A stretch of DNA of 64,000 bases from Olsenella sp. An270. GTDB lineage: Bacteria > Actinomycetota > Coriobacteriia > Coriobacteriales > Atopobiaceae. The stretch covers positions 186,001 to 250,000 of the forward strand of contig NZ_NFJF01000003.1 in the NCBI RefSeq assembly GCF_002159735.1. Reading direction: 5' to 3'. The position numbers were made by a program, and so were the translations under genes. Shown piece by piece: positions 1 through 64,000 of the stretch (position 1 is the stretch's first letter; the number at the start of each line of letters is the position of its first letter). A model generated the notes under the pieces. That model ran no database searches, had not been told where the DNA came from, and was given only the letters and a program-made list of their open reading frames with translations.

Positions 1-102
1 GCCTGGCGCGAGGAGCTCGACCACCCTTCGGGCGGAGGGCGCCTGCGCCTGGAGACCTCGTGGCCGACGCGCCTGTGGCCCGGGCGCCCGGAGGGGCTCT
101 AG
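1..102 (+). CDS. C-terminal end of an unidentified protein (partial)
   Basis: An open frame runs in from the left edge and stops with TAG at 100-102, leaving 33 residues ending in WPGRPEGL. The remaining piece is Arg- and Trp-rich and contains no recognisable motif. It is read as a gene end because the frame is open to the window edge and a new promoter and gene follow after the stop. The product cannot be named from this fragment, and it could be spurious. Confidence 0.4.
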   Translation, partial: AWREELDHPSGGGRLRLETSWPTRLWPGRPEGL

Positions 103-168
103 TCGGTCGCGCCCGTCGCCCGCCGCCCGCTCGCGGTCGCGTGGTGGACGGGGGACGGCGGGCGGGCG

Positions 169-174
169 GATAAT
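169..174 (+). promoter_or_regulatory. Probable -10 box (GATAAT) of the TIR/propeller gene
   Basis: GATAAT lies about 38 nt before the GTG start chosen for the next gene. The upstream hexamer TGGACG at 145-150 (18-nt spacer) is only a weak -35 match. Transcription from here would begin near 181, which excludes the in-frame GTG at 176 as a start. Confidence 0.45.
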
Positions 175-211
175 CGTGCTCGTCCCGCCTCGCCCCGTCA
201 GGGAGGAACCC

Positions 212-3200
212 GTGAGCTGCGCCCACTGCGACCATGAGCTGCCCTCCGCCGCGGCGTTCTGCCCGTGGTGCGGCCACGCCGTCGAGGGGGCGACCGAGCC
301 CGTGGACTACACCTACGACGCCTTCATCTCCTATCGTCACACGCCGGTCGACGAGCGGCTCGCCGCCCGCCTGCAGCGGCGCATCGAGGGCTTCCGCGTG
401 CCCGGGACCAAGCGACGGCTCGGCAAGGTGTTCCGCGACGTCGAGGAGCTCAGCGTCGGCGACTCGCTGCCCGACCTCATCGACCGCGCGCTGGCCGGCT
501 CGCGCTTCCTCGTGGTGGTCTGCAGCCCCGAGATGCGCGAGAGCCCGTGGGTCGCACGCGAGGTCGAGCGCTTCGCCGCCTATCACGGGCGTGGCCGGAT
601 CATCCTCGCTCTGGCCGCCGGCGAGCCGCAGGACGCGTTCCCGCCGCTGCTCATGAGCATCGCCGAGCGGGAGGGCGAGAAGGTCGTGGAGCGCCCGGCC
701 GAGCCGCTCGCGGCGGACCTGCGCGACTCGTCGAGGCGCGCCTTTCGTGAGGGGTCCCTGCGCGTGATCGCCCCCATTGCCGGCGTGGGCTTTGACGACC
801 TGCGCCAGCGCAGCCGCACCCGTCGCGCCCAGCGCCTCGCCGCGGCGGGAGGGGTCGCGGCCGTTCTCGGCGTCTCGTTCGGCGGCTTCGCGCTCTGGCA
901 GCAGGCGCAGATCCAGGCCAACTACGACGAGGCGCTGCGCAACGAGTCCGAGTACCTCGCCGAGGAGGCGCGCACGCTCTTGGGCCAGGGCGACCGCATG
1001 CAGGCGATCCAGGTGGCCCTCCACGCCCTCGGCGCCGAGGGCGACGAGCGCCCCTACGTGCCGTCCGCCCGCGTGGCGCTCGAGGAGGCCTGTCAGGTCT
1101 ATCCCGGCGACTTCTGGCGGCCGTGCTACTCGATCGAGGAAGAGGACGGCGTCGGGACCGTCTCCGTGAGCCCCGACGGCAGCGCCTTCGCCGTCCGCCT
1201 GGCAAGCAACGAGGTCAGGGTCTACGACGTTGCGACTGGTCGGGAGCGCGCACGAGTCCCGGCACACGAGGACGCAGCGCCGGTGTGCTTCCTCGCGGAC
1301 GGCGTGGCGCGCATCGAGTACGAGGGCGGTGAGAGCCGGCTCTCCCTCTATGACGCCGCGACGGGGGAGCGGGTCTGGTCCACGCAGCTCTCGCGGCGCG
1401 GATGGGACGTCGTCGCCTCTCCCGACGGCGGCCTCGTCGCCGTGCCCGGCGGGAGCTATGACTACGAGGAGGGCATGACCCTCGAGGTCCTGCGCTCATC
1501 GGACGGCGAGAAGATCGCGGAGCTCCGAGGGCTGAGGGCGGGCGAGAAGTCCCTGGAGTTTGGGAGCGATCCCATGGCCTTCTCGGACGACGGCGCCACG
1601 CTCGTCGTTGCCATGGGAGGTGAGCTCGGTCTCCTCGACGTCGCGTCCGGAGAGTGGCGCCAGGTGCCCTCCGGTATGGCGGGCGTCTCTTCGCTTGTTG
1701 CGGACGGCGATGCGGTCTACGTGGGTGGCGTGGCGCGGACGGGCGAGACGGCGGAGTGCGTCGTGCGGGCGCTCGATCTGGGAACCCTCGAGGAGCGCTG
1801 GTCCTGGCGTGACCGGGCGACCTCCCTGTCCATGGGGACGCTCGAGCCGCGGCTCTTTGGCATCGGCACGTCCGAGTCCGGGCCTGCGCTCATCATGGGA
1901 TCCGGGCATAGGCTCCTCGTCCTCGCGGCCGAGGACGGCGCAGTTCTCCTGGACCAGCCCACGCCGGGCCCCGTGAACACGGCGTACCAGCGTCCCGGCG
2001 GGTCGATTGCCTACGAGAGCGACGAAGGGCTCTACGTCTACCCGGACACCGAGACGACGATGGGCTCCGACGGGACCTCCTACGTGGGCGGCGTCATCTC
2101 CCCGACCCTGTTCGACGGTGGCGTTTCGGGTCCCGCCATGAGCTCCTCAGACATGTTCTCCGACTCCTCCGGTAACGTCTGGTGCCTGTTCGCCAACGGT
2201 GCGAAGACGGTTGTCTACAAGCTCGACGTCAGCGAGGAGCTGCCAGGGCGCGAGGACGTCTCCGGCGAGACCGCGAGCGCTGCTGGGTATGGCTTCGACG
2301 GGCGTACGGCGGACGGGGAGCACTTCCTGGGGCTGGACGATGATGACGTCCTCCACGTGTTCGACGGCACAACCTTCGAGCTGGAGCGCAGCATCGAACT
2401 GCGCGACGCTCTCGCCATTCCCGAGACCGCGTCGACTCTCGATGTCTCGCCGAGCCCAGAGGACGACGACGTCGTCTACGTGTCGTGGTACGACCTAGAG
2501 GAGTTCGTCGACCGGATTGCGGTCATCGATGTGTCTGATGGAGAGGTCCTGGCCGTCGAGATGGTCGACAGCGCCTCCGTGCCGATCGAGGTACATGACG
2601 GGCGGCTCACCCACTTCTCCCCCGACGTCGTCGGGGGCGGGGAGCTCGTGTCTCGTGACGCCCATACGCTCGAGGAGCTCGCGCTCGTTCCCGTCGGGCG
2701 CGACCTAGGGCCGGGCGATGAGATGGGTACCCTGGGCGACCTGGTGGTTCTTGTCGTTGATGACAGGATCGCCACGCTCGACGCAGCAACCGGCGAGGAT
2801 GTGGCCTGCGCTCTCTCGGACGTTGCACCGGTCGAGGTGCGCACGATCGGGTTGAGTCCGACCCTGAGCGGCATGTCGCCCGATTCGTACGGCCGCCTCA
2901 TTCTGAACGAGGACCACACTCGCCTGCTCACCGCAGGCGAGGACGGCGCCATCTGTCTGTGGGACGAGTCGGGAGAGCTGCTCTGGGAGCTCGAGGCGGG
3001 GACCGGGACCTTTGGCGCTGCGGAGTTCCTCATGTTCCTCCCCTCCGGTGACGTCTTTGTCCAGGGCAGCATCTCGGCGGCGGGCATGGGCCAGCATCTG
3101 CTCATCGACGGCGAGACCGGCTCCGTCGTCGCCTCCTCCGACGACGCACCGCTCATCAGTGACGCCTGGCCGAGCCAGGACGGGACCAGCCTCTTTGCGA

Positions 3201-3478
3201 GCAGCCGCTCGTACGCGTTCGTGACGCTGGACAGCAGCTTCGTGGACGGCATCTTCACGATCGACCTCTCGCCGGAGAGCTTTGGCGTGGGCTCGCAGAT
3301 GTCCTACGCCATCGCCGTCTCTCAGGACGAGGAGCGGGCGCTCTTCTACAACCAGATGGCCGAGGAGCTCTTCACCCTGCCCACGTACACCACCGACGAG
3401 CTCGTGGCCTACGCGCGCGAGCTCACGGACGGACATGAGCTGAGCGCCGCCGAGCGGCGGATCTACCGGCTGGAGTAG
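212..3478 (+). CDS. TIR-domain membrane protein with N-terminal zinc ribbon and C-terminal beta-propeller
   Basis: This is a 1088-residue multidomain protein. Residues 3-20 hold two CxxC pairs (CAHC, CPWC), a zinc ribbon. Residues about 34-150 are a TIR domain starting YDAFISYRH, with a W113xxxE117 motif in SPWVAREVERF matching the WxxxE of catalytic TIR NADases. A transmembrane helix follows at about 209-230, then a helical segment, then about 750 residues of WD40/PQQ-like blades (for example TLLVASGE-like and LYDAATGER-like strands). The start is GTG 212 because GGAGG at 202-206 sits at correct spacing; an upstream in-frame GTG at 176 has none. The topology suggests a cytoplasmic TIR domain and an exported propeller that may sense an external ligand. 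A signalling or defence role is inference. Confidence 0.8.
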   Translation: MSCAHCDHELPSAAAFCPWCGHAVEGATEPVDYTYDAFISYRHTPVDERLAARLQRRIEGFRVPGTKRRLGKVFRDVEELSVGDSLPDLIDRALAGSRFLVVVCSPEMRESPWVAREVERFAAYHGRGRIILALAAGEPQDAFPPLLMSIAEREGEKVVERPAEPLAADLRDSSRRAFREGSLRVIAPIAGVGFDDLRQRSRTRRAQRLAAAGGVAAVLGVSFGGFALWQQAQIQANYDEALRNESEYLAEEARTLLGQGDRMQAIQVALHALGAEGDERPYVPSARVALEEACQVYPGDFWRPCYSIEEEDGVGTVSVSPDGSAFAVRLASNEVRVYDVATGRERARVPAHEDAAPVCFLADGVARIEYEGGESRLSLYDAATGERVWSTQLSRRGWDVVASPDGGLVAVPGGSYDYEEGMTLEVLRSSDGEKIAELRGLRAGEKSLEFGSDPMAFSDDGATLVVAMGGELGLLDVASGEWRQVPSGMAGVSSLVADGDAVYVGGVARTGETAECVVRALDLGTLEERWSWRDRATSLSMGTLEPRLFGIGTSESGPALIMGSGHRLLVLAAEDGAVLLDQPTPGPVNTAYQRPGGSIAYESDEGLYVYPDTETTMGSDGTSYVGGVISPTLFDGGVSGPAMSSSDMFSDSSGNVWCLFANGAKTVVYKLDVSEELPGREDVSGETASAAGYGFDGRTADGEHFLGLDDDDVLHVFDGTTFELERSIELRDALAIPETASTLDVSPSPEDDDVVYVSWYDLEEFVDRIAVIDVSDGEVLAVEMVDSASVPIEVHDGRLTHFSPDVVGGGELVSRDAHTLEELALVPVGRDLGPGDEMGTLGDLVVLVVDDRIATLDAATGEDVACALSDVAPVEVRTIGLSPTLSGMSPDSYGRLILNEDHTRLLTAGEDGAICLWDESGELLWELEAGTGTFGAAEFLMFLPSGDVFVQGSISAAGMGQHLLIDGETGSVVASSDDAPLISDAWPSQDGTSLFASSRSYAFVTLDSSFVDGIFTIDLSPESFGVGSQMSYAIAVSQDEERALFYNQMAEELFTLPTYTTDELVAYARELTDGHELSAAERRIYRLE

Positions 3479-3562
3479 CCGCGCACCGCCTGTGCCCGCT
3501 CGGCGGCGGGACGAGGCGCCCTTCTCGCCGGAACGCGGGGCCCCAAGGTGCCCCGCCTGTGC

Positions 3563-3597
3563 GATACTGACAGGCTGAGGGGCGCCCCGAGGGGCGC
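3563..3597 (+). promoter_or_regulatory. Possible promoter and hairpin upstream of the hydrogenase gene
   Basis: GATACT at 3563-3568 resembles a -10 box, but no convincing -35 is visible. It is followed by a 7-bp hairpin GCGCCCC/GGGGCGC at 3582-3597 in the 5' leader, just before the gene's Shine-Dalgarno GAGGGG. Confidence 0.3.
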
Positions 3598-3631
3598 AAG
3601 CGAAGACAGGACATCCGGGAGAGGGGCAGCC

Positions 3632-5194
3632 ATGGCCGATACCATGCGCGGCGTGTACACCAACCTGACCGAGATCCGCCGCAACGTGTTCTCCAACGTG
3701 GCCAAGATCGCCTACGACATGGCCGAGGACGACGAGAAGACCACCCGTCGCAAGATCCGTGACCTCCCGTATGAGATCATCCCCGGCGACGTCGCCACCT
3801 ATCGCGAGTCGGTCTTCCTGGAGCGCGCCATCGTGGAGCAGCGCATCCGCCTGGCCATGGGCCTGCCGCTGCAGGGCGTGGACAAGCGCGAGAGCCTCAC
3901 CGACGGCCTCGCCGACGCCTCGGTCCCCGAGACCTACTACGAGCCGCCCCTGATCAACGTCATCAAGTTCGCGTGCAACGCGTGCGACGACAACATCTAC
4001 CGCGTGACCAACGCCTGCCAGAGCTGCCTGGCGCACCCCTGCCGCGAGATCTGCCCCAAGGGCGCCATCTCCTTCCGCCACAAGAAGGCCTACATCGACC
4101 AGGAGAAGTGCATCCACTGCGGCATGTGCTTCAACGCCTGCCCCTACCACGCGATCCAGCACCACGTGCGCCCGTGCGCGGACGCCTGCGGCATGAACGC
4201 CATCGGCTCCGACGAGCACGGCCGCGCCCAGATCGACTACGAGAAGTGCGTCTCCTGCGGCCAGTGCCTCATCAACTGCCCGTTCGGCGCCATCGCCGAC
4301 AAGAGCCAGATCTTCCAGGTCATCCAGGCCATCAACCGCGGCGACGAGGTCATCGCCGAGGTCGCCCCGGCCTTCGTGGGCCAGTTCGGCGGCAAGGGCA
4401 ACGTGGACAAGCTGCGCCAGGCCTTCACGATGCTCGGCTTCTCCGGCATGGAGGAGGTCGCCGTGGGCGCCGACCTCTGCACCGTCCAGGAGGCGGAGGA
4501 CTTCATGGAGGAGGTGCCCGAGAAGATCCCGTTCATGGGCACGTCCTGCTGCCCGGCCTGGTCGGTCATGGCCAAGACCGAGTTCCCGGAGCACGCCGAG
4601 TGCATCTCGATGGCCCTCACGCCCATGACGCTCACCGCGCGCCTGCTGCGCCAGCAGCACCCCAACGCCAAGATCGTCTTCGTGGGCCCCTGCTCGGCCA
4701 AGAAGCTCGAGGCCATGCGCAAGTCCGTCCGCTCCGAGGTCGACTTCGTCCTCACCTTCGAGGAGATGGCCGGCATGATGAAGGCGCGCGGCATCGACGA
4801 GTACACCAAGCTCGAGGGCGAGGGCAGCTCCGACTTTGAGGTCGCCTCCGCGGACGGCCGCGGCTTCGCGGTGGCGGGCGGCGTCGCCAACGCCGTGGTC
4901 AACGCCATCAAGGTCATGGACCCCGACCGCGAGGTCAACGTCGTCAACGCCGAGGGCCTGGAGAACTGCCGCAAGATGATGAAGGACGCCGTCAAGGGCA
5001 AGTACCCCGGCTACCTGATCGAGGGCATGGCCTGCCCGGGCGGCTGCGTCGCCGGCGCGGGAACGCTGCAGTCGATCAACAAGACCGCGGCCGCGGTGCG
5101 CCGCTACGCCAAGAAGTCGCCGCACGCCAACGCCACCGAGAACGCGTTCCGCGACAAGATCCCCTCGCTCGAGCGCGAGGAGGACGGCAAGTAG
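3632..5194 (+). CDS. [FeFe]-hydrogenase, group B type (iron-only hydrogenase, monomeric)
   Basis: The 520-residue protein catalyses reversible H2/proton turnover in the cytoplasm. Cys-rich ferredoxin-like segments at about 115-141 and 160-216 (CIHCGMCFNACP, CVSCGQCLINCP) bind 4Fe-4S clusters. The H-cluster signatures follow: L1 TSCCPAW (304-310), L2 GPCSAKKLE (352-360) and L3 ExxACxxGC (464-472). The L1 sequence TSCCPxW is that of the group B/M3 enzymes rather than group A. ATG 3632 is preceded by GAGGGG; the 28 codons upstream in frame lack a ribosome site. No HydE/F/G maturases lie in the window. The physiological electron partner, probably ferredoxin, is not known from this sequence. Confidence 0.9.
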   Translation: MADTMRGVYTNLTEIRRNVFSNVAKIAYDMAEDDEKTTRRKIRDLPYEIIPGDVATYRESVFLERAIVEQRIRLAMGLPLQGVDKRESLTDGLADASVPETYYEPPLINVIKFACNACDDNIYRVTNACQSCLAHPCREICPKGAISFRHKKAYIDQEKCIHCGMCFNACPYHAIQHHVRPCADACGMNAIGSDEHGRAQIDYEKCVSCGQCLINCPFGAIADKSQIFQVIQAINRGDEVIAEVAPAFVGQFGGKGNVDKLRQAFTMLGFSGMEEVAVGADLCTVQEAEDFMEEVPEKIPFMGTSCCPAWSVMAKTEFPEHAECISMALTPMTLTARLLRQQHPNAKIVFVGPCSAKKLEAMRKSVRSEVDFVLTFEEMAGMMKARGIDEYTKLEGEGSSDFEVASADGRGFAVAGGVANAVVNAIKVMDPDREVNVVNAEGLENCRKMMKDAVKGKYPGYLIEGMACPGGCVAGAGTLQSINKTAAAVRRYAKKSPHANATENAFRDKIPSLEREEDGK

Positions 5195-5217
5195 CGCGCT
5201 CTTCTCGTCCGCCGCTC

Positions 5218-5251
5218 AAATAACGCACAAAATCGTACATGTGCGTTATTT
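5218..5251 (+). terminator. AT-rich dyad after the hydrogenase gene (terminator or operator)
   Basis: Perfect 11-bp arms AAATAACGCAC (5218-5228) and GTGCGTTATTT (5241-5251) flank a 12-nt loop, followed by TTTG. It is unusually AT-rich for this genome. Its place 24 nt after the stop fits a terminator; an operator for the downstream gene is the alternative. Confidence 0.5.
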
Positions 5252-5348
5252 TGACCTGCGAATATAGAAAACTGTGCCTGATTCTGTGCATTAATCGGGG
5301 TGGGCGCATAGGCTCCCGCCCCGTCGTTACGACTCGAGAAGGACCTAC

Positions 5349-6380
5349 ATGCTCAAGGTAGACCGCGCGATCCTGCACGTCTTTGACTTCGACTCCGGCT
5401 CCACCTACCTCTCGGAGCGGCCGCTCGACCTCACGGTCCGTGCGACGCGCTCCTTTGTCCAGCGTCACCTGCGCAAGATCTCCGCCAACGCGGAGAGCCG
5501 CCACGGCGAGTTCTCCCGGGACTCCGGCTTTGCCGCCGAGCTCCAGCGCTATCTCGCGGGCGAGCGGGAGTTCGTGGAGTTCTCCGTCGAGATCGCGCAG
5601 TGGTTCTGGGAGGAGCTCCGCCGCTCCGAGGACCTCGAGCAGTGCGACCTGCTCGTGGCCGACTTCACCGACACCGACGCGGCGGGCGAGAAGGACGTGG
5701 AGTTTGACGGCCCCGCCGGCAGGAGGTTCTTCTCGATCATGCTCCTGCCGCGCCGCCAGGCGTTCGTCCACGAGGTCGGCGGGGACGCCAACGACATCGC
5801 GCGCGTGGACGCGACGCTGCCCAACCCGTCGCAGAAGGTGGCGTCCTACGTGCTCGTGGACGCCGAGACCGGAGCGATCGACTTCCATGACAAGGAGCGC
5901 GCCGTGGGAGGGGAGCGCGTGAGCATCATCCCCGAGCGCTTCCTGCAGTGCACGAGCGAGGCATCCAGCCACGAGGTCATCGACGAGGTGAGCGTCATCG
6001 TGCACGACGTGGCAGAGGAGTTTGGCCTGGAGCCGGCGGTTGAGGTCGGGCGCGCGAAGGCCGCGGTGGCGAGAAGCGCCGACGTGGAGGAGTCCTTCTC
6101 GCCCGCCGAGGTGGGCCGCACGGTCTTCGCCGAGCGCCCCGAGGTCGCCGAACGCTTTGAGCAGCGTGTCCGTGAAGCCGAGCTGCCCGAGGAAGCCCCC
6201 GTGCGCCGTGGCGTGGCGGGGCGCCTCACGCGCAGCCACAAGATCCGCACGGACACCGGGGTGGAGATCACCTTTCCCTCCGAGCTCGCGGAGCGCCCCG
6301 GCTACCTGGACTTCTCGACCGACGCGGAGGGCCGCATCACCATCACCGTGGGCAACGTCGCCAAGATCGAGAACCGCTGA
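5349..6380 (+). CDS. Nucleoid-associated protein, NdpA/YejK family
   Basis: This 343-residue soluble protein begins LKVDRAILHVFDFDSG and matches the 37-kDa nucleoid-associated NdpA (YejK) family in length and layout. Seen directly: a mixed alpha/beta N-terminal half, and a C-terminal part after about 285 containing RKxHKIRTDTGVEI-like basic sequence. In other bacteria the family associates with DNA, but its role is poorly defined, and in several lineages it sits near defence loci. ATG 5349 follows GAAGGA at correct spacing. It is a single-gene unit with its own AT-rich upstream region. Confidence 0.8.
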   Translation: MLKVDRAILHVFDFDSGSTYLSERPLDLTVRATRSFVQRHLRKISANAESRHGEFSRDSGFAAELQRYLAGEREFVEFSVEIAQWFWEELRRSEDLEQCDLLVADFTDTDAAGEKDVEFDGPAGRRFFSIMLLPRRQAFVHEVGGDANDIARVDATLPNPSQKVASYVLVDAETGAIDFHDKERAVGGERVSIIPERFLQCTSEASSHEVIDEVSVIVHDVAEEFGLEPAVEVGRAKAAVARSADVEESFSPAEVGRTVFAERPEVAERFEQRVREAELPEEAPVRRGVAGRLTRSHKIRTDTGVEITFPSELAERPGYLDFSTDAEGRITITVGNVAKIENR

Positions 6381-6478
6381 GCGTCAAGGGACGTGTGTCT
6401 CTCGTGATTGCGCGGGATTGCCGCTAGAATGATGGCCAGGGTTTCTCGAACACACCTTAACCGCACCAAGGAGACTCC

Positions 6479-7657
6479 ATGTCCCGTATGCACACCCATA
6501 CGTCGGATGCCGGTATCACCGCACGCTCCGTCACGCGCCGCGACGCGCTGCGCCTGCTGATCGGCGCCGGCATCTGCGCGACCATGTTCCCCGGCGTCGC
6601 CGGCGCCGAGACCACCCAGGAGAAGCTCGACGCCGCTCAGATGAGCTACGACCAGGCCCAGGCCGAGCTCGACCGCATCTCCTCCGAGTACGAGGCCATC
6701 GCGACCCAGCTCTCCGAGACGACCGCCCAGATCGCCGAGGTCACGGCCCAGATCGACGAGAAGCAGGCCCAGATCGACGAGAAGCAGGCCCAGATCGACG
6801 AGAAGCAGGCCGAGATGGAGGCCAAGCAGGAGGTCCTGGCGCGGCGCATGAGCTCGAGCTACAAGGCCGGCCCCTCCTCCACGCTCGACCTGCTGCTCTC
6901 GTCTGCGACCTTCGAGGAGCTCACGAGCAACATCTTCTACCTCGACAAGATCACCGAGGCGGACAGTGAGATCATCGCCCAGGTCCGCGAGCTCAAGGAG
7001 CAGCTCGAGGACGAGCGCGCCGAGCTCGAGGCCCAGAAGGCCGAGCTCGAGGCGCAGAAGTCCGAGCTCGAGGACCTTCAGGCGCAGCAGCAGGCGCAGC
7101 TCGAGGAGGCGCGCGCCAAGCAGCGGGAGTCCCAGGAGCTCGTCGACAACCTTTCAGCCGAGGTCCAGGAGCTCATGGCGCAGCGCGACGCCGAGCTGCT
7201 CGCCGCGCAGCAGCTGGCGCAGCAGATGCAGAACCAGGGCGGCGCCAACAGCGTGACCGACACCCCGCTCGTCACGGGCAACGGCTCGCTCTCCGCGGTG
7301 GTGAGCGCCTGCTATTCGACGCCCTCGCCGGGTTCCGGCCTGTGCGCGGCGTGGGTCACCAACGTCTTCGTCCGGGCTGGCGTCGGCTCGTTCTGGGGTA
7401 ACGCCGACGACATGTACTACTCCTGGTGCCACACCCTGCCGTCCAACATCCAGCCGGGCATGATCGTGGCCGTCAACTGCTCGCCCGCGAGTGCCGCCGG
7501 CCGCATCTACGGCCACATCGGCATCTACGTGGGCAACGGGACGGTCATGGACAACGTCGGCTACGTGCGGACCATCTCGCTCTCCGAGTGGGTCGGCTAC
7601 TACAGCGCGCTCGCCACGCCGCTGTGCGGATGGCTCGGCGGGATCGCGCTGTCGTAG
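6479..7657 (+). CDS. Secreted coiled-coil peptidoglycan hydrolase-like protein (PcsB-like N-terminus, CHAP/NlpC-like C-terminus)
   Basis: The 392-residue protein starts with a Tat-like signal (TRRDALRLL at 19-27, hydrophobic core, cleavage near AGA-E at about 42). Residues about 45-250 form a long coiled coil rich in Glu, Gln and Ala, with an exact threefold IDEKQAQ repeat. The C-terminal 120 residues carry Cys in GLCAAWV and His in YGHIGIYVG, the arrangement of cysteine peptidase/amidase domains. The architecture matches PcsB/CwlO-type cell-separation hydrolases, in which the coiled coil regulates the enzyme. ATG 6479 is preceded by AAGGAG. The substrate is inferred to be peptidoglycan. Confidence 0.8.
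   Translation: MSRMHTHTSDAGITARSVTRRDALRLLIGAGICATMFPGVAGAETTQEKLDAAQMSYDQAQAELDRISSEYEAIATQLSETTAQIAEVTAQIDEKQAQIDEKQAQIDEKQAEMEAKQEVLARRMSSSYKAGPSSTLDLLLSSATFEELTSNIFYLDKITEADSEIIAQVRELKEQLEDERAELEAQKAELEAQKSELEDLQAQQQAQLEEARAKQRESQELVDNLSAEVQELMAQRDAELLAAQQLAQQMQNQGGANSVTDTPLVTGNGSLSAVVSACYSTPSPGSGLCAAWVTNVFVRAGVGSFWGNADDMYYSWCHTLPSNIQPGMIVAVNCSPASAAGRIYGHIGIYVGNGTVMDNVGYVRTISLSEWVGYYSALATPLCGWLGGIALS
6749..6811 (+). repeat. Three perfect 21-bp tandem repeats inside the coiled coil
   Basis: Three identical 21-bp units (6749-6769, 6770-6790, 6791-6811) each encode QIDEKQA. Because the unit is 21 bp, slippage would change the coiled coil by one heptad without a frameshift, so length variation between strains is plausible. 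Confidence 0.9.
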
Positions 7658-7672
7658 CCGCAGCACGGGTCG

Positions 7673-8004
7673 CCCGGCCGATCCGGGTTTTCCGGCCCTT
7701 GTCCGCGCGTCGTCTAAGAAACCCCGCCCTTGTCCGGGTGACTTCCGAGAATGCCCGCCCTTGTCCGGGCGGCTTCCGAGAAGCCCCGCCCTTGTCCGCA
7801 GGCGCTCTAAGAATCGCGGCGTTTGTCCCGCCCCGGGCGGCGGAGCCGGGACAACCCCCGCAAATCCTAGATGGCGCGCGGACAAGGGCGACGTTTCTTA
7901 GACGGCCTGCGGACAAGGGCGACGTTTCTTAGACGGCCTGCGGACAAGCCCGACGATTCTCGGAGCGGTCGGCGACAAGGGCGGCGATTCCCAGAACGCA
8001 CGGC
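7673..8004. repeat. Inverted array of ten 31-bp units around a 22-bp palindromic centre
   Basis: Five units in reverse orientation (3' ends at 7703, 7734, 7765, 7796, 7827) and five in forward orientation (starts 7850, 7881, 7912, 7943, 7974) all have an exact 31-bp period. Each unit begins GACAAG, usually GACAAGGGCG, and has a TTCTTAGA or TTCTCGGA block about 14 bp in; the last 8-10 bp vary. The centre 7828-7849 is G+C-rich and palindromic. Two adjacent forward units are identical. No gene is seen between 7658 and 8093; the array fills it. A related array lies at 14097-14314. Confidence 0.9.
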
Positions 8005-8093
8005 ACGCCGCGGACCGCTCGGGCGAGAAGAACGGTGCGCTCGGGTATACTCCCTACGTCCGATTACGTTCGCCCGCGTCCGAAGGGAGCCGC

Positions 8094-9035
8094 ATGGAGG
8101 ACCTCGAGCCGTCGGTCCCTCGCACGCCCACGCAGGCGGTCCTGCGCATGGTGTCGATCCTCATGGGCGGTATCGGCGCGCTCGTCCTTGTCGGCGGGCT
8201 GCTCGTGCTCGTTCCGGGCGTGCTCGGCGGGAGCGACCTGTGGGCGTCGGTCACCTTTGGCGTGATGATCCTCGTGGTCGCCGGTCTTCTCGTCCTCACG
8301 GCGGTTCTCGGCCTCGCTGCCTCCAACAACTCGGCGCGCGTGGGGCCGTACCGGTTCCTGTGCTATCTCGTGGGCCTCGCCGTGCTGGTGGCCATCGTGT
8401 GGGGCTGGGGGATGGGCACGTTCATCCTGTTCAACCCCATCGTCCTCACCACGACGATCGTCTACGTGCTGATCTGCTCGCGCCTGGCCGACAAGGTCAA
8501 GGAGGAGCACGACCGCGGCGTTGAGGGCGAGACGTTCCTGCGCTCGCGCCACCAGCGCGTGCTGCACCTGCTCTCCGAGCTCGTCATCCTGAAGGGCGTG
8601 CTCACCGTCGTGGTGGTCGTCGTGATCGGCGCGGGGCTCGTCGTCTACGGGGAGGGCGAGCGGGCGGTCATCTCGGGCGTCCCGGTGACGGTGACGGGCA
8701 CGCTCTACGCGCTGCTGGCGTTTGGCGGCATCTCCGCGGGCCTGGCCGTTGGCGTGGGGGCGCTCGGCATCTGGGGGTCCAACCGTCCCCAGAGGATCAA
8801 GCCGTTCCTGGTGGTGGCCGCGCTGACGCTGCTGCTCGATCTCGTCCAGGTGGTCGGGCATGTGGTGGAGCGCGGCGTCTTCGGCTTGTCGTTCGACCTC
8901 GTGCTCGACGTCGTATTCATGGCGGTCTGCGTCTACCTGGCCGTTCGCATCGACCGACAGCCCACGCCCGAGGAGCTCGCCGCCGCTGCCGGCGTCGCCC
9001 TCGTGGCCGGGCCCGACCTCACGGAAGAATCATGA
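8094..9035 (+). CDS. Multi-pass membrane protein of unknown function
   Basis: The 313-residue protein has about eight hydrophobic helices (roughly 20-42, 52-75, 86-102, 104-125, 160-182, 200-225, 235-260, 265-290), a charged cytoplasmic loop around 128-155 (DKVKEEHDRG), and a short acidic tail. I do not recognise the family. ATG 8094 follows GAAGGGAG. Its stop overlaps the alpha-amylase start (ATGA, 9032-9035), so the two are probably translated together, although a functional link to starch metabolism is not evident. Confidence 0.7.
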   Translation: MEDLEPSVPRTPTQAVLRMVSILMGGIGALVLVGGLLVLVPGVLGGSDLWASVTFGVMILVVAGLLVLTAVLGLAASNNSARVGPYRFLCYLVGLAVLVAIVWGWGMGTFILFNPIVLTTTIVYVLICSRLADKVKEEHDRGVEGETFLRSRHQRVLHLLSELVILKGVLTVVVVVVIGAGLVVYGEGERAVISGVPVTVTGTLYALLAFGGISAGLAVGVGALGIWGSNRPQRIKPFLVVAALTLLLDLVQVVGHVVERGVFGLSFDLVLDVVFMAVCVYLAVRIDRQPTPEELAAAAGVALVAGPDLTEES

Positions 9036-10555
9036 CCAACGGAACCATGCTCCAGGGCTTCTCCTGGTACCTGCCTGCCGACGGCTCGCACTGGCGCCGC
9101 CTCGCCGAGCAGGCCCCGACCTTCGCCTACGAGGGGATCACCGCCGTCTGGCTGCCGCCCGCCTACAAGGCCGAGAAGGGCGGCGAGGACGTGGGCTACG
9201 GCGTCTATGACACCTACGACCTGGGCGAGTTCGACCAGAAGGGCACCGTGCGCACCAAGTACGGCACCCGTGCCGAGTACGAGGCCGCGGTGCGCGCGCT
9301 GCAGGAGAACGGCATCCAGGCGCTCGCGGACATCGTTCTCAACCAGCGCCTCGGCGCGGACGGCTGCGAGGACGTGCCGGCCCGCGAGGTGCAGGCCAAC
9401 AACCGCGAGGCCGTTCTGGGCGACGTCCAGACCATCTCCGCGTGGACGCGCTTCGACTTCCCCGGTCGCGCGGGCGCCTACTCGGACTTCACCTGGGACT
9501 GGACGTGCTTCCACGGCGTGGACTGGGACGACCGCGCCAAGCGCAAGGCCGTCTTCCTCTTTGACGGCAAGCACTGGGACAGCGCCGTCGACCACACCGA
9601 GAACGCCAACTACGACTACCTCATGGGCGCCGACGTCGACGTGAACGACCCGCGCGTCTTCGACGAGCTCGTGCGCTGGGGCTGCTGGTACGTGGACGCC
9701 TGCGGGCTGGACGGATTTCGCCTGGACGCGCTCAAGCACATCGACCGCGGCTTCTACCTGCGCTGGCTCGACGCCGTGCGCAAGCACGCCGGCAAGGAGC
9801 TCTTCACGGTGGGCGAGTACTGGGGCCGCACCGTGGACGAGCTGCTGTCCTACCTCGGCGAGGAGCGCGCGCTCTCGCTCTTCGACGTGCCGCTGCACTA
9901 CAACCTCTACGCGGCGTCGTGCTCCAACGGCGACGTCGACCTCTCCAAGATCTTCTCGGGCACGCTCGTGGAGCGCGACCCCGTGCACGCCGTGACCTTT
10001 GCCGAGAACCACGACACGCAGCCCGGCCAGGCGCTGCAGTCCTTCGTCCAGACGTGGTTCAAGCCGGCCGCCTACGCGCTCATCCTGCTGCGCGAGGCGG
10101 GCTACCCCTGCGTCTTCTACGGAGACCTCTACGGCATGCCCAACGACGGCAACATCCCGGCCGTGGCGGAGCTGCCGCTGCTCATGGAGATCCGTCGTCG
10201 CTTCGCCTACGGCACGCAGCATGACTTCCTGGACGCACCGGACGTGATCGGCTGGACGCGCGAGGGCGACGAGGAGCACGAGGGCAGCGGCGTGGCCGTG
10301 GTGCTCACCGACCGTGACGGCGGCGAGAAGCGCATGTTCGTGGGCGCCGGCCACGCCGGAGAGACCTGGAGCTGCGTCATCGGCGAGCAGGACGACGCCG
10401 TGGTGGACGCCGAGGGCTGGGCCACGTTCCGCACGCTCGGCGGGCGCCTCTCGGTCTACCTGCCGGAGAAGACGGCCGACGCGCTCGAGCACGACCGCCA
10501 GCTCCACCGCATCGCCCGCGACATCGCCTCCGACACCGAGAAGATGCGCGCGTAG
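9032..10555 (+). CDS. Cytoplasmic alpha-amylase (GH13)
   Basis: This 507-residue enzyme lacks a signal peptide, so it acts on intracellular alpha-glucans or imported maltodextrins. Seen: the N-terminal TMLQGFSWYLP typical of bacterial liquefying and AmyA-type cytoplasmic amylases, GH13 region I (DIVLNQR), the nucleophile D232 in GFRLDALKH, the acid/base E262 in TVGEYW, and FAENHDTQ carrying the third catalytic Asp. It overlaps the upstream membrane protein gene by 4 nt. Together with the glgP/malQ genes at the window end it points to active glycogen or starch metabolism. Subfamily GH13_5 is likely. Confidence 0.92.
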   Translation: MTNGTMLQGFSWYLPADGSHWRRLAEQAPTFAYEGITAVWLPPAYKAEKGGEDVGYGVYDTYDLGEFDQKGTVRTKYGTRAEYEAAVRALQENGIQALADIVLNQRLGADGCEDVPAREVQANNREAVLGDVQTISAWTRFDFPGRAGAYSDFTWDWTCFHGVDWDDRAKRKAVFLFDGKHWDSAVDHTENANYDYLMGADVDVNDPRVFDELVRWGCWYVDACGLDGFRLDALKHIDRGFYLRWLDAVRKHAGKELFTVGEYWGRTVDELLSYLGEERALSLFDVPLHYNLYAASCSNGDVDLSKIFSGTLVERDPVHAVTFAENHDTQPGQALQSFVQTWFKPAAYALILLREAGYPCVFYGDLYGMPNDGNIPAVAELPLLMEIRRRFAYGTQHDFLDAPDVIGWTREGDEEHEGSGVAVVLTDRDGGEKRMFVGAGHAGETWSCVIGEQDDAVVDAEGWATFRTLGGRLSVYLPEKTADALEHDRQLHRIARDIASDTEKMRA

Positions 10556-10571
10556 ACCCTCTGCTTACAGA

Positions 10572-10651
10572 GGCAGGGGCAAGGTCCGCCGCGAGTTCTT
10601 GCCGAGCGTCCTTCTCGGCAAGCTGTCTGAGCGCCGGGCCTTGCCCCTGCC
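10572..10651. terminator. Nested hairpins between convergent genes
   Basis: An outer perfect 13-bp stem GGCAGGGGCAAGG (10572-10584)/CCTTGCCCCTGCC (10639-10651) encloses an inner 9-bp stem CTTGCCGAG (10598-10606)/CTCGGCAAG (10614-10622). It lies between the amylase and dipeptidase stops, so it can terminate both strands. It lacks a T-tract. Confidence 0.6.
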
Positions 10652-10672
10652 CCGGGGTTGCGTAGGGGATGC

Positions 10673-12091
10673 CTACAGCTCGAGCTCCATCAGGCGGGCG
10701 ATCGAGACGATGTAGATCTTGAGCGCGCGGCGCATGGCCTCCTCGGAGACGCCCTCGTCGGGGCCGTGCTCGCCGCCGACCCACTCCGGCAGCTCGTCGG
10801 CGGGGTCCTGCGGGCCAAAGGCGCAGGCGCGGGCAAAGTGGCGCGCGTAGGTGCCGCCGCCGATCGTGAACGCCTTGCCCTCGCGGCCGGTGTACTCGGC
10901 GTAGGTGTCGAGAAGGGCGTGAATCTCCGGGCTGTCGGGGCTGATGTAGAACGGCTCCTCGCCGCGGCCGGGCTCGTAGGTGCAGCCGTGGGCCGCGGCC
11001 AGTTCGGCGAGGCGGGCGGTGATTTTCTCGGCCGTCGTGGTGGTGGGGAAGCGCGAGTCCACGGTCTGCGTGAAGCGGCCGTCGACGGTGCGCACGACGC
11101 CGGCGACGAGCGTGAGGTCGCCGAACTTGTCGTCGGTGGCGGCGACGCCGGCGGCGCGGCCGTAGGCGTCCTCGGTGAGGGCCACGAGCAGCTCGAGGAA
11201 GTTGCGCTCGCCCGAGCCCGCGAGGTCGTTGGCGAGCAGGTAGCGCGCGAGCACGCCGATCGCGTTGACGGTGCCTGCGGGCATCGAGGCGTGGCCGCCG
11301 ATGCCGGTCGCCGTCACGCGGGCGAGGCCGTCGCCGGCGGGCTCGACCTCGATGCGCTCCGCCGCGGGCAGCGTCGCGGCGTCGGCGCGCACGAGCGCGG
11401 TCGCCGAGCGGGGGATGGCGTTGGAGACCGTGCCGCCGGAAAGCTCGACGATCTTCTCGCCCGCCACGGCGCCCGAGGTGAACTCGCCGCCGTAGAGGCC
11501 CTTCTCGCCGCAGATGAGCGGGAACTCGGCGTCGGGGGAGAAGCAGAAGAGCGGCTCGGGGTAGCGCTCGAGGTAGTACGGCACGTCGCCCATGCCGGTC
11601 TCCTCGTTGTTGCCGATGATGCAGCGCAGCGTGTAGGGCAGCTCGCGGCCGGCCGTCGCGCGGCGAGCGAAGAAGTGCGCAGCGTAGAGCGAGAGCACGA
11701 AGGGTCCCTTGTCGTCGGCCACGCCGCGGCCGATCAGCACGCCGTCCTTGCGCGTGACGGCGAGCGGCGGGAAGTGCCAGCCCTCGCCCGTGGGAACGAT
11801 GTCGGTGTGGGCGATCGTGGCGACGTAGCGCTCGGGGCCGGAGGCGCCGGGGACGTCGGCAAAGCCCAGGTAGCCGTCGAGGTCCGTGACCTCGAGGCCC
11901 AGGCGCTCGGCCATGCGCTCGGCCTCGACGAGGGCGTCGTTTGCGGCCGGGCCCCAGGGCTTGCCGGGCTCGGCGGCGGCGAGGTCCTCCACGGAGTCGT
12001 GGCGCACCAGCCGGTCGATGTCTGCGACGACGTCCTCCCAGACCTCGTCCACGTAGGCGTCTACCTCGCGCTTGAGCTGCTCGTCAATCAT
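10673..12091 (-). CDS. Sapep/PepV-type M20 metallodipeptidase
   Basis: This 472-residue cytoplasmic peptidase has the M20 metal ligands: HTD in the IAHTDIVPTGEGW segment (about 93-105), GVADDKG (about 121-127), and the catalytic/ligand pair in NNEETGMGD. The large insertion and total length match the Sapep subgroup (Mn/Zn-dependent dipeptidases such as PepV). It would hydrolyse imported dipeptides. ATG 12091 has GGAGGA upstream on the minus strand. The gene is transcribed away from the hemolysin III gene, separated by an inverted repeat. Confidence 0.88.
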   Translation of the reverse strand: MIDEQLKREVDAYVDEVWEDVVADIDRLVRHDSVEDLAAAEPGKPWGPAANDALVEAERMAERLGLEVTDLDGYLGFADVPGASGPERYVATIAHTDIVPTGEGWHFPPLAVTRKDGVLIGRGVADDKGPFVLSLYAAHFFARRATAGRELPYTLRCIIGNNEETGMGDVPYYLERYPEPLFCFSPDAEFPLICGEKGLYGGEFTSGAVAGEKIVELSGGTVSNAIPRSATALVRADAATLPAAERIEVEPAGDGLARVTATGIGGHASMPAGTVNAIGVLARYLLANDLAGSGERNFLELLVALTEDAYGRAAGVAATDDKFGDLTLVAGVVRTVDGRFTQTVDSRFPTTTTAEKITARLAELAAAHGCTYEPGRGEEPFYISPDSPEIHALLDTYAEYTGREGKAFTIGGGTYARHFARACAFGPQDPADELPEWVGGEHGPDEGVSEEAMRRALKIYIVSIARLMELEL

Positions 12092-12151
12092 GCGTCCTCC
12101 TCCGCACGGCGGTTGTTCTCGCCGACCATCTTAGCGCCGATAGAGAGGAGA

Positions 12152-12212
12152 ACCATACACACCTATCCAAAATGTGCCCGCAGAGCCCCGAAAAGGGGGA
12201 GGTGTGTATGGT
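12152..12212. repeat. 13-bp perfect inverted repeat with an inner hairpin
   Basis: ACCATACACACCT (12152-12164) pairs exactly with AGGTGTGTATGGT (12200-12212). The loop contains a further CCCC/GGGG hairpin. It starts 9 nt after the hemolysin III stop on the minus strand, so a terminator or mRNA-end structure for that gene is likely. The downstream dipeptidase would need its own promoter or read-through. Confidence 0.6.
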
Positions 12213-12220
12213 CGGTGCGC

Positions 12221-12898
12221 CTACACCACGAACAGGAGCGCGGAAAGCGTGATGCAGACGCTGCCGGCCAGCGTGAACAGGTGGAAGACAAAGTGCAGGT
12301 AGGGGACCTTCTTGATGGCGTAGAAGACCGCGCCCACGGTATAGCTGAGGCCACCGGCGAGAAGCAGCCAGAACGCGGGCGGCGGCAGGAGCTCCCAGAG
12401 GTCGCCTATGTGGAAGACCACGAGCCAGCCCATGAGGACGTAGACGAGCGCGGTGAGCCAGGCAGGCTGGCGCTCGCGCAGCAGGCACTCGGCGACGATG
12501 CCCACCACGGCCACGCCCCACACGGCGCAGCACAGCACAAGTCCCCCGCGGTCGGCCAGCGTCACCAGCGAGAAGGGCGCGTAGCTGCCGGCGATGAGCA
12601 GGTAGATGCCACAGTGATCGAGCACGCGAAAGACGGCCTTGGCCTTCTCGGGGGCGAGCGCGTGGTAGAGCGTGGAGAAGAGGTACTCCACGATGAGCGA
12701 GACGCCCATGATGATGGCCGCCGCCAGCCGCGCGCCGCCGCCGTGGGAGACGGCCATCACGATCAGCAGGACGAGCGCCGCGATGCCGAGAAGGACGCCC
12801 ACCCCGTGCGACACCGAGTTGGCGATCTCCTCGCCGAGCGAGTAGAGGCGCTTGCGCAGACCGCGCTTCTCGCCGGCTGAGCTGGTGGCTTCAACCAT
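12221..12898 (-). CDS. Hemolysin III family membrane protein (YqfA/PAQR-like)
   Basis: The 225-residue protein has seven hydrophobic segments and the conserved residues of the HlyIII/PAQR superfamily: SHGVG near 30, STLYH near 75-79, DHCGIYLLIAGSYAPF near 95-110, and a C-terminal HFVFHLFTLAGS. The His/Asp/Ser set probably binds a metal. The cellular function in bacteria is not settled; haemolysis has been reported only for the founding member. ATG 12898 is 35 nt from a divergent -10 box. Confidence 0.88.
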   Translation of the reverse strand: MVEATSSAGEKRGLRKRLYSLGEEIANSVSHGVGVLLGIAALVLLIVMAVSHGGGARLAAAIIMGVSLIVEYLFSTLYHALAPEKAKAVFRVLDHCGIYLLIAGSYAPFSLVTLADRGGLVLCCAVWGVAVVGIVAECLLRERQPAWLTALVYVLMGWLVVFHIGDLWELLPPPAFWLLLAGGLSYTVGAVFYAIKKVPYLHFVFHLFTLAGSVCITLSALLFVV

Positions 12899-12932
12899 GG
12901 TCCCTCCCTGGGGACGAGGGCCGCTTCGGGGG

Positions 12933-12938
12933 TATAAT
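12933..12938 (+). promoter_or_regulatory. -10 box TATAAT of the small membrane protein gene
   Basis: A perfect TATAAT followed by GG. The ATG inside it (12937) is in frame with the next gene but cannot be its start if transcription begins near 12945. No clear -35 is seen. Confidence 0.6.
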
Positions 12939-12996
12939 GGCCCGGATTTGTCTGTCTGGGGAAAGCATACCCCTCGGGCCCGTCGGGGAGGGCGCG

Positions 12997-13473
12997 TTGA
13001 AGAAATCGACGTTCATCGGAAACCTTGCGGCATGGGTCGTGGTGGCCGCGGCGTGCTGCGCGTTTCTCGCGTGGTGGCACACCGGCGAGGGGACCGCGAA
13101 CATCTCCGACCCGCTCGTGCAGCTCGGCGTGGTTCTCGCCGCGCCCCTGCTGCTCTTCGCGATCGGCGCCCTGATCGGTATCGCGCTGATGTGGTTCAAG
13201 AAGATCCTCGTCGGGCGCGTGGCCAAGCGCGTGTGCCAGGTGATCGGCGTGCTCTCGCTCCTCATGCTGCTGCTCACCGGCATGCCGGTCTTTGTCCCCG
13301 CCGCTGAGGACGCGCTGCTGGGCCCGGCCTTCGTCGTGGTCTACGTCACGATGGTGGCGCCGCTCCTCATCATGATGCTCGGCTTCGTCTACGCCGTCGG
13401 GTGCGCTGGCGTCGACAAGAGCAAGCGCGGGCCCTTTGCCAAGTACCTTCCCGAGGACCACTTCGACGACTAG
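12997..13473 (+). CDS. Small membrane protein of unknown function
   Basis: The 158-residue protein has four hydrophobic helices (about 8-26, 43-68, 82-102, 110-132) and a hydrophilic tail ending FAKYLPEDHFDD. I do not recognise the family. The start is the TTG at 12997, preceded by GGGGAGGG at good spacing; the in-frame ATG at 12937 lies inside the TATAAT promoter box and would add 20 residues without hydrophobic or conserved character. It is followed after 25 nt by another small membrane protein gene, so the two probably form an operon. Confidence 0.7.
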   Translation: MKKSTFIGNLAAWVVVAAACCAFLAWWHTGEGTANISDPLVQLGVVLAAPLLLFAIGALIGIALMWFKKILVGRVAKRVCQVIGVLSLLMLLLTGMPVFVPAAEDALLGPAFVVVYVTMVAPLLIMMLGFVYAVGCAGVDKSKRGPFAKYLPEDHFDD

Positions 13474-13498
13474 TCCCCGACCAACGGAGAGAGACCCA

Positions 13499-14110
13499 AT
13501 GGAATTCGTGATCGTCTACCTGCTCGTGAACATCGCCGCCGGCGCCGTCGCCTGCTTCTTTGGCAAGCGCCTCTTCTACGTGGTGCTCGGCCTGCTCGTG
13601 TTTCTCGGCGTGTTCAACATCGCGCTCTCGTCCACGAACGGGTCCGCGCTCTCGTTCGTGATCGCCGCCGTGCTCGGCGTGGTCGCGGCGCTCCTCTCCA
13701 AGTTCGTCTACAGGGCAGGCGTCTTCCTCGTGGGCTTTGCCGCGGGCGCCGCGCTCGGCTTCGTGGCCACGATGCTCCTCCCGCAGGAGGCGGGCGACTT
13801 CCTCGGCGTGATCATGGTCGTGGCCGGCCTGCTGCTGGGCCTCGCCGCCGCGCACTGGTCCGACCTCGCCGTGCGCGTGGGCACCGCCTGGACGGGTGCC
13901 ACGTTCGTGGTGCCCAACGTGCTCGCCGCCGTCCTCGCGCTCCCGGCGCTCTCCGCGCTCGCCGTTCCCGGCGACGCCACGGCGACCTTCGACGCGCTCT
14001 CCGCCTACATCGCCAGCGACTTCTCCGCTGCCTACGGCACCGCGATCCTCGTGGGTACGATCGCCCTCGCCATCGTGGGCGTTGTGGTCCAGGCGCACCA
14101 GAAGGACTAG
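13499..14110 (+). CDS. DUF4203/TM198-like membrane protein
   Basis: The 203-residue protein has about seven short, Gly/Ala-rich helices (for example FFGKRLFYVVLGLLVFLG and RAGVFLVGFAAGAALGF), a pattern seen in the DUF4203 (TMEM198-like) family; this is a fold-level guess. ATG 13499 follows GGAGAGA. The stop codon TAG (14108-14110) lies within the CTAG of the first unit of the 31-bp repeat array, so the array abuts or overlaps the gene end. Confidence 0.65.
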   Translation: MEFVIVYLLVNIAAGAVACFFGKRLFYVVLGLLVFLGVFNIALSSTNGSALSFVIAAVLGVVAALLSKFVYRAGVFLVGFAAGAALGFVATMLLPQEAGDFLGVIMVVAGLLLGLAAAHWSDLAVRVGTAWTGATFVVPNVLAAVLALPALSALAVPGDATATFDALSAYIASDFSAAYGTAILVGTIALAIVGVVVQAHQKD

Positions 14111-14314
14111 GAATCGCCGCCCTTGTCCGCCGTGCCTCTAGAAATCGCGGGGGCTGTGCGCGATTTGGCGCCTATGGCGGTACAAGCCCGGCATTTTCTA
14201 GAAGATCTGGCGACAAGAACCGCCATTCCTAGAGCGTGCCCGCGCCCCGCGGTACAAGGCCGCGGTTTTCTAGAAGCCCCTCTGACAAGGCTCCGGTTTT
14301 CTAGAAGGGAGCGG
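14097..14314. repeat. Second inverted array of 31-bp units around a 22-bp centre
   Basis: Two reverse units (3' ends at 14127 and 14158) and four forward units (starts 14181, 14212, 14253, 14284) carry the same pattern as 7673-8004: GACAAG or TACAAG at the start and TTCTAGA about 14 bp in. The centre 14159-14180 is again exactly 22 bp. A 10-bp insertion separates the second and third forward units. The first reverse unit overlaps the end of the preceding gene and supplies its stop. Confidence 0.85.
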
Positions 14315-14345
14315 CCTGCCCTTTGTCACGCGCGTGTAACGCTTC

Positions 14346-14374
14346 TTGCGCGCGTTATGGCCCGCTGCTAACGT
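14346..14374 (+). promoter_or_regulatory. Probable promoter of the met leader/metNIQ operon
   Basis: TTGCGC (14346-14351) and TAACGT (14369-14374) are separated by 17 nt. The predicted start of transcription, about 14381-14382, coincides with the ATG of the leader peptide, which has no Shine-Dalgarno. This fits a leaderless mRNA, common in Actinobacteria. Confidence 0.45.
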
Positions 14375-14381
14375 ATCCAGC

Positions 14382-14498
14382 ATGAAGAGCGCTGTCGCAC
14401 ATATCACGATGATGATGGTCATGGAGATGCCCAAGCCCGGGCACTCTGCCGTGTCGTGCGCACGTCGCACGGACGGGGAGACCGGGCGCCTTCACTAG
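14382..14498 (+). CDS. Methionine-rich leader peptide preceding metNIQ
   Basis: A 38-codon open frame begins ATG AAG AGC and contains five Met codons within seven (MMMVMEM, codons 10-16; 14409-14429), then ends at TAG 14498, 57 nt before metN. Methionine is normally one of the rarest residues, so this cluster directly upstream of a methionine transporter is the signature of a ribosome-stalling attenuation peptide. It is too short for usual gene calling and apparently leaderless. No homolog is known to me. The regulatory role is inferred from position and composition. Confidence 0.65.
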   Translation: MKSAVAHITMMMVMEMPKPGHSAVSCARRTDGETGRLH

Positions 14499-14547
14499 GT
14501 CGTCTCCGGCGGGAGGCGGCCCTCCCAGTTCACGTCATCGAGCGGAG
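14477..14547 (+). promoter_or_regulatory. Candidate attenuator between leader peptide and metN
   Basis: GTCTCC (14502-14507) can pair with GGAGAC inside the leader ORF (14477-14482), while the overlapping CTCCG (14504-14508) can instead pair with CGGAG (14543-14547), which contains metN's Shine-Dalgarno. These are mutually exclusive. A third hairpin GGGAGG/CCTCCC lies at 14511-14526, and an imperfect stem at 14449-14472. No T-tract follows, so translational rather than transcriptional control is suggested. Confidence 0.4.
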
Positions 14548-14555
14548 CCTCGCGC

Positions 14556-15297
<742 letters not shown>

Positions 15298-15305
<8 letters not shown>

Positions 15306-15981
15306 TGTTGTGAACGCCTTCCTCGCCGAGTATGGCGAGCTGCTCGCCGAGGGCACCCTCTCCACCATCGTGATGGTGCTGGTGCCCACGGCCATCTCCT
15401 ACGTCCTCGGCCTTGCGCTCGGCGTGGTGCTCTACCTCACCGCGCCCGGGTCGCTGCGCCCGATGCCGGTCCTCAGCGCCGTCCTGGGCTGGGTGGTCAA
15501 CATCCTGCGCTCGTTCCCGTTCATCGTGCTCATGGTGTTCATCATCCCGTTCACGCGCCTGGTCATGGGCACGGCCTCGGGACTCGCGGGCATCATCCCC
15601 CCGCTCGTGCTCGCCACCACGCCCTTCATCGCGCGCATGGTCGAGCAGTCGCTCGCCGAGGTTCCGCGCGAGAGCGTCGAGGCCGTCGAGGCCTGCGGCG
15701 CCAGCGTGCCCCGCATCGTGTTCTCGGCGCTTCTGCCCGAGGCGTTGCCCTCGATCGTCCGCGGCGTGGCCGTCGTGCTCATCGCCGTGCTCGGCTACAC
15801 CGCCATGGCCGGCGCCATCGGCGCGGGAGGCCTCGGCGACATCGCCGTGCGCTACGGCTACTACCGTCGCGTCGACGAGGTCATGGTCGTGGCCGTGATC
15901 GTGCTCGTCGTGATCGTCCAGGTGATCCAGAGCGTCTGCGACCTCGCGGCGCGTCGCGTGGACCACCGCATCCAGAACTAG
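15298..15981 (+). CDS. metI: Methionine ABC transporter permease
   Basis: The 227-residue integral membrane protein has about five helices and the EAA cytoplasmic motif in the segment ESVEAVEACGASVPRIV-like (about 120-137), followed by LPEALPSIVRG. It matches MetI in length and in the metN-metI-metQ gene order. I chose ATG 15298, 8 nt before the metN stop, with GAGAGGG 9 nt upstream; an in-frame TTG at 15289 would leave no room for a ribosome site. It forms the membrane channel for MetQ-delivered methionine. Confidence 0.9.
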
Positions 15982-16033
15982 CGGGCGAGAAGAACCCCTC
16001 GCCCCGAACCCCGACTCCCAAAGGAGAAATGCC

Positions 16034-16885
16034 ATGTCCCACAACGTCACCCGTCGCTCTCTGCTCTCCGCCACCGCCCTTCTCGCCACCTCCGCGCTCG
16101 CCGCGTGCGGCGGCAACGGCGGCTCCGACGACGGCGCGTCCGAGGAGGCCTCCGCGACCCTCACCGTGGCCGCCAGCCCCAGCCCCCACGCCGAGATCCT
16201 GAACGACTTCGCCGCGCCGCTGCTCGCCGAGCAGGGCATCACGCTCGAGGTCAAGGAGTACACCGACTACATCCTGCCCAACCAGGACACCACCTCCGGT
16301 GAGGTCGACTGCAACTACTTCCAGCACCTCAACTACCTCAACAACTACAACGAGGAGAACGGCACCGACCTCGTGAGCGTGGGCAAGATCCACTTCGAGC
16401 CGATGGGCGTGTTCGCCGGCAAGTCCGACGACCTCGCCGCCATCGCCGACGGCGCCACGATCACCATCCCCAACGACGCCACCAACGAGGGTCGCGCGCT
16501 GCTGCTTCTCCAGGACCAGGGCCTGATCACGCTCTCCGAGGATGCCGGCATCACCGCCACCCCCAACGACATCGTGGACAACCCGCACAACGTGAACTTC
16601 ATCGAGCAGGAGGCAGCGATGCTGCCCTCCACCCTCGCCGATGCGGACTTCTCGGTCATCAACGGCAACTACGCGATTGACGCCGGCCTCACCCTCGCCG
16701 ACGCCGTGGCCCAGGAGAGCGCCGACTCCGACGTCATCAAGAACGAGTACGCCAACGTCATCGTGACCACGCCCGACAAGGAGTCCGACGAGAAGATCGC
16801 CGCCCTCGTTGACGTGCTCACCACCGACGACTTCAAGGCCTACCTCGAGGAGACCTTCGGCGACTCCGTCCAGGCCGCGTTCTAG
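16034..16885 (+). CDS. metQ: Methionine-binding lipoprotein (NlpA family)
   Basis: The 283-residue protein has a lipoprotein signal with lipobox LAAC (Cys25) preceded by a twin-arginine-like VTRRSLL. The mature part follows the MetQ/NlpA plan: TLTVAASPSPHAEIL at the N-terminus, VDCNYFQHLNYLNNYN binding-site region, then NDATNEGRALLLLQ. It captures methionine outside the membrane for MetNI. A Rho-independent terminator follows at 16910-16937, ending the operon. Confidence 0.92.
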   Translation: MSHNVTRRSLLSATALLATSALAACGGNGGSDDGASEEASATLTVAASPSPHAEILNDFAAPLLAEQGITLEVKEYTDYILPNQDTTSGEVDCNYFQHLNYLNNYNEENGTDLVSVGKIHFEPMGVFAGKSDDLAAIADGATITIPNDATNEGRALLLLQDQGLITLSEDAGITATPNDIVDNPHNVNFIEQEAAMLPSTLADADFSVINGNYAIDAGLTLADAVAQESADSDVIKNEYANVIVTTPDKESDEKIAALVDVLTTDDFKAYLEETFGDSVQAAF

Positions 16886-16909
16886 GAAACCACCCAGACC
16901 AGGGCACCT

Positions 16910-16937
16910 GGCCCCGCCCCCTCTCGGGGACGGGGCC
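16910..16937 (+). terminator. Rho-independent terminator of metNIQ
   Basis: A strong G+C hairpin, GGCCCCG...CGGGGCC with an inner CCCC/GGGG, begins 25 nt after the metQ stop and is followed by TTGTC. It lies between convergent genes and may also act on the adhesin gene. Confidence 0.75.
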
Positions 16938-16956
16938 TTGTCATGTCCAGGCTCGC

Positions 16957-19900
16957 TCAGCGACGCCGCCTGCGGCGCATGCTGAGAAGGACGGAGGCTA
17001 CGCCGAGAGTCGCGACGCCGGCTGTCGGCATCGCGGCCTCGCCGGTCTTGGCGAGCGGGGCGACCTCGCGGGCCTGCTCGACGTAGTCCTCGTCATGTCC
17101 CTCGAGGCCCTCGCCGCCCCCGTTGCGGTAGAGGTCGACGTGTGCCCGGTTGGTGAGCGTCGCGCCCTCCTCGTAGGCATCGGTGGTCGTCATGCGCATG
17201 ACGAGCGGGGCTCGCTCGAACCCGTCCTCGGTGAGGTCTCCCGCATGGGTGGCCGTCACGTCGTCGACGTCGTCATGCAGGTCCTTGAGGTCATCGCGGT
17301 CCCAGTCCCCGGAGCGCGTCGTGAAGCCCTCCTCCACGCGGCCGTACTCGAGGCGTATCGACACGACCTGCTCGCCCTCGTCCAGGCCGAGGTCGGAGAC
17401 CGAGAGCTCGTTCGCCTCGACGGCGCTCACGTCCCGCGCCCAGAGCCGCCAGCCCTCGTAGGAGAGGACGCGCCCGTCGTCCCCCAGCGCCTCCGCATTG
17501 TCCTCCGAGAGGAGCCAGGGATTGTCGTGCCCGTCCGAGAGCGTCGCGTTGGCGTCGCTTGCGTCGACGGGGTCGGTCTCCGTGAGGCTGGTCCGGTACC
17601 ACACGTTGAGCAGCCCGTCGTAGTCGCCGCTCGCGACGGGCGTGACGATGCCCTCGAGCTCGGCGAGCCCGTCGATCGCAGCTCCCAGCTCGTCGGTCAC
17701 GGTGAACTCGTCCACCCAGGTCGAGCTCGTGCTGCGGAAGTCGACCGAGTAGGCGTAGGACCCATCACCGTCCTCGACGACCTCCTGGCGCTTGTCGACC
17801 TCACCGCCGACCTCGATCGGGCGGTCATACATGACGACGGTCTGGACCTCGCCCGTCGGGGCGACGGAGAACTCCACAGCCGTCGCCTCGTCGTAGTCGT
17901 GCGGGGTCATCTCCTCGACGAGCGTGTAGGTGCCCACGGGCAGAGCATCGATGAGATGCGGCTCCTCGGTGGAGACCCAGCTCTCAACCACGTTGCCGTC
18001 GGCGTCGAGCACGGTGAGGTGCGCCCCGGGGACCTCCCTCTCGTTCGTGATGTCGCGCTTGGACAGCTCGACCTTGGTGAAGTCGTCCTCGACGGAGACC
18101 TCGAGGGTCGGCGAGCCGTCGATCAGCCCCGTCTCGTCGACGACGAAGGTGCGCAGGCTACCGTCGACGAGGTAGCCGTCGGGCGCCTCGACCTCGGCGA
18201 GGCAGTAGGTCCCGGGTCGCAGATGCCGCAGCGTGAGCGTGCCGTCGTCTCCGGTGGTGACGAGCGCGCGCTCCGGCTGCGTCGCGCCCCCGTCGTCCTT
18301 CTCGCCCGCGTCGTCCCGCCAGAGGGCGAAGGTGGCCCCGGCGAGCGACTCCCCCGTGCCGAGGACGGTCTTGTCGAGCGTCACGACCGTCGGCTCGTTG
18401 GTCGCCTCGACCGAGGCGGTGACCACCAGGGTGCGGTCGTCGGCATAGGAGAGGGTGAACTCGTGCGGCGTCGCGTCGAGCGCGTGACCCGGTGCGGGCA
18501 CGGACTCCACGAAGGCGTAGGTCGCGCTGCCCGTGCCGAGCGGGAGGCCGTCCACGGTGGCCGCGCCGTCCTCGCCCGTCGCCACGTGGCCCACGATCTG
18601 CCCCGCCGTCGCCTGGACGGTCCCGTCGGGCGAGATGACGTCCTGGCGCGCGATGACGTCGAACTCGGCGCCGGCGAGCGAGCCCGCGCATCCCTCGTCA
18701 TGCACGCCCGTCGCCGCCTCCGCCGCGCCGGTCGAGCACCTCTTTGCGATGGTCGCCGACCCCGTCGCCTGCTCGTCGGCGAAGACGACGACGCTGACCG
18801 GCGGCGTCTCGGGGGAGTTGTCCACGGTCACGACGACGTCCTCGCCGGAGGTGAGGTAGGGCGCTGCCGCGGAGACCTCACGGATGACGTAGGTGCCCGG
18901 CCTGAGTTGGCCGGGGAAGGTCACACATCCGCTCTCGTCGGTGGTGAACTCGCTGATCTGCTCGTGGTTGGGATACCACACGTCCTGGGACAACTCGTTG
19001 CCGCCCTCGTCCAGGAGCTTGAAGGTGAAGCCCGCGAGTGGCACCGTCTGGCCGCTCCCCGCATCCGTCTTGACCACCTGGATGCGCGTCGACACGAAGT
19101 CGTTGTCGACGATGTGGTGCAGCGTGACGCCGTTCGCCATCTGCTCGGGCGAGACGTGCCACTCCGGCGCCGGCTGGTAGCCCTCGGGCGTGGTGGAGGC
19201 GACCTCGCGCACCGTGTATCCCGCGCGGTCGTAGGGGAGCGCGCCATGGACGCCCTCGGGGCGCTCGCCGACGCCGTACCAGCCGCCCTCCGTGGTCGCG
19301 TAGCCCTTCTCGTCCGTGATGAGGGTGGCGACCACCTCGCCGGTGGTGCCCGACACAATCTGGAACTCGACGCCCGCCGCCGGGTCCTGCAGCCCCGAGC
19401 CCTCCGCACCGGTGTCACGGTACTTCACGAGGTCCAGGTCGAACGCGATGACGTCCTCGACGAAGTCCCCCGCGGGCTCGTGCGTGACGACGCCGGTCTC
19501 GGAAAGGCTCTCCGCGCCGATCTCGTACACGTGGACGGTCGGGTCGAGGAGGTAGCCCTCCGGCGCCCTGGTCTCCGTCACGCTCACCCTGCCGAGAGGC
19601 AGACCGGAGATGGTCAGGGACCCGCTCTCGTCGGTCGTCCCGGTGTGGGCGGCGCCGCTGGCGTCCACCACGCGGTACTCGGCGCCGGCGAGCGACGCCC
19701 CCGCCTGCGCTGCCCCTCCCGTCGCCGAGTCGCGCTTCACGATCCTGAGCTCGAGCGTCCCGGGAGCGTCCGTGAGCTCTACGACGCCGTCCGACGACCC
19801 CGTGGAGAACTCGACGCGATCGTCGCTCAGGACGAAGCCCCGGGGCGCTGCGGTCTCCACGGCGTAGTAGCTTGTGTTTGGCTTGAGCGAGCAGCTTGCG

Positions 19901-20859
19901 CGGCCCTCGTCGTCGGTGGTGATGGTCGCCACCTTCGCGCCGCTGCCCGCCTCGTAGATTTCGTAGGTCGCCCCGGCATAGCCATACTCGGCATTCCCGC
20001 TCGTGAGCGCTGCGTCCGAGGAGACCTTGTCAAAGCGGACCTCCACGAGGGGGTTGTACTCGAAGGTCACCACCGTCTGGGAGCGGGCGCCCTCCACCCA
20101 CGCGGAGTTGTTGCCGGTGTCCATCTGATAGACCTCGAACCCGTCGGGCGCGCCCAGGCCGTCGATTGCGAGGCCCACGGCGCTCGGGTTCTCCACGCCG
20201 CCGTTGCTGCCGTAGGTGTAGCCGAGGATGTTCCAGCAGTACCACGCCCTGAAGGCGTCTGAAGTGTCCGTGAGCGCGACCCCTCCGTCGCTCGTCACGC
20301 GATCGGCGACCAGTATGTGCGTGTAGACGTAGAACTCGTCGTCGGTGATGGACGAGCCGTCCCAGTCCTGGCCTGCGGGGAAGCTTCTTCCCTGCGCGTC
20401 GGTTCCGCCGATGTGGGAGCGCCAGTAGTCGGGGTCGAACCCGGGGCCGCCAAAGCCGTAGTACATGACCCGCTCGACGCTCTCGACCGGCCATCTCCAC
20501 CCCGCGTTCTCCACCGTCTGGACCGGCTCCCGCGTGTAGTAGCCCGATTTCGGCGGGTTGTTCTTCGGGTCGGCGCAGTAGGCCACCTCGCCGTTCGCGC
20601 TCATGCGCGCGGTCCCCATGGTCCCGAGCCCGCCGTACCAGATGCGCTCGCCCACGGTGAGATAGATCGAGTCGCCGGTCTCCGTCTGTGCGGCCACCGC
20701 CCGCGTGCCGGTGCCGCCGAGGATGCCCTGGAGGACGAGGGCGAGGGTCAGCAGCAGGGCGACGATCCGCCCCAGGGGCCGCCTCCTGCCCGGTTGCCTC
20801 GTTCTTGTCGGCCCCCTCCTGACGTCTCTTCTGGGGAACACGTGCCTTGCGTGAGCCAT
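16957..20859 (-). CDS. LPXTG-type cell-wall-anchored adhesin with multiple Cna-B/SpaA domains
   Basis: The 1300-residue surface protein starts with a basic N-terminus and a hydrophobic signal (RIVALLLTLALVLQGILGG, cleaved near AVAA). An N-terminal domain of about 250 residues contains VAYCADP and WYCWNILGY and may be a thioester-type adhesive head. Seven or so Cna-B/SpaA units follow, each with a VxKxD-like lysine strand, an LAGAxYxx strand and an ETxAPxGY E-box, suggesting intramolecular isopeptide bonds. The C-terminus has sortase signal LAKTG, a hydrophobic helix and an Arg-rich tail. ATG 20859 has GAGGAG upstream; longer in-frame starts are discarded. No sortase or pilin partners are adjacent. 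Confidence 0.88.
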   Translation of the reverse strand: MAHARHVFPRRDVRRGPTRTRQPGRRRPLGRIVALLLTLALVLQGILGGTGTRAVAAQTETGDSIYLTVGERIWYGGLGTMGTARMSANGEVAYCADPKNNPPKSGYYTREPVQTVENAGWRWPVESVERVMYYGFGGPGFDPDYWRSHIGGTDAQGRSFPAGQDWDGSSITDDEFYVYTHILVADRVTSDGGVALTDTSDAFRAWYCWNILGYTYGSNGGVENPSAVGLAIDGLGAPDGFEVYQMDTGNNSAWVEGARSQTVVTFEYNPLVEVRFDKVSSDAALTSGNAEYGYAGATYEIYEAGSGAKVATITTDDEGRASCSLKPNTSYYAVETAAPRGFVLSDDRVEFSTGSSDGVVELTDAPGTLELRIVKRDSATGGAAQAGASLAGAEYRVVDASGAAHTGTTDESGSLTISGLPLGRVSVTETRAPEGYLLDPTVHVYEIGAESLSETGVVTHEPAGDFVEDVIAFDLDLVKYRDTGAEGSGLQDPAAGVEFQIVSGTTGEVVATLITDEKGYATTEGGWYGVGERPEGVHGALPYDRAGYTVREVASTTPEGYQPAPEWHVSPEQMANGVTLHHIVDNDFVSTRIQVVKTDAGSGQTVPLAGFTFKLLDEGGNELSQDVWYPNHEQISEFTTDESGCVTFPGQLRPGTYVIREVSAAAPYLTSGEDVVVTVDNSPETPPVSVVVFADEQATGSATIAKRCSTGAAEAATGVHDEGCAGSLAGAEFDVIARQDVISPDGTVQATAGQIVGHVATGEDGAATVDGLPLGTGSATYAFVESVPAPGHALDATPHEFTLSYADDRTLVVTASVEATNEPTVVTLDKTVLGTGESLAGATFALWRDDAGEKDDGGATQPERALVTTGDDGTLTLRHLRPGTYCLAEVEAPDGYLVDGSLRTFVVDETGLIDGSPTLEVSVEDDFTKVELSKRDITNEREVPGAHLTVLDADGNVVESWVSTEEPHLIDALPVGTYTLVEEMTPHDYDEATAVEFSVAPTGEVQTVVMYDRPIEVGGEVDKRQEVVEDGDGSYAYSVDFRSTSSTWVDEFTVTDELGAAIDGLAELEGIVTPVASGDYDGLLNVWYRTSLTETDPVDASDANATLSDGHDNPWLLSEDNAEALGDDGRVLSYEGWRLWARDVSAVEANELSVSDLGLDEGEQVVSIRLEYGRVEEGFTTRSGDWDRDDLKDLHDDVDDVTATHAGDLTEDGFERAPLVMRMTTTDAYEEGATLTNRAHVDLYRNGGGEGLEGHDEDYVEQAREVAPLAKTGEAAMPTAGVATLGVASVLLSMRRRRRR

Positions 20860-21161
20860 GGCGCCTCCTCGTCCGGTTTGTTGGGTGGGCGGAGAGCCTA
20901 GCACGGGGACCCTTCCACCAATCTTCCGGTGGCTGTCACCTGTCTGCGCCCGCAGGTGGGGAGCTCGGGTCTGGTTGATGGTTCGATAATTTGTCGGCAG
21001 GCGGTCGCGGGTGCCACGCGAGCGCAGAGGGTGGGCCGAGAAGGGCACTCCTACCGAGGCGCGACGTGACCGACGTAGCTTGCCGTTCGCCCGCGCTGGG
21101 AAGCCCCTGCGTATGCTGCCGTAAAATGGAGCTAATGGGTGTGCGCGAGTCAGGAGGCTCC
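20860..21161. other. Divergent intergenic region between adhesin and TIR gene
   Basis: About 300 bp with no credible gene. GATAAT at 20985-20990 and TAAAATGG at 21122-21129 are candidate plus-strand -10 boxes; the second lies 35 nt before the TIR gene start. The adhesin's ribosome site GAGGAG lies at its left edge. No dyad was found by eye. Confidence 0.5.
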
Positions 21162-21470
21162 ATGGGGAACGATTGGGCATCGCGGAGTACGGTAGCCCTC
21201 TTCTTCAGTTACTCCCACAACGATGGGCTGGTGAAGCAGATAGTCGAGCGTGCAGTCTCTGCCTGCAACAATCGGGATGGTGCGCCCAAGCTGCAAATGT
21301 TTATCGACGAGCGCAGCATCCTGCCGGGTGAGGTCTGGCGGGGGGAAATTGAAGACGGCTTGCGGCGTACCGAGATATTTCTTCCCTGCATCACTCCAAA
21401 CGAGACGGCGCGGGGCTACGCGAGGGAGATCGAGATGGCGGGCGGCACGGCGTGCATCAGCCCGGCGTAG
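21162..21470 (+). CDS. Short TIR-domain protein, probably truncated
   Basis: The 102-residue product consists of most of a TIR domain: TVALFFSYSHNDGLVK, then FIDERSILPGEVWRGEIEDGL, FLPCITPNET and YAREIEMA. The segment after the glutamate that normally completes the domain (betaE and the last helix) is missing: the frame ends ISPA-TAG. Full TIR domains are about 130-150 residues and normally carry a fused partner. ATG 21162 has AGGAGG at ideal spacing, so the gene is translated; whether it is a decayed effector or a minimal TIR protein is open. A DUF1349 gene follows after 102 nt. Confidence 0.65.
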   Translation: MGNDWASRSTVALFFSYSHNDGLVKQIVERAVSACNNRDGAPKLQMFIDERSILPGEVWRGEIEDGLRRTEIFLPCITPNETARGYAREIEMAGGTACISPA

Positions 21471-21572
21471 TGAGTGGCGGAGTGATGCGCCATCTTTCTC
21501 GATGAATGTGCGTGGCTGACCGCTCCTGATTGCATGGCAGATTGTGTCGAAGGTTTCTGTTTGGAGGGGGGC

Positions 21573-22190
21573 ATGATGGCACGGATGAACCTGGGCGATC
21601 TCGTCTGGACGCGCGAACCGGCGGCGTGGAAAGTAAGCGAAGACGCGGTCGAGGTCACCACTCGGCCGCGCACCGACCTCTGGCAGCGGACCTACTACCA
21701 CTTCCGCAACGACAACGCCCCTGTCTTGCAGGCGCGCACCGAGGAGAGATACTTCAGCTTCACGGTGCGCACGAACTTCTCGCAGAGTCATCACCGCTTT
21801 GATCAGTGTGGCATCGTGGTGTATCTGGATTCAGAGAGTTGGATTAAGGCGTCCGTCGAGTACGAGAACGAGCGCTTTCAGCACCTGGGGAGCGTCGTCA
21901 CCAACGGCGGCTGGTCAGACTGGGCTACGACCGAGATTCCCGCGGACGAACGGCAGATGTGGTACCGGCTCTCCCGGCGCGGGGATGACTTCCGCGTGGA
22001 GTGCTCGCGTGACGGCAGGGTCTTCTCGCAGATGCGCGTCTGCCACCTTGCGGCCGCGACGGGAGCCGTGAACTTTGGTGTGTACGCGTGCTCGCCGGAG
22101 GATTCCTCGTTCACGGCACGCTTCGACCAGTTCGACTTTGGTCCGTGTGCCTGGACCGCCCATGACGGCCAGCAGCCGGACGAGGGGTAG
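21573..22190 (+). CDS. DUF1349 domain protein (concanavalin-like fold)
   Basis: The 205-residue protein has no signal peptide and is rich in beta strands. The pattern WxREPxxWKV near 10-20, ARTEERYFSFTVRTNF, QCGIVVYLDSESWIKASVEYEN, and a C-terminal VNFGVYACSPEDSSFTARFDQF matches DUF1349 proteins, a jelly-roll/lectin-like family sometimes linked to sugar metabolism. ATG 21573 (or 21576) follows GGAGGGGGG. It lies between a TIR fragment and a phosphoesterase gene, 6 nt before the latter, and may form an operon with it. Confidence 0.75.
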   Translation: MMARMNLGDLVWTREPAAWKVSEDAVEVTTRPRTDLWQRTYYHFRNDNAPVLQARTEERYFSFTVRTNFSQSHHRFDQCGIVVYLDSESWIKASVEYENERFQHLGSVVTNGGWSDWATTEIPADERQMWYRLSRRGDDFRVECSRDGRVFSQMRVCHLAAATGAVNFGVYACSPEDSSFTARFDQFDFGPCAWTAHDGQQPDEG

Positions 22191-22196
22191 CAGATC

Positions 22197-22904
22197 GTGT
22201 CGGTCTGGGTCACGGGAGACGTTCACGGGAGCATCGACGTGGGCAAGCTCTCCGGGCGCAACTGGCCCGAGGGTAGGGACCTCACACGAGATGACCTGGT
22301 TGTCGTTTGCGGTGACTTTGGCATGCCCTGGGACGGATCAAACGAGGAGCGCTACTGGCTCGACTGGCTGGCCGCGCGCCCCTGGACCACGCTCTTCGTG
22401 GACGGCAACCATGAGTGCTTCCCGTACCTCGCCGACCTGCCCGTGACCGAGCGCTGGGGTGGTCGCGTGCAGGAGTACCCCGAGTGGCCGGGCATCGTCC
22501 ACCTCATGCGCGGCGAGGTCTACGAGCTGGGCGGCCTGCGGACCCTGGCGATGGGTGGCGCCTCGAGCCACGACAGGGAGTGGCGGGTCGAGGGGTGGAG
22601 CTGGTTTCCCGAGGAGCTGCCCAGCCGGGAGGAACTCGAGCATGCCGAGAGGAACCTGGACGCCGTGGGCTGGAGCGTCGACCTCGTGGTCTCGCATTGC
22701 TGCTCGAGCCGTCTGCTGCCCGCCGCCCTCGCGGCGGCACGTGTGGCCGGTGGCCGTGACGGCCGCGACCGCCTCAACGAGTGGTTCGACGCACTCGAGG
22801 ACAGGCTCGACTTCCGCGGGTGGTACTTCGGCCACTATCACGCCGACGCGCAGCTCGACGAGCGCCACCGGCTGCTGTATCGCGACATCGTGCAGGTGAC
22901 ATGA
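22197..22904 (+). CDS. Calcineurin-like metallophosphoesterase
   Basis: The 235-residue protein carries the full metallophosphoesterase metal-binding set: GDVHG (7-11), CGDFG (about 38-42), GNHE (about 71-74), a later H in VVSHCCSS, and GHYHAD near 216. It is cytoplasmic and would hydrolyse a phosphomonoester or diester; the substrate is unknown. The start is GTG 22197, 6 nt after the DUF1349 stop, with GAGGGG upstream. A G+C hairpin at 22913-22929 ends the unit. Confidence 0.85.
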   Translation: MSVWVTGDVHGSIDVGKLSGRNWPEGRDLTRDDLVVVCGDFGMPWDGSNEERYWLDWLAARPWTTLFVDGNHECFPYLADLPVTERWGGRVQEYPEWPGIVHLMRGEVYELGGLRTLAMGGASSHDREWRVEGWSWFPEELPSREELEHAERNLDAVGWSVDLVVSHCCSSRLLPAALAAARVAGGRDGRDRLNEWFDALEDRLDFRGWYFGHYHADAQLDERHRLLYRDIVQVT

Positions 22905-22912
22905 CGGGTGGA

Positions 22913-22929
22913 CAGGGGGCACCCCCCTG
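22913..22929. terminator. Short hairpin between convergent phosphoesterase and retron genes
   Basis: CAGGGGG (22913-22919) and CCCCCTG (22923-22929) form a 7-bp stem with a tight loop, 8 nt after the phosphoesterase stop. There is no T-tract, so terminator activity is uncertain. Confidence 0.45.
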
Positions 22930-22957
22930 CGTTATAGCGAGGGTTGCGAGCCCCGGG

Positions 22958-23926
22958 TCACATTTTCCTTCTCAGCGCCTGGAGTGCGGGAATAACCCCG
23001 CCATAGTCGTTTGCCAGGCCGTAGGTCGCATATTTCGCCACAAGGGTGTTGAAGTACTCCGGCTCGACCTGCTTACAGAAGAAAAGCATTCCCAGGACCC
23101 GCGAGGGTGAGCCTTCCTGCTTCTTGAGCAGCGCATATAGCTGCCTGCAGAGCTCCTTCTTGCGGTCCCGCCCAATCGAGAGGGAGCCGTCGGAGGTCAG
23201 AAAGACTCCGGTGACGCGACGCGCGTTCCCCGTTCCGCGACAATGGGTCTTCGACCTGTTGAGGGAAAACCCGTGATCGGAAAGTATCTTCTCGACGATC
23301 TGCGTGATGAGGCCGGTGTTGATTCTGGAGTCGGAGGATATCGAGATGTCGTCCGAATAGCGGGAGTAGGCATAGCCGTCGGGCAGTGCGGCGATGATCT
23401 CTCCGTCGACGGGGAGCATGATTCGGTTGGCAATGAACGGCGAGCACGGACTGCCGACGGCGAGCGCGCCCTTGTAGCATGAGAGGCTGGCGAGAAGATC
23501 GACGTCGTCTGCGCCGAGTTGGTGTCGCTGCCCGGTCTCCCCGTCGCGTGCGGACATTCCGGAAAAGACCTTCACCACCACCATCTCGCGTGTGCACGAG
23601 GGAAAGAAGTGATGGATGTCCAGCGTGAGCAGGTGCCGGTGGGATGCGTGGATCAGCGCGTTTTGGACGATGCTTCGACCTGTCTCATAGGCGGCGACAT
23701 AAGGCGGGAGTTCGCTGGTGTTCTCGCGCACGAAGTCGGCGATCCACTCCTGGACGAGCTGGAGACTGGGATCGGGGACAGAGATGACCCGGGCCTTGCC
23801 CTGGCCACTCCGGTCCTTCGCGATGATACGAGATCTATAGAGGCTGTCGACGCGTTCGGGGAGGCCGAGGACGTAGTCGGTCGAGACGCCGACCCCGCGG
23901 GCGATGGCCGTGCTGACGGGAATCAC
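22958..23926 (-). CDS. Retron reverse transcriptase (St85-like)
   Basis: The 322-residue RNA-directed DNA polymerase has the catalytic blocks in order: KDRSGQGKARVISVPD (37-52), LTLDIHHFF (100-108, first Asp at 103), GSPCSPFIANRIM (158-170), YSDD (190-193, catalytic Asp pair 192-193), NRSKT (223-227) and RRVTGVFL with the VTG motif (238-240) characteristic of retron enzymes. It would make the branched msDNA from the ncRNA upstream of the effector. GTG 23926 overlaps the effector stop by 4 nt (GTGA), implying coupled translation. Assignment to the St85 family rests mainly on the partner protein. Confidence 0.88.
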   Translation of the reverse strand: MIPVSTAIARGVGVSTDYVLGLPERVDSLYRSRIIAKDRSGQGKARVISVPDPSLQLVQEWIADFVRENTSELPPYVAAYETGRSIVQNALIHASHRHLLTLDIHHFFPSCTREMVVVKVFSGMSARDGETGQRHQLGADDVDLLASLSCYKGALAVGSPCSPFIANRIMLPVDGEIIAALPDGYAYSRYSDDISISSDSRINTGLITQIVEKILSDHGFSLNRSKTHCRGTGNARRVTGVFLTSDGSLSIGRDRKKELCRQLYALLKKQEGSPSRVLGMLFFCKQVEPEYFNTLVAKYATYGLANDYGGVIPALQALRRKM

Positions 23927-24954
23927 TCGAAGTACCCCTCCCTTCTTGCCGCATGTCGGCGCTGCAGGAGGAACCTGGCGCGCATGTTCTGGAACGCCTC
24001 GCCCTCCGCCTCTTTGCCGAACATAAAATACGACTCGAGATGAACATTCGAGCTCAAGCAGGGGCGAGTGCGACCCCTCATGCGCTGCTCCACGACGTCA
24101 ACGAGCTTGGTTGCTCGCATGATGCCCAGCACTTGGTCAAGCGTGAACGTGGTGTCGCCCCCGAGCCTCATGTCCTTCGAGAGGATCATCGACTTTGCCC
24201 GGAGAGAGCCCCTCTTGTAGCGGAGCTCCTTCGTCATGAAGTAGAGCTCCTCGAGCTCATCGATCGTCAGCGGGCCAAACAGCTGCAGAAGGTCGAGGAG
24301 CTCGTGGACAAGGGGGCCAACGAAGAACACGGGAGACGTAGCCCCCGCAGTAGTTGGCTGCTCCCCGCCGACGGGGTTGAACCTCTTTCGGTCCTTGATC
24401 AGCTTGCTGCCGAGGGACCGGTGCACGTTCTCGCGAAGCATTGAGACGAACGACGTCAGCTCGGGACTGGAGAACGGGTTGTCAAGGTCAACATAGAAGA
24501 CCTTGTTCAAGGGTCGTCTGCTCTGCATCATCTCGCGGACGGGGCCGTCATTGATGAAGGAGTGCTTGTCGCGCGTTCCCCTGTCAAGGACGATCGAGGT
24601 GATGGCGGCGGCGTGGGGCAGAGCGGAGAAGATTCCGAGCTCGCAGAACGAGCCGTCGCTTTCGCCAAAGACGACGATCCAGTCGGAGATGTCGGCAAGG
24701 ATCGCCTCCTGCTGCACGAGGCTCATGCCAGTGAGTGATTCTTCGCAGGAGACGTCCTCGGCGGTCAGGCAGAAGACGTTCTGCAGGTCGCTGTTCCTGT
24801 TCCTTTTTAGATAGCTCCTGAAACGCCTTCGTGACGCATGTGAGCTCTCGTTCCCGCCGCACGGGAAGACGAACAGTGGTCGGTCGCCATGCACCTGGTT
24901 CTTGCGACGGGCCTTGCGTATGAGGTCAATGTCCAAGCAGCTGAGCGAATCCAT
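23923..24954 (-). CDS. Retron effector with nucleoside 2-deoxyribosyltransferase-like domain (St85-type)
   Basis: The 343-residue protein starts, after a short basic N-terminus, with PLFVFPCGG (26-34), then NVFCLTAEDV and DWIVVFGESDGSFCELG (91-107), the fold and ESxGxxxELG signature of the deoxyribosyltransferase-like retron effectors. A C-terminal region (about 225-300, GPLTIDELEELYFMT) looks like a winged-helix DNA-binding segment. In studied retrons such effectors are kept inactive by RT-msDNA and released on phage infection. I start at ATG 24954; the frame is open to 25095, but that part is the retron ncRNA. It overlaps the RT gene by 4 nt. Confidence 0.82.
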   Translation of the reverse strand: MDSLSCLDIDLIRKARRKNQVHGDRPLFVFPCGGNESSHASRRRFRSYLKRNRNSDLQNVFCLTAEDVSCEESLTGMSLVQQEAILADISDWIVVFGESDGSFCELGIFSALPHAAAITSIVLDRGTRDKHSFINDGPVREMMQSRRPLNKVFYVDLDNPFSSPELTSFVSMLRENVHRSLGSKLIKDRKRFNPVGGEQPTTAGATSPVFFVGPLVHELLDLLQLFGPLTIDELEELYFMTKELRYKRGSLRAKSMILSKDMRLGGDTTFTLDQVLGIMRATKLVDVVEQRMRGRTRPCLSSNVHLESYFMFGKEAEGEAFQNMRARFLLQRRHAARREGYFE

Positions 24955-24968
24955 GATGCGTCCAATCC

Positions 24969-25180
24969 AAGAGGGGGCGAGAGAACGCACATTCGCTCGA
25001 TTCGGTTCGGGAGCGGTGCACTTATGTGCACCGCGACCGGACCGAGTTTGGCGAATCACCTTCCCCGGCCTTAAGTCCGGGGAAGCGCGGGTCACGTCTC
25101 AGCCCGACCATTGACGGCGGACTAGTCCGAGCGGAAAAAGCGTCGGACCAACGACAGGTCTACGTCCCTCGCCCCCTTTT
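24969..25180 (-). ncRNA. Candidate retron msr-msd RNA
   Basis: Just upstream of the effector, terminal repeats a1 (minus strand, top coordinates 25165-25180) and a2 (24969-24984) pair over a perfect 9-bp core GGGGGCGAG plus flanks, enclosing about 210 nt. Inside are an msd-like long hairpin (9-bp stem 25013-25021/25026-25034 with loop TTAT, extended by a 9-bp lower stem to 25002-25045), a second 9-bp hairpin CTTCCCCGG/CCGGGGAAG (25060-25085), and smaller msr-like stems. The G at 25160 directly after a1, in GTAGACC, is a candidate branch guanosine. Confidence 0.65.
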
Positions 25181-25346
25181 GTTTGAGTTTAGCAAAGTGC
25201 AGGTGACACATCGCGTTCCCTCCGCGAATGGGCGTTCCTGCTGAAAGACGTGGTGGGGGCGAGTATGATTGTCCTGTACTGCTCGATGGCACCTTGCGCC
25301 GCGTGCGCGAGAGGCCGGTCAGGAGTTTGGCGGAAGGGGAACAAGC

Positions 25347-25886
25347 ATGGCCTCCGCGGACGAGAAGATGTGCAGTCGCATCGAGAAGAAGGCCGACGAG
25401 CTGGTGAGCAAGTGTCGGCGAGATGCGGAGGCGGCGAGCGGGGCCCTGTCGAGCGCCGAGAGCGAGGCAAAGAGTGCCGAGAAGGGCAAGGTCGACGGTG
25501 GGTCGGTCGCATGCGGGTGCGTGGTCATCCCGATCGCGGCGATCATAGTCGCTGCCCTGCTCGAGAACGTCGTGGGACTGTTCGTCGGTGGCGTGGTCCT
25601 CGGGGTCTTCCAGCAGGGTGGCTTCATCATCGGCGCCGTCGTGGCGATAGCACTGGTCGTCCACTTCGCTACTTCGAGCTCGCGCGCGAGCCGGGCGAGC
25701 GCGCGCGTGGGCATGGCGACCGGCGGCGACGACGTCGCGAAGAGGCGCCTGGAGGACGCCGAGGCGCTGCGACGCAGGGTGAAGACGGCTACCGGAAGGC
25801 TCCGCTCCGCGACCTCCGACGACGAGCTTCGCAGCGCACGCTCCTCGCTCGAGCGCCTCGAGCGAGAGATCGACTCCGTGCGCTAG
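25347..25886 (+). CDS. Coiled-coil membrane protein of unknown function
   Basis: The 179-residue protein has an N-terminal helical, charged region (1-45, Glu/Lys/Ser-rich), two adjacent transmembrane helices (about 53-75 and 83-110) and a C-terminal Arg/Ala-rich coiled coil (about 120-179). I do not recognise the family. ATG 25347 follows GGAAGGGG; a longer in-frame ATG at 25269 has no ribosome site. A TATGAT box at 25264-25269 may be its -10. It is divergent from the retron and shares its upstream region, but no functional link is visible. Confidence 0.6.
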   Translation: MASADEKMCSRIEKKADELVSKCRRDAEAASGALSSAESEAKSAEKGKVDGGSVACGCVVIPIAAIIVAALLENVVGLFVGGVVLGVFQQGGFIIGAVVAIALVVHFATSSSRASRASARVGMATGGDDVAKRRLEDAEALRRRVKTATGRLRSATSDDELRSARSSLERLEREIDSVR

Positions 25887-25998
25887 GGGCTCCCGTGCTC
25901 CGCCGCCCTTCTCGTCGTTCAGATGGGAGCGAGCGGCGACCTGACGCCTTCGCGGCGGTAGAATGGGCGCGTTGCCGTTTGCGACCGTGAGGGGCCCC

Positions 25999-26604
25999 AT
26001 GACCGTGCTCGAGCTCATGCAGACCGACGCTCCGTACGTCGCGCGATTTGAGGACATGCCAAACGATCTGCAACTGCGCGCCAAACGACTCTGCGCGCGC
26101 TACAACCGTACCGAACCCGGGGCGGCCGACGAGCGTGCCGCGATTCTCGCCGAGCTCTTTGGCACGAGCGGGCCTCAGGTCTTCATAGAGCCGAACCTGC
26201 GCTGCGATTATGGCTTCAACGTGCACTTTCATGGGCTTGCGGTCGTGAACTACGACTGTTGCTTTCTCGATACCTCGCCTATCCACGTGGGTGCGGGCGC
26301 CTTCATCGCGCCTGGCTGCGTGCTGGCGTGCGCGGGCCATGCCGTGGATCCCGGTCAGCGTGCGGCGGGCATACAGACCTCCGCCCCCATTACGCTGGGC
26401 GAGAATGTGTGGCTCGGCGCCAACGTGACGGTCTGCGGCGGCGTTACGCTCGGAGACGGCAGCGTGATTGGTGCGGGGAGTGTCGTGACGCGGGACGTTC
26501 CCTCGGGCGTGGTTGCGGCGGGCGTGCCCTGTCGCGTGATCAGGCCGATTGACGAGCGTGACCGGGTGGAGCCGTTCGACTCGGTGATAGGGTCCCCAAG
26601 CTGA
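25999..26604 (+). CDS. Maltose/galactoside O-acetyltransferase family protein (hexapeptide repeat)
   Basis: The 201-residue enzyme has the N-terminal Maa-type helical motif (ARFEDMPNDLQLRAKRLCARYN) and a left-handed beta-helix of hexapeptide repeats ending in the conserved APITLGENVWLGANVTVCGGVTLGDGSVIGAGSVVTRDVP pattern, here described in pieces. The catalytic His is in GHAVDP. It acetylates sugar hydroxyls with acetyl-CoA. ATG 25999 follows GAGGGG; the in-frame ATG at 25963 lies inside a TAGAAT -10 box and is rejected. A membrane protein gene follows after 10 nt. Confidence 0.88.
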   Translation: MTVLELMQTDAPYVARFEDMPNDLQLRAKRLCARYNRTEPGAADERAAILAELFGTSGPQVFIEPNLRCDYGFNVHFHGLAVVNYDCCFLDTSPIHVGAGAFIAPGCVLACAGHAVDPGQRAAGIQTSAPITLGENVWLGANVTVCGGVTLGDGSVIGAGSVVTRDVPSGVVAAGVPCRVIRPIDERDRVEPFDSVIGSPS

Positions 26605-26614
26605 AGGAACGAGC

Positions 26615-27373
26615 ATGAACCTGCCTGACCATGACATCGTCTTCACGCCCGACCCCGAGCTCAAGGAGCACTGGCTCGACGGGTGGGCCGCCTCCAGTGG
26701 GAGCGGTCGCGCGGTGCGCGCGCTCGCGCTCGCCGGTCTCGTTGGTGCCGCGTTCTTCGTGGTGCTTGCGCTCACGACGGTCGACCTGGGCGCCGCGGCG
26801 CGCGAGGCGGCGGGGACCGAGGAGGGCGTGGAGCTCGCGCACCTTGCGTTCATGTGTGTGGGCGCGGCTTGCTTCCTCGTCATGACGGCCGTCGCGCGCC
26901 TGTGCGGACGGCGGCTGGAGACCTCGGCGAGCTCGCGCATCTCCAACGAGCGCCTGACCATCGACCGGGAGGGATACCTCGTCTACGCTCGGCGGGACGA
27001 GCGGGAGCTCGTCGACACCGGGGACGCCCGCTACTTCTGGGGGAGGAACCGAGAGCCGAGGCGCGTGTGCCTGAGCGTCGCGTATCTGCCCTGCTGCGAG
27101 TTCTATCTGCTCGACGAGTATCGCGAGCTCGTTGTCATGCCGCTGCGCGCCGGCGCCGTCCGCGAGCGCTGGTTTGCGAGCGAGCGCGAGCTCGAGACGT
27201 CCGGCGCGCTGCGCTCACGTCTCAACGTGGGCCACAGCACGCCGGAGGACCTCGCTGCGGACTCGATCGACGACCGGGAGCTCGGCATCGAGCTGTTCCC
27301 GTACTTCTCCCCGGACCTGGTGGATACGCTTCGTAAGTTGGGCGTGCCGCAGGGTGCGCCGCACCTTGGCTAG
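26615..27373 (+). CDS. Membrane protein of unknown function
   Basis: The 252-residue protein has two transmembrane helices (about 34-55 and 74-96), then a soluble beta-rich domain of about 150 residues (RISNERLTIDREGYLVYARR...) and an acidic C-terminus. The layout resembles bacterial PH-like membrane proteins, but I do not assign it. ATG 26615 lies 10 nt after the acetyltransferase stop with GGAACGAGC upstream. Its stop codon TAG shares the palindrome CTAG with the stop of the convergent dipeptidase gene (4-nt overlap). Confidence 0.65.
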   Translation: MNLPDHDIVFTPDPELKEHWLDGWAASSGSGRAVRALALAGLVGAAFFVVLALTTVDLGAAAREAAGTEEGVELAHLAFMCVGAACFLVMTAVARLCGRRLETSASSRISNERLTIDREGYLVYARRDERELVDTGDARYFWGRNREPRRVCLSVAYLPCCEFYLLDEYRELVVMPLRAGAVRERWFASERELETSGALRSRLNVGHSTPEDLAADSIDDRELGIELFPYFSPDLVDTLRKLGVPQGAPHLG

Positions 27374-28854
27374 TTGTCGCTGCGGGAGAAGCCGTTGCGC
27401 ATTCTCATGCTGGTCTCGTAGAGCACCTTGCCCAGGAGGTCGTCCGTCTGGCGACGGCACTCGTCGGCGATGGCCTGGTTGCAGGCCTCAAGATCACCGC
27501 CCTCGGCGTCACACTCCCGTACCAGCGCTGCGCAGCGGCTCGTGAGTCGCTCCTGATAGCGCTCCACATGCGTCAGACATGCGGCGTAGGAGGCGTCCGC
27601 GAGCGCGGCGACGAGACGGTTTGCCCAGTAGAAGCTGTCTGTGGTGACCTGCGTCGTAGTTTCGGAGAGGTAGGCGGGCGTCGTTGTCACGCCGGCGTAG
27701 AACGGCACGAGGGCGTTGAAGACGTTGCTGCCGAGCGAGACCCACTGCAGCGCGGCGCGGCTCGCGTCGGCATAGGGGCGAAGCTGCAGCACGGCGAGCT
27801 GACAGTTGCGGTTGATGCCGATCGGTCGGTAGAGGCCGCGCGTGGAGGCGGGGCCGTTTCCGTAGGGGTCGTAGGGGGTTCCCTGGTAGTGCAGCGAGAG
27901 CACGTACTTGACGTCCTCGATGGTGACCTTGCGCTCCGGCTCGCGGCACCACGGGATGCGGTTGCTCTCGGGACCAAAGTCGGCGCCCGGCGCCGCCGTC
28001 TCCCAGGGGCCGGCGCTCGGGTTGAGGAAGCGCTGCATGTCCCAGGCGCGCGGCGTGTTGTAGACGTGGTCGGCGTCGGAGTGGCTGCCGAAGGCGTCGC
28101 GCGGGTTGAAGTGGCCCGCGGAGACGCCGATAGTGAGGTCGAGGTGGTTGGCGGCCATCCATTCGCGCAGGTCGGCGGAGCAGAGATGCTCGCGCTGCTC
28201 GCCGAAGGCGTCCGTGAGGTCGAAGTCGTCGATTCCCAGCTGGTTGGGCATCGTGACGTAGGAGTCGTCCGGCACGCGGCGGGCGATCCAGTGGTGGCCG
28301 CCCACGGTCTCCAGCCACCAGATCTCGTCGGCGTCGGAGAAGGCGATGCCGTTCATCTCGTAGGTGCCGTAGCACTCGAGCAGGGCCCCGAGGCGGGTCA
28401 CGCCGTCACGCGCGCTCTTGGCGTAGGGCAGGACGAGCGTGACCATGTCCTCCTCCCCGATGCCGCCGAGACGCTCGGGCTCGTAGTCAGGCTCGCCCTC
28501 CGTGCCGCGTGCGGCACGGTATTCCACGAGCGGGTCCGCGGCGAGAACGCGCTCGTTGGAGGTGAGGGTCTCGGTGGCGCTCATGCCCACGTTGCGCGCG
28601 TTGAAGCCGGCCGCCTCCCAGAGCCCCTCCTTGAGGTCGGCGTTGGGCATGGCAGTGTAGCGAGTGCCGCCCTCGGGAAGCTCAATCTTAAGGTGGGAGA
28701 TCACGCTCCGGTAGACGCTGCCCGCCACGGGCGCCTCGCGCGCCACGAAGCGCTTCGCCTCGAACTCCCCGCCCGGCGAGTCCTCGTTGCGGGCGATGAT
28801 GGTCGAACCGTCGTAGCTGGCCTTCTTGCCAACGAGGATGGTGGTGCAGGGCAT
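27370..28854 (-). CDS. C69 family dipeptidase (PepD-like)
   Basis: The 494-residue N-terminal-nucleophile hydrolase starts MPCTTILVGKKASYDGSTI, placing the presumed catalytic Cys at position 3, followed by the conserved ARNEDS. Further family marks are FNARNVGMSATET and GIAFSDADEIWWLET. It has no signal peptide, so it is likely a cytoplasmic dipeptidase with broad specificity. ATG 28854 follows GAAGGAGGC on the minus strand. Its stop overlaps that of the convergent membrane protein gene by 4 nt, and a MITE-like element lies 55 bp upstream of its start. Confidence 0.9.
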   Translation of the reverse strand: MPCTTILVGKKASYDGSTIIARNEDSPGGEFEAKRFVAREAPVAGSVYRSVISHLKIELPEGGTRYTAMPNADLKEGLWEAAGFNARNVGMSATETLTSNERVLAADPLVEYRAARGTEGEPDYEPERLGGIGEEDMVTLVLPYAKSARDGVTRLGALLECYGTYEMNGIAFSDADEIWWLETVGGHHWIARRVPDDSYVTMPNQLGIDDFDLTDAFGEQREHLCSADLREWMAANHLDLTIGVSAGHFNPRDAFGSHSDADHVYNTPRAWDMQRFLNPSAGPWETAAPGADFGPESNRIPWCREPERKVTIEDVKYVLSLHYQGTPYDPYGNGPASTRGLYRPIGINRNCQLAVLQLRPYADASRAALQWVSLGSNVFNALVPFYAGVTTTPAYLSETTTQVTTDSFYWANRLVAALADASYAACLTHVERYQERLTSRCAALVRECDAEGGDLEACNQAIADECRRQTDDLLGKVLYETSMRMRNGFSRSDN

Positions 28855-28909
28855 GGTGCCTCCTTCTGGGAATGACGTGGTGTGCGCGTCACCATCTTAG
28901 CGCGCCGGG

Positions 28910-29144
28910 TTGCATGAAATGGTCTCTCGTGCAGCGTTGGGGGCGTTTTCAAGATCAAAACCGGCGTTCGTGTAGCGTAAAAATCGACCGAAACTCGACT
29001 TTTCCTTCCGTCTCGCAGGGTTTTCCCAGATAGCAATATCAATATCAAAATTAGATTCCGAAAATGGGGAGTTTTTACGCTACACGAGTCGACGTTTTAA
29101 TTTCTGAGACGGCGTTATGTCGCACGAACGTTGCTTTTATGCAA
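28910..29144. mobile_element. MITE-like element, copy 1 (235 bp)
   Basis: TTGCAT and ATGCAA ends delimit a 235-bp imperfect palindrome. The outer arms share CTCGTGC or TTCGTGC motifs, and the inner arms carry TTCGTGTAGCGTAAAAA and its near-complement (17 bp). The AT-rich core with AGCAATATCAATATCAAAA matches the core of a second copy at 48166-48398. It encodes no protein. It fills most of the 373-bp gap between the C69 peptidase and DAHP synthase genes. Confidence 0.75.
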
Positions 29145-29160
29145 ACGCGACGCGACCGCG

Positions 29161-29190
29161 TTGCGCCGGGAACCGTGACCGCGCGATAAT
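29161..29190 (+). promoter_or_regulatory. Promoter of the DAHP synthase gene
   Basis: TTGCGC (29161-29166) and GATAAT (29185-29190) are spaced by 18 nt, giving a start near 29197 and a leader of about 30 nt. It begins 17 nt after the end of the MITE-like element. Confidence 0.6.
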
Positions 29191-29227
29191 ACGTCGGTTC
29201 ACAACGAGCGTCGAAAGGCTGCCACGC

Positions 29228-30256
29228 ATGTCGATGAAGTTCAAGCGTCTCCTCCCCATCCCCAAGGACATCCGTGCCGAGATGCCGCTCTCCGTGGAGA
29301 TGACGGAGCGCAAGGCGGCCTTCGACCGGGACGTGGCCCGCGTGCTGCGCGGCGAGGACGACCGCCTGCTGCTCATCGTCGGCCCGTGCTCGGCCGACCG
29401 CGAGGACTCCGTGCTCGACTACGCCACGCGTCTGGCCAAGCTCGCCGAGACCGTGCGCGACCGCCTCGTCGTGATCCCGCGCGTCTACACCAACAAGCCG
29501 CGCACCAAGGGCACCGGCTACAAGGGTCTGCTCCATAACCCCAACCCAGAGGCGGCCGACGACCTGCTCGAGGGCGTCAAGGCCATTCGCCGCATGCACC
29601 TGCGCGTGGTGGAGGAGACCGGCCTGTTCACGGCAGACGAGATGCTCTATCCCACGAACTACCAGTACCTAATCGACGTGCTGGCCTACATCGCCGTGGG
29701 CGCCCGCTCGGTCGAGAACCAGGAACACCGTCTCGTGGCCTCCGGCGTGCCCATGCCGGTCGGCATGAAGAACCCCACGGGCGGCTCGACCGACGTGATG
29801 CTCAACTCCATCTACGCCGCCCAGCAGCCGCAGACCTTCATCTTCCGCAACTGGGAGGTCTCCACCACCGGCAACCCCCTCGCGCACGCCGTGCTGCGCG
29901 GCTACGTCGGGCTCGACGGCATCAACTACCCCAACTACCACTACGAGTACCTCGAGCGTCTGGCGGAGAAGTACACGGCGGCGAGCTTCGAGAGCCCCGC
30001 GGCGGTCATCGACTGCAACCATGACAACTCCGGCAAGCGCCCGTTCCAGCAGATTCGCATCTGCCACGAGGTGCTCGACTCGATGAGCCGCTCGGACACG
30101 ATCCGCCACCTCGTGCGCGGCTTCATGGTGGAGTCCTACCTCGTCGACGGCAACCAGCCCGTGGGCGGCACCACCTACGGTCAGTCGATCACCGACGCCT
30201 GCCTTGGCTGGGACAAGACCGAGCGCCTCGTGAAGGAGATCGCGGAGCGCGCGTAG
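29228..30256 (+). CDS. 3-deoxy-7-phosphoheptulonate (DAHP) synthase, class I
   Basis: The 342-residue enzyme condenses phosphoenolpyruvate and erythrose 4-phosphate as the first step of the shikimate pathway. The family motifs are present: LLLIVGPCSADRED near 48-61, RVYTNKPRTKGTGYKG near 85-100, GARSVENQEHR, PVGMKNPTGG near 185, and DCNHDNSGK near 262-270. The short N-terminus resembles the AroF/AroG/AroH type, which is usually feedback-regulated. ATG 29228 follows GAAAGG; the in-frame ATG upstream lies within the MITE-like end. Which aromatic amino acid inhibits it cannot be told. Confidence 0.93.
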   Translation: MSMKFKRLLPIPKDIRAEMPLSVEMTERKAAFDRDVARVLRGEDDRLLLIVGPCSADREDSVLDYATRLAKLAETVRDRLVVIPRVYTNKPRTKGTGYKGLLHNPNPEAADDLLEGVKAIRRMHLRVVEETGLFTADEMLYPTNYQYLIDVLAYIAVGARSVENQEHRLVASGVPMPVGMKNPTGGSTDVMLNSIYAAQQPQTFIFRNWEVSTTGNPLAHAVLRGYVGLDGINYPNYHYEYLERLAEKYTAASFESPAAVIDCNHDNSGKRPFQQIRICHEVLDSMSRSDTIRHLVRGFMVESYLVDGNQPVGGTTYGQSITDACLGWDKTERLVKEIAERA

Positions 30257-30268
30257 CTTGAGGACGCG

Positions 30269-31108
30269 CTACCTGCCGCGCTCGGCGCGCCGCTGGGCAC
30301 GGGCGGCGAGCGCCATGCCACGCAGCTCCTTGGCGCGTGCGGCGTTCATGGCCTTCACGCCCTTGAGCGGGTAGTCGATCCCGAGCTTGTCGTACTTGGT
30401 CTTCCCAAGGGTGTGGTAGGGGAGGAAGTCGAGGCCCACGACGTTGTCCCAGTCCCCGATGATGCGCCCGACGGCCGCGCACTCCTCCTCGGAGTCGGTG
30501 AGCCCGGGCACCACCACGTGACGCACGAGCGTGGGGATGCGCCGCCGCGCGAGCTCCTCGCCAAGCTCGAGCGCATGTGAGGCGGGCAGCCCACAGAGCG
30601 CCTCGTGCAGCGTGGGGTCCGATGTCTTGATGTCGAGAAGCACCATGTCGGTGGCGTCGAGCAGCTCAGAGAAGCGGTCCGCGCGCGCCGCCGAGAAGGT
30701 GGCTGCCGAGGTGTCGAGGCAGGTGTGGATGCGGCCTGCTGGCGCGGCGTGGGCGCCGCGGAAGAGGGCCGCCACGAAGTCGGGCTGCGCCATGGGTTCT
30801 CCGCCGGTGACGGTGATGCCGCCGGTGCGGTAGAAGGGACGGTTGCGCTCGTAGCGCTCGAGCAGTTCGCCGACAGTCATGCTGGTCCCGGGACCGGTGC
30901 CGTCCGCACGGGCGAACTCCCAGGTGTCGGGGTTGTGGCAGTACTGGCAGCGCATGGGGCAGCCCTGGCAGAACACGACGAATCGCGTGCCGGGGCCGTC
31001 AACCGTCCCAAAGCTCTCGGTGGAGTGCACCCGACCGATCACGTCAAGATCACGAGCGCGTCCCTCGGTATCCACAGTCACATCCGCACCTTCCACCCAG
31101 ACCTGCAT
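30269..31108 (-). CDS. pflA: Pyruvate formate-lyase activating enzyme
   Basis: The 279-residue radical-SAM protein has the cluster motif C50xxxC54xxC57 (GCPMRCQYC) preceded by TVDGPGTRFVVFCQ, followed by GGITVTGGEP and DIKTSD near 170. It generates the glycyl radical on the PFL system encoded immediately upstream on the same strand. A roughly 20-residue N-terminal extension precedes the usual family start. ATG 31108 has only a weak ribosome site. A strong nested hairpin at 31130-31203 separates it from the glycyl-radical subunit gene and may lower its expression. Confidence 0.92.
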   Translation of the reverse strand: MQVWVEGADVTVDTEGRARDLDVIGRVHSTESFGTVDGPGTRFVVFCQGCPMRCQYCHNPDTWEFARADGTGPGTSMTVGELLERYERNRPFYRTGGITVTGGEPMAQPDFVAALFRGAHAAPAGRIHTCLDTSAATFSAARADRFSELLDATDMVLLDIKTSDPTLHEALCGLPASHALELGEELARRRIPTLVRHVVVPGLTDSEEECAAVGRIIGDWDNVVGLDFLPYHTLGKTKYDKLGIDYPLKGVKAMNAARAKELRGMALAARAQRRAERGR

Positions 31109-31129
31109 GCAACCATGATAGACAGAAGC

Positions 31130-31203
31130 GGGCGGGGAGGTTGCGGAGCAAAGTTCCTGAGCGCCAAAGGCGCGAAGCACTTTGCGAAGCAACCTCCCCG
31201 CCC
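31130..31203. terminator. Triple nested hairpin between glycyl-radical subunit gene and pflA
   Basis: An outer perfect 15-bp stem (31130-31144/31189-31203) encloses GCAAAGT/ACTTTGC (31148-31154/31179-31185) and GCGCC/GGCGC (31161-31165/31169-31173). It begins 25 nt after the small gene's stop. Partial termination or mRNA stabilisation is expected. Confidence 0.65.
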
Positions 31204-31228
31204 GCCCTACGGACAGGTCAGGCTGACC

Positions 31229-31477
31229 TTACATCGCCTCGTGGAAGGTACGGGAGATGACGTCGTCCTGCTGCTTCTTGGTGAGGGAGTTGAACTTCAC
31301 CGCATAGCCGGAGACGCGGATGGTCAGCTGCGGGTACTTCTCGGGGTGGGCCTGGGCGTCAAGCAGGGTCTCCTTGGTGAAGACGTTGACGTTGAGGTGG
31401 TGGCCACCCTCCTCGACATAGCCGTCGATCATGCTGACGAGGTTGTCGACCTGCTCGGGAGCAACGGTAGCGCTCAT
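31229..31477 (-). CDS. Free-standing glycyl-radical domain of pyruvate formate-lyase (GrcA/YfiD-like)
   Basis: The 82-residue protein consists of the C-terminal domain normally fused to Pfl[37 protein letters not shown] and the end [10 protein letters not shown]. The radical-bearing residue is Gly57 in RVSGYAV. The neighbouring PflB lacks precisely this segment, so the protein is probably an obligatory subunit rather than a rescue factor as in E. coli. ATG 31477 follows AAGGGA on the minus strand. Two strong hairpins lie between it and pflB. Confidence 0.9.
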
Positions 31478-31496
31478 GTGAGTTCCCTTCTCGTGT

Positions 31497-31519
31497 GGGT
31501 CGCCCCGTCGGGGCGACCC
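31497..31519. promoter_or_regulatory. 10-bp hairpin just upstream of the glycyl-radical subunit gene
   Basis: GGGTCGCCCC (31497-31506) and GGGGCGACCC (31510-31519) form a perfect stem with a 3-nt loop, 19 nt upstream of the small gene's start codon and next to its ribosome site. A 5'-stabilising or attenuating role is inferred. Confidence 0.6.
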
Positions 31520-31541
31520 GTTCTGTCTCTCACAGTGTACC

Positions 31542-31574
31542 CGACAAATGACACTAGACAACTGTCATTTGTCG
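31542..31574. terminator. 12-bp inverted repeat after pflB
   Basis: CGACAAATGACA (31542-31553) and TGTCATTTGTCG (31563-31574) form a perfect stem with a 9-nt loop, 15 nt after the pflB stop. It could be a terminator with read-through or an operator for a separate promoter of the small gene. Confidence 0.55.
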
Positions 31575-31589
31575 AATCCTCCGAACGGC

Positions 31590-33680
31590 CTAGCAGCAGC
31601 CGCAGTCGGGGGCGGGGTTCTCGATCTGGATGTCCACGCCGAGGGCGTCGAGGTCGAGCTCGTCGAACATGACGGCGCCGTCCTTGCCGAGGGCGTTGGG
31701 CACGATGGAGAACGTGTTGGAGATGCCGTCCTGGGCGTCCTTGAACGGGAGCTTGGCGACGGAGGCCAGCGACGCGACGGCGCCGTGGGTGTCACGACGG
31801 TGCATCGGGTTGGCACCCGGGGCGAAGGGCTCGCCGGCGCGACGGCCGTCGGGCGTGTTGCCGGTGGCGTTGCCGTAGACGACGTTCGAGGTGATCGTGA
31901 GGATCGAGGTCGTCGGGACGGAGTTGCGGTAGGTGTCCGTCTCGCGGACGTACTTCATGAAGACCTCGACCACGTCGTGGGCGATCTGGTCCACGCGGTC
32001 GTCGTCGTTGCCGTACTTGGGGAAGTCGCCCTCGACCTCGTAGTCGGTGACCAGGCCGGTCTCGTCGCGGATGACCTTGACCTTGGCGTACTTGATCGCG
32101 GAGAGGGAGTCGGCCACGACGGAGAGGCCGGCGATGCCCGTGGCGAACCAGCGGTGCACGTGCTCGTCGTGCAGGGCCATCTGCAGGCGCTCGTAGCAGT
32201 ACTTGTCGTGCATGTAGTGGATGATGTTCAGCGAGTTGACGTAGACCTCGGCGAGCCACTGCATCATGTCGCGGTACTTGGACACGACGTCGTCGTAGTC
32301 GAGGTAGTCACCCTCGACCGGACGGAACTTCGGGCCGACCTGCTCGCCGGTCTTCTCGTCGCGGCCGCCGTTGATGGCGTAGAGGAGGCACTTGGCGAGG
32401 TTGGCGCGGGCGCCGAAGAACTGCATCTCCTTGCCGATGCGCATCGAGGACACGCAGCAGGCGATCGCGTAGTCGTCGCCGTGGTAGACGCGCATGAGGT
32501 CGTCGTTCTCGTACTGGATGGAGCTGGTGGTGATGGAGATCTTGGCGCAGTAGCGCTTGAAGGCCTCGGGCAGGCGCGTGGACCAGAGCACCGTGAGGTT
32601 GGGCTCGGGGCTGGTGCCCATGTTCTCGAGGGTGTGGAGGTAGCGGAAGGCGGTCTTGGTGACCATGGAGCGGCCGTCGACGCCCATGCCGCCGAGGGAC
32701 TCGGTGACCCACTGCGGGTCGCCGGAGAACAGCTCGTTGTACTCGGGGGTGCGGGCAAACTTGACCATGCGGAGCTTCATGACGAGGTGGTCGATGATCT
32801 CCTGCGCCTCGGCCTCGGTGATGACGCCGTTCTTGAGGTCGCGCTCGGCGTAGATGTCCAGGAACGTGGAGTTGCGGCCGATGGACATGGCGGCGCCGTT
32901 CTGCTCCTTGACCGCGGCGAGGTAGCCGAAGTACAGCCACTGCACGGCCTCCTGGAAGTTCTTGGCGGGCTTGGAGATGTCGAAGCCGTAGATCTTGCCG
33001 AGCTGCCCCAGCTCCTGGAGGGCGCGGATCTGCTCCGCGAGCTCCTCGCGGTGACGGATGACCTCCTCGCGCATGTGCTTCTGGGTGCCCGCGTGCTCGG
33101 CGCGCTTCTCCTCGATGAGGCGGTCGACGCCGTAGAGCGCCACGCGGCGGTAGTCGCCGATGATGCGGCCGCGGCCGTAGGCGTCGGGCAGGCCGGTGAT
33201 GATGTGGCTGTGGCGGCAGGCGCGCATCTCGGGGGTGTAGACGTCAAAGACGCCGGCGTTGTGCGTCTTGCGGTAGTTGGTGTAGATGTTCACGACCTCG
33301 GGGTCGACCTCGTAGCCGTTCTGCTTGCAGGCGGCCACGGCCATGCGGATGCCGCCGTTGACCATGAGGGCGCGCTTGAGGGGCTTCTCGGTCTGCAGGC
33401 CCACGATCTTCTCGAGCGGCTCGTCGATGTAGCCGGCCTCGTGCGAGGTGATGGTCGAGACGACCTTGGTGTCCATGTCGAGGACGCCGCCGGCCTCGCG
33501 CTCCTTCTGGAAGAGGTCCATGACCTCGCCCCAGAGCTTGGTCGTGGCCTCCGTGGGACCGGCGAGGAAGGACTCGTCGCCGTCGTAGGGGGTGTAGTTG
33601 CGCTGGATGAAGTCACGGACGTCGATCTCGTGCTCCCAGTTGCCGCCGACAAAGCCGGCCCAGGCCTCCTGCTGACTCAC
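31590..33680 (-). CDS. pflB: Pyruvate formate-lyase catalytic subunit lacking its glycyl-radical domain
   Basis: The 696-residue protein converts pyruvate and CoA to formate and acetyl-CoA in anaerobic fermentation. It has the catalytic pair C408-C409 in [20 protein letters not shown] and the C-terminal [10 protein letters not shown]. Standard PFL (about 760 residues) continues into the RVSGYAVRF domain; here the chain ends instead in a short acidic stretch and a Cys-rich tail, DCGCC. The missing domain is the separate gene downstream. ATG 33680 follows GGAGCG on the minus strand. Upstream dyads with CACAAC/GTTGTG suggest redox or metabolite control. Confidence 0.93.
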
Positions 33681-33708
33681 TGCTCACGCTCCTTTTTCGA
33701 GGATGGTC

Positions 33709-33818
33709 GTTGTGTTGCCGCGCGGGTAACGGCACAACAAAGCTACCAGAGTTGGGTCCCCGTGAGGCTGGGAAAGTTAGCATCAGCTAAAAACTTGGAA
33801 CAGGCACAACATGTTGTG
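33709..33818. promoter_or_regulatory. Operator-like dyads upstream of pflB
   Basis: A perfect 14-bp palindrome CACAACATGTTGTG (33805-33818) and a second, widely spaced pair GTTGTG (33709-33714)/CACAAC (33733-33738) share the same half-site. The region is AT-richer than average. Repeated half-sites in front of a fermentative gene suggest a dedicated regulator, identity unknown. The rest of the 33681-34080 gap holds the inverted repeats listed next. Confidence 0.5.
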
Positions 33819-33907
33819 TCCAGATTGACAAGCATCGCCAACCTGTGGGGGTCTCAAAGTATAGTACGAACGGACGAGAATGACATCGTGAACCTCGGGA
33901 GAAGGTC

Positions 33908-34062
33908 GCGCGCCGCGCACCGGACCGGCTGGCCCCGCACGCGGCGCGCCGAGTGTACGAGTTATCGCGTGATGACTCGGAGCGGATAGCCTACTACGCC
34001 ATGAACATAACGTAAGACAATATTCCTAGCGGTCATTGCGAGAGAAACTCGTACACTCGGCG
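33908..34062. repeat. Paired inverted repeats in the pflB-DUF1295 intergenic region
   Basis: GCGCGCCGCG (33908-33917)/CGCGGCGCGC (33940-33949) is followed by a 17-bp perfect repeat, 33947-33963 with 34046-34062 (arms around GAGTGTACGAGTT), spanning 116 bp with an AT-rich interior. It lies just past the DUF1295 gene stop (minus strand) and may be its terminator or a small palindromic element. Confidence 0.55.
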
Positions 34063-34080
34063 AGGGTGCGTGCCGTCGCG

Positions 34081-34845
34081 CTACCAGACGAACGGGATGA
34101 TGAGCTTGGTGCGGTCTGCGTAGGCGCGGTACTCCGGGTTCTCGCCGTAGCGGGCCTCGTGGCCCTTGGCCATGCGACGCGCGCCGTCGAGCATGATGAA
34201 GATGATGCAGACAAAGCCGACAAGCGCCATGGCCCACTGGCCCACGCCGGCGAGGCTCGTCGCGCCGGCGAGAAGGACGCCGGTCCAGAAGAGCATCTCG
34301 CCCAGGTAGTTGGGGCAGCGCACGACCGAGAAGAGCCCCTTGGTGGCGACCATGTCCGGACGCTCGGCCTTCTGGGCGCTCTTCTGCTGGTCGGCCACAG
34401 CCTCGACCACAGCGCCGGCCGCCATGACCACGACACCCACCCACAGCACGACGTCGTCGGGCGTGCCGTTGGCCAGGCGCAGGTGCAGCCCCGCCGTCTC
34501 GCAGACGTAGAGCGCGCCCATGAACAGCCACGCGAGCGCCTTCACAAAGACGGGCGGCTCCTCGCCCACCTTGGTGGCGAGCACCTTGCGATAGGCGGCG
34601 TTGCCCATCTCGCGACGGTAGAGGAACAGCCCCAGGCGCAGGCCGTACGCGAGGCAGACCACCAGGCCCGCGACGATGCCGGGGGTCAGCGCCCCCGCCC
34701 CGGCGCCCCAGACCACGCAGGCGACGGCGATGCCCGCCACGGCAAAGCCGTAGCCGATGGACATGAACCACACGAAGCGCCTGAAGCCCATGGAGCAGCA
34801 GGCGAGCGCCACCACGAAGAGGATGCCGATAAGTACCCAGTTCAC
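34081..34845 (-). CDS. DUF1295 family membrane reductase (steroid 5-alpha-reductase superfamily)
   Basis: The 254-residue membrane protein has six or seven helices and the C-terminal signature of the DUF1295/isoprenylcysteine methyltransferase-steroid reductase fold: CPNYLGEMLFWTG (about 177-189) and a terminal EYRAYADRTKLIIP segment. Members use NAD(P)H or SAM on lipid-like substrates; the substrate here is unknown. The gene is the last of a five-gene minus-strand operon (TetR, flavin reductase, membrane protein, SDR, this gene), starting 1 nt after the SDR stop. Confidence 0.8.
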   Translation of the reverse strand: MNWVLIGILFVVALACCSMGFRRFVWFMSIGYGFAVAGIAVACVVWGAGAGALTPGIVAGLVVCLAYGLRLGLFLYRREMGNAAYRKVLATKVGEEPPVFVKALAWLFMGALYVCETAGLHLRLANGTPDDVVLWVGVVVMAAGAVVEAVADQQKSAQKAERPDMVATKGLFSVVRCPNYLGEMLFWTGVLLAGATSLAGVGQWAMALVGFVCIIFIMLDGARRMAKGHEARYGENPEYRAYADRTKLIIPFVW

Positions 34846-34846
34846 G

Positions 34847-35755
34847 TTATGCCTCCTTAGCGGCCTTGGCGGCGAGCTCGGCCTCGATCACGGGCGCGTA
34901 GCTCTTCTCGGCGATGTACTCCCGGAAGCTGCGGCCGGGAATCTCGGTGTCTCCCACGCAGTCGTTCAAGAGCGTGAACTTGGAGAACTTGAGCACGTCG
35001 GACTTGCCCTGGGCCTTGATTTTGGGAAGCATCCCCAGCACGTCCATCATGAACGCCGGCACGGTCTTGACCGGGCCGTTCGTGACGCCGTCGGCGTTGT
35101 AGAACATCTCCGCGATCTGTCGGTAGGTGTAGGTCTCGGTGCCGCCCACGGAGTAGGTCTTGTTCTCGTCGCACATGGTCTCAAGGATGAAGCGGGCGAA
35201 GTCGCGCGTGTCCACGACGTTGGCGCGCGGCTCGAAGCCGCCCTTGGTCTTGAGCAGCTGGACGCTCTTTGACTTGATCATGGGCCAGAAGACGTGCGCG
35301 ATGTCGTAGAAGTAGCCCGTGGGGCGCCAGATCACGTAGGTGAGGCCGGACGCCTTGAGCGCCTCCTCCAGCATGAACTTGCTGTGGACCATCGGGATGC
35401 CCTCGCCCTTGTCGGCGTTGATGACGCTGACGTAGCCGAAGTGCGCCACGCCCGCGGCGCGCGCGGCCTCGATCAGGTTGAGGTTGCCCTGGTAGTCGAT
35501 GTCGTAGTTGGTGAAGCGCGTGGACGCCCCGGTGAGGCCGACGGTGGTGATCACCACGTCGGCGCCGTCGCAGAGGCCCTCCAGGGTCTCCGGGCGGGTG
35601 ACGTCGATCTGGCGCGTCTCAAAGCGGGACGCGTCCACGTCGTCGGGGACGCGCACCACCGCGTCGGCGGCCACGATCTGGTGGTCGGTCGCGCACAGCG
35701 CGCGCAGGATGTCGGAGCCCAGCTTGCCAAAGGCTCCCGTGAGCACGATCCTCAT
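34847..35755 (-). CDS. NAD(P)-binding atypical short-chain dehydrogenase/epimerase-like protein
   Basis: The 302-residue protein has an N-terminal Rossmann motif, VLTGAFGKLGSDIL (4-17), and the atypical-SDR pattern ADVVITTVGLTG (about 65-76), FGYVSVIN (about 106-113) and YVIWRPTGYFYD (about 139-150), without the canonical YxxxK in standard position. It resembles NmrA-like and NAD-dependent epimerase-like oxidoreductases. Its start abuts the stop of the preceding membrane protein with no gap, indicating coupled expression. The substrate is unknown; co-transcription with DUF1295 and a flavoprotein suggests hydrophobic-substrate reduction. Confidence 0.8.
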   Translation of the reverse strand: MRIVLTGAFGKLGSDILRALCATDHQIVAADAVVRVPDDVDASRFETRQIDVTRPETLEGLCDGADVVITTVGLTGASTRFTNYDIDYQGNLNLIEAARAAGVAHFGYVSVINADKGEGIPMVHSKFMLEEALKASGLTYVIWRPTGYFYDIAHVFWPMIKSKSVQLLKTKGGFEPRANVVDTRDFARFILETMCDENKTYSVGGTETYTYRQIAEMFYNADGVTNGPVKTVPAFMMDVLGMLPKIKAQGKSDVLKFSKFTLLNDCVGDTEIPGRSFREYIAEKSYAPVIEAELAAKAAKEA

Positions 35756-36382
35756 CTACTTGACCTCCTTCGGGCCCGCCGCGTGGAGCATGAGGGTGCC
35801 CCACAGGAAGCAGGCCATCGACAGCGTGTTGGTGAGCTGGGCGACCCAGTGCATGGAGCTCGAGTCGTCAAACTTGGCGCCGAGGTAGCCCATTCCGAGC
35901 ATGAACACGAAGGCCAGCGCAAAGGCAACGGGCACGAGCCTCTTGCCGCTGCGGGCGCCCTCGACGGCGAGAAGGACCTGCGCCCCGCCGAGCCCGACCA
36001 CCTGCATGACGATGAACGGGATCGAGGTCGTGGTGGCCGCCGGGGCCGCGCCCGCGGCGAGCGCCGACGAGGCGTTCTTCTCGCCCTTCCAGAAGAGGCC
36101 CGTGAGCCCCAGGAAGAAGAGGAGGAAGCCCGGTCCCTGCAGCGTGAAGAGCGCGTGGTCGAGAAGGACGTAGTCGCAGACGCCCGTGGCGTAGAGCAGC
36201 TTCCAGAGCGCTTTCATGAAGCCGCCGAGAAACGCCATGATGGAACCGGCGGCCACGAGCGAGTAGGCGCCCTTGGGCAGGCGGTCGTAGAGGTCGCGCT
36301 GGAGGATGACGGCGGCCACGAGGAACAGGGCCACGGGAACGCAGTCCACGAGCGCCATCGCGACGGTGATGCCCCCGCCCAT
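35756..36382 (-). CDS. Membrane protein of unknown function
   Basis: The 208-residue protein has six hydrophobic segments (about 7-25, 42-62, 75-93, 115-135, 147-165, 180-198) with few charges. No family is recognised. It sits between a flavin reductase gene (1-nt overlap, TGATG) and the SDR gene (adjacent), so it is an integral part of the TetR-controlled operon. It may anchor or supply electrons to the soluble partners, which is speculation. Confidence 0.65.
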   Translation of the reverse strand: MGGGITVAMALVDCVPVALFLVAAVILQRDLYDRLPKGAYSLVAAGSIMAFLGGFMKALWKLLYATGVCDYVLLDHALFTLQGPGFLLFFLGLTGLFWKGEKNASSALAAGAAPAATTTSIPFIVMQVVGLGGAQVLLAVEGARSGKRLVPVAFALAFVFMLGMGYLGAKFDDSSSMHWVAQLTNTLSMACFLWGTLMLHAAGPKEVK

Positions 36383-37317
36383 CAGCGCTTGTCCTTCTCG
36401 GCGCGGCGCTTGTCGTTGATGATCTTGACGTGCTCGTCGGTGATGAGCTCGACGCCGTTCTCCTTGGCCCAGGCCACGCAGCCGTTGAGGACGGTCTTGA
36501 GGAACGGGCGCGGCACCTTGGCGAAGTTCTTGAGCGCCTCGTCGGTGAACTTGACCGTGTCGTCCGCGCGGTTGGCCGCGTAGCGGATGGACTCGATGTC
36601 CACTTCCTTGGGGGCGGGGATGGGCTCGGCGATGGGCTTGGCGAGCTTGGGGAAGCGCGTGTACCAGAAGTTGGTGGAGTCACGGTAGCCGTAGTCCACG
36701 GGCACGGGCGGGAAGCTCGTCTTGGTGACGCCGTTCACGATGGCGTCGTAGTAGCGCTCCTTCATGAGGATCTTGTCGATGTGCAGGATGAAGTGGGCGC
36801 CGTACTTGGACGTGATGCCGTTGAAGTCGTTGTAGGGGCCGGGGTGTCCGTCGTCGATGTCCTCCACGCGGAACTTGTCGGCGCCCTCGAGCTCGGCGGC
36901 CCAGGTGCACTCGAAGACCTGGAACGCGGTCTTGATCACGGGCGGGCGCAGCGGGTCTGAGGGGTCGGCCTGGCCGGGCTCCATCTCAAACTTGAGGTCG
37001 CCCATCTTCTCGGCGGAGGGGCCGGGGAAGCCCAGACGCACGGCCTCCTTGAAGCTCTCGCGGTCGTCGGGGATGAAGTTGAGGGCGCACTTGTGCGTGC
37101 GGAGCAGGTTGGCGCAGGTGTTGGACGTGTTGCGGCACTCCAGCAGCATCGCGTAGCGGTCCTTGCCGGCGATGTAGTACGGGAAGCACAGCGAGTACGA
37201 GCCGATGTTGAGGGAGCCGTCGGGGTTCATCGTGGAGATGCACACCGTCGGCATGGGGAAGAACGCCGACGTCTGGTAGAAGTTGTCGACGATCCTCAGG
37301 TCCTTGAAGCTGCTCAT
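36382..37317 (-). CDS. Flavin reductase-like FMN-binding protein
   Basis: The 311-residue protein has the flavin-reductase-like split-barrel pattern in its N-terminal 200 residues: FPMPTVCISTMNPDGSLNIGSYS (described in part), NTCANLLRTHKCALNF, and a conserved substrate-side segment. A C-terminal extension of about 100 residues contains PRPFLKTVLNGCVAWAKENG. Members bind FMN and reduce flavins or aromatic substrates. ATG 37317 follows AAGGAGG and overlaps the TetR stop by 4 nt (ATGA). A much longer in-frame reading to 37911 runs antiphase through the regulator gene and is rejected. Confidence 0.82.
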   Translation of the reverse strand: MSSFKDLRIVDNFYQTSAFFPMPTVCISTMNPDGSLNIGSYSLCFPYYIAGKDRYAMLLECRNTSNTCANLLRTHKCALNFIPDDRESFKEAVRLGFPGPSAEKMGDLKFEMEPGQADPSDPLRPPVIKTAFQVFECTWAAELEGADKFRVEDIDDGHPGPYNDFNGITSKYGAHFILHIDKILMKERYYDAIVNGVTKTSFPPVPVDYGYRDSTNFWYTRFPKLAKPIAEPIPAPKEVDIESIRYAANRADDTVKFTDEALKNFAKVPRPFLKTVLNGCVAWAKENGVELITDEHVKIINDKRRAEKDKR

Positions 37318-37874
37318 GATTCTTGTCCTCCTTCTGTATGCGGGGCGCCCGCGGCGAGGGCGGACGCAAGCTTGCCCATGGCTGGGGTGCCGAGGTCGGC
37401 GTTGACCGAGCAGGCGAGAAGGGCCTCGGCCAGCACGTCGGCGAGCGGGGCGAGGTCCGCGCGGCCGGCGCGCTCCGTCACGGCGCGCACGGGGCGCGCG
37501 ACCTGCTCGCGGAGCATGCGGTGGTAGCGGGTGAGGTAGCTCGAGGCGCTGCCGCCCTCGTACTGCTGCCACGTGGGGCGGTAGGCGTCCGAGAAGGCGT
37601 TGAGCTCGTCGCAGAGGTCGCAGAGTCCCCGCTCGAGGTCGGTGGCCGCGGCCGCGACGGCGTCCATGCGCGCGAGGGCGTCCTGCCAGTCGGCGAGCGC
37701 GAGCGTCGCGACGATCTCCTCCTTGTCGGAGAAGTAGTTGTAGATGGTCCCCGGCGCCACGCCCACGCGCTGGGCGAGGGCGCGCATGGAGAGGGAGCGC
37801 CATCCGTCGGCGGCGAGGGCCTCGCGCGCGGCGTCGAGGATGCGCTCCCGCAGGTTCTCGATGATCTTGGGCAT
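37314..37874 (-). CDS. TetR family transcriptional regulator
   Basis: The 186-residue repressor has a TetR N-terminal helix-turn-helix: RILDAAREALAADGWRSLSMRALAQRVGVAPGTIYNYF-like sequence at about 10-48, with GVAPGTIYNYFSDKEEI recognition helix. The C-terminal ligand domain is not classifiable. It is first in a five-gene operon and overlaps the next gene by 4 nt. A 14-bp palindrome 24 nt upstream of its start is a probable autoregulatory operator. The ligand is unknown, but hydrophobic substrates of the downstream reductases are a reasonable guess. Confidence 0.88.
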   Translation of the reverse strand: MPKIIENLRERILDAAREALAADGWRSLSMRALAQRVGVAPGTIYNYFSDKEEIVATLALADWQDALARMDAVAAAATDLERGLCDLCDELNAFSDAYRPTWQQYEGGSASSYLTRYHRMLREQVARPVRAVTERAGRADLAPLADVLAEALLACSVNADLGTPAMGKLASALAAGAPHTEGGQES

Positions 37875-37897
37875 GGACGTCCTTCTCGCCAGCCTTT

Positions 37898-37911
37898 ATG
37901 AACGCGTTCAT
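37898..37911. promoter_or_regulatory. Palindromic operator upstream of the tetR operon
   Basis: ATGAACGCGTTCAT is a perfect 14-bp palindrome of the TGAAC-N2-GTTCA type typical for TetR-family operators. It lies 24 bp upstream of the regulator's start codon. Confidence 0.65.
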
Positions 37912-37968
37912 TTTAAGGTCGGCGACGGGCTTTGCAAGGGTCGAGAAGGACGAACGGGGGAGCGGCGG

Positions 37969-38610
37969 CTACTGCTCCTGCTCGTGGCGCTCGCGCAGGG
38001 CGGGGAGGATGCGCTTGACGACCCACCACACGGCCACGGCGACCACGATGACGATGATGACGTACTTGACGATGTCGGAGACCCACTCGGCCTGCTCGGT
38101 CACCGTCTCCCACGCGCTGCCGGCGGCCGCGCCGAGCGAGCAGAGGATCGTGTTCCACACCGCGGAGCCGACGAGCGTGTAGAGCGAGAAGCGCACGACG
38201 TTCATCTTGGCGGTGCCGGCGGGGATGGAGATGAGGCTGCGCACGACGGGGATGCAGCGGCAGATGAGGACCGTCACCTGCCCCTTGCGGTCGAACCAGT
38301 CGACGGCGCTGGCGATGTCGTCGGGCTTGAAGCCCAGAAGGCGCATCGGGCGCGTGCCGAAGAACGCCATGAGGCGCTCGCGCGAGAGGAGCCGGCCCAC
38401 GCCGTAGAGGATGTAGGCGCCGGTGATCGATCCGATGGTCGCGGCGATGATCACGCCGGGGAGCGTGAGGTCGGTCGTGGTGGTGAAGAAGCCCGAGAGC
38501 GGCAGGATCAGCTCGCTCGGGATGGGCGGGAACACGTTCTCGAAGAAGATGAGGAACCAGACGCCGATGTAGCCGAACTGGCTGATGAGGTTGGTGAAGA
38601 CGTCCTCCAT
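37969..38610 (-). CDS. DedA family membrane protein
   Basis: The 213-residue integral membrane protein has the DedA/SNARE-associated fold: FLIFFENVFPPIPSELILPLSGF near 20-42 and RCIPVVRSLISIPAGTAKM near 118-136, including the conserved Arg residues and the PxGxxxM element. DedA proteins act as lipid (undecaprenyl or phospholipid) transporters and affect membrane integrity. ATG 38610 follows AAAGGAG on the minus strand. It is a single-gene unit lying upstream of, and not overlapping, the tetR operon. Confidence 0.92.
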   Translation of the reverse strand: MEDVFTNLISQFGYIGVWFLIFFENVFPPIPSELILPLSGFFTTTTDLTLPGVIIAATIGSITGAYILYGVGRLLSRERLMAFFGTRPMRLLGFKPDDIASAVDWFDRKGQVTVLICRCIPVVRSLISIPAGTAKMNVVRFSLYTLVGSAVWNTILCSLGAAAGSAWETVTEQAEWVSDIVKYVIIVIVVAVAVWWVVKRILPALRERHEQEQ

Positions 38611-39093
38611 GGGACTCCTTTCGGGAAACGGCAGCGCGCTCCATTATCGCCGCTCGCGCCGCGCGCGGCGAAATAATCAACGATTGCACAGAAGTTGGAC
38701 ATTGCGACAAACTTGCACTTCCGGCGAGAGGCGCAATCCTTCACCGTAATTTGCAGCTGGGCACCAAAAGAAAGAATACAAACTCCAGCTTTATGAGCGA
38801 GCTGTCCTCCGCCCTGCGCACAAGGAGGCTGAGCGTGCCTACCATTTCAGCTGCCTGGAACGGCGCATAGTCGTCACGTTGCCTTGCTCGCCGCTTGCTG
38901 GTCTGGGCGCGGCGTTCTGCTGCAGGTTGGGTCTCGGGCGTGGTCGAGGAGATCATGCGCCACGGACTATGTATTACACTACCGGATAGCACGAAAAGGT
39001 TCCGACACGCCTTCGGTGCCCTCTGCCCGGGCTACCAGGCAGAGGGCCCTTCCACGATCGTCTCTACTCACATCTCGAGGGGATGGAGCAGTG
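38611..39093. other. 483-bp intergenic region between dedA and the GtrB-like gene
   Basis: No convincing gene was found; short open frames on either strand lack ribosome sites. The middle (38730-38800) is AT-rich. TATTACACT at 38972-38980 may contain a -10 box for the downstream glycosyltransferase. A 9-bp hairpin CCCTCTGCC (39019-39027)/GGCAGAGGG (39038-39046) lies in the presumed 5' leader and could be a leader terminator or processing site. Confidence 0.5.
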
Positions 39094-40074
39094 ATGCAGC
39101 AAGAGAGCGCCAAGCCGACCCCGCCCGAGCTGTGGGTTGTCGTGCCCTGCTACCGCGAGGAGGAGGTCCTGCCCATCACGGCGGACGCCCTCCATTCGCT
39201 CATGGGCGCGCTGGTGAACGAGGGGGCCATCTCAGCCTCGTCCAGGGTCCTGCTGGTGGACGACGGCAGTCCCGATGGGACGTGGGGGCTCATACGCGCC
39301 CTGGCCGAGGATCCGGCGTTCGGCGGGCTCTTCTGCGGCATCTCGCTCGCGCACAACCGTGGCCACCAGTCGGCGCTTCTCGCCGGGCTCATGGAGGCGC
39401 TCGAGCGCGGCTGTGACTGCGCGGTCTCCATGGATGCCGACCTGCAGGACGACCCTGCCGCGGTGAGGGAGATGCTCGAGGCGCACGCCGCCGGCGCCGA
39501 GGTGGTCTTTGGCGTGAGGTCGTCCCGGGAGCGGGACACCGCGTTCAAGCGCGGTACGGCGCACGCGTTCTACCGTCTCATGTCAGCGCTCGGCGTGGAG
39601 ACGGTGCCCGACTCCGCGGACTATCGCCTCATGGGCAGGCACGCCCTCGAGGCGCTCTCCGGCTATGGCGAGGAGAACCTGTTCCTGCGGGGCATTGTGC
39701 CGTCGCTGGGCTTCAGGACCGCGAAGGTCTACTACGAGCGGGGCGAGCGCGCGGCCGGCGAGTCCAAGTACCCTCTCGCCAAGATGGTGGCCTTCGCGGT
39801 GGAGGGCGTCACGTCCTTCTCGACGGCGCCCATCCGCATGGTCGCGGCGGCGGGGGCGGTCTTTCTGGTCATCGCGCTCGTCATGCTCGTGTGGTCGCTC
39901 CTGTCCGCCTTCCTCGGGTCGACCGAGCCCGGCTGGGCGAGCCTTATGGTCTCGCTGTGGTTCATCGGCGGCGCGGTAATGCTCTCGCTTGGGGTAGTTG
40001 GCGAGTACGTGGGCAAGTGCTACCTCGAGTCCAAGCGGCGCCCGCGCTGGCACATTGCCGAGCGCGTTGGGTAA
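39094..40074 (+). CDS. Polyprenyl-phosphate glycosyltransferase, GT2 (GtrB/DPM1-like)
   Basis: The 326-residue enzyme has a GT2 domain (about 12-240) with VVPCYREEE, the nucleotide-binding LLVDDGSPDGT and the catalytic/metal SMDADLQDDP (DxD), plus two C-terminal transmembrane helices (about 247-270, 285-307). This is the GtrB/YkcC layout, transferring a hexose from UDP/GDP-sugar to undecaprenyl phosphate at the inner face of the membrane. ATG 39094 has GGAG 6 nt upstream. The GtrA-type protein gene follows after 3 nt, so together they would make and flip the lipid-linked sugar for cell-envelope glycosylation. Confidence 0.9.
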   Translation: MQQESAKPTPPELWVVVPCYREEEVLPITADALHSLMGALVNEGAISASSRVLLVDDGSPDGTWGLIRALAEDPAFGGLFCGISLAHNRGHQSALLAGLMEALERGCDCAVSMDADLQDDPAAVREMLEAHAAGAEVVFGVRSSRERDTAFKRGTAHAFYRLMSALGVETVPDSADYRLMGRHALEALSGYGEENLFLRGIVPSLGFRTAKVYYERGERAAGESKYPLAKMVAFAVEGVTSFSTAPIRMVAAAGAVFLVIALVMLVWSLLSAFLGSTEPGWASLMVSLWFIGGAVMLSLGVVGEYVGKCYLESKRRPRWHIAERVG

Positions 40075-40077
40075 GGC

Positions 40078-40464
40078 ATGCGCGGGCTCATTGAACAGCT
40101 GCTCAAGTTCGGGGTCGTCGGTGCGGCGGCGACGCTCATAGACTTTGCCGTCATGATCGCGCTGACCGAGCTCGCGGGGCTTGACCCAGTGATTTCGGCG
40201 GGAGTATCGTTCACCGTCTCCGTGGTCTTCAACTACCTCGCCTCCATGCGCTTCGTGTTCACGCGGCGTGAGGACCTTGGCCGTGCGGCGGAGGCGGCGA
40301 TTTTCGTAGCGCTGTCGCTCGCGGGCCTGGCGATCAACGAGGTGCTCATGTGGCTCGGCGTCACCATGCTCAGGCTCAACTACGTCCTGGTCAAGGTGGC
40401 TGCCACGTGCGTGGTCATGCTCTGGAACTTCCTCTCCAGGAAGCGGTGGCTCGACGCGTCGTGA
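40078..40464 (+). CDS. GtrA family membrane protein
   Basis: The 128-residue protein has four transmembrane helices and the GtrA start LLKFGVVGAAATLIDF, followed by NYLASMRFVF and, near the end, MLWNFLSRKRW. GtrA proteins are proposed flippases for polyprenyl-phosphate-linked sugars. It begins 3 nt after the GtrB-like gene. A G+C hairpin at 40528-40547 follows and probably ends the operon. Confidence 0.9.
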   Translation: MRGLIEQLLKFGVVGAAATLIDFAVMIALTELAGLDPVISAGVSFTVSVVFNYLASMRFVFTRREDLGRAAEAAIFVALSLAGLAINEVLMWLGVTMLRLNYVLVKVAATCVVMLWNFLSRKRWLDAS

Positions 40465-40527
40465 ACAATCCTCCATCGGCTGGGGCACCCCGAAGGGATC
40501 TGGCCGACATTACATCAACTCTGAAAT

Positions 40528-40547
40528 GGTTGCCCCAATGGGGAACC
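40528..40547 (+). terminator. Hairpin after the gtrBA-like operon
   Basis: GGTTGCCCC (40528-40536) pairs with GGGGAACC (40540-40547) with one mismatch. No T-tract follows. It sits between convergent genes (gtrA-like and alcohol dehydrogenase). Confidence 0.4.
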
Positions 40548-40639
40548 TCACGAGGGTCTTGCGTCACGGTGTGAGTGCGCAGTGGGGCCTTCTCGCCGTA
40601 AGATCTGACGCCCGAGATGAGGAGGGCCCTTGGCCTGCC

Positions 40640-41875
40640 CTAGAGCGCGGACTCATAGATGGCGCGGACGTCGTCGAGTGAGAGGCGCATGAGGTCGCCG
40701 ATCTCGCGGCCCTTGTTCTGCTCGAGCGTGCCCAGCAGCGCCGGGATCTGCTCGGCCGTGACGCCGAGCTCGCCGAGGGTGCGCGGCATGCCCATGGAGA
40801 CGAAGAACTCCTGCAGCTCGTCGATCGTGGCGGTGACGGCGTCGGCCACGGCCTGCTCGGGCGTCACGTCCACGGCGTCCGCCTCGGGGTCGACCGGCTC
40901 GATGCCAAAGACGTCGCGGCCGAAGGAGAGGAAGCGCTCGGGGTTGGCGCGCCAGACGTAGCGCATCCACGCGGGGAAGACCACCGCGAGGCCCGCGCCG
41001 TGCGTGATGGTCGCATCGTGGGCGGAGAGCTCGTGCTCGAGGGCGTGGCTCTCCCAGCCGCCGGCGCGCGCGTTCGGCTTGGCGTTGCGGCCCAGGCCCG
41101 CCAGCCCGTTGTGCGCGAGCATGCCCGCCCACATGATGTTGGCGCGGGCGTCGTAGTCCTTAGGGTCGGCGAGGGCGCGCGGCGCCTCCTCCATGAGCGA
41201 GCGTACGAGGCCGCAGGCGATGTTGTCGGTCACGGGCACGGGCCCGTAGCTGGAGAAGTAGCGCTCCATGATGTGCGCGCACATGTCGGTCACGCCGGCC
41301 GCGGTCTGGTAGGCGGGGAGCGTGAAGGTGAGCTCGGGGTCCATGACTGCGAGCTCGGGGCGGTTGAGGTCGGTGGAGAGGCCGCGCTTGAGGCAGAGCT
41401 CGTCGTTTGAGATGACGCAGGAGTCGCTCGCCTCGGAGCCGGCGGCGGGGATCGTGAGGACGCAGGCCACGGCGGGCTTGCCCTCGGCGACGGGCGCCGC
41501 CTTCTTGGCAAAGAGGTCCCAGACGTCGCCCGCGTGGGGGACGCCGAGGGAGATGGCCTTGGCGGTGTCGATGGCCGAGCCGCCGCCCACGGCGAGGATC
41601 ACGTCGGCGCCAAAGGAGCGCGCCGCCGCCACGCCCTCGCGAACGTGCGCGACGCTCGGGTTGGGGCGCGCGCCGCCGAGCTCGTCATGCGCGACGCCGG
41701 CGGCGTCGAGGGAGGCGAGCACGCGCTCGAGCGTGCCCGTGCGCACCACGGAGCCCTGGCCGTAGACGACGAGCGCGCGGACGTGGCCGAGGGCGGCGAG
41801 CTCGGCGCCGGTGCGGTCGCAGACGCCGCGGCCAAAGACGAAGCGGGTGGGCGAGAAGAACGTGAAGTCGTTCAC
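40640..41875 (-). CDS. Iron-containing alcohol dehydrogenase (butanol dehydrogenase-like)
   Basis: The 411-residue NAD(P)H-dependent enzyme has the group III ADH nucleotide signature AVGGGSAIDTAKAIS (about 95-109) and the metal-binding His/Asp residues in ELAVMDPELT, DMCAHIMERYF, ESHALEHELSAHDATITHGAGLAVVFP. The closest type is YqhD/BDH, reducing aldehydes during fermentation. I start at GTG 41875, which has AAAGGAG at correct spacing; the ATG 24 nt upstream overlaps that ribosome site. It is a lone gene and likely a sink for reductant from PFL-based fermentation. Confidence 0.9.
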   Translation of the reverse strand: MNDFTFFSPTRFVFGRGVCDRTGAELAALGHVRALVVYGQGSVVRTGTLERVLASLDAAGVAHDELGGARPNPSVAHVREGVAAARSFGADVILAVGGGSAIDTAKAISLGVPHAGDVWDLFAKKAAPVAEGKPAVACVLTIPAAGSEASDSCVISNDELCLKRGLSTDLNRPELAVMDPELTFTLPAYQTAAGVTDMCAHIMERYFSSYGPVPVTDNIACGLVRSLMEEAPRALADPKDYDARANIMWAGMLAHNGLAGLGRNAKPNARAGGWESHALEHELSAHDATITHGAGLAVVFPAWMRYVWRANPERFLSFGRDVFGIEPVDPEADAVDVTPEQAVADAVTATIDELQEFFVSMGMPRTLGELGVTAEQIPALLGTLEQNKGREIGDLMRLSLDDVRAIYESAL

Positions 41876-42002
41876 GGTGGCTCCTTTCGTGGGATGCATG
41901 AGAAGAGCTTAGCGCTTGCACGGCGCTTGTGCGGCGCTTACGTCCGGTTGACGTGGCGGCGATACGGTGTAGCCGTACGGTCATCTGTCGAGGGGGTGCG
42001 CC

Positions 42003-42200
42003 ATGCTGGGCGAGAAGATCGTGGGGGCCGAGGCGTCGTATCTGAGGAGGCTCGGCGCGCTGAGCGGGATGCTCTGCGGCACCTGCGCCCTTCTCGGCCT
42101 CGTGCTCGTGGCGCTGCAGCCGACCGTCGAGAACCTCGGCGCGCTTCTCGCCTGCGCGGCCGTCTCCGGCGCGGGCGTCGCGCTCGCCCGGGCAAGCTAG
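42003..42200 (+). CDS. Small two-helix membrane protein of unknown function
   Basis: The 65-residue product has two hydrophobic helices (about 18-38 and 43-60) separated by a short loop. ATG 42003 follows GAGGGGG at correct spacing, the only strong sign that it is translated. No family is recognised. It lies divergent from the alcohol dehydrogenase and upstream of the bile salt hydrolase gene, with 129 bp between. Confidence 0.5.
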   Translation: MLGEKIVGAEASYLRRLGALSGMLCGTCALLGLVLVALQPTVENLGALLACAAVSGAGVALARAS

Positions 42201-42329
42201 CCTCGCCCCCCAACCTGAAAGCGCGGACAGCGTCGTGCTCGTCCCGTGCAGGCCGGCCCCTCGGTCTGGGCGCCCGCACGGTCGGGTAGCATCCCCTCAA
42301 CAACGGTTCCGACCCAAGGGAGATGCGCC

Positions 42330-43250
42330 ATGTGCACGGCAGTTCGCTTCACCGACGACCAGGGGAACATGTTCTTTGGCCGCAATCTCGACTGGACGTT
42401 CGGCTACGGGCAGGGCATCATGCGCACGCCCGGTGACGCGGCCGTGCCCGCCGCCTTCGACCGTCCTGGCGACTCCGCCCGCGGCCACGACGTGATCGGC
42501 GTGGGCATCGAGGCGCTCGGGGTGCCGCTCTACTTTGACTGCGCCAACGACGCGGGCTTGGCCGTCGCCGGCCTCAACTTCCCGCAGAGCGCGCGCTATG
42601 CGGCCGGCCCCGTCGACGGGACGGTCAACGTGGCGGCGTACGAGTTCCCGTACTGGGTCGCGCGCAGCTTCGCGACCGTCTCCGAGGCCCGAGCCGCGCT
42701 CTCCGGCGTGACCGTGGTGGCCAAGCCCGTGAGCGACAAGCTGCCCGTCGCCAACCTGCACTGGATCGTCGCGGACGCGACGGGCGCGATCGTGGTGGAG
42801 TGCATGGAGGACGGCATGCGCGTCTGGGACGACGACGTCGACGTCCTCACCAACGAGCCCGACTTTGGCTGGCACCGTCAGAACCTGCGCAACTACCTCA
42901 CGCTCACCGACGCCGCCCCGGCTCCGGCCTCCTGGGGTGGTGCCGAGCTCAGGACGTTCGGCTCGGGCGAGGGCCTGCGCGGCGTCCCCGGCGACTACTC
43001 GGGCCCCTCTCGCTTCGTGAAGGTTGCCTTCGTGAACGCGCACTATCCCGCGCAGTCTGACGAGAAGGACAACGTCACGCGCCTGTTCCGCACGCTGGGC
43101 TCCGTGGCCGTGCCCGAGGGCTGCGCGCGCATGGCGGACGGCTCGTACGAGAAGACCCTCTACACCAGCGGCTTCTCCGCCGCGACGCGCACCTACTACT
43201 ACGCGACCTACGACGACCCCCAGATCCGCGAGTTCCCGCTGGCAGGCTAG
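42330..43250 (+). CDS. Bile salt hydrolase (choloylglycine hydrolase family)
   Basis: The 306-residue N-terminal-nucleophile hydrolase starts MCTAVRF, giving Cys2 as catalytic residue, with R18 and D21 in FGRNLDW. Further conserved elements include NFPQSARY near 90, LTNEPDFGWHRQNLRNY (Asn and Arg of the active site) and GDYSGPSRFVKVAF. These favour bile salt hydrolase over penicillin V acylase. It cleaves glycine or taurine from conjugated bile acids in the cytoplasm, a marker of intestinal life. ATG 42330 follows AAGGGAG. The stop overlaps the GNAT gene's stop by 4 nt (CTAG). Confidence 0.9.
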   Translation: MCTAVRFTDDQGNMFFGRNLDWTFGYGQGIMRTPGDAAVPAAFDRPGDSARGHDVIGVGIEALGVPLYFDCANDAGLAVAGLNFPQSARYAAGPVDGTVNVAAYEFPYWVARSFATVSEARAALSGVTVVAKPVSDKLPVANLHWIVADATGAIVVECMEDGMRVWDDDVDVLTNEPDFGWHRQNLRNYLTLTDAAPAPASWGGAELRTFGSGEGLRGVPGDYSGPSRFVKVAFVNAHYPAQSDEKDNVTRLFRTLGSVAVPEGCARMADGSYEKTLYTSGFSAATRTYYYATYDDPQIREFPLAG

Positions 43251-43810
43251 GGGAGGGCGTTCTTCTCGCCCTCGTCCGCCCGGTTCCCCCACTGCGCGCG
43301 CGTGACGCACAGGACGCGCTCGACGCGCCCACCGGCGTCACGCGCGCGCACCTCCGTGAGCCCGAGCTTCTCCATCACGCGGCGACTCTGCAGGTTGCCC
43401 TCGTAGTGGCCGGCCCACACCCTCTCGAGCCGCAGGTCGTCGAAGGCGTGGGCGAGCACGGCGCGTCCCGCCTCGGGCATGTAGCCGTGCCCCCAGAGCG
43501 GCCGGGCGAGCCAGTAGCCGAGCTCTGCCTCGCTCGCGTCCCGCGCAAGATCGGACGCGGCGCCAAACTTGAGGCCGATGGCCCCGACTGGCTCGTCCTC
43601 GCCCGCGCGCCCGCGGACGACGATGGCATAGCTCTCCGGCACGGCGAGCACCTCGCGAATGATCCGCGCGCTCTCCTCGACGCTTTCGTGCGGCTCCCAT
43701 CCGGCGCGCGGCCCCACCTCGGGGTCGCGCGCCCAGCGATGGAGCGCGGGGGCGTCCGCCTCGGTCCAGGGGCGCAGCGTGAGGCGTTCCGTCTCGAGCC
43801 GGGTGGTCAT
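43247..43810 (-). CDS. GNAT family N-acetyltransferase (RimJ/RimL-like)
   Basis: The 187-residue protein has the RimJ/RimL-type GNAT core: LETERLTLRPWTEADAP (5-21), AELGYWLARPLWGHGYMPEAGRAVL near 105-130 with the acetyl-CoA loop, and GNLQSRRVMEKLGL near 150-163. The substrate is unknown (protein N-termini, small amines or antibiotics). ATG 43810 follows GAGGAG on the minus strand; a longer reading frame adds 12 residues without a ribosome site. It converges on the bile salt hydrolase gene with a shared CTAG. Confidence 0.9.
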   Translation of the reverse strand: MTTRLETERLTLRPWTEADAPALHRWARDPEVGPRAGWEPHESVEESARIIREVLAVPESYAIVVRGRAGEDEPVGAIGLKFGAASDLARDASEAELGYWLARPLWGHGYMPEAGRAVLAHAFDDLRLERVWAGHYEGNLQSRRVMEKLGLTEVRARDAGGRVERVLCVTRAQWGNRADEGEKNALP

Positions 43811-43924
43811 GGCATCTCCTCGTCTCAAATGGCCTATGCACCGCATTATGCGATTTCCGACGGAATCGGGGCCCAGGACGTTGGCAATCGCGTATTCGCC
43901 CCAGAGGTCCGGATGTTTGACAGG

Positions 43925-43971
43925 TACCCCACGGGGGTATAGAGTTCATCGTAAGAAACCCCGAGGGGGTA
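43925..43971. promoter_or_regulatory. Tandem CsoR-type copper operators
   Basis: TACCCCACGGGGGTA (43925-43939) and AACCCCGAGGGGGTA (43957-43971) are G-tract palindromes of the CsoR type (ACCCC-N2-3-GGGGT). Their centres are 32 bp apart, about three helical turns, placing two tetramers on the same DNA face directly before csoR. Confidence 0.8.
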
Positions 43972-43990
43972 TCCGGACGAAAGGACGACC

Positions 43991-44302
43991 GTGGCCGAGA
44001 AGAACGACTGCCCGCACTGCGGCGGCCTCAAGCACACGCCGCGCTCTCCCGAGCTCAAGGCCAGCGTCACGCGGCGCATCAACCGTGCCGTGGGGCAGCT
44101 GAACGGCATCAGGGCGATGGTGGAGGAGGACCGCTACTGCGGCGACGTCCTCACGCAGCTCGCCGCCGTGGAGTCGGCCGTGAAGGCCATCTCGCGCGAG
44201 GTCATGCGCGACCACCTGGAGACCTGCGTCGTCGAGCGCATCCAGGCCGGGGACACCGAGGTCACCGACGAGGTCATGGACCTCTTCCGCAAGTTCATGT
44301 GA
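43991..44302 (+). CDS. csoR: Copper-sensing repressor CsoR (metal-sensitive DUF156 family)
   Basis: The 103-residue all-helical regulator has the Cu(I) ligand set C50, H75 and C79 (RYCGDVL; DHLETCV) and the family core [23 protein letters not shown]. An extra CPHC at 7-10 is present. Copper binding releases it from the tandem G-tract operators upstream, inducing itself and copA, which starts 10 nt after. GTG 43991 follows AAAGGA. Confidence 0.92.
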
Positions 44303-44312
44303 GGGGCGTCGC

Positions 44313-46889
44313 ATGAGGGAGACCTTTGACATAACGGGCATGACCTGCGCGGCGTGCTCGGCGCGCGTGCAGAGGGCGGCGGGCGAGGTGCCCGGCGTCG
44401 AATGCGCCAACGTGAACCTGCTCAAGAACTCGATGGAGCTCGACTACGACGGCTCGCCCGAGACGGCCGCCGCCGTGGTGGAGGCCATCGAGAAGTCCGG
44501 GTACGGTGCCGCCCGTCGCGCGCCGGCGGGCGAGAAGGGCCGCGGTGCCGCGCCCGCCGACCGCCCCGGCGCCGCCGCCGAGAGGGCCATCCGCGAGAAG
44601 CGCGACCAGCTGATGATCTCCACGGTCTTCTCGGTGCCGCTCTTCTACGTGGCCATGGGCCCGATGTTCGGCTGGCCGCAGCCGCCCGCGCTCGCGGGGG
44701 AGGCCAACCTCGTGGCGCTCGGGCTCACGCAGCTTCTGCTCTGCGCACCCATCCTCTTCGTGAACCGTCACTACTTCATCACCGGCTTCAGGACGCTGGC
44801 GCATCGCGCGCCCAACATGGACTCGCTCATCGCGCTGGGCTCGGCCGCCTCTGCCATCTGGAGCGTCGCGCAGCTCTACCGCATGGCGTGGGCCGCGGGC
44901 GCGGGCGACGCGGCCACGCTCCACGCCGCCGCGCACAACCTCTACTTCGACTCCGCCGGCATGATCCTCACCCTCATCACGCTGGGCAAGTTCTTCGAGG
45001 CCCGCGCCAAGGGCCGCACCACGGACGCCATCGCGGCCCTCATGGACCTCGCGCCCAAGACGGCGACGGTCGTGCGCGACGGCGCGGAGGTTGAGGTCCC
45101 CACCGAGGACGTCATGGTGGGGGAGCGCGTGATCGTGCGCGCCGGCGAGTCCGTGCCGGTGGACGGCGTGGTGCTCGAGGGCTCGGCCACCGTGGACGAG
45201 TCCGCCATCACGGGCGAGGCGGTCCCGGTGGAGAAGGGCGTGGGCGACCGCGTGACCGGCGCCACGGTCTCCATGCGGGGTTGGTTCGCGATGGAGGCGC
45301 GCGCCGTCGGCGACGACACCACGCTCGCCGGCATCATCCGCCTCGTCGACGAGGCGACGAGTTCCAAGGCCCCCATCGAGCGCATGGCCGACAGGATCGC
45401 CGGCGTATTCGTCCCCGTGGTCATCGCCATCGCCGCGGCGACGTTCGTGGCGTGGCTCGCACTCGCGGGCGACGTGGCCACGGCGCTCACGCACGCCATC
45501 TCCATCCTCGTGATCTCCTGCCCGTGCGCGCTCGGTCTGGCCACGCCCACGGCCATCATGGTGGGCACCGGCCGCGGCGCCGCAAACGGCATCCTCATCA
45601 AGTCCGCCGAGGCGCTCGAGACCGCCTGCAACGTGGACGCCGTCGTGCTGGACAAGACCGGTACCGTCACCGAGGGCTCCCCGAGCGTGACGGACGTCCT
45701 CCTCGCCCCCGGCGTGTCCGAGGCAGAGCTGCTGCGCGTCGCCGTTGCGCTCGAGCGCAAGAGCGAGCACCCGTTGGCCGGCGCCGTCTGCGCCTACGCC
45801 GACGAGAAGAACGCAGACGCCGACAAAGACGCGCGCGTCGAGAAGTTCGAGCAGGTCGCGGGCGGCGGCCTCTCCGCGACGGTGGACGGCTCGCCCGTGC
45901 TCGCCGGCAACGCGCGTCTCATGGCGGCGCATGGCGTGGTGCTCGGCGAGCTCGAGGCAGCGACGGCGACGCTCGCGGACGACGGCAAGACGCCGCTGTT
46001 CTTCTCGCTGGGTGGGCGCGCGCTGGGCATGATTGCCGTGGCCGACCCCGTGAAGCCCACGAGTTCCGCGGCCGTCGCGCGACTCCGTGCCATGGGCGTT
46101 CGCACGGTGCTTCTCACCGGCGACCAGGAGCGCACCGCGGCCGCCGTTGCGCGTCAGGTGGGCGTCGACGAGGTCATCGCGGGCGTGCTGCCCGCGCAGA
46201 AGGAGGCCAAGGTCCGCGAGCTGCAGGAGGCCGGGCGCACCGTCGCCATGGTCGGCGACGGGATCAACGACGCGCCGGCGCTCGCGCGCGCCGACGTGGG
46301 CATCGCCATCGGCGCCGGCACGGACGTGGCCATCTCATCGGCCGACGTGGTGCTCATGCACTCCGACCCGGTTGACGTGGCAACTGCGATGGAGCTCTCC
46401 CGCGCCACGATGCGCAACATCAAGCAAAACCTCTTCTGGGCACTCTTCTACAACGCCATCTGCATCCCCGTGGCTGCCGGCGTGCTCTCGCCCTGGGGCG
46501 TCACGCTCAATCCGATGATCGGCGCCGCGGCTATGGGCTTCTCGTCCGTCTTCGTGGTGACGAACGCCCTGCGCCTGCTCGCCTGGAAGCCGAGCGAGGT
46601 CACAGCCGACGTCGCGACCCCCGTCGCAACCGACGTGAGAGTTGAGGAATCTAACGTCGAGGAATCGAGAAAGGACACGACCATGACCAAGACCCTGAAC
46701 GTTACCGGCATGATGTGCCAGCACTGCGTCGCGCACGTGAGGAAGGCGCTGGAGGGCGTCGACGGCGTGAGCGCCGTGGACGTGAACCTCGAGGCCGGCA
46801 CCGCGACCGTCGAGGCCGGCGACTCCGTGACCGACGAGGCCCTGGTGGCCGCCGTCGTGGACGCGGGCTACGAGGCCACGGTCGCGTAG
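44313..46889 (+). CDS. copA: Copper-exporting P1B-type ATPase with C-terminal CopZ-like domain
   Basis: The 858-residue pump has an N-terminal metal-binding domain (GMTCAAC, C12/C15), membrane helices, the actuator TGE in [11 protein letters not shown], the intramembrane CPC ([13 protein letters not shown]), the phosphorylated DKTGT, and GDGINDAP. It exports Cu(I). Unusually, after the last helices a second heavy-metal domain (GMMCQHC, about 800-806) is joined in frame by a linker at 46620-46682. Within this linker is a Shine-Dalgarno and ATG (46683), so a free CopZ may also be made. It is co-transcribed with csoR. Confidence 0.93.
46683..46889 (+). CDS. Possible separately translated copper chaperone CopZ (internal start in copA)
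   Basis: ATG 46683 is preceded at 7-nt spacing by AAGGA (46671-46675) and opens 68 codons in the copA frame that form one complete ferredoxin-like heavy-metal-associated domain with MxCxxC (GMMCQHC). The 60 bases before it look like intergenic DNA: A-rich, with the rare codons AGA and TCT. Internal initiation would yield a free Cu(I) chaperone in addition to the fused domain. It is not proven that the start is used. Confidence 0.5.
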
Positions 46890-46892
46890 GTC

Positions 46893-46898
46893 TACAAT
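46893..46898 (+). promoter_or_regulatory. -10 box TACAAT of the MFS transporter gene
   Basis: TACAATGG starts 4 nt after the copA stop. The ATG it contains is in frame with the transporter but lies inside the promoter box; the GTG at 46936 with AGAAGGA upstream is the better start. Confidence 0.5.
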
Positions 46899-46935
46899 GG
46901 GCCGGTTCGTCAACGCACGTCAGAAGGACCGGCCC

Positions 46936-48135
46936 GTGAACCTTTCCTCCGAGCAGAAGCGCGTCGTCTACACGCTGGGCTTCTGCGGACTCGTCTCCGC
47001 CGCCGACAACTGGTTCGTCTCACCGGCGCTGCCCGCCATCGCGAACGCGCTTGGCGTGGCGGCCTCGGCGGCGACGGTCGTGCTCACCGCCTATCTCGTT
47101 CCGTATGGCCTGCTCCAGCCCGTGTGCGGCACGCTCGGGGACCGCTTCGGACGCCTGCGCGTGCTCCACGTCATCGTGGCCGGCCTCGCCGCAGGGACGT
47201 TCCTCTGCGCCGTCGCCCCCACGCTGCCGCTGCTCGTGCTCGCGCGCGTGCTCACGGGCTGCTTCGCGGCAGGCATCATCGCCGTCTCGCAGGCGCACGT
47301 CGGCGACGTCGTGGGGCCGGAGCGACGAGGCGCGGCGGTGGGCGTCCTCATGGGCATCACCTTCACGGGGCAGGGCCTCTCCTCGGGCCTGGGCGGCATC
47401 ATCACCGACCTCATGAGCTGGCGGGCGGCCTTTGCCTGCTTTGGCGCGCTGGCGCTCGTGGCGCTGGCGCTGCTCTGGCGACTCCCTCATCCCGAGGAGT
47501 CGACGGATGGGCAGGGGGCCGCCCCCGCCCAACAGGGCGGCTTCTTCATTCGTGCCGCCCGAATCTTCTTTGGCACCTATCGCGCGATCTTCTTCGTGGC
47601 GTGCACCACAGGTGTCGTCTTCCTGGGCGTCTACGGCTTCATGGGGACGTTCCTCGCCGAGCGCTGCGGGCTCGGCTCCACGCAGGCGGGCCTCATCATG
47701 ATGCTCTACGGCGTGATGTGCCTCGTGGGCGGTACGGTGTCCGGGCGCATCGGTGCCGCCCGCGGCCCGCGCGGCGTGATTCTTGTGGGCGAGGTTTCCG
47801 GGCTCGTCGCCATCGTCGCGCTTGCGATCGTGACGGCGACGGGCGCCTGGCAGCCGGCGCTCCTCGCCGCCGGCGCGCTCGGCTTTGGCTACATCCTAAC
47901 CCAGCCCACGCTCGTCTCCCTCTCGATGGATGCCGACCCCGCGCAGACCGGGCTCTGCACGGGCCTCATCGGCCTCGGGGTCTTCGCGGGTGGCGGCGTG
48001 GGCTCGTCGCTCGGGGGCCAGCTCGTCGCACTTGGCGGCTACGACGCGCTTTGGCTCGCGGCGGGGGTGCTGCTGGTGGCGCAGCTCGTCCTCGGTGGCT
48101 ATGCGCTCGCCAGGCTTGCGTGCCGAGCGAGTTGA
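46936..48135 (+). CDS. Major facilitator superfamily transporter (DHA1-like)
   Basis: The 399-residue protein has 12 predicted transmembrane helices and MFS motif A (GTLGDRFGRLRVL, about 68-80) in loop 2-3, with the helix-5 motif-C-like GQGLSSGLGGIITD. It is a proton-coupled exporter of the drug or metabolite efflux type; the substrate is unknown. GTG 46936 has AGAAGGA upstream. It follows the copper genes by 46 nt with its own -10 box, so it need not be copper-regulated. Confidence 0.88.
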   Translation: MNLSSEQKRVVYTLGFCGLVSAADNWFVSPALPAIANALGVAASAATVVLTAYLVPYGLLQPVCGTLGDRFGRLRVLHVIVAGLAAGTFLCAVAPTLPLLVLARVLTGCFAAGIIAVSQAHVGDVVGPERRGAAVGVLMGITFTGQGLSSGLGGIITDLMSWRAAFACFGALALVALALLWRLPHPEESTDGQGAAPAQQGGFFIRAARIFFGTYRAIFFVACTTGVVFLGVYGFMGTFLAERCGLGSTQAGLIMMLYGVMCLVGGTVSGRIGAARGPRGVILVGEVSGLVAIVALAIVTATGAWQPALLAAGALGFGYILTQPTLVSLSMDADPAQTGLCTGLIGLGVFAGGGVGSSLGGQLVALGGYDALWLAAGVLLVAQLVLGGYALARLACRAS

Positions 48136-48165
48136 GGCTCCGAGGTCATCCTTCGGCGGATAATT

Positions 48166-50658
<2,493 letters not shown>

Positions 50659-50664
50659 GTCCCG

Positions 50665-51519
50665 TCACACGGCGGCGTTCTCGCGCCTCCACTCGCGCGG
50701 GGACACGCCGAACGCCCCCTTGAAGGCGCGCGAGAAGTGCAGCTGGTTGGGGTAGCCCACGGCCCGCCCCACCTCGGCCACCGGAAGCGCGGTGAGCTTG
50801 AGCAGCTCGGCCGCCTTGCCCATGCGGTAGCCGATCAGGTACTGCTGCGGGGACTTGCCCGTGGCCGCCTTGAACACCTTACCAAAGTAGCTGCGGTTGA
50901 GGCCGGTCTGCTTGGCAATGTCCTCGACCGTGATGTCTGCCTGGTAATGCTCCTTCACGAAGTCGATCGCCTCGCTGATGTAGAAGCTCTGCAGGCGGCT
51001 CGTCGGCTGCTCGTCGGGGTGGGCCACGGAGCGCAGCAGGTAGTCGAGGAAGAGATACGTGTGCCCAATGAGATGCAGCGCCGAGGCGCTCCTGTTTGAC
51101 ACCAGGTAGCGCATCTCCTCGACCATGTGGGCGCGTAGCTCACTCGACTGCGAGCGATAGACGGGGGAGGAGGGCGTGAGCCCGGCACCCTCAAGGTCGT
51201 CGCGCACGCGGATCCCGTCGAACTCGACCCAGATGTACTCCCAGGGGTCGTCGAGGTCCGCCACGTAGGTGTTCACCTGACCGGGAAAGATGAGGAACCC
51301 CTCGCCGCCCGAGAGGCGGTAGTCGGTCTTGGAGCCCCGCTCGTCCGTCGTCATGAGCAGGCCGCGGCCGGAGATGATGTAGTGGAACAGGAAGTGGCTG
51401 CGACGCGCCGGCCCAAAGGCGTGTCCGGGCTCGCATGCCTCGCGGCCGTACTGATACGGCATGAGATCGACGTAGTGCCCGTGCGTGAAGGTGGAGAACT
51501 CGAGCTCGTGTGCCGGCAT
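50665..51519 (-). CDS. AraC family transcriptional regulator of the alpha-galactoside locus
   Basis: The 284-residue activator has an N-terminal cupin-like ligand domain (HFLFHYIISGRGLLMTTDE, GEGFLIFPGQVNTY, WEYIWVEFDG) and a C-terminal double helix-turn-helix (DITVEDIAKQTGLNRSYFGKVFKAATG, then VAEVGRAVGYPNQLHFSRAFKGAFGVSPREWR). This is the MsmR/RafR type. It is divergent from the ABC transporter and alpha-galactosidase genes it presumably activates. The start is ATG 51519, with GGGAGG upstream; longer in-frame ATGs lack a ribosome site. Confidence 0.9.
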   Translation of the reverse strand: MPAHELEFSTFTHGHYVDLMPYQYGREACEPGHAFGPARRSHFLFHYIISGRGLLMTTDERGSKTDYRLSGGEGFLIFPGQVNTYVADLDDPWEYIWVEFDGIRVRDDLEGAGLTPSSPVYRSQSSELRAHMVEEMRYLVSNRSASALHLIGHTYLFLDYLLRSVAHPDEQPTSRLQSFYISEAIDFVKEHYQADITVEDIAKQTGLNRSYFGKVFKAATGKSPQQYLIGYRMGKAAELLKLTALPVAEVGRAVGYPNQLHFSRAFKGAFGVSPREWRRENAAV

Positions 51520-51932
51520 GTCCGCGCGCCTCCCGTCATCCTGCGCATGGACGAGAAACCCATGTCGCATTTTGCATAGTTTATCGCTTTGGCGGCATAC
51601 GAGAAAGGACAATAGGAAGCATAAAGATAAATTGAGAACAGCCCAATGTGGAATCGATTCCCGTTTTTGCCGAAAGCATATAAGTCATCTACCAGCGTCT
51701 TTACAAATCATCAAAACCACTCGCCCCAAAAAGACTTCCGTTCGGCGAATGGATGAAATCCTCCTGAATAGCCGAGCAAGCACAATACCGGCCCTATCAC
51801 GAAGAAAGGGATAACACATATCAGAATGCGGAGAAAATCGCGTAAAAGTGGCAACATAAAATTAAGCGCAACGTAAGGTGGGGCCTCGGTCGGCGGGCGC
51901 ACGCCGGGCGGGCAGGGAGAAAGGTTGCGCAG
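51520..51932. promoter_or_regulatory. Divergent control region of the alpha-galactoside locus
   Basis: This 413-bp region is strikingly AT-rich for the genome and has no gene. It contains the palindrome GGAATCGATTCC (51650-51661), possibly a LacI-type or activator site, and CTTTGGCGGCATACGAGA (51587-51604), whose GGCATACGAGA core recurs at 56209-56219 before the alpha-galactosidase gene. The latter is a candidate AraC-type binding site. Confidence 0.5.
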
Positions 51933-53048
51933 ATGGCAAGCCTCACGCTCGAACACGTAGGTAAGAAGTACCCGAACGGCTACGAGGGGGTGAAGGATTT
52001 CAACCTCGAGATCGCCGACAAGGAGTTCATCATCTTCGTCGGCCCGTCCGGCTGCGGCAAGTCCACGACGCTGCGCATGATCGCCGGCCTCGAGGACATC
52101 ACCTCCGGCACCCTCAAGATCGACGGTCGCGTGGTCAACGACGTCGAGCCCAAGGACCGCGACATCGCCATGGTCTTCCAGACCTACGCGCTGTACCCGC
52201 ACATGTCGGTCTATGACAACATGGCGTTCCCCCTGAAGCTCCGCAAGGTCCCCGCCGACCAGATCGACAAGGCCGTCCGCGAGGCCGCCCGCATCCTCGA
52301 CCTCGAGAAGCTCCTCGACCGCAAGCCGTCCGCCCTCTCCGGCGGCCAGCGCCAGCGCGTCGCCATGGGCCGCGCCATCGTTCGCGCCCCCAAGGTCTAC
52401 CTGATGGACGAGCCGCTCTCCAACCTCGACGCCAAGCTCCGCGTCCAGATGCGCGCCGAGATCTCCAAGCTCCACGACCGTCTCGGCGCCACGATCATCT
52501 ACGTCACGCACGACCAGACCGAGGCCATGACGCTGGGCACCCGCATCGTCGTCATGAAGGACGGCGTCATGCAGCAGGTGGACACTCCCACCAAGCTCTA
52601 CAACGAGCCCTGCAACCTCTTCGTCGCCGGCTTCATCGGCTCCCCGCAGATGAACTTCATCGACGTGGCGGTGGCCGAGAAGGGCGACGGCGTGACGCTC
52701 ACCTTCGGCGGCAACGTGATCACCCTCACCGGCGCCAAGGCCAAGGCCCTGATCGACGGCGGCTACGTGGGCAAGGTCGTCGTCATGGGCATCCGTCCCG
52801 AGGACGTCGTCGAGGAGCACGAGTACGCCGAGGGCCGCACCCTCTCCGAGACCTTCCCGGCCACGGTCACGGTCTACGAGCTGCTGGGCTCCGAGGCCAT
52901 GATCTACGCCGACGTCGACGGAGGCCAGATCTCCGCGCACCTCTCCGCCGCCAGCTCCGTCCGTACCGGTGACAAGATCAACTGCTCCGTCGACGTGGAT
53001 AAGATCCACCTCTTCGACAAGCAGACCGAGCTCGCCATCGCCCACTAG
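51933..53048 (+). CDS. msmK: Multiple-sugar ABC transporter ATPase (MsmK/UgpC-like)
   Basis: The 371-residue ATPase has Walker A GPSGCGKST (36-44), signature LSGGQRQR, Walker B YLMDEPLSNLDAKLR and the His switch VTHDQTEAM, followed by a C-terminal regulatory OB-like domain (about 240-371) with the GIRPED motif typical of MalK/MsmK/UgpC. It energises import by the two permeases downstream. Linkage to an alpha-galactosidase points to raffinose, stachyose or melibiose uptake. ATG 51933 follows GGGAGAAAGG. Confidence 0.92.
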   Translation: MASLTLEHVGKKYPNGYEGVKDFNLEIADKEFIIFVGPSGCGKSTTLRMIAGLEDITSGTLKIDGRVVNDVEPKDRDIAMVFQTYALYPHMSVYDNMAFPLKLRKVPADQIDKAVREAARILDLEKLLDRKPSALSGGQRQRVAMGRAIVRAPKVYLMDEPLSNLDAKLRVQMRAEISKLHDRLGATIIYVTHDQTEAMTLGTRIVVMKDGVMQQVDTPTKLYNEPCNLFVAGFIGSPQMNFIDVAVAEKGDGVTLTFGGNVITLTGAKAKALIDGGYVGKVVVMGIRPEDVVEEHEYAEGRTLSETFPATVTVYELLGSEAMIYADVDGGQISAHLSAASSVRTGDKINCSVDVDKIHLFDKQTELAIAH

Positions 53049-53066
53049 GGAAGGAGGGCACACCTT

Positions 53067-54356
53067 ATGCAGAAAAGAGCACTGACACGTCGCTCCTTCC
53101 TCGGGCTCTCCGCCGCCGCTGCCGCCGGCCTCGCGCTCACGGGCTGCGAGGGCGAGCGCTCCGACGGCAGGACCGAGATCGAGTTCGTCTCGTACAAGCG
53201 CGAGGCCGTGAGCATCTTCGAGGCTCTCATGGCTGAGTTCAACGAGACCAACGACCACATCTACCTCAACTTCACGAGCCCCAACGACGCCGTCACCATC
53301 ATGAAGACGCGCTTCGTCCGCGAGGACTACCCCGACGTCGTGGCCATCGGCGGCGACGCCTCCTACGCCGACTTCGTCGACTCCAACATCCTCGCCGACG
53401 TCACGGAGTACCCCGGCATGGCCAACGTCCAGCCGGCCTACCAGGAGATCATGAAGAGCGTCACCTACGTCCCGATGGACGGCATCTACGGCGTCCCCTA
53501 CATCGCCAACGCCGCGGGCATGCTCTACAACAAGGACATGTTCGCCGAGAAGGGCTGGGAGATCCCGACCACGTGGACCGAGTTCTGCGACCTCTGCGAG
53601 CAGATCAAGGCCGAGGGCGAGGTCCTTCCCCTCTACCTTGGCTTCCTTGACACCTGGACGATCCTCTCGCCCTGGAACTCCATGCTCGTCGAGCTCGTGC
53701 CGTCCGACCACATCCGCAAGGTCAACGCCGGCGAGGCCAAGTTCGCGGACTACTACCGCGAGCCTGCCGAGAAGCTCCTCAAGCTGCTGGAGTACGGCGA
53801 GGACGGCCCGATGGCCTACAGCTACGAGGACGCCTGCACCGCCTTCGCGCGCGGCCAGTCGGCGATGTTCCCCTGTGGCTCCTTCGCGGTCCCGCAGATC
53901 CTGGGCGCCAACCCGGAGATGAACATCGGTCTCTTTGCCATGCCGGCCTCCGACGACCCCGACGACCGCATCGTCGTCTCCGGCGTCGACCTGTGCTGGA
54001 ACATGACGACGGCCAACGAGGACCATCGCGAGCAGATCTACGAGGTCATCGACTTCCTCAACAAGCCGGAGAACCTCCAGACCTACATCGACGACCAGAA
54101 GGCCATCCCCTGCATCGAGGGCGACTTCACGCTCGACCCGCTCTTCGACGACATCCAGGAGTTCCTGGACGAGGGCAAGGTCATCGACTACCCCGACCAC
54201 TCCTATCCGTCGGGCATGGCCTGCGACGCCCAGCTCCAGGCGTTCCTCATGGACGGCGACGTCGACGCGTTTCTCGCCAACTGGGACAACCTCTGGCAGC
54301 GCTACAACAAGACCGTCATCCGCAAGTACAACGAGTACATGGCGAACCAGGGATAA
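53067..54356 (+). CDS. Sugar-binding lipoprotein of ABC transporter (MsmE-like)
   Basis: The 429-residue extracellular binding protein has a Tat-type lipoprotein signal: TRRSFLGL (8-15), hydrophobic core, lipobox LTGC (Cys27). The mature region is a typical family-1 solute-binding protein (EFNETNDHIYLNF, NAAGMLYNKDMF, FPCGSFAVPQILG). It presents alpha-galactosides to the permeases. It begins 18 nt after msmK with AGGGAAGGAGG upstream. Export through the Tat pathway in folded form is inferred from the signal. Confidence 0.9.
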   Translation: MQKRALTRRSFLGLSAAAAAGLALTGCEGERSDGRTEIEFVSYKREAVSIFEALMAEFNETNDHIYLNFTSPNDAVTIMKTRFVREDYPDVVAIGGDASYADFVDSNILADVTEYPGMANVQPAYQEIMKSVTYVPMDGIYGVPYIANAAGMLYNKDMFAEKGWEIPTTWTEFCDLCEQIKAEGEVLPLYLGFLDTWTILSPWNSMLVELVPSDHIRKVNAGEAKFADYYREPAEKLLKLLEYGEDGPMAYSYEDACTAFARGQSAMFPCGSFAVPQILGANPEMNIGLFAMPASDDPDDRIVVSGVDLCWNMTTANEDHREQIYEVIDFLNKPENLQTYIDDQKAIPCIEGDFTLDPLFDDIQEFLDEGKVIDYPDHSYPSGMACDAQLQAFLMDGDVDAFLANWDNLWQRYNKTVIRKYNEYMANQG

Positions 54357-54371
54357 GGAGGGGAGAAAGAC

Positions 54372-55241
54372 ATGGCAAGCACCGCTGTCGCAAAGGCGGG
54401 ATCTGACAGGAACCGCACCTTCCTCGCAATCCTGATCCCCGTGCTGATCCTGTTCTGCGCGTTCAACACGATTCCGCTGCTCACCGGCTTCTTCTACAGC
54501 TTCACGGACTCCAAGGGCTACGGCGCGTTCGAGATCGTGGGCCTGCAGAACTACATCGACCTCTTCCAGGACGCCCGCGTGGGCAACTCGTATCTGTTTA
54601 CCTTCAAGATCGCCGTCGTCTCGACGATCCTGGTCAACGTGATCTCGCTCATGCTGGCCATCGGCCTCTCGAGCAAGATCAAGTTCAAGAGCGCCCTGCG
54701 CGGCATCTACTTCGTGCCCCGCATCCTCGGCGGTCTGGTCGTCGGCTACGTGTTCAGCTACTTCTTCACCTACATCGTCCCCGCCCTCACCGGCACGACC
54801 TCGATGCTCGCGAGCACCGAGTGGGCGTGGGTGGCCATCGTCGTGGTCCTCGTCTGGCAGGCCTGCGCCCAGACCACGATCATCTACATCACCGGCCTCT
54901 CGTCGGTGCCCGAGGACGTCTACGAGGCGGGCGCGCTCGACGGCGCGACCGGCTGGGACAAGTTCCGCTACCTCACGTTCCCGCTCATCATGCCGTCCAT
55001 CACCACGAACATGGTCCTGGTCATGAAGGACATGCTGATGACCTTCGACCAGATCGTGGCCATGACCTCCGGTGGCCCGGCGCAGTCCACCGAGTCCATC
55101 TCGTACCTCATCTACCAGAACGGCCTCAACAACAGCCAGTTTGGCTTCCAGTGCGCCAACGCCGTCATCTTCTTCATCGTCATCGCCGTGATCTCCATCG
55201 CGCAGACGAAGTTCCTGAACAGTAAGGAGGAGCAGCTCTAA
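54372..55241 (+). CDS. Sugar ABC transporter permease (MsmF-like)
   Basis: The 289-residue membrane protein has six helices and the conserved cytoplasmic EAA loop near 190-210 (EDVYEAGALDGATGWDKFRYLTFPL, described in part) that docks to the ATPase. The N-terminal FLAILIPVLILFCAFNTIPLL is the first transmembrane segment. Gene order binding protein-permease-permease matches MsmEFG. Its stop TAA overlaps the ATG of the next permease by one base. Confidence 0.92.
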   Translation: MASTAVAKAGSDRNRTFLAILIPVLILFCAFNTIPLLTGFFYSFTDSKGYGAFEIVGLQNYIDLFQDARVGNSYLFTFKIAVVSTILVNVISLMLAIGLSSKIKFKSALRGIYFVPRILGGLVVGYVFSYFFTYIVPALTGTTSMLASTEWAWVAIVVVLVWQACAQTTIIYITGLSSVPEDVYEAGALDGATGWDKFRYLTFPLIMPSITTNMVLVMKDMLMTFDQIVAMTSGGPAQSTESISYLIYQNGLNNSQFGFQCANAVIFFIVIAVISIAQTKFLNSKEEQL

Positions 55242-56098
55242 TGGCTAACAACACTGTTCCTACCAAGGTCAAGGAGCGGGTCAACTGGCCCATCACCATC
55301 CTGCTCATCGCCGGCCTCATCACCATTATCTTCCCGCTCTACATGGCCGTGGTCATCGCCTTCAAGGACCCCTCCGAGATGACCAACGACATCGCGGGCA
55401 TCCTGTCGTTGCCCTCCACGTGGTCCCTCGACAACTTCATCGAGGCCATCCAGGTCACCGACTTCGCCCACTCGTTCATGAACTCGCTGATCATCACTGT
55501 GGCAGCAGTCGTGGTCTCCATCGTGGTCCACAGCCTCGCGGCCTACGCGATCGGGCGCAACATGGACTCCAAGAAGCTCTTCAAGGCGTCCTACTACTTC
55601 ATCGTCGCCGGCATGTACGTGCCCTTCGCGATCCTGATGATGCCGCTCGTCAAGCAGACCGCCATCCTGCACCTGGACAACATGGTCGGCGTCATGATCC
55701 TCTACGTGGTCTTCTACATGCCGATGAACATGATGCTCTACACCGGCTACCTGAGGAACATCCCCACCGCCCTCGAGGAGGCCGCGCGCGTCGACGGTGC
55801 GTCCACCTGGACCACCTACTGGAAGGTCATCTTCCCGCTCATGAAGCCCATGCACGCCACCGTCGCCGTCATCACCGGCCTTGCCGTGTGGAACGACGTC
55901 ATGACCCCGCTCGTCATCATGGGCGGCTCCGGCGTGAACACGCTGCCGCTTGCCCAGATGAACTTCCAGACGGCCTTCGCCACTAACTACAACCTGGCCT
56001 TCGCCTCCTACCTGCTCGCCATGCTCCCGATGATCATCTTCTACATCGTGGCTCAGAAGCAGATCATCGGCGGTGTCACCAACGGTGCCGTGAAGTAG
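55241..56098 (+). CDS. Sugar ABC transporter permease (MsmG-like)
   Basis: The 285-residue protein has six transmembrane helices with the family motif EEAARVDGASTWTTYWKVIFPLMKP (in part) near 177-200, pairing with the ATPase. It completes the importer with the upstream permease (1-nt overlap). A hairpin at 56138-56175 lies between it and the alpha-galactosidase gene and may reduce read-through. Confidence 0.92.
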   Translation: MANNTVPTKVKERVNWPITILLIAGLITIIFPLYMAVVIAFKDPSEMTNDIAGILSLPSTWSLDNFIEAIQVTDFAHSFMNSLIITVAAVVVSIVVHSLAAYAIGRNMDSKKLFKASYYFIVAGMYVPFAILMMPLVKQTAILHLDNMVGVMILYVVFYMPMNMMLYTGYLRNIPTALEEAARVDGASTWTTYWKVIFPLMKPMHATVAVITGLAVWNDVMTPLVIMGGSGVNTLPLAQMNFQTAFATNYNLAFASYLLAMLPMIIFYIVAQKQIIGGVTNGAVK

Positions 56099-56137
56099 GC
56101 CCGTGATGAACGTAGGGCATCTGTAAAGATTCCCCCT

Positions 56138-56175
56138 GACGCCCGGAATCCGCCGCATGACGGGTTCCGGGCGTC
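56138..56175 (+). terminator. Intercistronic hairpin between permease and alpha-galactosidase genes
   Basis: GACGCCCGGAA (56138-56148) and TTCCGGGCGTC (56165-56175) form a perfect 11-bp stem with a 16-nt loop. No T-tract follows; it may stabilise the transporter mRNA or cause partial termination. Confidence 0.5.
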
Positions 56176-56233
56176 CCCGGATGCGCTACATTCGCCTTTG
56201 CACTTTCAGGCATACGAGAGAAACCGAGGAACC

Positions 56234-58423
56234 ATGCCCCTGTCGTACGACGCCCCCGCGCGCCTCCTCACCATCTCAACGGATAGATCCACCTATCAGA
56301 TGAAGGTCGACGAGTACGGCTACCTGCTCCACCTCTACTACGGCGCACGTGCGGAGGGGGATTTGTCCTACCTCCTCACGTACTGCGACCGCAGCGGCAT
56401 GTGCGGCTGCCCGCACGACGTGGCGGACCGTACCTACTCGCTCGATTTTCTCCCGCAGGAGTACCCCTTCCAGGGCTCCGGAGACATGCGCAGCCCGGCC
56501 CTTCTCGTCCGCGACGCCGAGGGCACCTTCGGCTGCGATCTGCGCTACAAGTGCCATGAGGTCCGTCCGGGCAAGTACGACCTTCCGGGGCTTCCCGCCG
56601 TCTACGCGGGCGAGAAGGACGACGCCGAGACCCTCTCGGTGACGCTCGCAGACGAGCGCCTGGGCCTTGAGGTCGAGCTGCTCTACGGCGTCCTGCCCAG
56701 GCTCGACGTCATCACCCGCGCCGCTATCGTCCGCAACAACGGGGGCGCCCGCGTCACCGTGGAGAAGCTCCAGAGCGCCTGCCTCGACTTCGTGACCGGT
56801 GACTTTGACGTCATCACCTTCGACGGCCGCCACGCGATGGAGCGTCGTCCCACGCGTCGCCACCTCCAGAACGGCTCGCTCTCCGTGGGCAGCCGCCGCG
56901 GCATGTCCTCCAACCAGTACAACCCGGTCATGATTGCCTGCGACCACGCCGCCACCGAGACCTCGGGCCGTTGCTGGTCCATGAGCTTTGTCTACAGCGG
57001 CGGGTTTCTCGCCGAGGCGGAGCGCGACCAGTACGACCAGTCCCGCATCCAGATGGGTCTTGACGACGACCTCTTCTCCTACCCGCTCGAGCCGGGCGAG
57101 AAGATCGTGGCGCCCGAGGTCATCATGACCTACTCGGGTGCTGGCCTGGAGAAGATCTCCCACAACCTGCACCGCTGCATCCGTCGTCACGTCTGCCGCG
57201 GCCCCTGGCGCGACGCCCCGCGTCCCATCCTCATCAACAGCTGGGAGGCCTGCTACTTTGACTTCACGGGCGACAAGCTCGTGGAGCTCGCTAAGAAGGC
57301 GTCCGAGCTGGGGCTGGACATGCTCGTCATGGACGATGGCTGGTTTGGCGCCCGCAACGACGACCACCGCGGCCTCGGTGACTGGCAGCCCAACATGGCC
57401 AAGCTCGGCGGCACGGTGGCCGACCTCGCCCGTCGCGTGAACGAGGTGGGCCTGGGCTTTGGCATCTGGGTCGAGCCCGAGATGGTGAACGAGGACTCCG
57501 ACCTCTTCCGCGCACACCCTGACTGGGCGCTCACCGTCCCCGGCAAGGAGCCCGTGCTCGGCCGCGACCAGCTGGTGCTGGACCTCTCGCGCGCCGAGGT
57601 GCGCGACAACCTCTTTGAGCAGCTCTGCGCCGTGCTCGATCAGGGCGGCATCGACTACGTCAAATGGGACTACAACCGCTCGATCGTAGACGTCTACTCC
57701 CGCACCGCGAGCGACCAGGGCAAGGTCCTCTACGACTACATGCTCGGCCTCTATGACCTTCTCGAGCGCGTGCGCTCCCGCTACCCGGAGCTTCTCATCG
57801 AGGGCTGCTCCGCGGGTGGCGGCCGCTTTGACGCGGGCATGCTCTACTACACGCCGCAGATCTGGACGTCGGACAACACCGACGCTCGCAACCGCCTGGA
57901 GATCCAGTACGGCACCTCGTTTGGCTATCCGTGCTCGGCGATGGGCGCGCATGTCTCCGCCTGCCCCAACGAGATCACCGGTCGCACCGTTCCTCTCGGC
58001 GCCCGCGGGACCGTGGCCATGGGCGGCGGCGCCTTTGGCTACGAGCTGGACCTCATGGAGCTGAACGACCGCGCCTGCGAGCTCATCAGGAGCCAGGTCA
58101 AGACCTACCGCACGATCGAGCACCTCGTGCGCGAGGGCCTCTTCTACCGTCTGAGCGACCCCAAGGACGCCGCGGTAGCGGCCTGGGAGTTTGTCTCCGA
58201 GGACGGCTCCGAGGCACTCGTCTGCGCCGTGGTGACGCGCGTGGACGGCTACGGACTGGCCAACTACGTCGTGCCGCGCGGCCTCACGCCCGGTGCGCAC
58301 TACCGCATGGTGAGCAACGGTCGCGTCTACTCCGCCGACGCCCTCATGGACATGGGCCTGCCCGTCTCCGTGCCCGCCACGCCGTACGAGAGCTTCATGT
58401 ATCGCTTCGAGCGTGTCGACTAG
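56234..58423 (+). CDS. Alpha-galactosidase (GH36)
   Basis: The 729-residue cytoplasmic enzyme hydrolyses raffinose-family sugars and melibiose. The GH36 catalytic nucleophile is in YVKWDYNR, the acid/base Asp in SDNTDARNRL, and other conserved stretches include LVMDDGWFGARN, FGIWVEPEMVNEDSDL and EGCSAGGGRFD. The N-terminal beta-sandwich and a C-terminal beta domain match the length of tetrameric GH36 group I enzymes. ATG 56234 follows GAGGAA. It is the last gene of the msm-type locus and has a possible AraC-type site just upstream. Confidence 0.93.
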   Translation: MPLSYDAPARLLTISTDRSTYQMKVDEYGYLLHLYYGARAEGDLSYLLTYCDRSGMCGCPHDVADRTYSLDFLPQEYPFQGSGDMRSPALLVRDAEGTFGCDLRYKCHEVRPGKYDLPGLPAVYAGEKDDAETLSVTLADERLGLEVELLYGVLPRLDVITRAAIVRNNGGARVTVEKLQSACLDFVTGDFDVITFDGRHAMERRPTRRHLQNGSLSVGSRRGMSSNQYNPVMIACDHAATETSGRCWSMSFVYSGGFLAEAERDQYDQSRIQMGLDDDLFSYPLEPGEKIVAPEVIMTYSGAGLEKISHNLHRCIRRHVCRGPWRDAPRPILINSWEACYFDFTGDKLVELAKKASELGLDMLVMDDGWFGARNDDHRGLGDWQPNMAKLGGTVADLARRVNEVGLGFGIWVEPEMVNEDSDLFRAHPDWALTVPGKEPVLGRDQLVLDLSRAEVRDNLFEQLCAVLDQGGIDYVKWDYNRSIVDVYSRTASDQGKVLYDYMLGLYDLLERVRSRYPELLIEGCSAGGGRFDAGMLYYTPQIWTSDNTDARNRLEIQYGTSFGYPCSAMGAHVSACPNEITGRTVPLGARGTVAMGGGAFGYELDLMELNDRACELIRSQVKTYRTIEHLVREGLFYRLSDPKDAAVAAWEFVSEDGSEALVCAVVTRVDGYGLANYVVPRGLTPGAHYRMVSNGRVYSADALMDMGLPVSVPATPYESFMYRFERVD

Positions 58424-58498
58424 CCAAGAAAACCAAGGTTTTGTGCCGCGCGACCACCTTCGTCGCACGGCACGCCTGTTTCGAGGCGTCCCCCTCAT

Positions 58499-58651
58499 GT
58501 TTTGGGGCAAAAGTTTGATGTTCTTCTCGCCCCGAGATAAAAGGTGTTGCCCACAAGCACGCTGCTTATGGCTTTGAGCCAAGATAGCCGAGCTTGTGGG
58601 CAACATGTTTTATGCGCTTGCAGCCCCTATATCAAACTTTCGCCCCAAAAC
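58499..58651. repeat. Large nested palindrome between alpha-galactosidase and oxidoreductase genes
   Basis: Outer arms 58499-58521 and 58629-58651 match in 21 of 23 positions (GTTTTGGGGC core); inner arms 58537-58558 and 58592-58613 match in about 20 of 22 (GCTTGTGGGCAACA core); an apical hairpin TGGCT/AGCCA lies at about 58569-58581. It lies between convergent gene ends, carries no gene, and looks like a MITE- or REP-type palindromic unit that may also act as terminator. Confidence 0.65.
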
Positions 58652-58695
58652 CGAGAAGAGGCCTCGGGGGAATCAGGGCGGCGAGAAACACAGGT

Positions 58696-59682
58696 CTACT
58701 CAAACGGGAAGACGACGCCAAACTGGCGTCGGATCTCGTCCATCTGGTGCATGAGCTCGAGCGTCTCGGCGTGGGGCATCTCCGGGCACTCGAGCGCGCC
58801 GGCCTCGATGGCGCGCTTGCAGGACAGCAGCTCGTACTCGTAGCCTGTGATCTGCTCGGGCACCGCGATCTCACGCGTGAGCTCGCGGGTGAGACCGTCG
58901 GACGCGTAGACGCGGATGACCTGCGGGTTGTTGATGTTCTCGACGGTGACAAATCCCTTGGTTCCCAGGATCTGGCCCTCGCGGTCGGTCATGGCATACA
59001 TCGTGGAGAACAGGCTCGCCATCTGACCGGACTCGTACTCGATCATGACGTTGTCCTGCCCGTCCACGCCGGTCGCGGCGGGCACCATCGACGCCGCGAT
59101 GCGACGGATCCCGTTGCCGAGCACCATGCTGGCAAAGTTCAGCGGGTAGACCGTGAGGTCAAGCAGGGCCCCGCCGGCAAGCGCCGGGTCAGTCATGCGC
59201 GCATTGCCGTCCACGCGATAGCCCAGGTTGGCGGCGACGGTTGTGACCTCGCCGATCTCGCCGCTCGAGACGATCTCGTCAACCATCTTCCGTGACGGCA
59301 TGTAACGCGTCCAGATCGCCTCGGCGAGCAGAAGCCCCCGCTCGCGGGCGCACTCGATCATCTCGCGCGCCTGACGCTCGTTCGCGGCGAAGGCCTTCTC
59401 GCACAGCACGTGGTGGCCGGCCTCGAGCGCGGCGATGGTCCAGCGGTGGTGATGCGAGTGGGGGAGCGCCACGTAGACGAGGTCCACGTCGGGGTCGGCA
59501 AGCAGCTCCTCGTATGAGCCGTAGGCACGCGAGAAGCCCCAGCGCTCGGCAAACTCCCGCGCGCGCTCGGGGTCGCGCGCGGCGACGGCGTAGTTCTCCA
59601 CCTCGCTCATCCGCGCGATGGTCTCCGCCATCTGTCCCGAGATGTTGCCAGCACCGATGTAGCCCACGCGCATCGTCTTCAT
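58696..59682 (-). CDS. Gfo/Idh/MocA family oxidoreductase
   Basis: The 328-residue protein has an N-terminal Rossmann fold (RVGYIGAGNISGQM, 4-17), the family's VYVALPHSHHH and CEKAFAAN (catalytic EKP-like region, here EKA), and a C-terminal beta-sheet substrate domain. It probably oxidises or reduces a sugar or cyclitol with NAD(P). ATG 59682 follows GGAGGG on the minus strand. Note EKA replaces the common EKP. It may form a minus-strand group with the alpha-glucosidase gene upstream (113-bp gap), but a common transcript is uncertain. Confidence 0.85.
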   Translation of the reverse strand: MKTMRVGYIGAGNISGQMAETIARMSEVENYAVAARDPERAREFAERWGFSRAYGSYEELLADPDVDLVYVALPHSHHHRWTIAALEAGHHVLCEKAFAANERQAREMIECARERGLLLAEAIWTRYMPSRKMVDEIVSSGEIGEVTTVAANLGYRVDGNARMTDPALAGGALLDLTVYPLNFASMVLGNGIRRIAASMVPAATGVDGQDNVMIEYESGQMASLFSTMYAMTDREGQILGTKGFVTVENINNPQVIRVYASDGLTRELTREIAVPEQITGYEYELLSCKRAIEAGALECPEMPHAETLELMHQMDEIRRQFGVVFPFE

Positions 59683-59794
59683 GACGCGCCCTCCGTCCTT
59701 CTCGCCTTGAGCCAACTATAGCGACGACGGGTCGCCGTTGGACGTCTCAGACGAGAAAAACGTCCACGTGCGGCCCGTCGTCAGAGGGAAGGGG

Positions 59795-61480
59795 CTATCG
59801 GATGACCCAAGCGGTGGAGTCGGTGGGGAGCTTGCAGCCCGCAAGCTCGGCGCTGGCGAGAAGGACCTCGCCCTCGGGAAGCTCGACGGCGCTCGCGCCG
59901 AAGTTGGTCACGCTCGTGAGCACCCGGCCGTCCGCCGTGGGGCGGCGGTAGGCGATGACCTGGTCGTCGTAGCCATCCGCCCACGTGAGCGACGTGTCTC
60001 CGGTGGCCGTGAGCAGCTCGGCGCGCAGCGCGAGCGCGTGGCGGTAGTAGTGGAGCATCGAGTGCTCGTTCGTCTCCTCCACGTCCACGGCGTGACCTGC
60101 GAACCACGCGGGCTGCGGCAGGTGCGCGGGCGCGTGCGTCGCCGGTGCCGAGAAGCCGAAGTCGTCCTTCTCGGCTTCCCAGGGCAGCGGCACGCGGCAG
60201 CCGTCGCGACCCTTGAGGGCGTCGCCGTGCGCGGTCATAGTGGCCTGCGGGTCCTCGAGCGCGTCCCAGGGGATGTCCGCGACCTCAAAGAGGCCGAGCT
60301 CCTCGCCCTGGTAGAGGTAGACCGAGCCGGGAAGGCCCAGCTCCATGAGCAGCGCGGCGCGGGCGCGACGCGTGCCCAGCTCGCGGTCCTCGTGGTAGCT
60401 CTTGCCGTCTCGCAGCAGCCAGTCGTTGGCGAGCTGATGGTGCGCCGAGGACTTGATCTGCGGCAGGCCGTAGCGTGTGGCGTGACGCACCACGTCGTGG
60501 TTGGAGAGGACCCACGTGGTGGTGGAGCCGGAGTGCTCAGCGGAGTCGAGGCCCTCCTCGATGGCGAGGCGCATCTCGTCGGCCATCCAGTTGGCCTTGG
60601 CGAGCTCGAAGTTGAATACCTGGCCGAGCTCCTCGGTCGAGGCGTAGCGCCACTGGTGCTCCGGGATGACCCACGCCTCGCCCACGGCAAAGCGCGCGGG
60701 CTCGTACTCGTTGAAGACCTGGCGCCACTCGCGGTAGATCTCGTGCACCTCGGGGCGATCCCAGAGGGGGTTCTCGGCGCCGGGGTGGTCCTGGTCGGGG
60801 TCGTCGGGCCACTCGCCGAGCGGGCGGCTCTCGAGGTCCTTGGCGAGCGCGTGCGCCACGTCGATGCGGAAGCCGTCGGCCCCGCGGTCGCTCCAGAAGC
60901 GCAGCGTCCTCTTGAAGTCCTCGCGGACCTCGGGGTTCTTCCAGTTGAGATCCGCCTGCTCCACGGCAAAGAGGTGCAGGTACCACTCACCGTCGCCGAC
61001 CGGCTCCCAGCCAGGCCCGCCAAAGGTGGACCTCCAGCCGTTGGGCGGCAGCTCTCCGTGCTCGCCGCGCCCGGGGCGGAAGATGTAGCGGTCGCGCTCG
61101 GGCGAGCCGGGGCCCGCTGCCAGCGCCGCCTTGAACCACTCGTGCTCGGTGGAGGTGTGGTTGGGGACGATGTCCACGACGACTTTGATGCCCGCGGCGT
61201 GCGCGGCGGCCGCCATCTCGTCGAAGTCCTCGAGCGTGCCCAGGCGCGGGTCCACGTCGCGGTAGTTAGCCACGTCGTAGCCGCCGTCGACGAGCGGAGA
61301 GGGGTAGAAGGGGGAGAGCCAGATGGCGTCCACCCCCAGCTCGCACAGATAGTCCATCTGTGCGGTGACGCCGCGGATGTCGCCGAGGCCGTCACCGTCT
61401 GTGTCGTAGAAGCTGCGCGGGTACACCTGGTACACCACGGCCTGCTTCCACCAGTCCTCGCGTGCGTTGTTCTTGGTCAT
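59795..61480 (-). CDS. Alpha-glucosidase, GH13 (oligo-1,6-glucosidase/AglA type)
   Basis: The 561-residue enzyme starts WWKQAVVYQVYPRSFYD, typical of GH13 alpha-glucosidases. Catalytic residues: nucleophile Asp in DGFRIDVAHAL, acid/base Glu in AVGEAWV, and the transition-state Asp in LSNHDVVRH. No signal peptide is present, so it acts on imported or glycogen-derived oligosaccharides. Specificity between alpha-1,4 and alpha-1,6 cannot be decided by eye; the QADLNWKNPEV segment fits actinobacterial GH13_30 members. ATG 61480 follows AAAGGAG on the minus strand. Confidence 0.9.
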   Translation of the reverse strand: MTKNNAREDWWKQAVVYQVYPRSFYDTDGDGLGDIRGVTAQMDYLCELGVDAIWLSPFYPSPLVDGGYDVANYRDVDPRLGTLEDFDEMAAAAHAAGIKVVVDIVPNHTSTEHEWFKAALAAGPGSPERDRYIFRPGRGEHGELPPNGWRSTFGGPGWEPVGDGEWYLHLFAVEQADLNWKNPEVREDFKRTLRFWSDRGADGFRIDVAHALAKDLESRPLGEWPDDPDQDHPGAENPLWDRPEVHEIYREWRQVFNEYEPARFAVGEAWVIPEHQWRYASTEELGQVFNFELAKANWMADEMRLAIEEGLDSAEHSGSTTTWVLSNHDVVRHATRYGLPQIKSSAHHQLANDWLLRDGKSYHEDRELGTRRARAALLMELGLPGSVYLYQGEELGLFEVADIPWDALEDPQATMTAHGDALKGRDGCRVPLPWEAEKDDFGFSAPATHAPAHLPQPAWFAGHAVDVEETNEHSMLHYYRHALALRAELLTATGDTSLTWADGYDDQVIAYRRPTADGRVLTSVTNFGASAVELPEGEVLLASAELAGCKLPTDSTAWVIR

Positions 61481-61504
61481 GTCATGCTCCTTTCTCGTTT
61501 CAAG

Positions 61505-61539
61505 GTGATTCAAAAGGGGACTGTCCCCTTTTGAATCAC
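61505..61539. repeat. REP-like palindrome overlapping the glgP stop codon
   Basis: Arms of 16 bp, GTGATTCAAAAGGGGA (61505-61520) and TCCCCTTTTGAATCAC (61524-61539), are perfectly complementary around CTG. The glgP stop codon TGA lies within the right arm. The core AAAAGGGGAC/GTCCCCTTTT is of the type repeated as REP sequences in several bacteria. It can also terminate glgP transcription. Confidence 0.75.
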
Positions 61540-63800
61540 GAGAGATGCCAGATGTCGCGGTTGTACTCTCGGATGGTGCGGTCGGACGAGAAGAACCCGG
61601 ACTTCGCAATGTTCACGAGGGTCTTCTCGCCCCATGCGAGACGATCCTCGTAGTCCGCGAGGCAGCGTTCCTTCACTGCCACGTAGTCCCGCGCGTCGAG
61701 CAGCGCCATGAAGTAGTCCTTGGCAACGAAGTCCCGGTAGACGCGTGTGAGGCACCCCGCGTCGCCGCGCGCGAGCAGCTCGGGCGAACAGACGAAGTCG
61801 AGCACCTCAGTGAGCCCGGGGTCCGACTGCCAAAAGTCCCAGGGCCGGTAGTCGCCCCGGTCGTAGAGGTCGATCACGTCCTCGGAGGAGCGACCGAAGA
61901 GGTAGACGTTCTCGCGTCCCACCAGCTCGGCGATCTCCACGTTGGCGCCGTCCAGCGTGCCCAGCGTGAGCGCGCCGTTGGCCATGAACTTCATGTTGGA
62001 GGTGCCGCTCGCCTCCTTGGACGCGAGCGAGATCTGCTCGGAGACGTCAGCGGCGGGGATGAGGTGCTCGGCAGCCGTGACGTTGTAGTTCTCCACGAAG
62101 ACCAGGCGCAGCCAGGGCGACACCTCGGGGTCGTCCGCGATGAGCCCGGAGAGCGCCAGGAGCAGCGCGATCGTGTCCTTGGCAAGCGTGTAGGCCGGTG
62201 CCGCCTTTGCACCGAAAACCATCGTGACCGGTCGGTTGGGAACGTTTCCACGCTTGATCTGAAGATACTTCCAGATGGCGTACAAGGCGTTCATCTGCTG
62301 ACGCTTGTACTGGTGCATGCGCTTGACCTGGATGTCAAAGATGGAATGCGGATCCACCTGGATGTTCTTCTCGGCGCGGAGCCACGCGGCCAGGCGCTCC
62401 TTGTTCTGTCCCTTGACGTCGAGGAGAGCCTGCGTGAAGACGGCGTCCCCGCGCAGGGCGAGAAGGTCCTCGAGCTGTGCGGCATCGCGCTTCCAGCCGT
62501 CACCGATCGCGGAGGTGACGAGCCCGGCCAGTGCCGGGTTGCAGCCCATGAGCCAACGACGGAAGGTGATCCCGTTCGTCTTGTTGGAGAACTTCTCGGG
62601 GTAGAGCTCGGCGAAGGGGCGCATCTCGGACTCCACGAGGATCTGCGTGTGGAGCGCCGCCACGCCGTTCACCGCGTGGCTGAAGTGCACGTCCATGTTG
62701 GCCATGTGCACGACGCCGCTGTCGTCGATCACCGCGACGCGTTCGTCGCCCGTGCGCGTGCGGGCGAGCTCGTCCAGCTGACGGATCACGGGAACGATGC
62801 CGGGAGCCACCTGCTCGAGGTAGCCCATGGGCCAGGTCTCGAGCGCCTCGGCGAGGATCGTGTGGTTGGTGTAGCCGCAGGTGCGCTCCACGATGGCGGC
62901 GGCGTCCTCGAAGGCGATTCCGCGCTCCGTGAGCAGGCGCACGAGCTCGGGGATCACCATCGAGGGGTGGGTGTCGTTGATGTGGACGGCAACGTGCTCG
63001 GCAAGCTCCTCGGGAGCGAAGCCGCGCTCCTCGAGCTCGGCGAGGATGAGCTGCGCTCCGGCCGAGACCATGAAGTACTGCTGGTAGACGCGCAGGAGCC
63101 TGCCCGCCTCGTCGGAGTCGTCGGGGTAGAGGAAGCTCGTGAGGCTGTGACGGACGTCGCCCTTGTCAAAGGCGATGCCGTGCTCGGGTGCGGGGGCGGG
63201 GTCCTCGACGTCAAAGAGGTGCAGACGGTTGACCACGCCGTTCTCATAGCCCGGGACCTCGATGTCGTACATGCGCGCCGTGAGCGGGCCAAAGCCAAAG
63301 GGCACCGAGAAGGACGTTCCCGTGTCGATCAGCCAGGACTCGGGCTCGATCCATGGGTTGGGCTCCTCTCCCTGGACGCCCCGGGAGAGGTCCTGACGAA
63401 AGAGGCCGTAGTGGTAGTTGAGGCCGACGCCGTCACCGGGAAGTCCCAGCGAGGCGATGGAGTCGAGGAAGCATGCGGCGAGACGGCCCAGCCCGCCGTT
63501 GCCGAGCGAGGGCTCCGGCTCGCTGTCCTCCACCTCGGCGAGCGAGGTCCCGTGGGCGGAGAGGATGCGCTCGACCTCGTCCACCAGGCCGAGGTTCATG
63601 AGGTTGGCCCGCAGAAGGCGTCCCACCAGAAACTCAGCGGAGAAGTAGTAGAGCTTGCGCTCACCCGCGGCGGGTCGCATCGCGGTCTCCAGGTCACGCG
63701 TCGCTCGCAGCAACGCGCAGAAGACCTGCGCGTTCGTGGCGTCGTCAAGGGTGGTGCCCATGTCGGCGAGCACCCGGGCAAGACGATTCTCGAAGTCCAT
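61536..63800 (-). CDS. glgP: Glycogen/maltodextrin phosphorylase
   Basis: The 754-residue enzyme releases glucose 1-phosphate from alpha-1,4-glucans. Features: SLGNGGLGRLAACFLDS near 97-113, VHINDTHPSMVIPELVR, TNHTILAEALETW, RMHQYKRQ and the PLP-binding lysine in EASGTSNMKFMANGA. It is somewhat shorter than E. coli GlgP (about 815), consistent with an unregulated bacterial form. It starts 1 nt after the malQ stop (TGA-g-ATG), so it is coupled to 4-alpha-glucanotransferase. The last codon and stop lie in a REP-like palindrome. Confidence 0.95.
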   Translation of the reverse strand: MDFENRLARVLADMGTTLDDATNAQVFCALLRATRDLETAMRPAAGERKLYYFSAEFLVGRLLRANLMNLGLVDEVERILSAHGTSLAEVEDSEPEPSLGNGGLGRLAACFLDSIASLGLPGDGVGLNYHYGLFRQDLSRGVQGEEPNPWIEPESWLIDTGTSFSVPFGFGPLTARMYDIEVPGYENGVVNRLHLFDVEDPAPAPEHGIAFDKGDVRHSLTSFLYPDDSDEAGRLLRVYQQYFMVSAGAQLILAELEERGFAPEELAEHVAVHINDTHPSMVIPELVRLLTERGIAFEDAAAIVERTCGYTNHTILAEALETWPMGYLEQVAPGIVPVIRQLDELARTRTGDERVAVIDDSGVVHMANMDVHFSHAVNGVAALHTQILVESEMRPFAELYPEKFSNKTNGITFRRWLMGCNPALAGLVTSAIGDGWKRDAAQLEDLLALRGDAVFTQALLDVKGQNKERLAAWLRAEKNIQVDPHSIFDIQVKRMHQYKRQQMNALYAIWKYLQIKRGNVPNRPVTMVFGAKAAPAYTLAKDTIALLLALSGLIADDPEVSPWLRLVFVENYNVTAAEHLIPAADVSEQISLASKEASGTSNMKFMANGALTLGTLDGANVEIAELVGRENVYLFGRSSEDVIDLYDRGDYRPWDFWQSDPGLTEVLDFVCSPELLARGDAGCLTRVYRDFVAKDYFMALLDARDYVAVKERCLADYEDRLAWGEKTLVNIAKSGFFSSDRTIREYNRDIWHLS

Positions 63801-63801
63801 C

Positions 63802-64000
63802 TCACTTCACCTCGTTCTTCTCAGCCTGCATTCCCGCCTTGGACAGAGGAGCGGGCAGGCGGTGATAGAGCGCCATCTGGTGGCGGATGCGTTCGGCCAG
63901 CTCGTCGCTCGCAAAGCCCGGCTCCGCGCGCCAGCACCAGTTGGAGCCGAGCGTGGAGGGCGTGTTGATGCGCGCCTCGCTGCCCAGTTCCAGCAGGTCC
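63802..64000 (-). CDS. malQ: 4-alpha-glucanotransferase, C-terminal end (partial)
   Basis: Only the last 65 residues are in the window: the segment ARINTPSTLGSNWCWRAE matches the conserved C-terminus of amylomaltase (MalQ), followed by ERIRHQMALYHRL. The enzyme transfers alpha-1,4-glucan segments and works with glgP, whose start codon lies 1 nt downstream of its stop. The gene continues past the right edge. Confidence 0.85.
   Translation of the reverse strand, partial: DLLELGSEARINTPSTLGSNWCWRAEPGFASDELAERIRHQMALYHRLPAPLSKAGMQAEKNEVK

Follow-up and report, generated by a model that had tools for sequence, protein, structure and literature searches.

Among described systems, the closest counterpart of the one reported here consists of REP/BIME repeats and the RAYT genes, coding for Y1 transposases, that mobilise them (Nunvar 2010, PMC2817692; Bertels 2011, PMC3116915; Bertels 2021, PMC8049555). 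RAYT genes are flanked by inverted repeats with which they co-evolve, change faster than their neighbours and correlate with repeat abundance (PMC2817692). REPINs form a population that is copied at a low rate (PMC8049555). A second point of comparison is provided by operators of AbiEi-type antitoxins. The AbiEi protein of S. agalactiae and Rv2827c of M. tuberculosis bind inverted repeats of 23 bp that lie either 3 or 13 bp from each other, a difference of 10 bp, and cooperativity is positive in one case and negative in another (PMC7319586). In these systems two or four sites lie at one promoter, dispersed arrays are absent and the protein has a toxin partner. A third comes from the nucleases of the Vsr, DUF559 and REase_MTES_1575 group (PF04480 and PF18741; MTES_1575 in PMC3710099), none of which is described in these sources as having cognate repeat arrays.

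In this study, we analysed 64 kb of DNA from Olsenella sp. An270 (the window), in which a first-pass annotation had noted an unusual tandem array. The sequence read comprised stretches around arrays and around paralogues of a candidate gene, together with a sample of relatives. The array looks like one part of a new system that pairs a protein with a population of repeats.

RESULTS

Architecture of the array

Ten units occupy window positions 7682-7995 (Table 1), five in reverse and five in forward orientation, facing away from a centre of 22 bp. The register of all ten is exactly 31 bp, with a linker of about 9 bp, and the stop codon of the NlpC/P60-like hydrolase gene lies about 25 bp upstream of the array. 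Over the whole window, the pattern GACAAGN8TTCTNAGA with three mismatches or fewer was matched 21 times, against 7.4 expected, and none of 100 shuffles reached 21. Both the exact register and the shuffles bear out the two opposed 31-bp tandem arrays of five units each described by the first-pass annotation. Its palindromic centre did not hold up, being no conserved palindrome but a mirror tendency confined to the outer 3 bp or so. The TTCTnAGA-like block that it named is real but is better written TTYYYRGA: among 819 units compared, CAA, TT and GA were almost invariant, and positions 18-19 formed a pyrimidine-purine step alternating between TA, CG, TG and CA. It had been right in setting the layout apart from CRISPR, since the two halves are opposed and the linker is about 9 bp long, rather than near-identical repeats with unique spacers in one orientation. 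In the second family-A array of the window, the step from 14212 to 14253 is 41 bp, that is, 31 bp plus one helical turn.

Table 1. Coordinates of the arrays, neighbouring genes and candidate partner gene (window positions unless a contig is given)
Feature	Coordinates	Strand	Description
NlpC/P60-like secreted hydrolase gene	6479..7657	+	annotated by eye
Left half-array	7682..7827	-	five units spaced 31 bp: 7682-7703 (degenerate), 7713-7734, 7744-7765, 7775-7796, 7806-7827
Centre	7828..7849	.	22 bp separating the innermost units
Right half-array	7850..7995	+	five units: 7850-7871, 7881-7902, 7912-7933, 7943-7964, 7974-7995
Membrane protein gene	8094..9035	+	3' of the array; orthologous-site marker in 31 genomes
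Second family-A array	14106..14305		units 14106-14127 (-); 14181, 14212, 14253, 14284 (+)
Probable array of another unit family	28916..29098		GCTRCACGAGCnAnCRTTTT, 41-bp step; reverse left, forward right
Array of the same other family	48171..48393		40-bp step; reverse left, forward right
Candidate partner gene	G000:C1:127515-128600		362-aa product

The motif GAGAAGAAC was also seen in the window, at positions 8025, 15987 and 58520, and at many other loci. There were 63 occurrences in 309 kb, whereas permuted 9-mers averaged 1.5. Of the 63, 41 were intergenic or near gene starts, and the motif was present in the relatives checked as well.

Dispersal in the host genome

The 31-bp unit of the window array is referred to as family A. 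A pattern search of the host genome (G000, 2.0 Mb) allowing up to two mismatches returned 251 units, compared with 10 for a reversed-pattern control, and reading the surroundings brought the total to 346 units in 47 arrays. Whether the copies cluster or scatter had been an issue for the first-pass annotation, as had random partial matches or a period lost in relatives, either of which would have spoken against it. They are scattered across the chromosome, exceed the control by far and keep their period in relatives. In all 47 arrays, reverse units stand on the left and forward units on the right. Same-strand spacings were exactly 31 bp in 244 of 254 cases, and the starts of the innermost units were separated by 23 bp in 30 arrays and by 54 bp in 10, the latter having one worn inner unit. 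Larger deviants in the host genome and its relatives measured 41, 44, 12, 13, 20 and 64 bp, mostly shifts of 10-11 bp in either direction.

Family-A arrays are intergenic and located just 3' of stop codons. For 42 arrays the gene context was tandem (17 + 9), convergent (11) or, in only 5, divergent. The neighbours, named by eye, are unrelated housekeeping genes; the murG-murC and rpmF-plsX gaps are examples. In ParR/parC and other iteron arrays, too, roughly five direct repeats face another such set, a layout that would suit a cooperative filament. Those occupy a single plasmid locus, whereas family A is spread over 47 chromosomal loci. A search for a phage or plasmid origin gave no array match in viral contigs, plasmids or phages, and nothing was found in the literature on repeats of this bacterial group.

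Several contigs end in or beside arrays: C1 (start), C7 (both ends), C9 (end) and C10 (end) of the host genome, and C4, C6 and C22 of Atopobium sp. UBA1382 (G264). This suggests that family-A arrays break short-read assemblies. The longest half-array seen, with 11 forward units, adjoins the cognate gene in Olsenella uli An820 (G033; L059, 3150-3636).

Distribution among relatives

Apart from the host genome, family A was found in G033, G264 and an uncultured Olsenella (G305). It was not detected in the other 26 genus members searched, except for single chance-level matches, or in any other genus sampled. Thermophilibacter provencensis (G188) carries two family-A arrays, without the partner gene proposed below, and the island that contains them is 97-98% identical to the host genome; the sequence points to arrival of these arrays by transfer, the species being otherwise without family A. 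This is a PTS island (L069-L070, G188:C3:322000-357000), and IS3-type transposase genes adjoin one of its arrays. A partner sought among the genes around the two arrays proved a false lead, since the island with its PTS and IS3-type transposase genes had been transferred.

For 62 of the 69 arrays of other genomes, the flanks mapped beside a host-genome array. None of the 69 mapped to an array-free part of the fetched host-genome stretches, which had been chosen around arrays. We take family-A arrays to be vertically inherited at orthologous positions. Clean empty sites were also observed: 20 bp in G196 correspond to 325 bp in the host genome, and 6 bp in G307 to 254 bp. Internal branches of the species tree are short and its resolution is poor, and array-bearing species are interleaved with array-free ones, so losses of arrays are likely.

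A candidate partner gene

In the host genome and in G264, family-A arrays stand on either side of one gene, the candidate partner, which codes for a 362-aa protein (Table 1). Its orthologues in G305, G264 and G033 are 76-82% identical and all flanked by arrays. The locus is syntenic in 11 genomes, between an ABC transporter gene and a DUF308-like gene (assigned by eye), and the adjacent transporter is 95-97% identical in most of them. Among the nearest eight species, all four with an intact orthologue have family-A arrays and none of the four with a decayed or absent one does (G196, G062, G307 and G299), a pattern that does not amount to eight independent events because the species tree is poorly resolved. 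The G196 copy is decayed: its FDYNGGxH motif reads FDCTGDAP, its 3' end and array are gone and its frame runs into the neighbouring gene. The best matches in G062, G307 and G299 were 47-49% identical, so that these three lack a close orthologue. As judged from these genomes, family-A gene and arrays were lost together, and the 362-aa protein would most likely be the binder of family-A units.

Paralogues with their own unit families

Every genus member carries several to a dozen or more paralogues of the 362-aa protein. Inverted tandem arrays were found on both sides at 26 of 40 paralogue loci and on one side at 6; two more loci, G307 L209 and G188 L205, proved to be flanked on closer reading. 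Unit and period vary by paralogue, with periods of 31, 40-42 or 62 bp. The left and right units of one locus matched at 16.65 of 20 positions, compared with 11.76 (sd 1.46) between loci and 11.65 when the comparison was made in the wrong orientation. Matching units on both sides were present at 20 of the 40 family loci but at 0 of 110 control genes. Moreover, unit similarity rose with protein identity (Mantel rho 0.287, reached in 0 of 5000 permutations). At a single locus, the units of orthologues were GACAAGGGCGGCGATTCYYRGA with a 31-bp period in G000, GAACCCCGCCGATTCCGGGACG with 41 bp in G300, GACAAGCGCGAATTCCAGGACG with 40 bp in G306 and GTACACCGGCCGGCATTTCTCG with 42 bp in G294, from which we infer that the unit drifted along with the orthologous gene. 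No arrays were visible at the close paralogue G291 L200, and distant homologues in other families were mostly without arrays.

Besides family A, two other unit families are dispersed, mostly together with their own gene. The G300-type unit (family C) was counted 93 times in G300 and 110 times in G062, while the control gave hardly any matches. A close orthologue of the family-C gene is missing from G062, so arrays can persist after loss of their gene. In the same genome, the family-C unit and another family fill sites that hold family A in the host genome. The unit of a second paralogue is dispersed in G000, G196, G239, G294, G298 and G307, and its gene, 67-76% identical, is found in all of these but G298. 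The other unit family seen in the window (Table 1) resembles the unit beside a distant paralogue at G000:C3:10074.

It should be noted that de novo array matches in relatives include some other kinds of repeats, such as alternating 62-bp repeats in G196. Another dispersed repeat, AAACGTTGGAAGTCGCGTATT, alternates in orientation at three loci of that genome (L172, L174 and L178), and the pair recurs every 62 bp. A CRISPR-like array with a 61-bp period adjoins an IS200-like transposase gene in G120 (L139, 2136-3357). RAYT genes were seen at L150, L148 and L142 (G033, G188 and G182, respectively), and two of these genes lie between GGGACAG repeats.

Features of the 362-aa protein

Searches of the 362-aa family against Pfam, NCBIfam, PADLOC, PHROGs and PDB sequences gave no match above cut-off, and no relative was found in viral contigs. 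By these comparisons the family, a fast-evolving one, appears to be undescribed and is unnamed in the family databases searched. Eight of 30 members match Vsr-type REase models over the C-terminal region, below curated cut-offs. Distant homologues from other Coriobacteriia match more strongly (REase_MTES_1575 up to 1.7e-5, DUF559 0.011), with a best REase_MTES_1575 score of 25.2 bits, under the curated threshold of 38.2. The match is weak but consistent and covers the C-terminal 80 residues or so of the array-associated proteins. D225, Y244, G246 and H249 are invariant in the 30 sequences, as is E181, and position 243 is E or D. Viewed as a possible acidic catalytic set, these residues are decayed in G196, the genome without family-A arrays. 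A Vsr/DUF559-like nuclease fold of the C-terminal domain is therefore likely, as far as profile matches below threshold can indicate. The N-terminal half is conserved as well, and its likeness to AbiEi proteins was judged by eye only. An AlphaFold prediction from two sequences had a pLDDT of 34, and the model was not used.

DISCUSSION

The array is probably a polar set of sites of about 22-23 bp, placed at whole helical turns, for a DNA-binding protein that is most likely the 362-aa product. Between orthologous arrays, core identity was 0.86 and linker identity 0.43, in flanking DNA that is mostly 85-90% identical; the units are thus preserved as recognition sites amid sequence that keeps changing. 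That a protein binds cooperatively along one face of the DNA, as proposed in the first-pass annotation, gains support from the rigid 31-bp period and its deviants of about 10-11 bp, from the sister periods of 40-42 and 62 bp, and from the conservation of cores but not linkers. The arrays would fit polar, helically phased protein sites.

The same annotation had offered a long RNA hairpin instead. If transcribed, the array could act as a terminator, an RNase III substrate or a source of small RNA, and its strand does fold strongly (z -7.0), because the halves are inverted, in a location just downstream of stop codons that would suit such a role. However, pairing between the arms at linkers and variable positions was no better within an array (0.352) than between arms of different arrays (0.339), nor was pairing in the centre (0.329 against 0.326). 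Single units folded worse than shuffles (minimum free energy of -5.0 versus -6.0 kcal/mol), and no long-range covariation was detected. This lack of compensatory pairing rejects a selected RNA or cruciform hairpin. Period and deviants match turns of the DNA helix, and arrays lie inside gene clusters that are usually co-transcribed (murG-murC, rpmF-plsX), so we regard an RNA role as very improbable. A search for RNA families in the window found none. Mobilisation of REP/BIME repeats by a RAYT is the least probable reading of all, although much of the behaviour is shared: the repeats are extragenic, 3' of genes and in more than 100 copies; cognate inverted units bracket a single, fast-evolving, vertically kept gene and co-evolve with it; their abundance goes with the gene in family A and likewise in the second family, family C in G062 being the exception; and RAYTs occur in relatives (28 of 31 genus members). 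Yet PF01797 (Y1_Tnp) had 0 matches in the host genome, of which 1-2% is missing, the RAYTs of relatives are flanked by other, GGGACAG-type repeats, and the array-associated gene matches no transposase profile. Family-A units are directional rather than palindromic and do not fold, and they keep a fixed outward polarity around a dyad at helical spacings. The system is therefore RAYT-like in behaviour but no member of that group, lacking both a Y1 transposase in its own genome and a palindromic unit, in agreement with the first-pass annotation, which did not recognise it as REP.

The arrays might also be ordinary operators of a transcription regulator, for instance an AbiEi-type antitoxin, with the dispersed copies as its regulon. 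The 23-bp inverted repeats of AbiEi are close in size and placement to the unit described here, and an array flanks its own gene. This is an unlikely explanation for arrays that hug the 3' ends of unrelated housekeeping genes and so seldom lie between divergent ones. Nor is a toxin gene adjacent in any of the 11 syntenic genomes, and the AbiEi profile matched none of the 30 members; one distant homologue gave an E value of 0.24, outside the expected region. Less easily set aside, though still rather doubtful, is a purely host-serving role as chromosome-structure sites (insulators, bridging, nucleoid) bound by the 362-aa protein and never copied as an element would be. Species that are 85-90% identical in nucleotide sequence have retained arrays at orthologous positions, and strict phasing and polarity would suit bridging filaments. 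Against this, close relatives manage without family A and have clean empty sites (G196, G307). The presence in one genome of several independent unit families, all of which have a gene of their own, is also more suggestive of elements than of one host function.

Under the preferred reading of polar sites for the 362-aa protein, one monomer would bind each non-palindromic, directional unit, side by side on one face of the DNA. Since the units share that face, neighbouring monomers would touch, and two opposed rows of protein would spread outwards from the dyad centre. The arrays flanking the gene would probably serve autoregulation and identify the founding copy. The others, about 45, occupy gaps just 3' of stop codons throughout the chromosome. 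Protein and units co-evolve, and loss of one tends to go with loss of the other, a behaviour shared with RAYT-REP systems. The dispersed arrays would be either a population copied at a low rate, like REPINs, or structural sites that may benefit the host, for example in chromosome organisation. More tentatively, the nuclease-like protein may cut or nick its own arrays and so copy or convert them between sites. This would make a gene-plus-array population without a transposase. Each genome would have several independent families, and their dispersed arrays could all switch jointly to another unit and another helical period (31 bp in the host genome, 41 bp at matching array-bearing sites of G062); we hold this extension to be possible rather than probable.

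RAYT-REP is the only precedent that we found for a vertically kept gene co-evolving with an extragenic repeat population. A second, unrelated solution, with a nuclease-like protein, self-specific families and helix-phased polar arrays, would show that such populations originated repeatedly. It would provide a test bed for why bacteria keep repeat populations, be it selfish copying, chromosome organisation or regulation. Genomes that naturally lost the gene, and the arrays with it, offer ready comparisons, and orthologous genes with their matching units may be read as a natural code for protein-DNA specificity.

Follow-up and report, generated by a model that had tools for sequence, protein, structure and literature searches.

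Why should a gap of 112 nt between the genes for a pyruvate formate-lyase body and a free-standing glycyl radical domain hold two perfect hairpins? The gap lies in a 64-kb window, the whole stretch of DNA analysed here, which is part of a 2.01-Mb genome; on the minus strand the order runs from the pflB stop (31590) through hairpin 1, hairpin 2 and the ribosome site to the small-gene start codon (31477). The two hairpins look like different things: one a protein-binding site beside a promoter, the other an RNA stem-loop ahead of the small gene.

A pyruvate formate-lyase in two parts

The genes and signals around the gap are as follows.

31590–33680, minus strand: pflB, encoding the 696-aa body of pyruvate formate-lyase, which lacks the radical glycine; C-terminus ...NPAPDCGCC
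31478–31589, minus strand: 112-nt intergenic gap between pflB and the small gene, with both hairpins inside
31484–31492, minus strand: ribosome binding site GAGAAGGGA, read in the sequence; GAGAA.GGA is invariant in the alignment of module sequences described below
31229–31477, minus strand: small gene for an 82-aa glycyl radical domain protein (GrcA3) with the motif RVSGYAV
31130–31203 (arms 31130–31144 and 31189–31203), minus strand: 15-bp inverted repeat 3' of the small gene, read directly in the sequence
30269–31192, minus strand: open reading frame holding pflA, the activating enzyme (TIGR02493, 250.4 bits against a cut-off of 231.75)

As the preliminary description had supposed, the enzyme is divided between two genes: PflB covers positions 1–670 of the 744 of TIGR01255 and the small protein positions 665–744, and the RVSGYAV motif is present in the small protein only. 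The PflB match to PF02901 reaches the end of the model, and that to PF01228 takes in just positions 1–55 of 106. Judged by these profile matches, PflB and the small GrcA3 protein are a split enzyme in which the radical glycine sits in a separate 82-aa protein. The small protein carries the radical motif RVSGYA in a chain of about 80 aa and, because its NF038360 (GrcA3) score of 165.6 bits passes the curated cut-off of 158, it already has a name in NCBIfam; its own genome holds a single match to it at E ≤ 0.001. A literature search that excluded supplements and preprints found no paper on a split or two-part pyruvate formate-lyase.

Several further features of the locus may be recorded here. 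The TIGR02493 match in the pflA reading frame begins at residue 54, and the true pflA start is probably 31108. The inverted repeat at 31130–31203, which overlaps the start region of the pflA reading frame, is a possible transcript end, and was not called by the terminator scan, which allowed loops of up to 8. The C-terminal cysteine cluster of PflB, DCGCC (31590–31607), is kept in 25 of 27 genus loci, the others having DCACC and DCGCR, and may have a metal-binding or redox role. Upstream of pflB, a palindrome-like sequence, GGCACAACATGTTGTGTCC (33803–33821), of which TGTTGTG is retained in some relatives, is a possible candidate operator of the main pfl promoter.

Two hairpins above chance expectation

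Both hairpins occur where the preliminary description had placed them, a position confirmed by an inverted-repeat check and by the order of features on the minus strand. Hairpin 1, after pflB, is a perfect inverted repeat of 12 bp (31542–31553 and 31563–31574) with a 9-nt loop; hairpin 2, before the ribosome site, is a perfect 10-bp repeat (31497–31519) that folds with a loop of 3 nt. The window contains seven perfect stems of 10 bp or longer (loop 3–12), two of these within the 112-nt gap, compared with zero to five (mean 1.6) in eight first-order Markov copies of the window, and three stems of 12 bp or longer, compared with none in seven of the copies and one in the other. For a 126-nt stretch the folding energy is −53.7 kcal/mol (z = −4.40), a value equalled by 0 of 200 shuffles. 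Both hairpins are thus real and above chance. A known RNA family was rejected as their identity, no Rfam family reaching its gathering score in the window. One of the window's three 12-bp stems lies elsewhere, as a perfect hairpin at 5218–5251 (AAATAACGCACA...TGTGCGTTATTT).

Hairpin 1 lies at a fixed distance from a −10-like box

Hairpin 1 is followed by a hexamer of promoter type, giving three features.

31542–31574, minus strand: hairpin 1, a palindrome read as a putative DNA operator, AYAAWTGNCA-N9-TGNCAWTTRT, with fixed spacing in 22 of 22 copies
31534–31539, minus strand: −10-like hexamer TACACT of a predicted internal promoter, at a fixed distance from the palindrome
31525–31529, minus strand: predicted transcription start of the small gene, at about 31527, placed from the position of the −10-like hexamer

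The same arrangement, a palindrome CGATAAWTGTCAC-N7-GTGNCAWTTATCG with species variation and then directly GGNTACACTGTG, stands in the gaps of 21 genus genomes, and we refer to it as the module. Allowing up to three mismatches, it was found in 21 of 31 genus genomes, each site beside the small gene and one genome (G012) having two copies, and the reversed pattern gave 0 hits in the same 31 genomes. In the window a leave-one-out matrix scores the module at 61.1, its own complement at 13.8 and the next site at −28.1. The 22 aligned module sequences represent 21 genomes, two of them (L009 and L038) apparently both coming from G012.

Across these sequences, arms, centre and −10-like box run without a single insertion or deletion over the first 43 alignment columns (22/22), and the hexamer is TACACT in all except one, which has TAGACT; a TANNNT hexamer at a fixed place is what a −10 element for a housekeeping sigma factor would present. 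The columns 16–18 nt upstream of the −10 vary in the alignment, and because no −35 hexamer is conserved there we call the module promoter-like and do not file it as a housekeeping-sigma promoter; a generic promoter scan did not call the site. The palindrome has fixed half-site spacing and a fixed position relative to the promoter-like box, as a palindromic operator would.

Scored as RNA, hairpin 1 has 92.3% of its cells paired, and neither this value nor its covariation score was equalled in 500 shuffles (0/500 each); for pairs altered in both arms (287/500) and for further pair types (426/500), shuffles often matched it. Because a palindromic operator would also look paired, it is spacing, not pairing, that discriminates an operator from an RNA element. 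The distance from hairpin 1 to the −10-like box is constant, whereas that to the pflB stop, listed for 18 of 21 module gaps, ranges from 12 to 48 nt. This pattern of conservation makes a palindromic DNA operator the best reading of hairpin 1.

Hairpin 2 lies at a near-constant distance from the small-gene start codon

31497–31519, minus strand: hairpin 2, GC-rich, 10 bp, read from an alignment of 22 sequences as a stem-loop of the 5' untranslated region

In that alignment the loop of hairpin 2 varies from 2 to 6 nt, and its end lies 19 nt from the ATG in 18 of 22 sequences and 20 nt in the other four. The distance to the pflB stop spans 68–105 nt in the 16 of 21 module gaps where the hairpin is listed, the figure being 16 because only the two best stems per gap entered that listing; the count of 22 comes from the alignment. 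Two of the ten pairs show compensatory changes (U-A to C-G in four rows, C-G to U-A in one), and 98.2% of cells are paired. Shuffles equalled hairpin 2 in 0 of 500 trials for cells paired and in 0 of 500 for covariation score, in 12 of 500 for pairs changed on both sides and in 468 of 500 for further pair types. The stem is thus anchored to the downstream start codon, as in a papBA-like 5' stabiliser, and not to the upstream stop codon, as a malEF-like 3' protector would be. In our reading, hairpin 2 forms a stem-loop in the RNA, at the 5' end of the small-gene mRNA.

Relatives with and without the module

The small protein was matched in 45 of the 60 genomes searched (its own included), among them all 31 of the genus, where the weaker matches are those of G010 (46% over residues 22–78), G020 (partial) and G004 (71% identical). 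The split form is widespread: a separate pflB lies just upstream in 79 of the best 80 loci, in Atopobiaceae and many Firmicutes. Gaps were read in these 79 (L034 had no pflB in reach) and in 29 distinct loci of a first set (L011 likewise had none).

Ten genus genomes have no module, and in the seven whose gaps were read (G004, G010 and G020 being left out) no TANNNT was found. A hairpin of unrelated sequence ends 16–25 nt before the ATG in 9 of 16 module-less loci (L012, L013, L014, L016, L030 and the Lancefieldella/Atopobium loci L043, L044, L046 and L048), that of L014 being weak, with 8 of 100 shuffles as good. L049 has a weak hairpin 29 nt before the ATG, the two best stems of L031 are 100 and 150 nt away, and L029 shows no hairpin in the scan for the two best stems and an imperfect one 21 nt away in another scan. 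The split enzyme does not require these features, because four loci (L010, L019, L050 and L094) whose enzyme is split in the same way have gaps of 25–34 nt, no hairpin in two scans and no module; the earlier proposal that a split enzyme needs such control does not hold for them.

A quick tree of the 3' part of pflB, from 34 loci of which 20 have the module (L009 contributing only 414 nt), is compatible, at modest support, with the module having been gained once and lost in L010 and L019. L031, from another family, has a site that the module matrix scores at 5.2 at the same place, the next site there scoring −36.6, and this appears to be a diverged copy of the module. Such a copy would not fit a single recent gain; because L031 scores at the same place, the module may instead be older, with more losses, or have arisen convergently.

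Some Firmicutes with a split enzyme have a third small open reading frame (65–97 aa) between pflB and grcA, found by motif scan in 16 of 61 loci (L051–L111), for example at L069:3703–3906, L063:3692–3898 and L104:3680–3898. Its N-terminal helix and GGGHMN stretch are those of GrcA3 in the one pair compared, and it has a C...AC..P motif in place of the radical loop; four such frames scanned gave nothing above Pfam or NCBIfam cut-offs, the best GrcA3 score being 23.1 against 158 bits. We speculate that its product occupies the radical-domain site in PflB.

An internal promoter or a processed transcript

We propose that the small radical subunit probably has its own regulated promoter within the gap, together with a 5' stem-loop. 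A dimeric regulator would bind the palindrome of hairpin 1, straddling the −35 region and reaching into the spacer before the −10-like TACACT at 31539–31534, and from that box transcription is predicted to start near 31527. The operator centre would then fall near −31, a position that, we infer, suits repression, or activation by promoter bending, better than activation from a classical upstream site. Because the start would lie near 31527, hairpin 2 would begin about 8 nt from the transcript's 5' end, where it could shield the mRNA and keep the ribosome site open. Any transcript reading through from pflB into grcA would also include hairpin 2, the genes being separated by no terminator-like site. 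The pflB promoter could thereby give a basal joint supply of both subunits, with extra small subunit made conditionally.

The most serious alternative makes both hairpins RNA elements of one pflB-grcA transcript cut between them by an endonuclease, hairpin 1 protecting the 3' end of pflB and hairpin 2 the 5' end of grcA, so that the two parts decay at different rates in malEF-like and papBA-like fashion. Both hairpins fold strongly and pair well across species; one paper (PMC5927463) describes both 3' protective hairpins and papBA-like 5' structures, precedents for the two halves of such a scheme; and a further hairpin lies 2–4 nt after the pflB stop in L020, L021, L022, L023, L025 and L027. 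An RNA protector, however, would need neither the invariant centre of hairpin 1 nor its exact spacing to the −10-like box, both kept in 22 of 22 sequences, and it is the distance to the pflB stop that varies, never that to the box. Fixed spacing thus disfavours the palindrome as an RNA protector, and we retain processing of this kind as an unlikely rival. The earlier suggestion that both hairpins act in the mRNA, protecting processed ends or attenuating transcription, is accordingly not supported: hairpin 2 does have the position expected of a 5' mRNA element, whereas hairpin 1 has the spacing of an operator.

Attenuation or termination within the gap, lowering grcA relative to pflB, could draw on the same stable hairpins, and we consider it very improbable: the coding strand has no T-run after either stem, a scan of 31100–34100 found 0 terminator-like sites of stem plus T-run (shuffles mean 1.1), and the radical subunit would drop, not rise. 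That both hairpins are neutral remnants of repeats placed in the gap by chance is suggested by repeat-like hairpins with a GGGGACAGTCCCC-type core in some relatives' gaps and in the window, yet there is hardly any likelihood of this for a module that stands at one place per genome (two copies in G012), beside the small gene, with fixed spacing in 21 genomes. The repeat-like hairpin of the window (61505–61539) is REP-like, with a GGGGAC-GTCCCC core and a perfect 16-bp stem, and hairpins with this core occur in the gaps of L020–L023 and L025–L027, shortly after the pflB stop.

With the internal promoter as the preferred reading, the earlier idea that the small subunit is made in excess stays plausible, given a promoter-like module in the gap itself; any surplus would plausibly come from this separate module and not from two mRNA hairpins.

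Related sites before feoB and candidate regulators

In 19 genus genomes, searches with a loosened palindrome, counted on one strand, gave 37 sites against 5 for the reversed pattern, and across 11 genomes from other families the figures were 17 and 13; in the genome of the window itself, matches numbered 3 against 0 for the stricter pattern and 23 against 9 for the loosest. Seven palindrome loci that were read sit just before a gene that we take to be feoB, and the copy in this genome is FeoB by Pfam. A feoB-type pattern, whose half-sites and spacing are those of the palindrome, finds sites in 27 of 31 genus genomes (control 0), and by a strict motif the start of FeoB follows the site in 24 of the 27 loci. 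In Atopobium minutum (L046) a similar site, scoring 6.7, precedes pflB.

The half-sites AAWTGNYAC and the 7-nt centre are common to the feoB and grcA sites. Because the feoB flanks differ and no equivalent −10 layout follows there, a regulator shared by the two is put forward as a hypothesis, which the missing layout and the loose matches in this genome (23 against 9) leave only suggestive. On this footing we tentatively raise the possibility that a metal- or oxygen-responsive regulator shared with feoB controls the internal promoter, which overproduces only a disposable radical subunit, so that oxygen-cleaved domains are swapped and the body is kept. Because in the genus the radical part has its own putative control region, the idea of a disposable radical part becomes testable, and it raises the question of whether supply of the damaged part alone shifts with oxygen or iron. 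An operator that stands at one place per genome also offers bait for the regulator.

DtxR-type matches in the genome comprise two over the cut-off, one nearly full-length, and one below it, and nothing links the two over the cut-off to the site. FNR was set aside, the site being unlike the FNR box and the 11 Crp/FNR-type matches in the genome marginal, with two at the cut-off, one of which is a DtxR-type protein. A literature search on the regulator side found nothing to the point. Near-matches elsewhere in the genome were likewise rejected as regulon members: C8:129946 lies beside a secreted-protein-like reading frame in a different layout, and C7:148220, C1:152346 and C12:26118 fall within a dispersed repeat family.

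Members of this repeat family form a set of their own.

G000:C1:152318, C7:80207, C7:148151, C8:66453, C10:47439, C11:93221 and C12:26090 (L143, L144, L145): seven dispersed elements of 122–124 bp with identical inverted ends TTGTCTGGGTACTTTT

The ends match at 17 places in this genome (control 0), which beyond the seven elements include one end pair on C10 in opposite order and one single end. Two of the elements lie just upstream of a Zip transporter gene and a QueH gene, and the inner palindrome of the elements resembles the operator half-sites. A feoB leader, L113:1487–1545, has the shared palindrome together with GTTA...CTAAC-type repeats of a kind also found near feoA. A CTAACTT block lies close to pflB, and these may be a second motif, possibly linked to iron.

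Comparison with known systems

GrcA (YfiD) of Escherichia coli is likewise a small, free-standing glycyl radical domain that completes pyruvate formate-lyase. In that species PflB is complete and YfiD serves for repair, whereas the PflB described here has no radical glycine and the small protein has a single match in its genome at E ≤ 0.001. The NCBIfam entry GrcA3 (NF038360) is a protein model and covers neither the promoter-like module of the gap nor the stem-loop.

Enterobacterial grcA and feo promoters are under FNR control, the FNR box being TTGAT-N4-ATCAA. As among those promoters, a small radical gene and a ferrous iron uptake gene carry related sites here; unlike at FNR-controlled promoters, the palindrome does not resemble that box.

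An artificial E. coli tPFL (residues 1–695) with YfiD is described as catalytically functional, with weaker binding of YfiD (PMC8683613), and the natural division between PflB and GrcA3 falls near that artificial cut point. Stem-loops of the kind found here have been linked to stoichiometry in E. coli (PMC10667835). In papBA a stem-loop separates two cistrons and precedes the one that is favoured (PMC5927463). As in papBA, the present stem-loop lies between cistrons; unlike in papBA, no endonuclease cut would be needed, because the stem-loop follows a promoter-like module.
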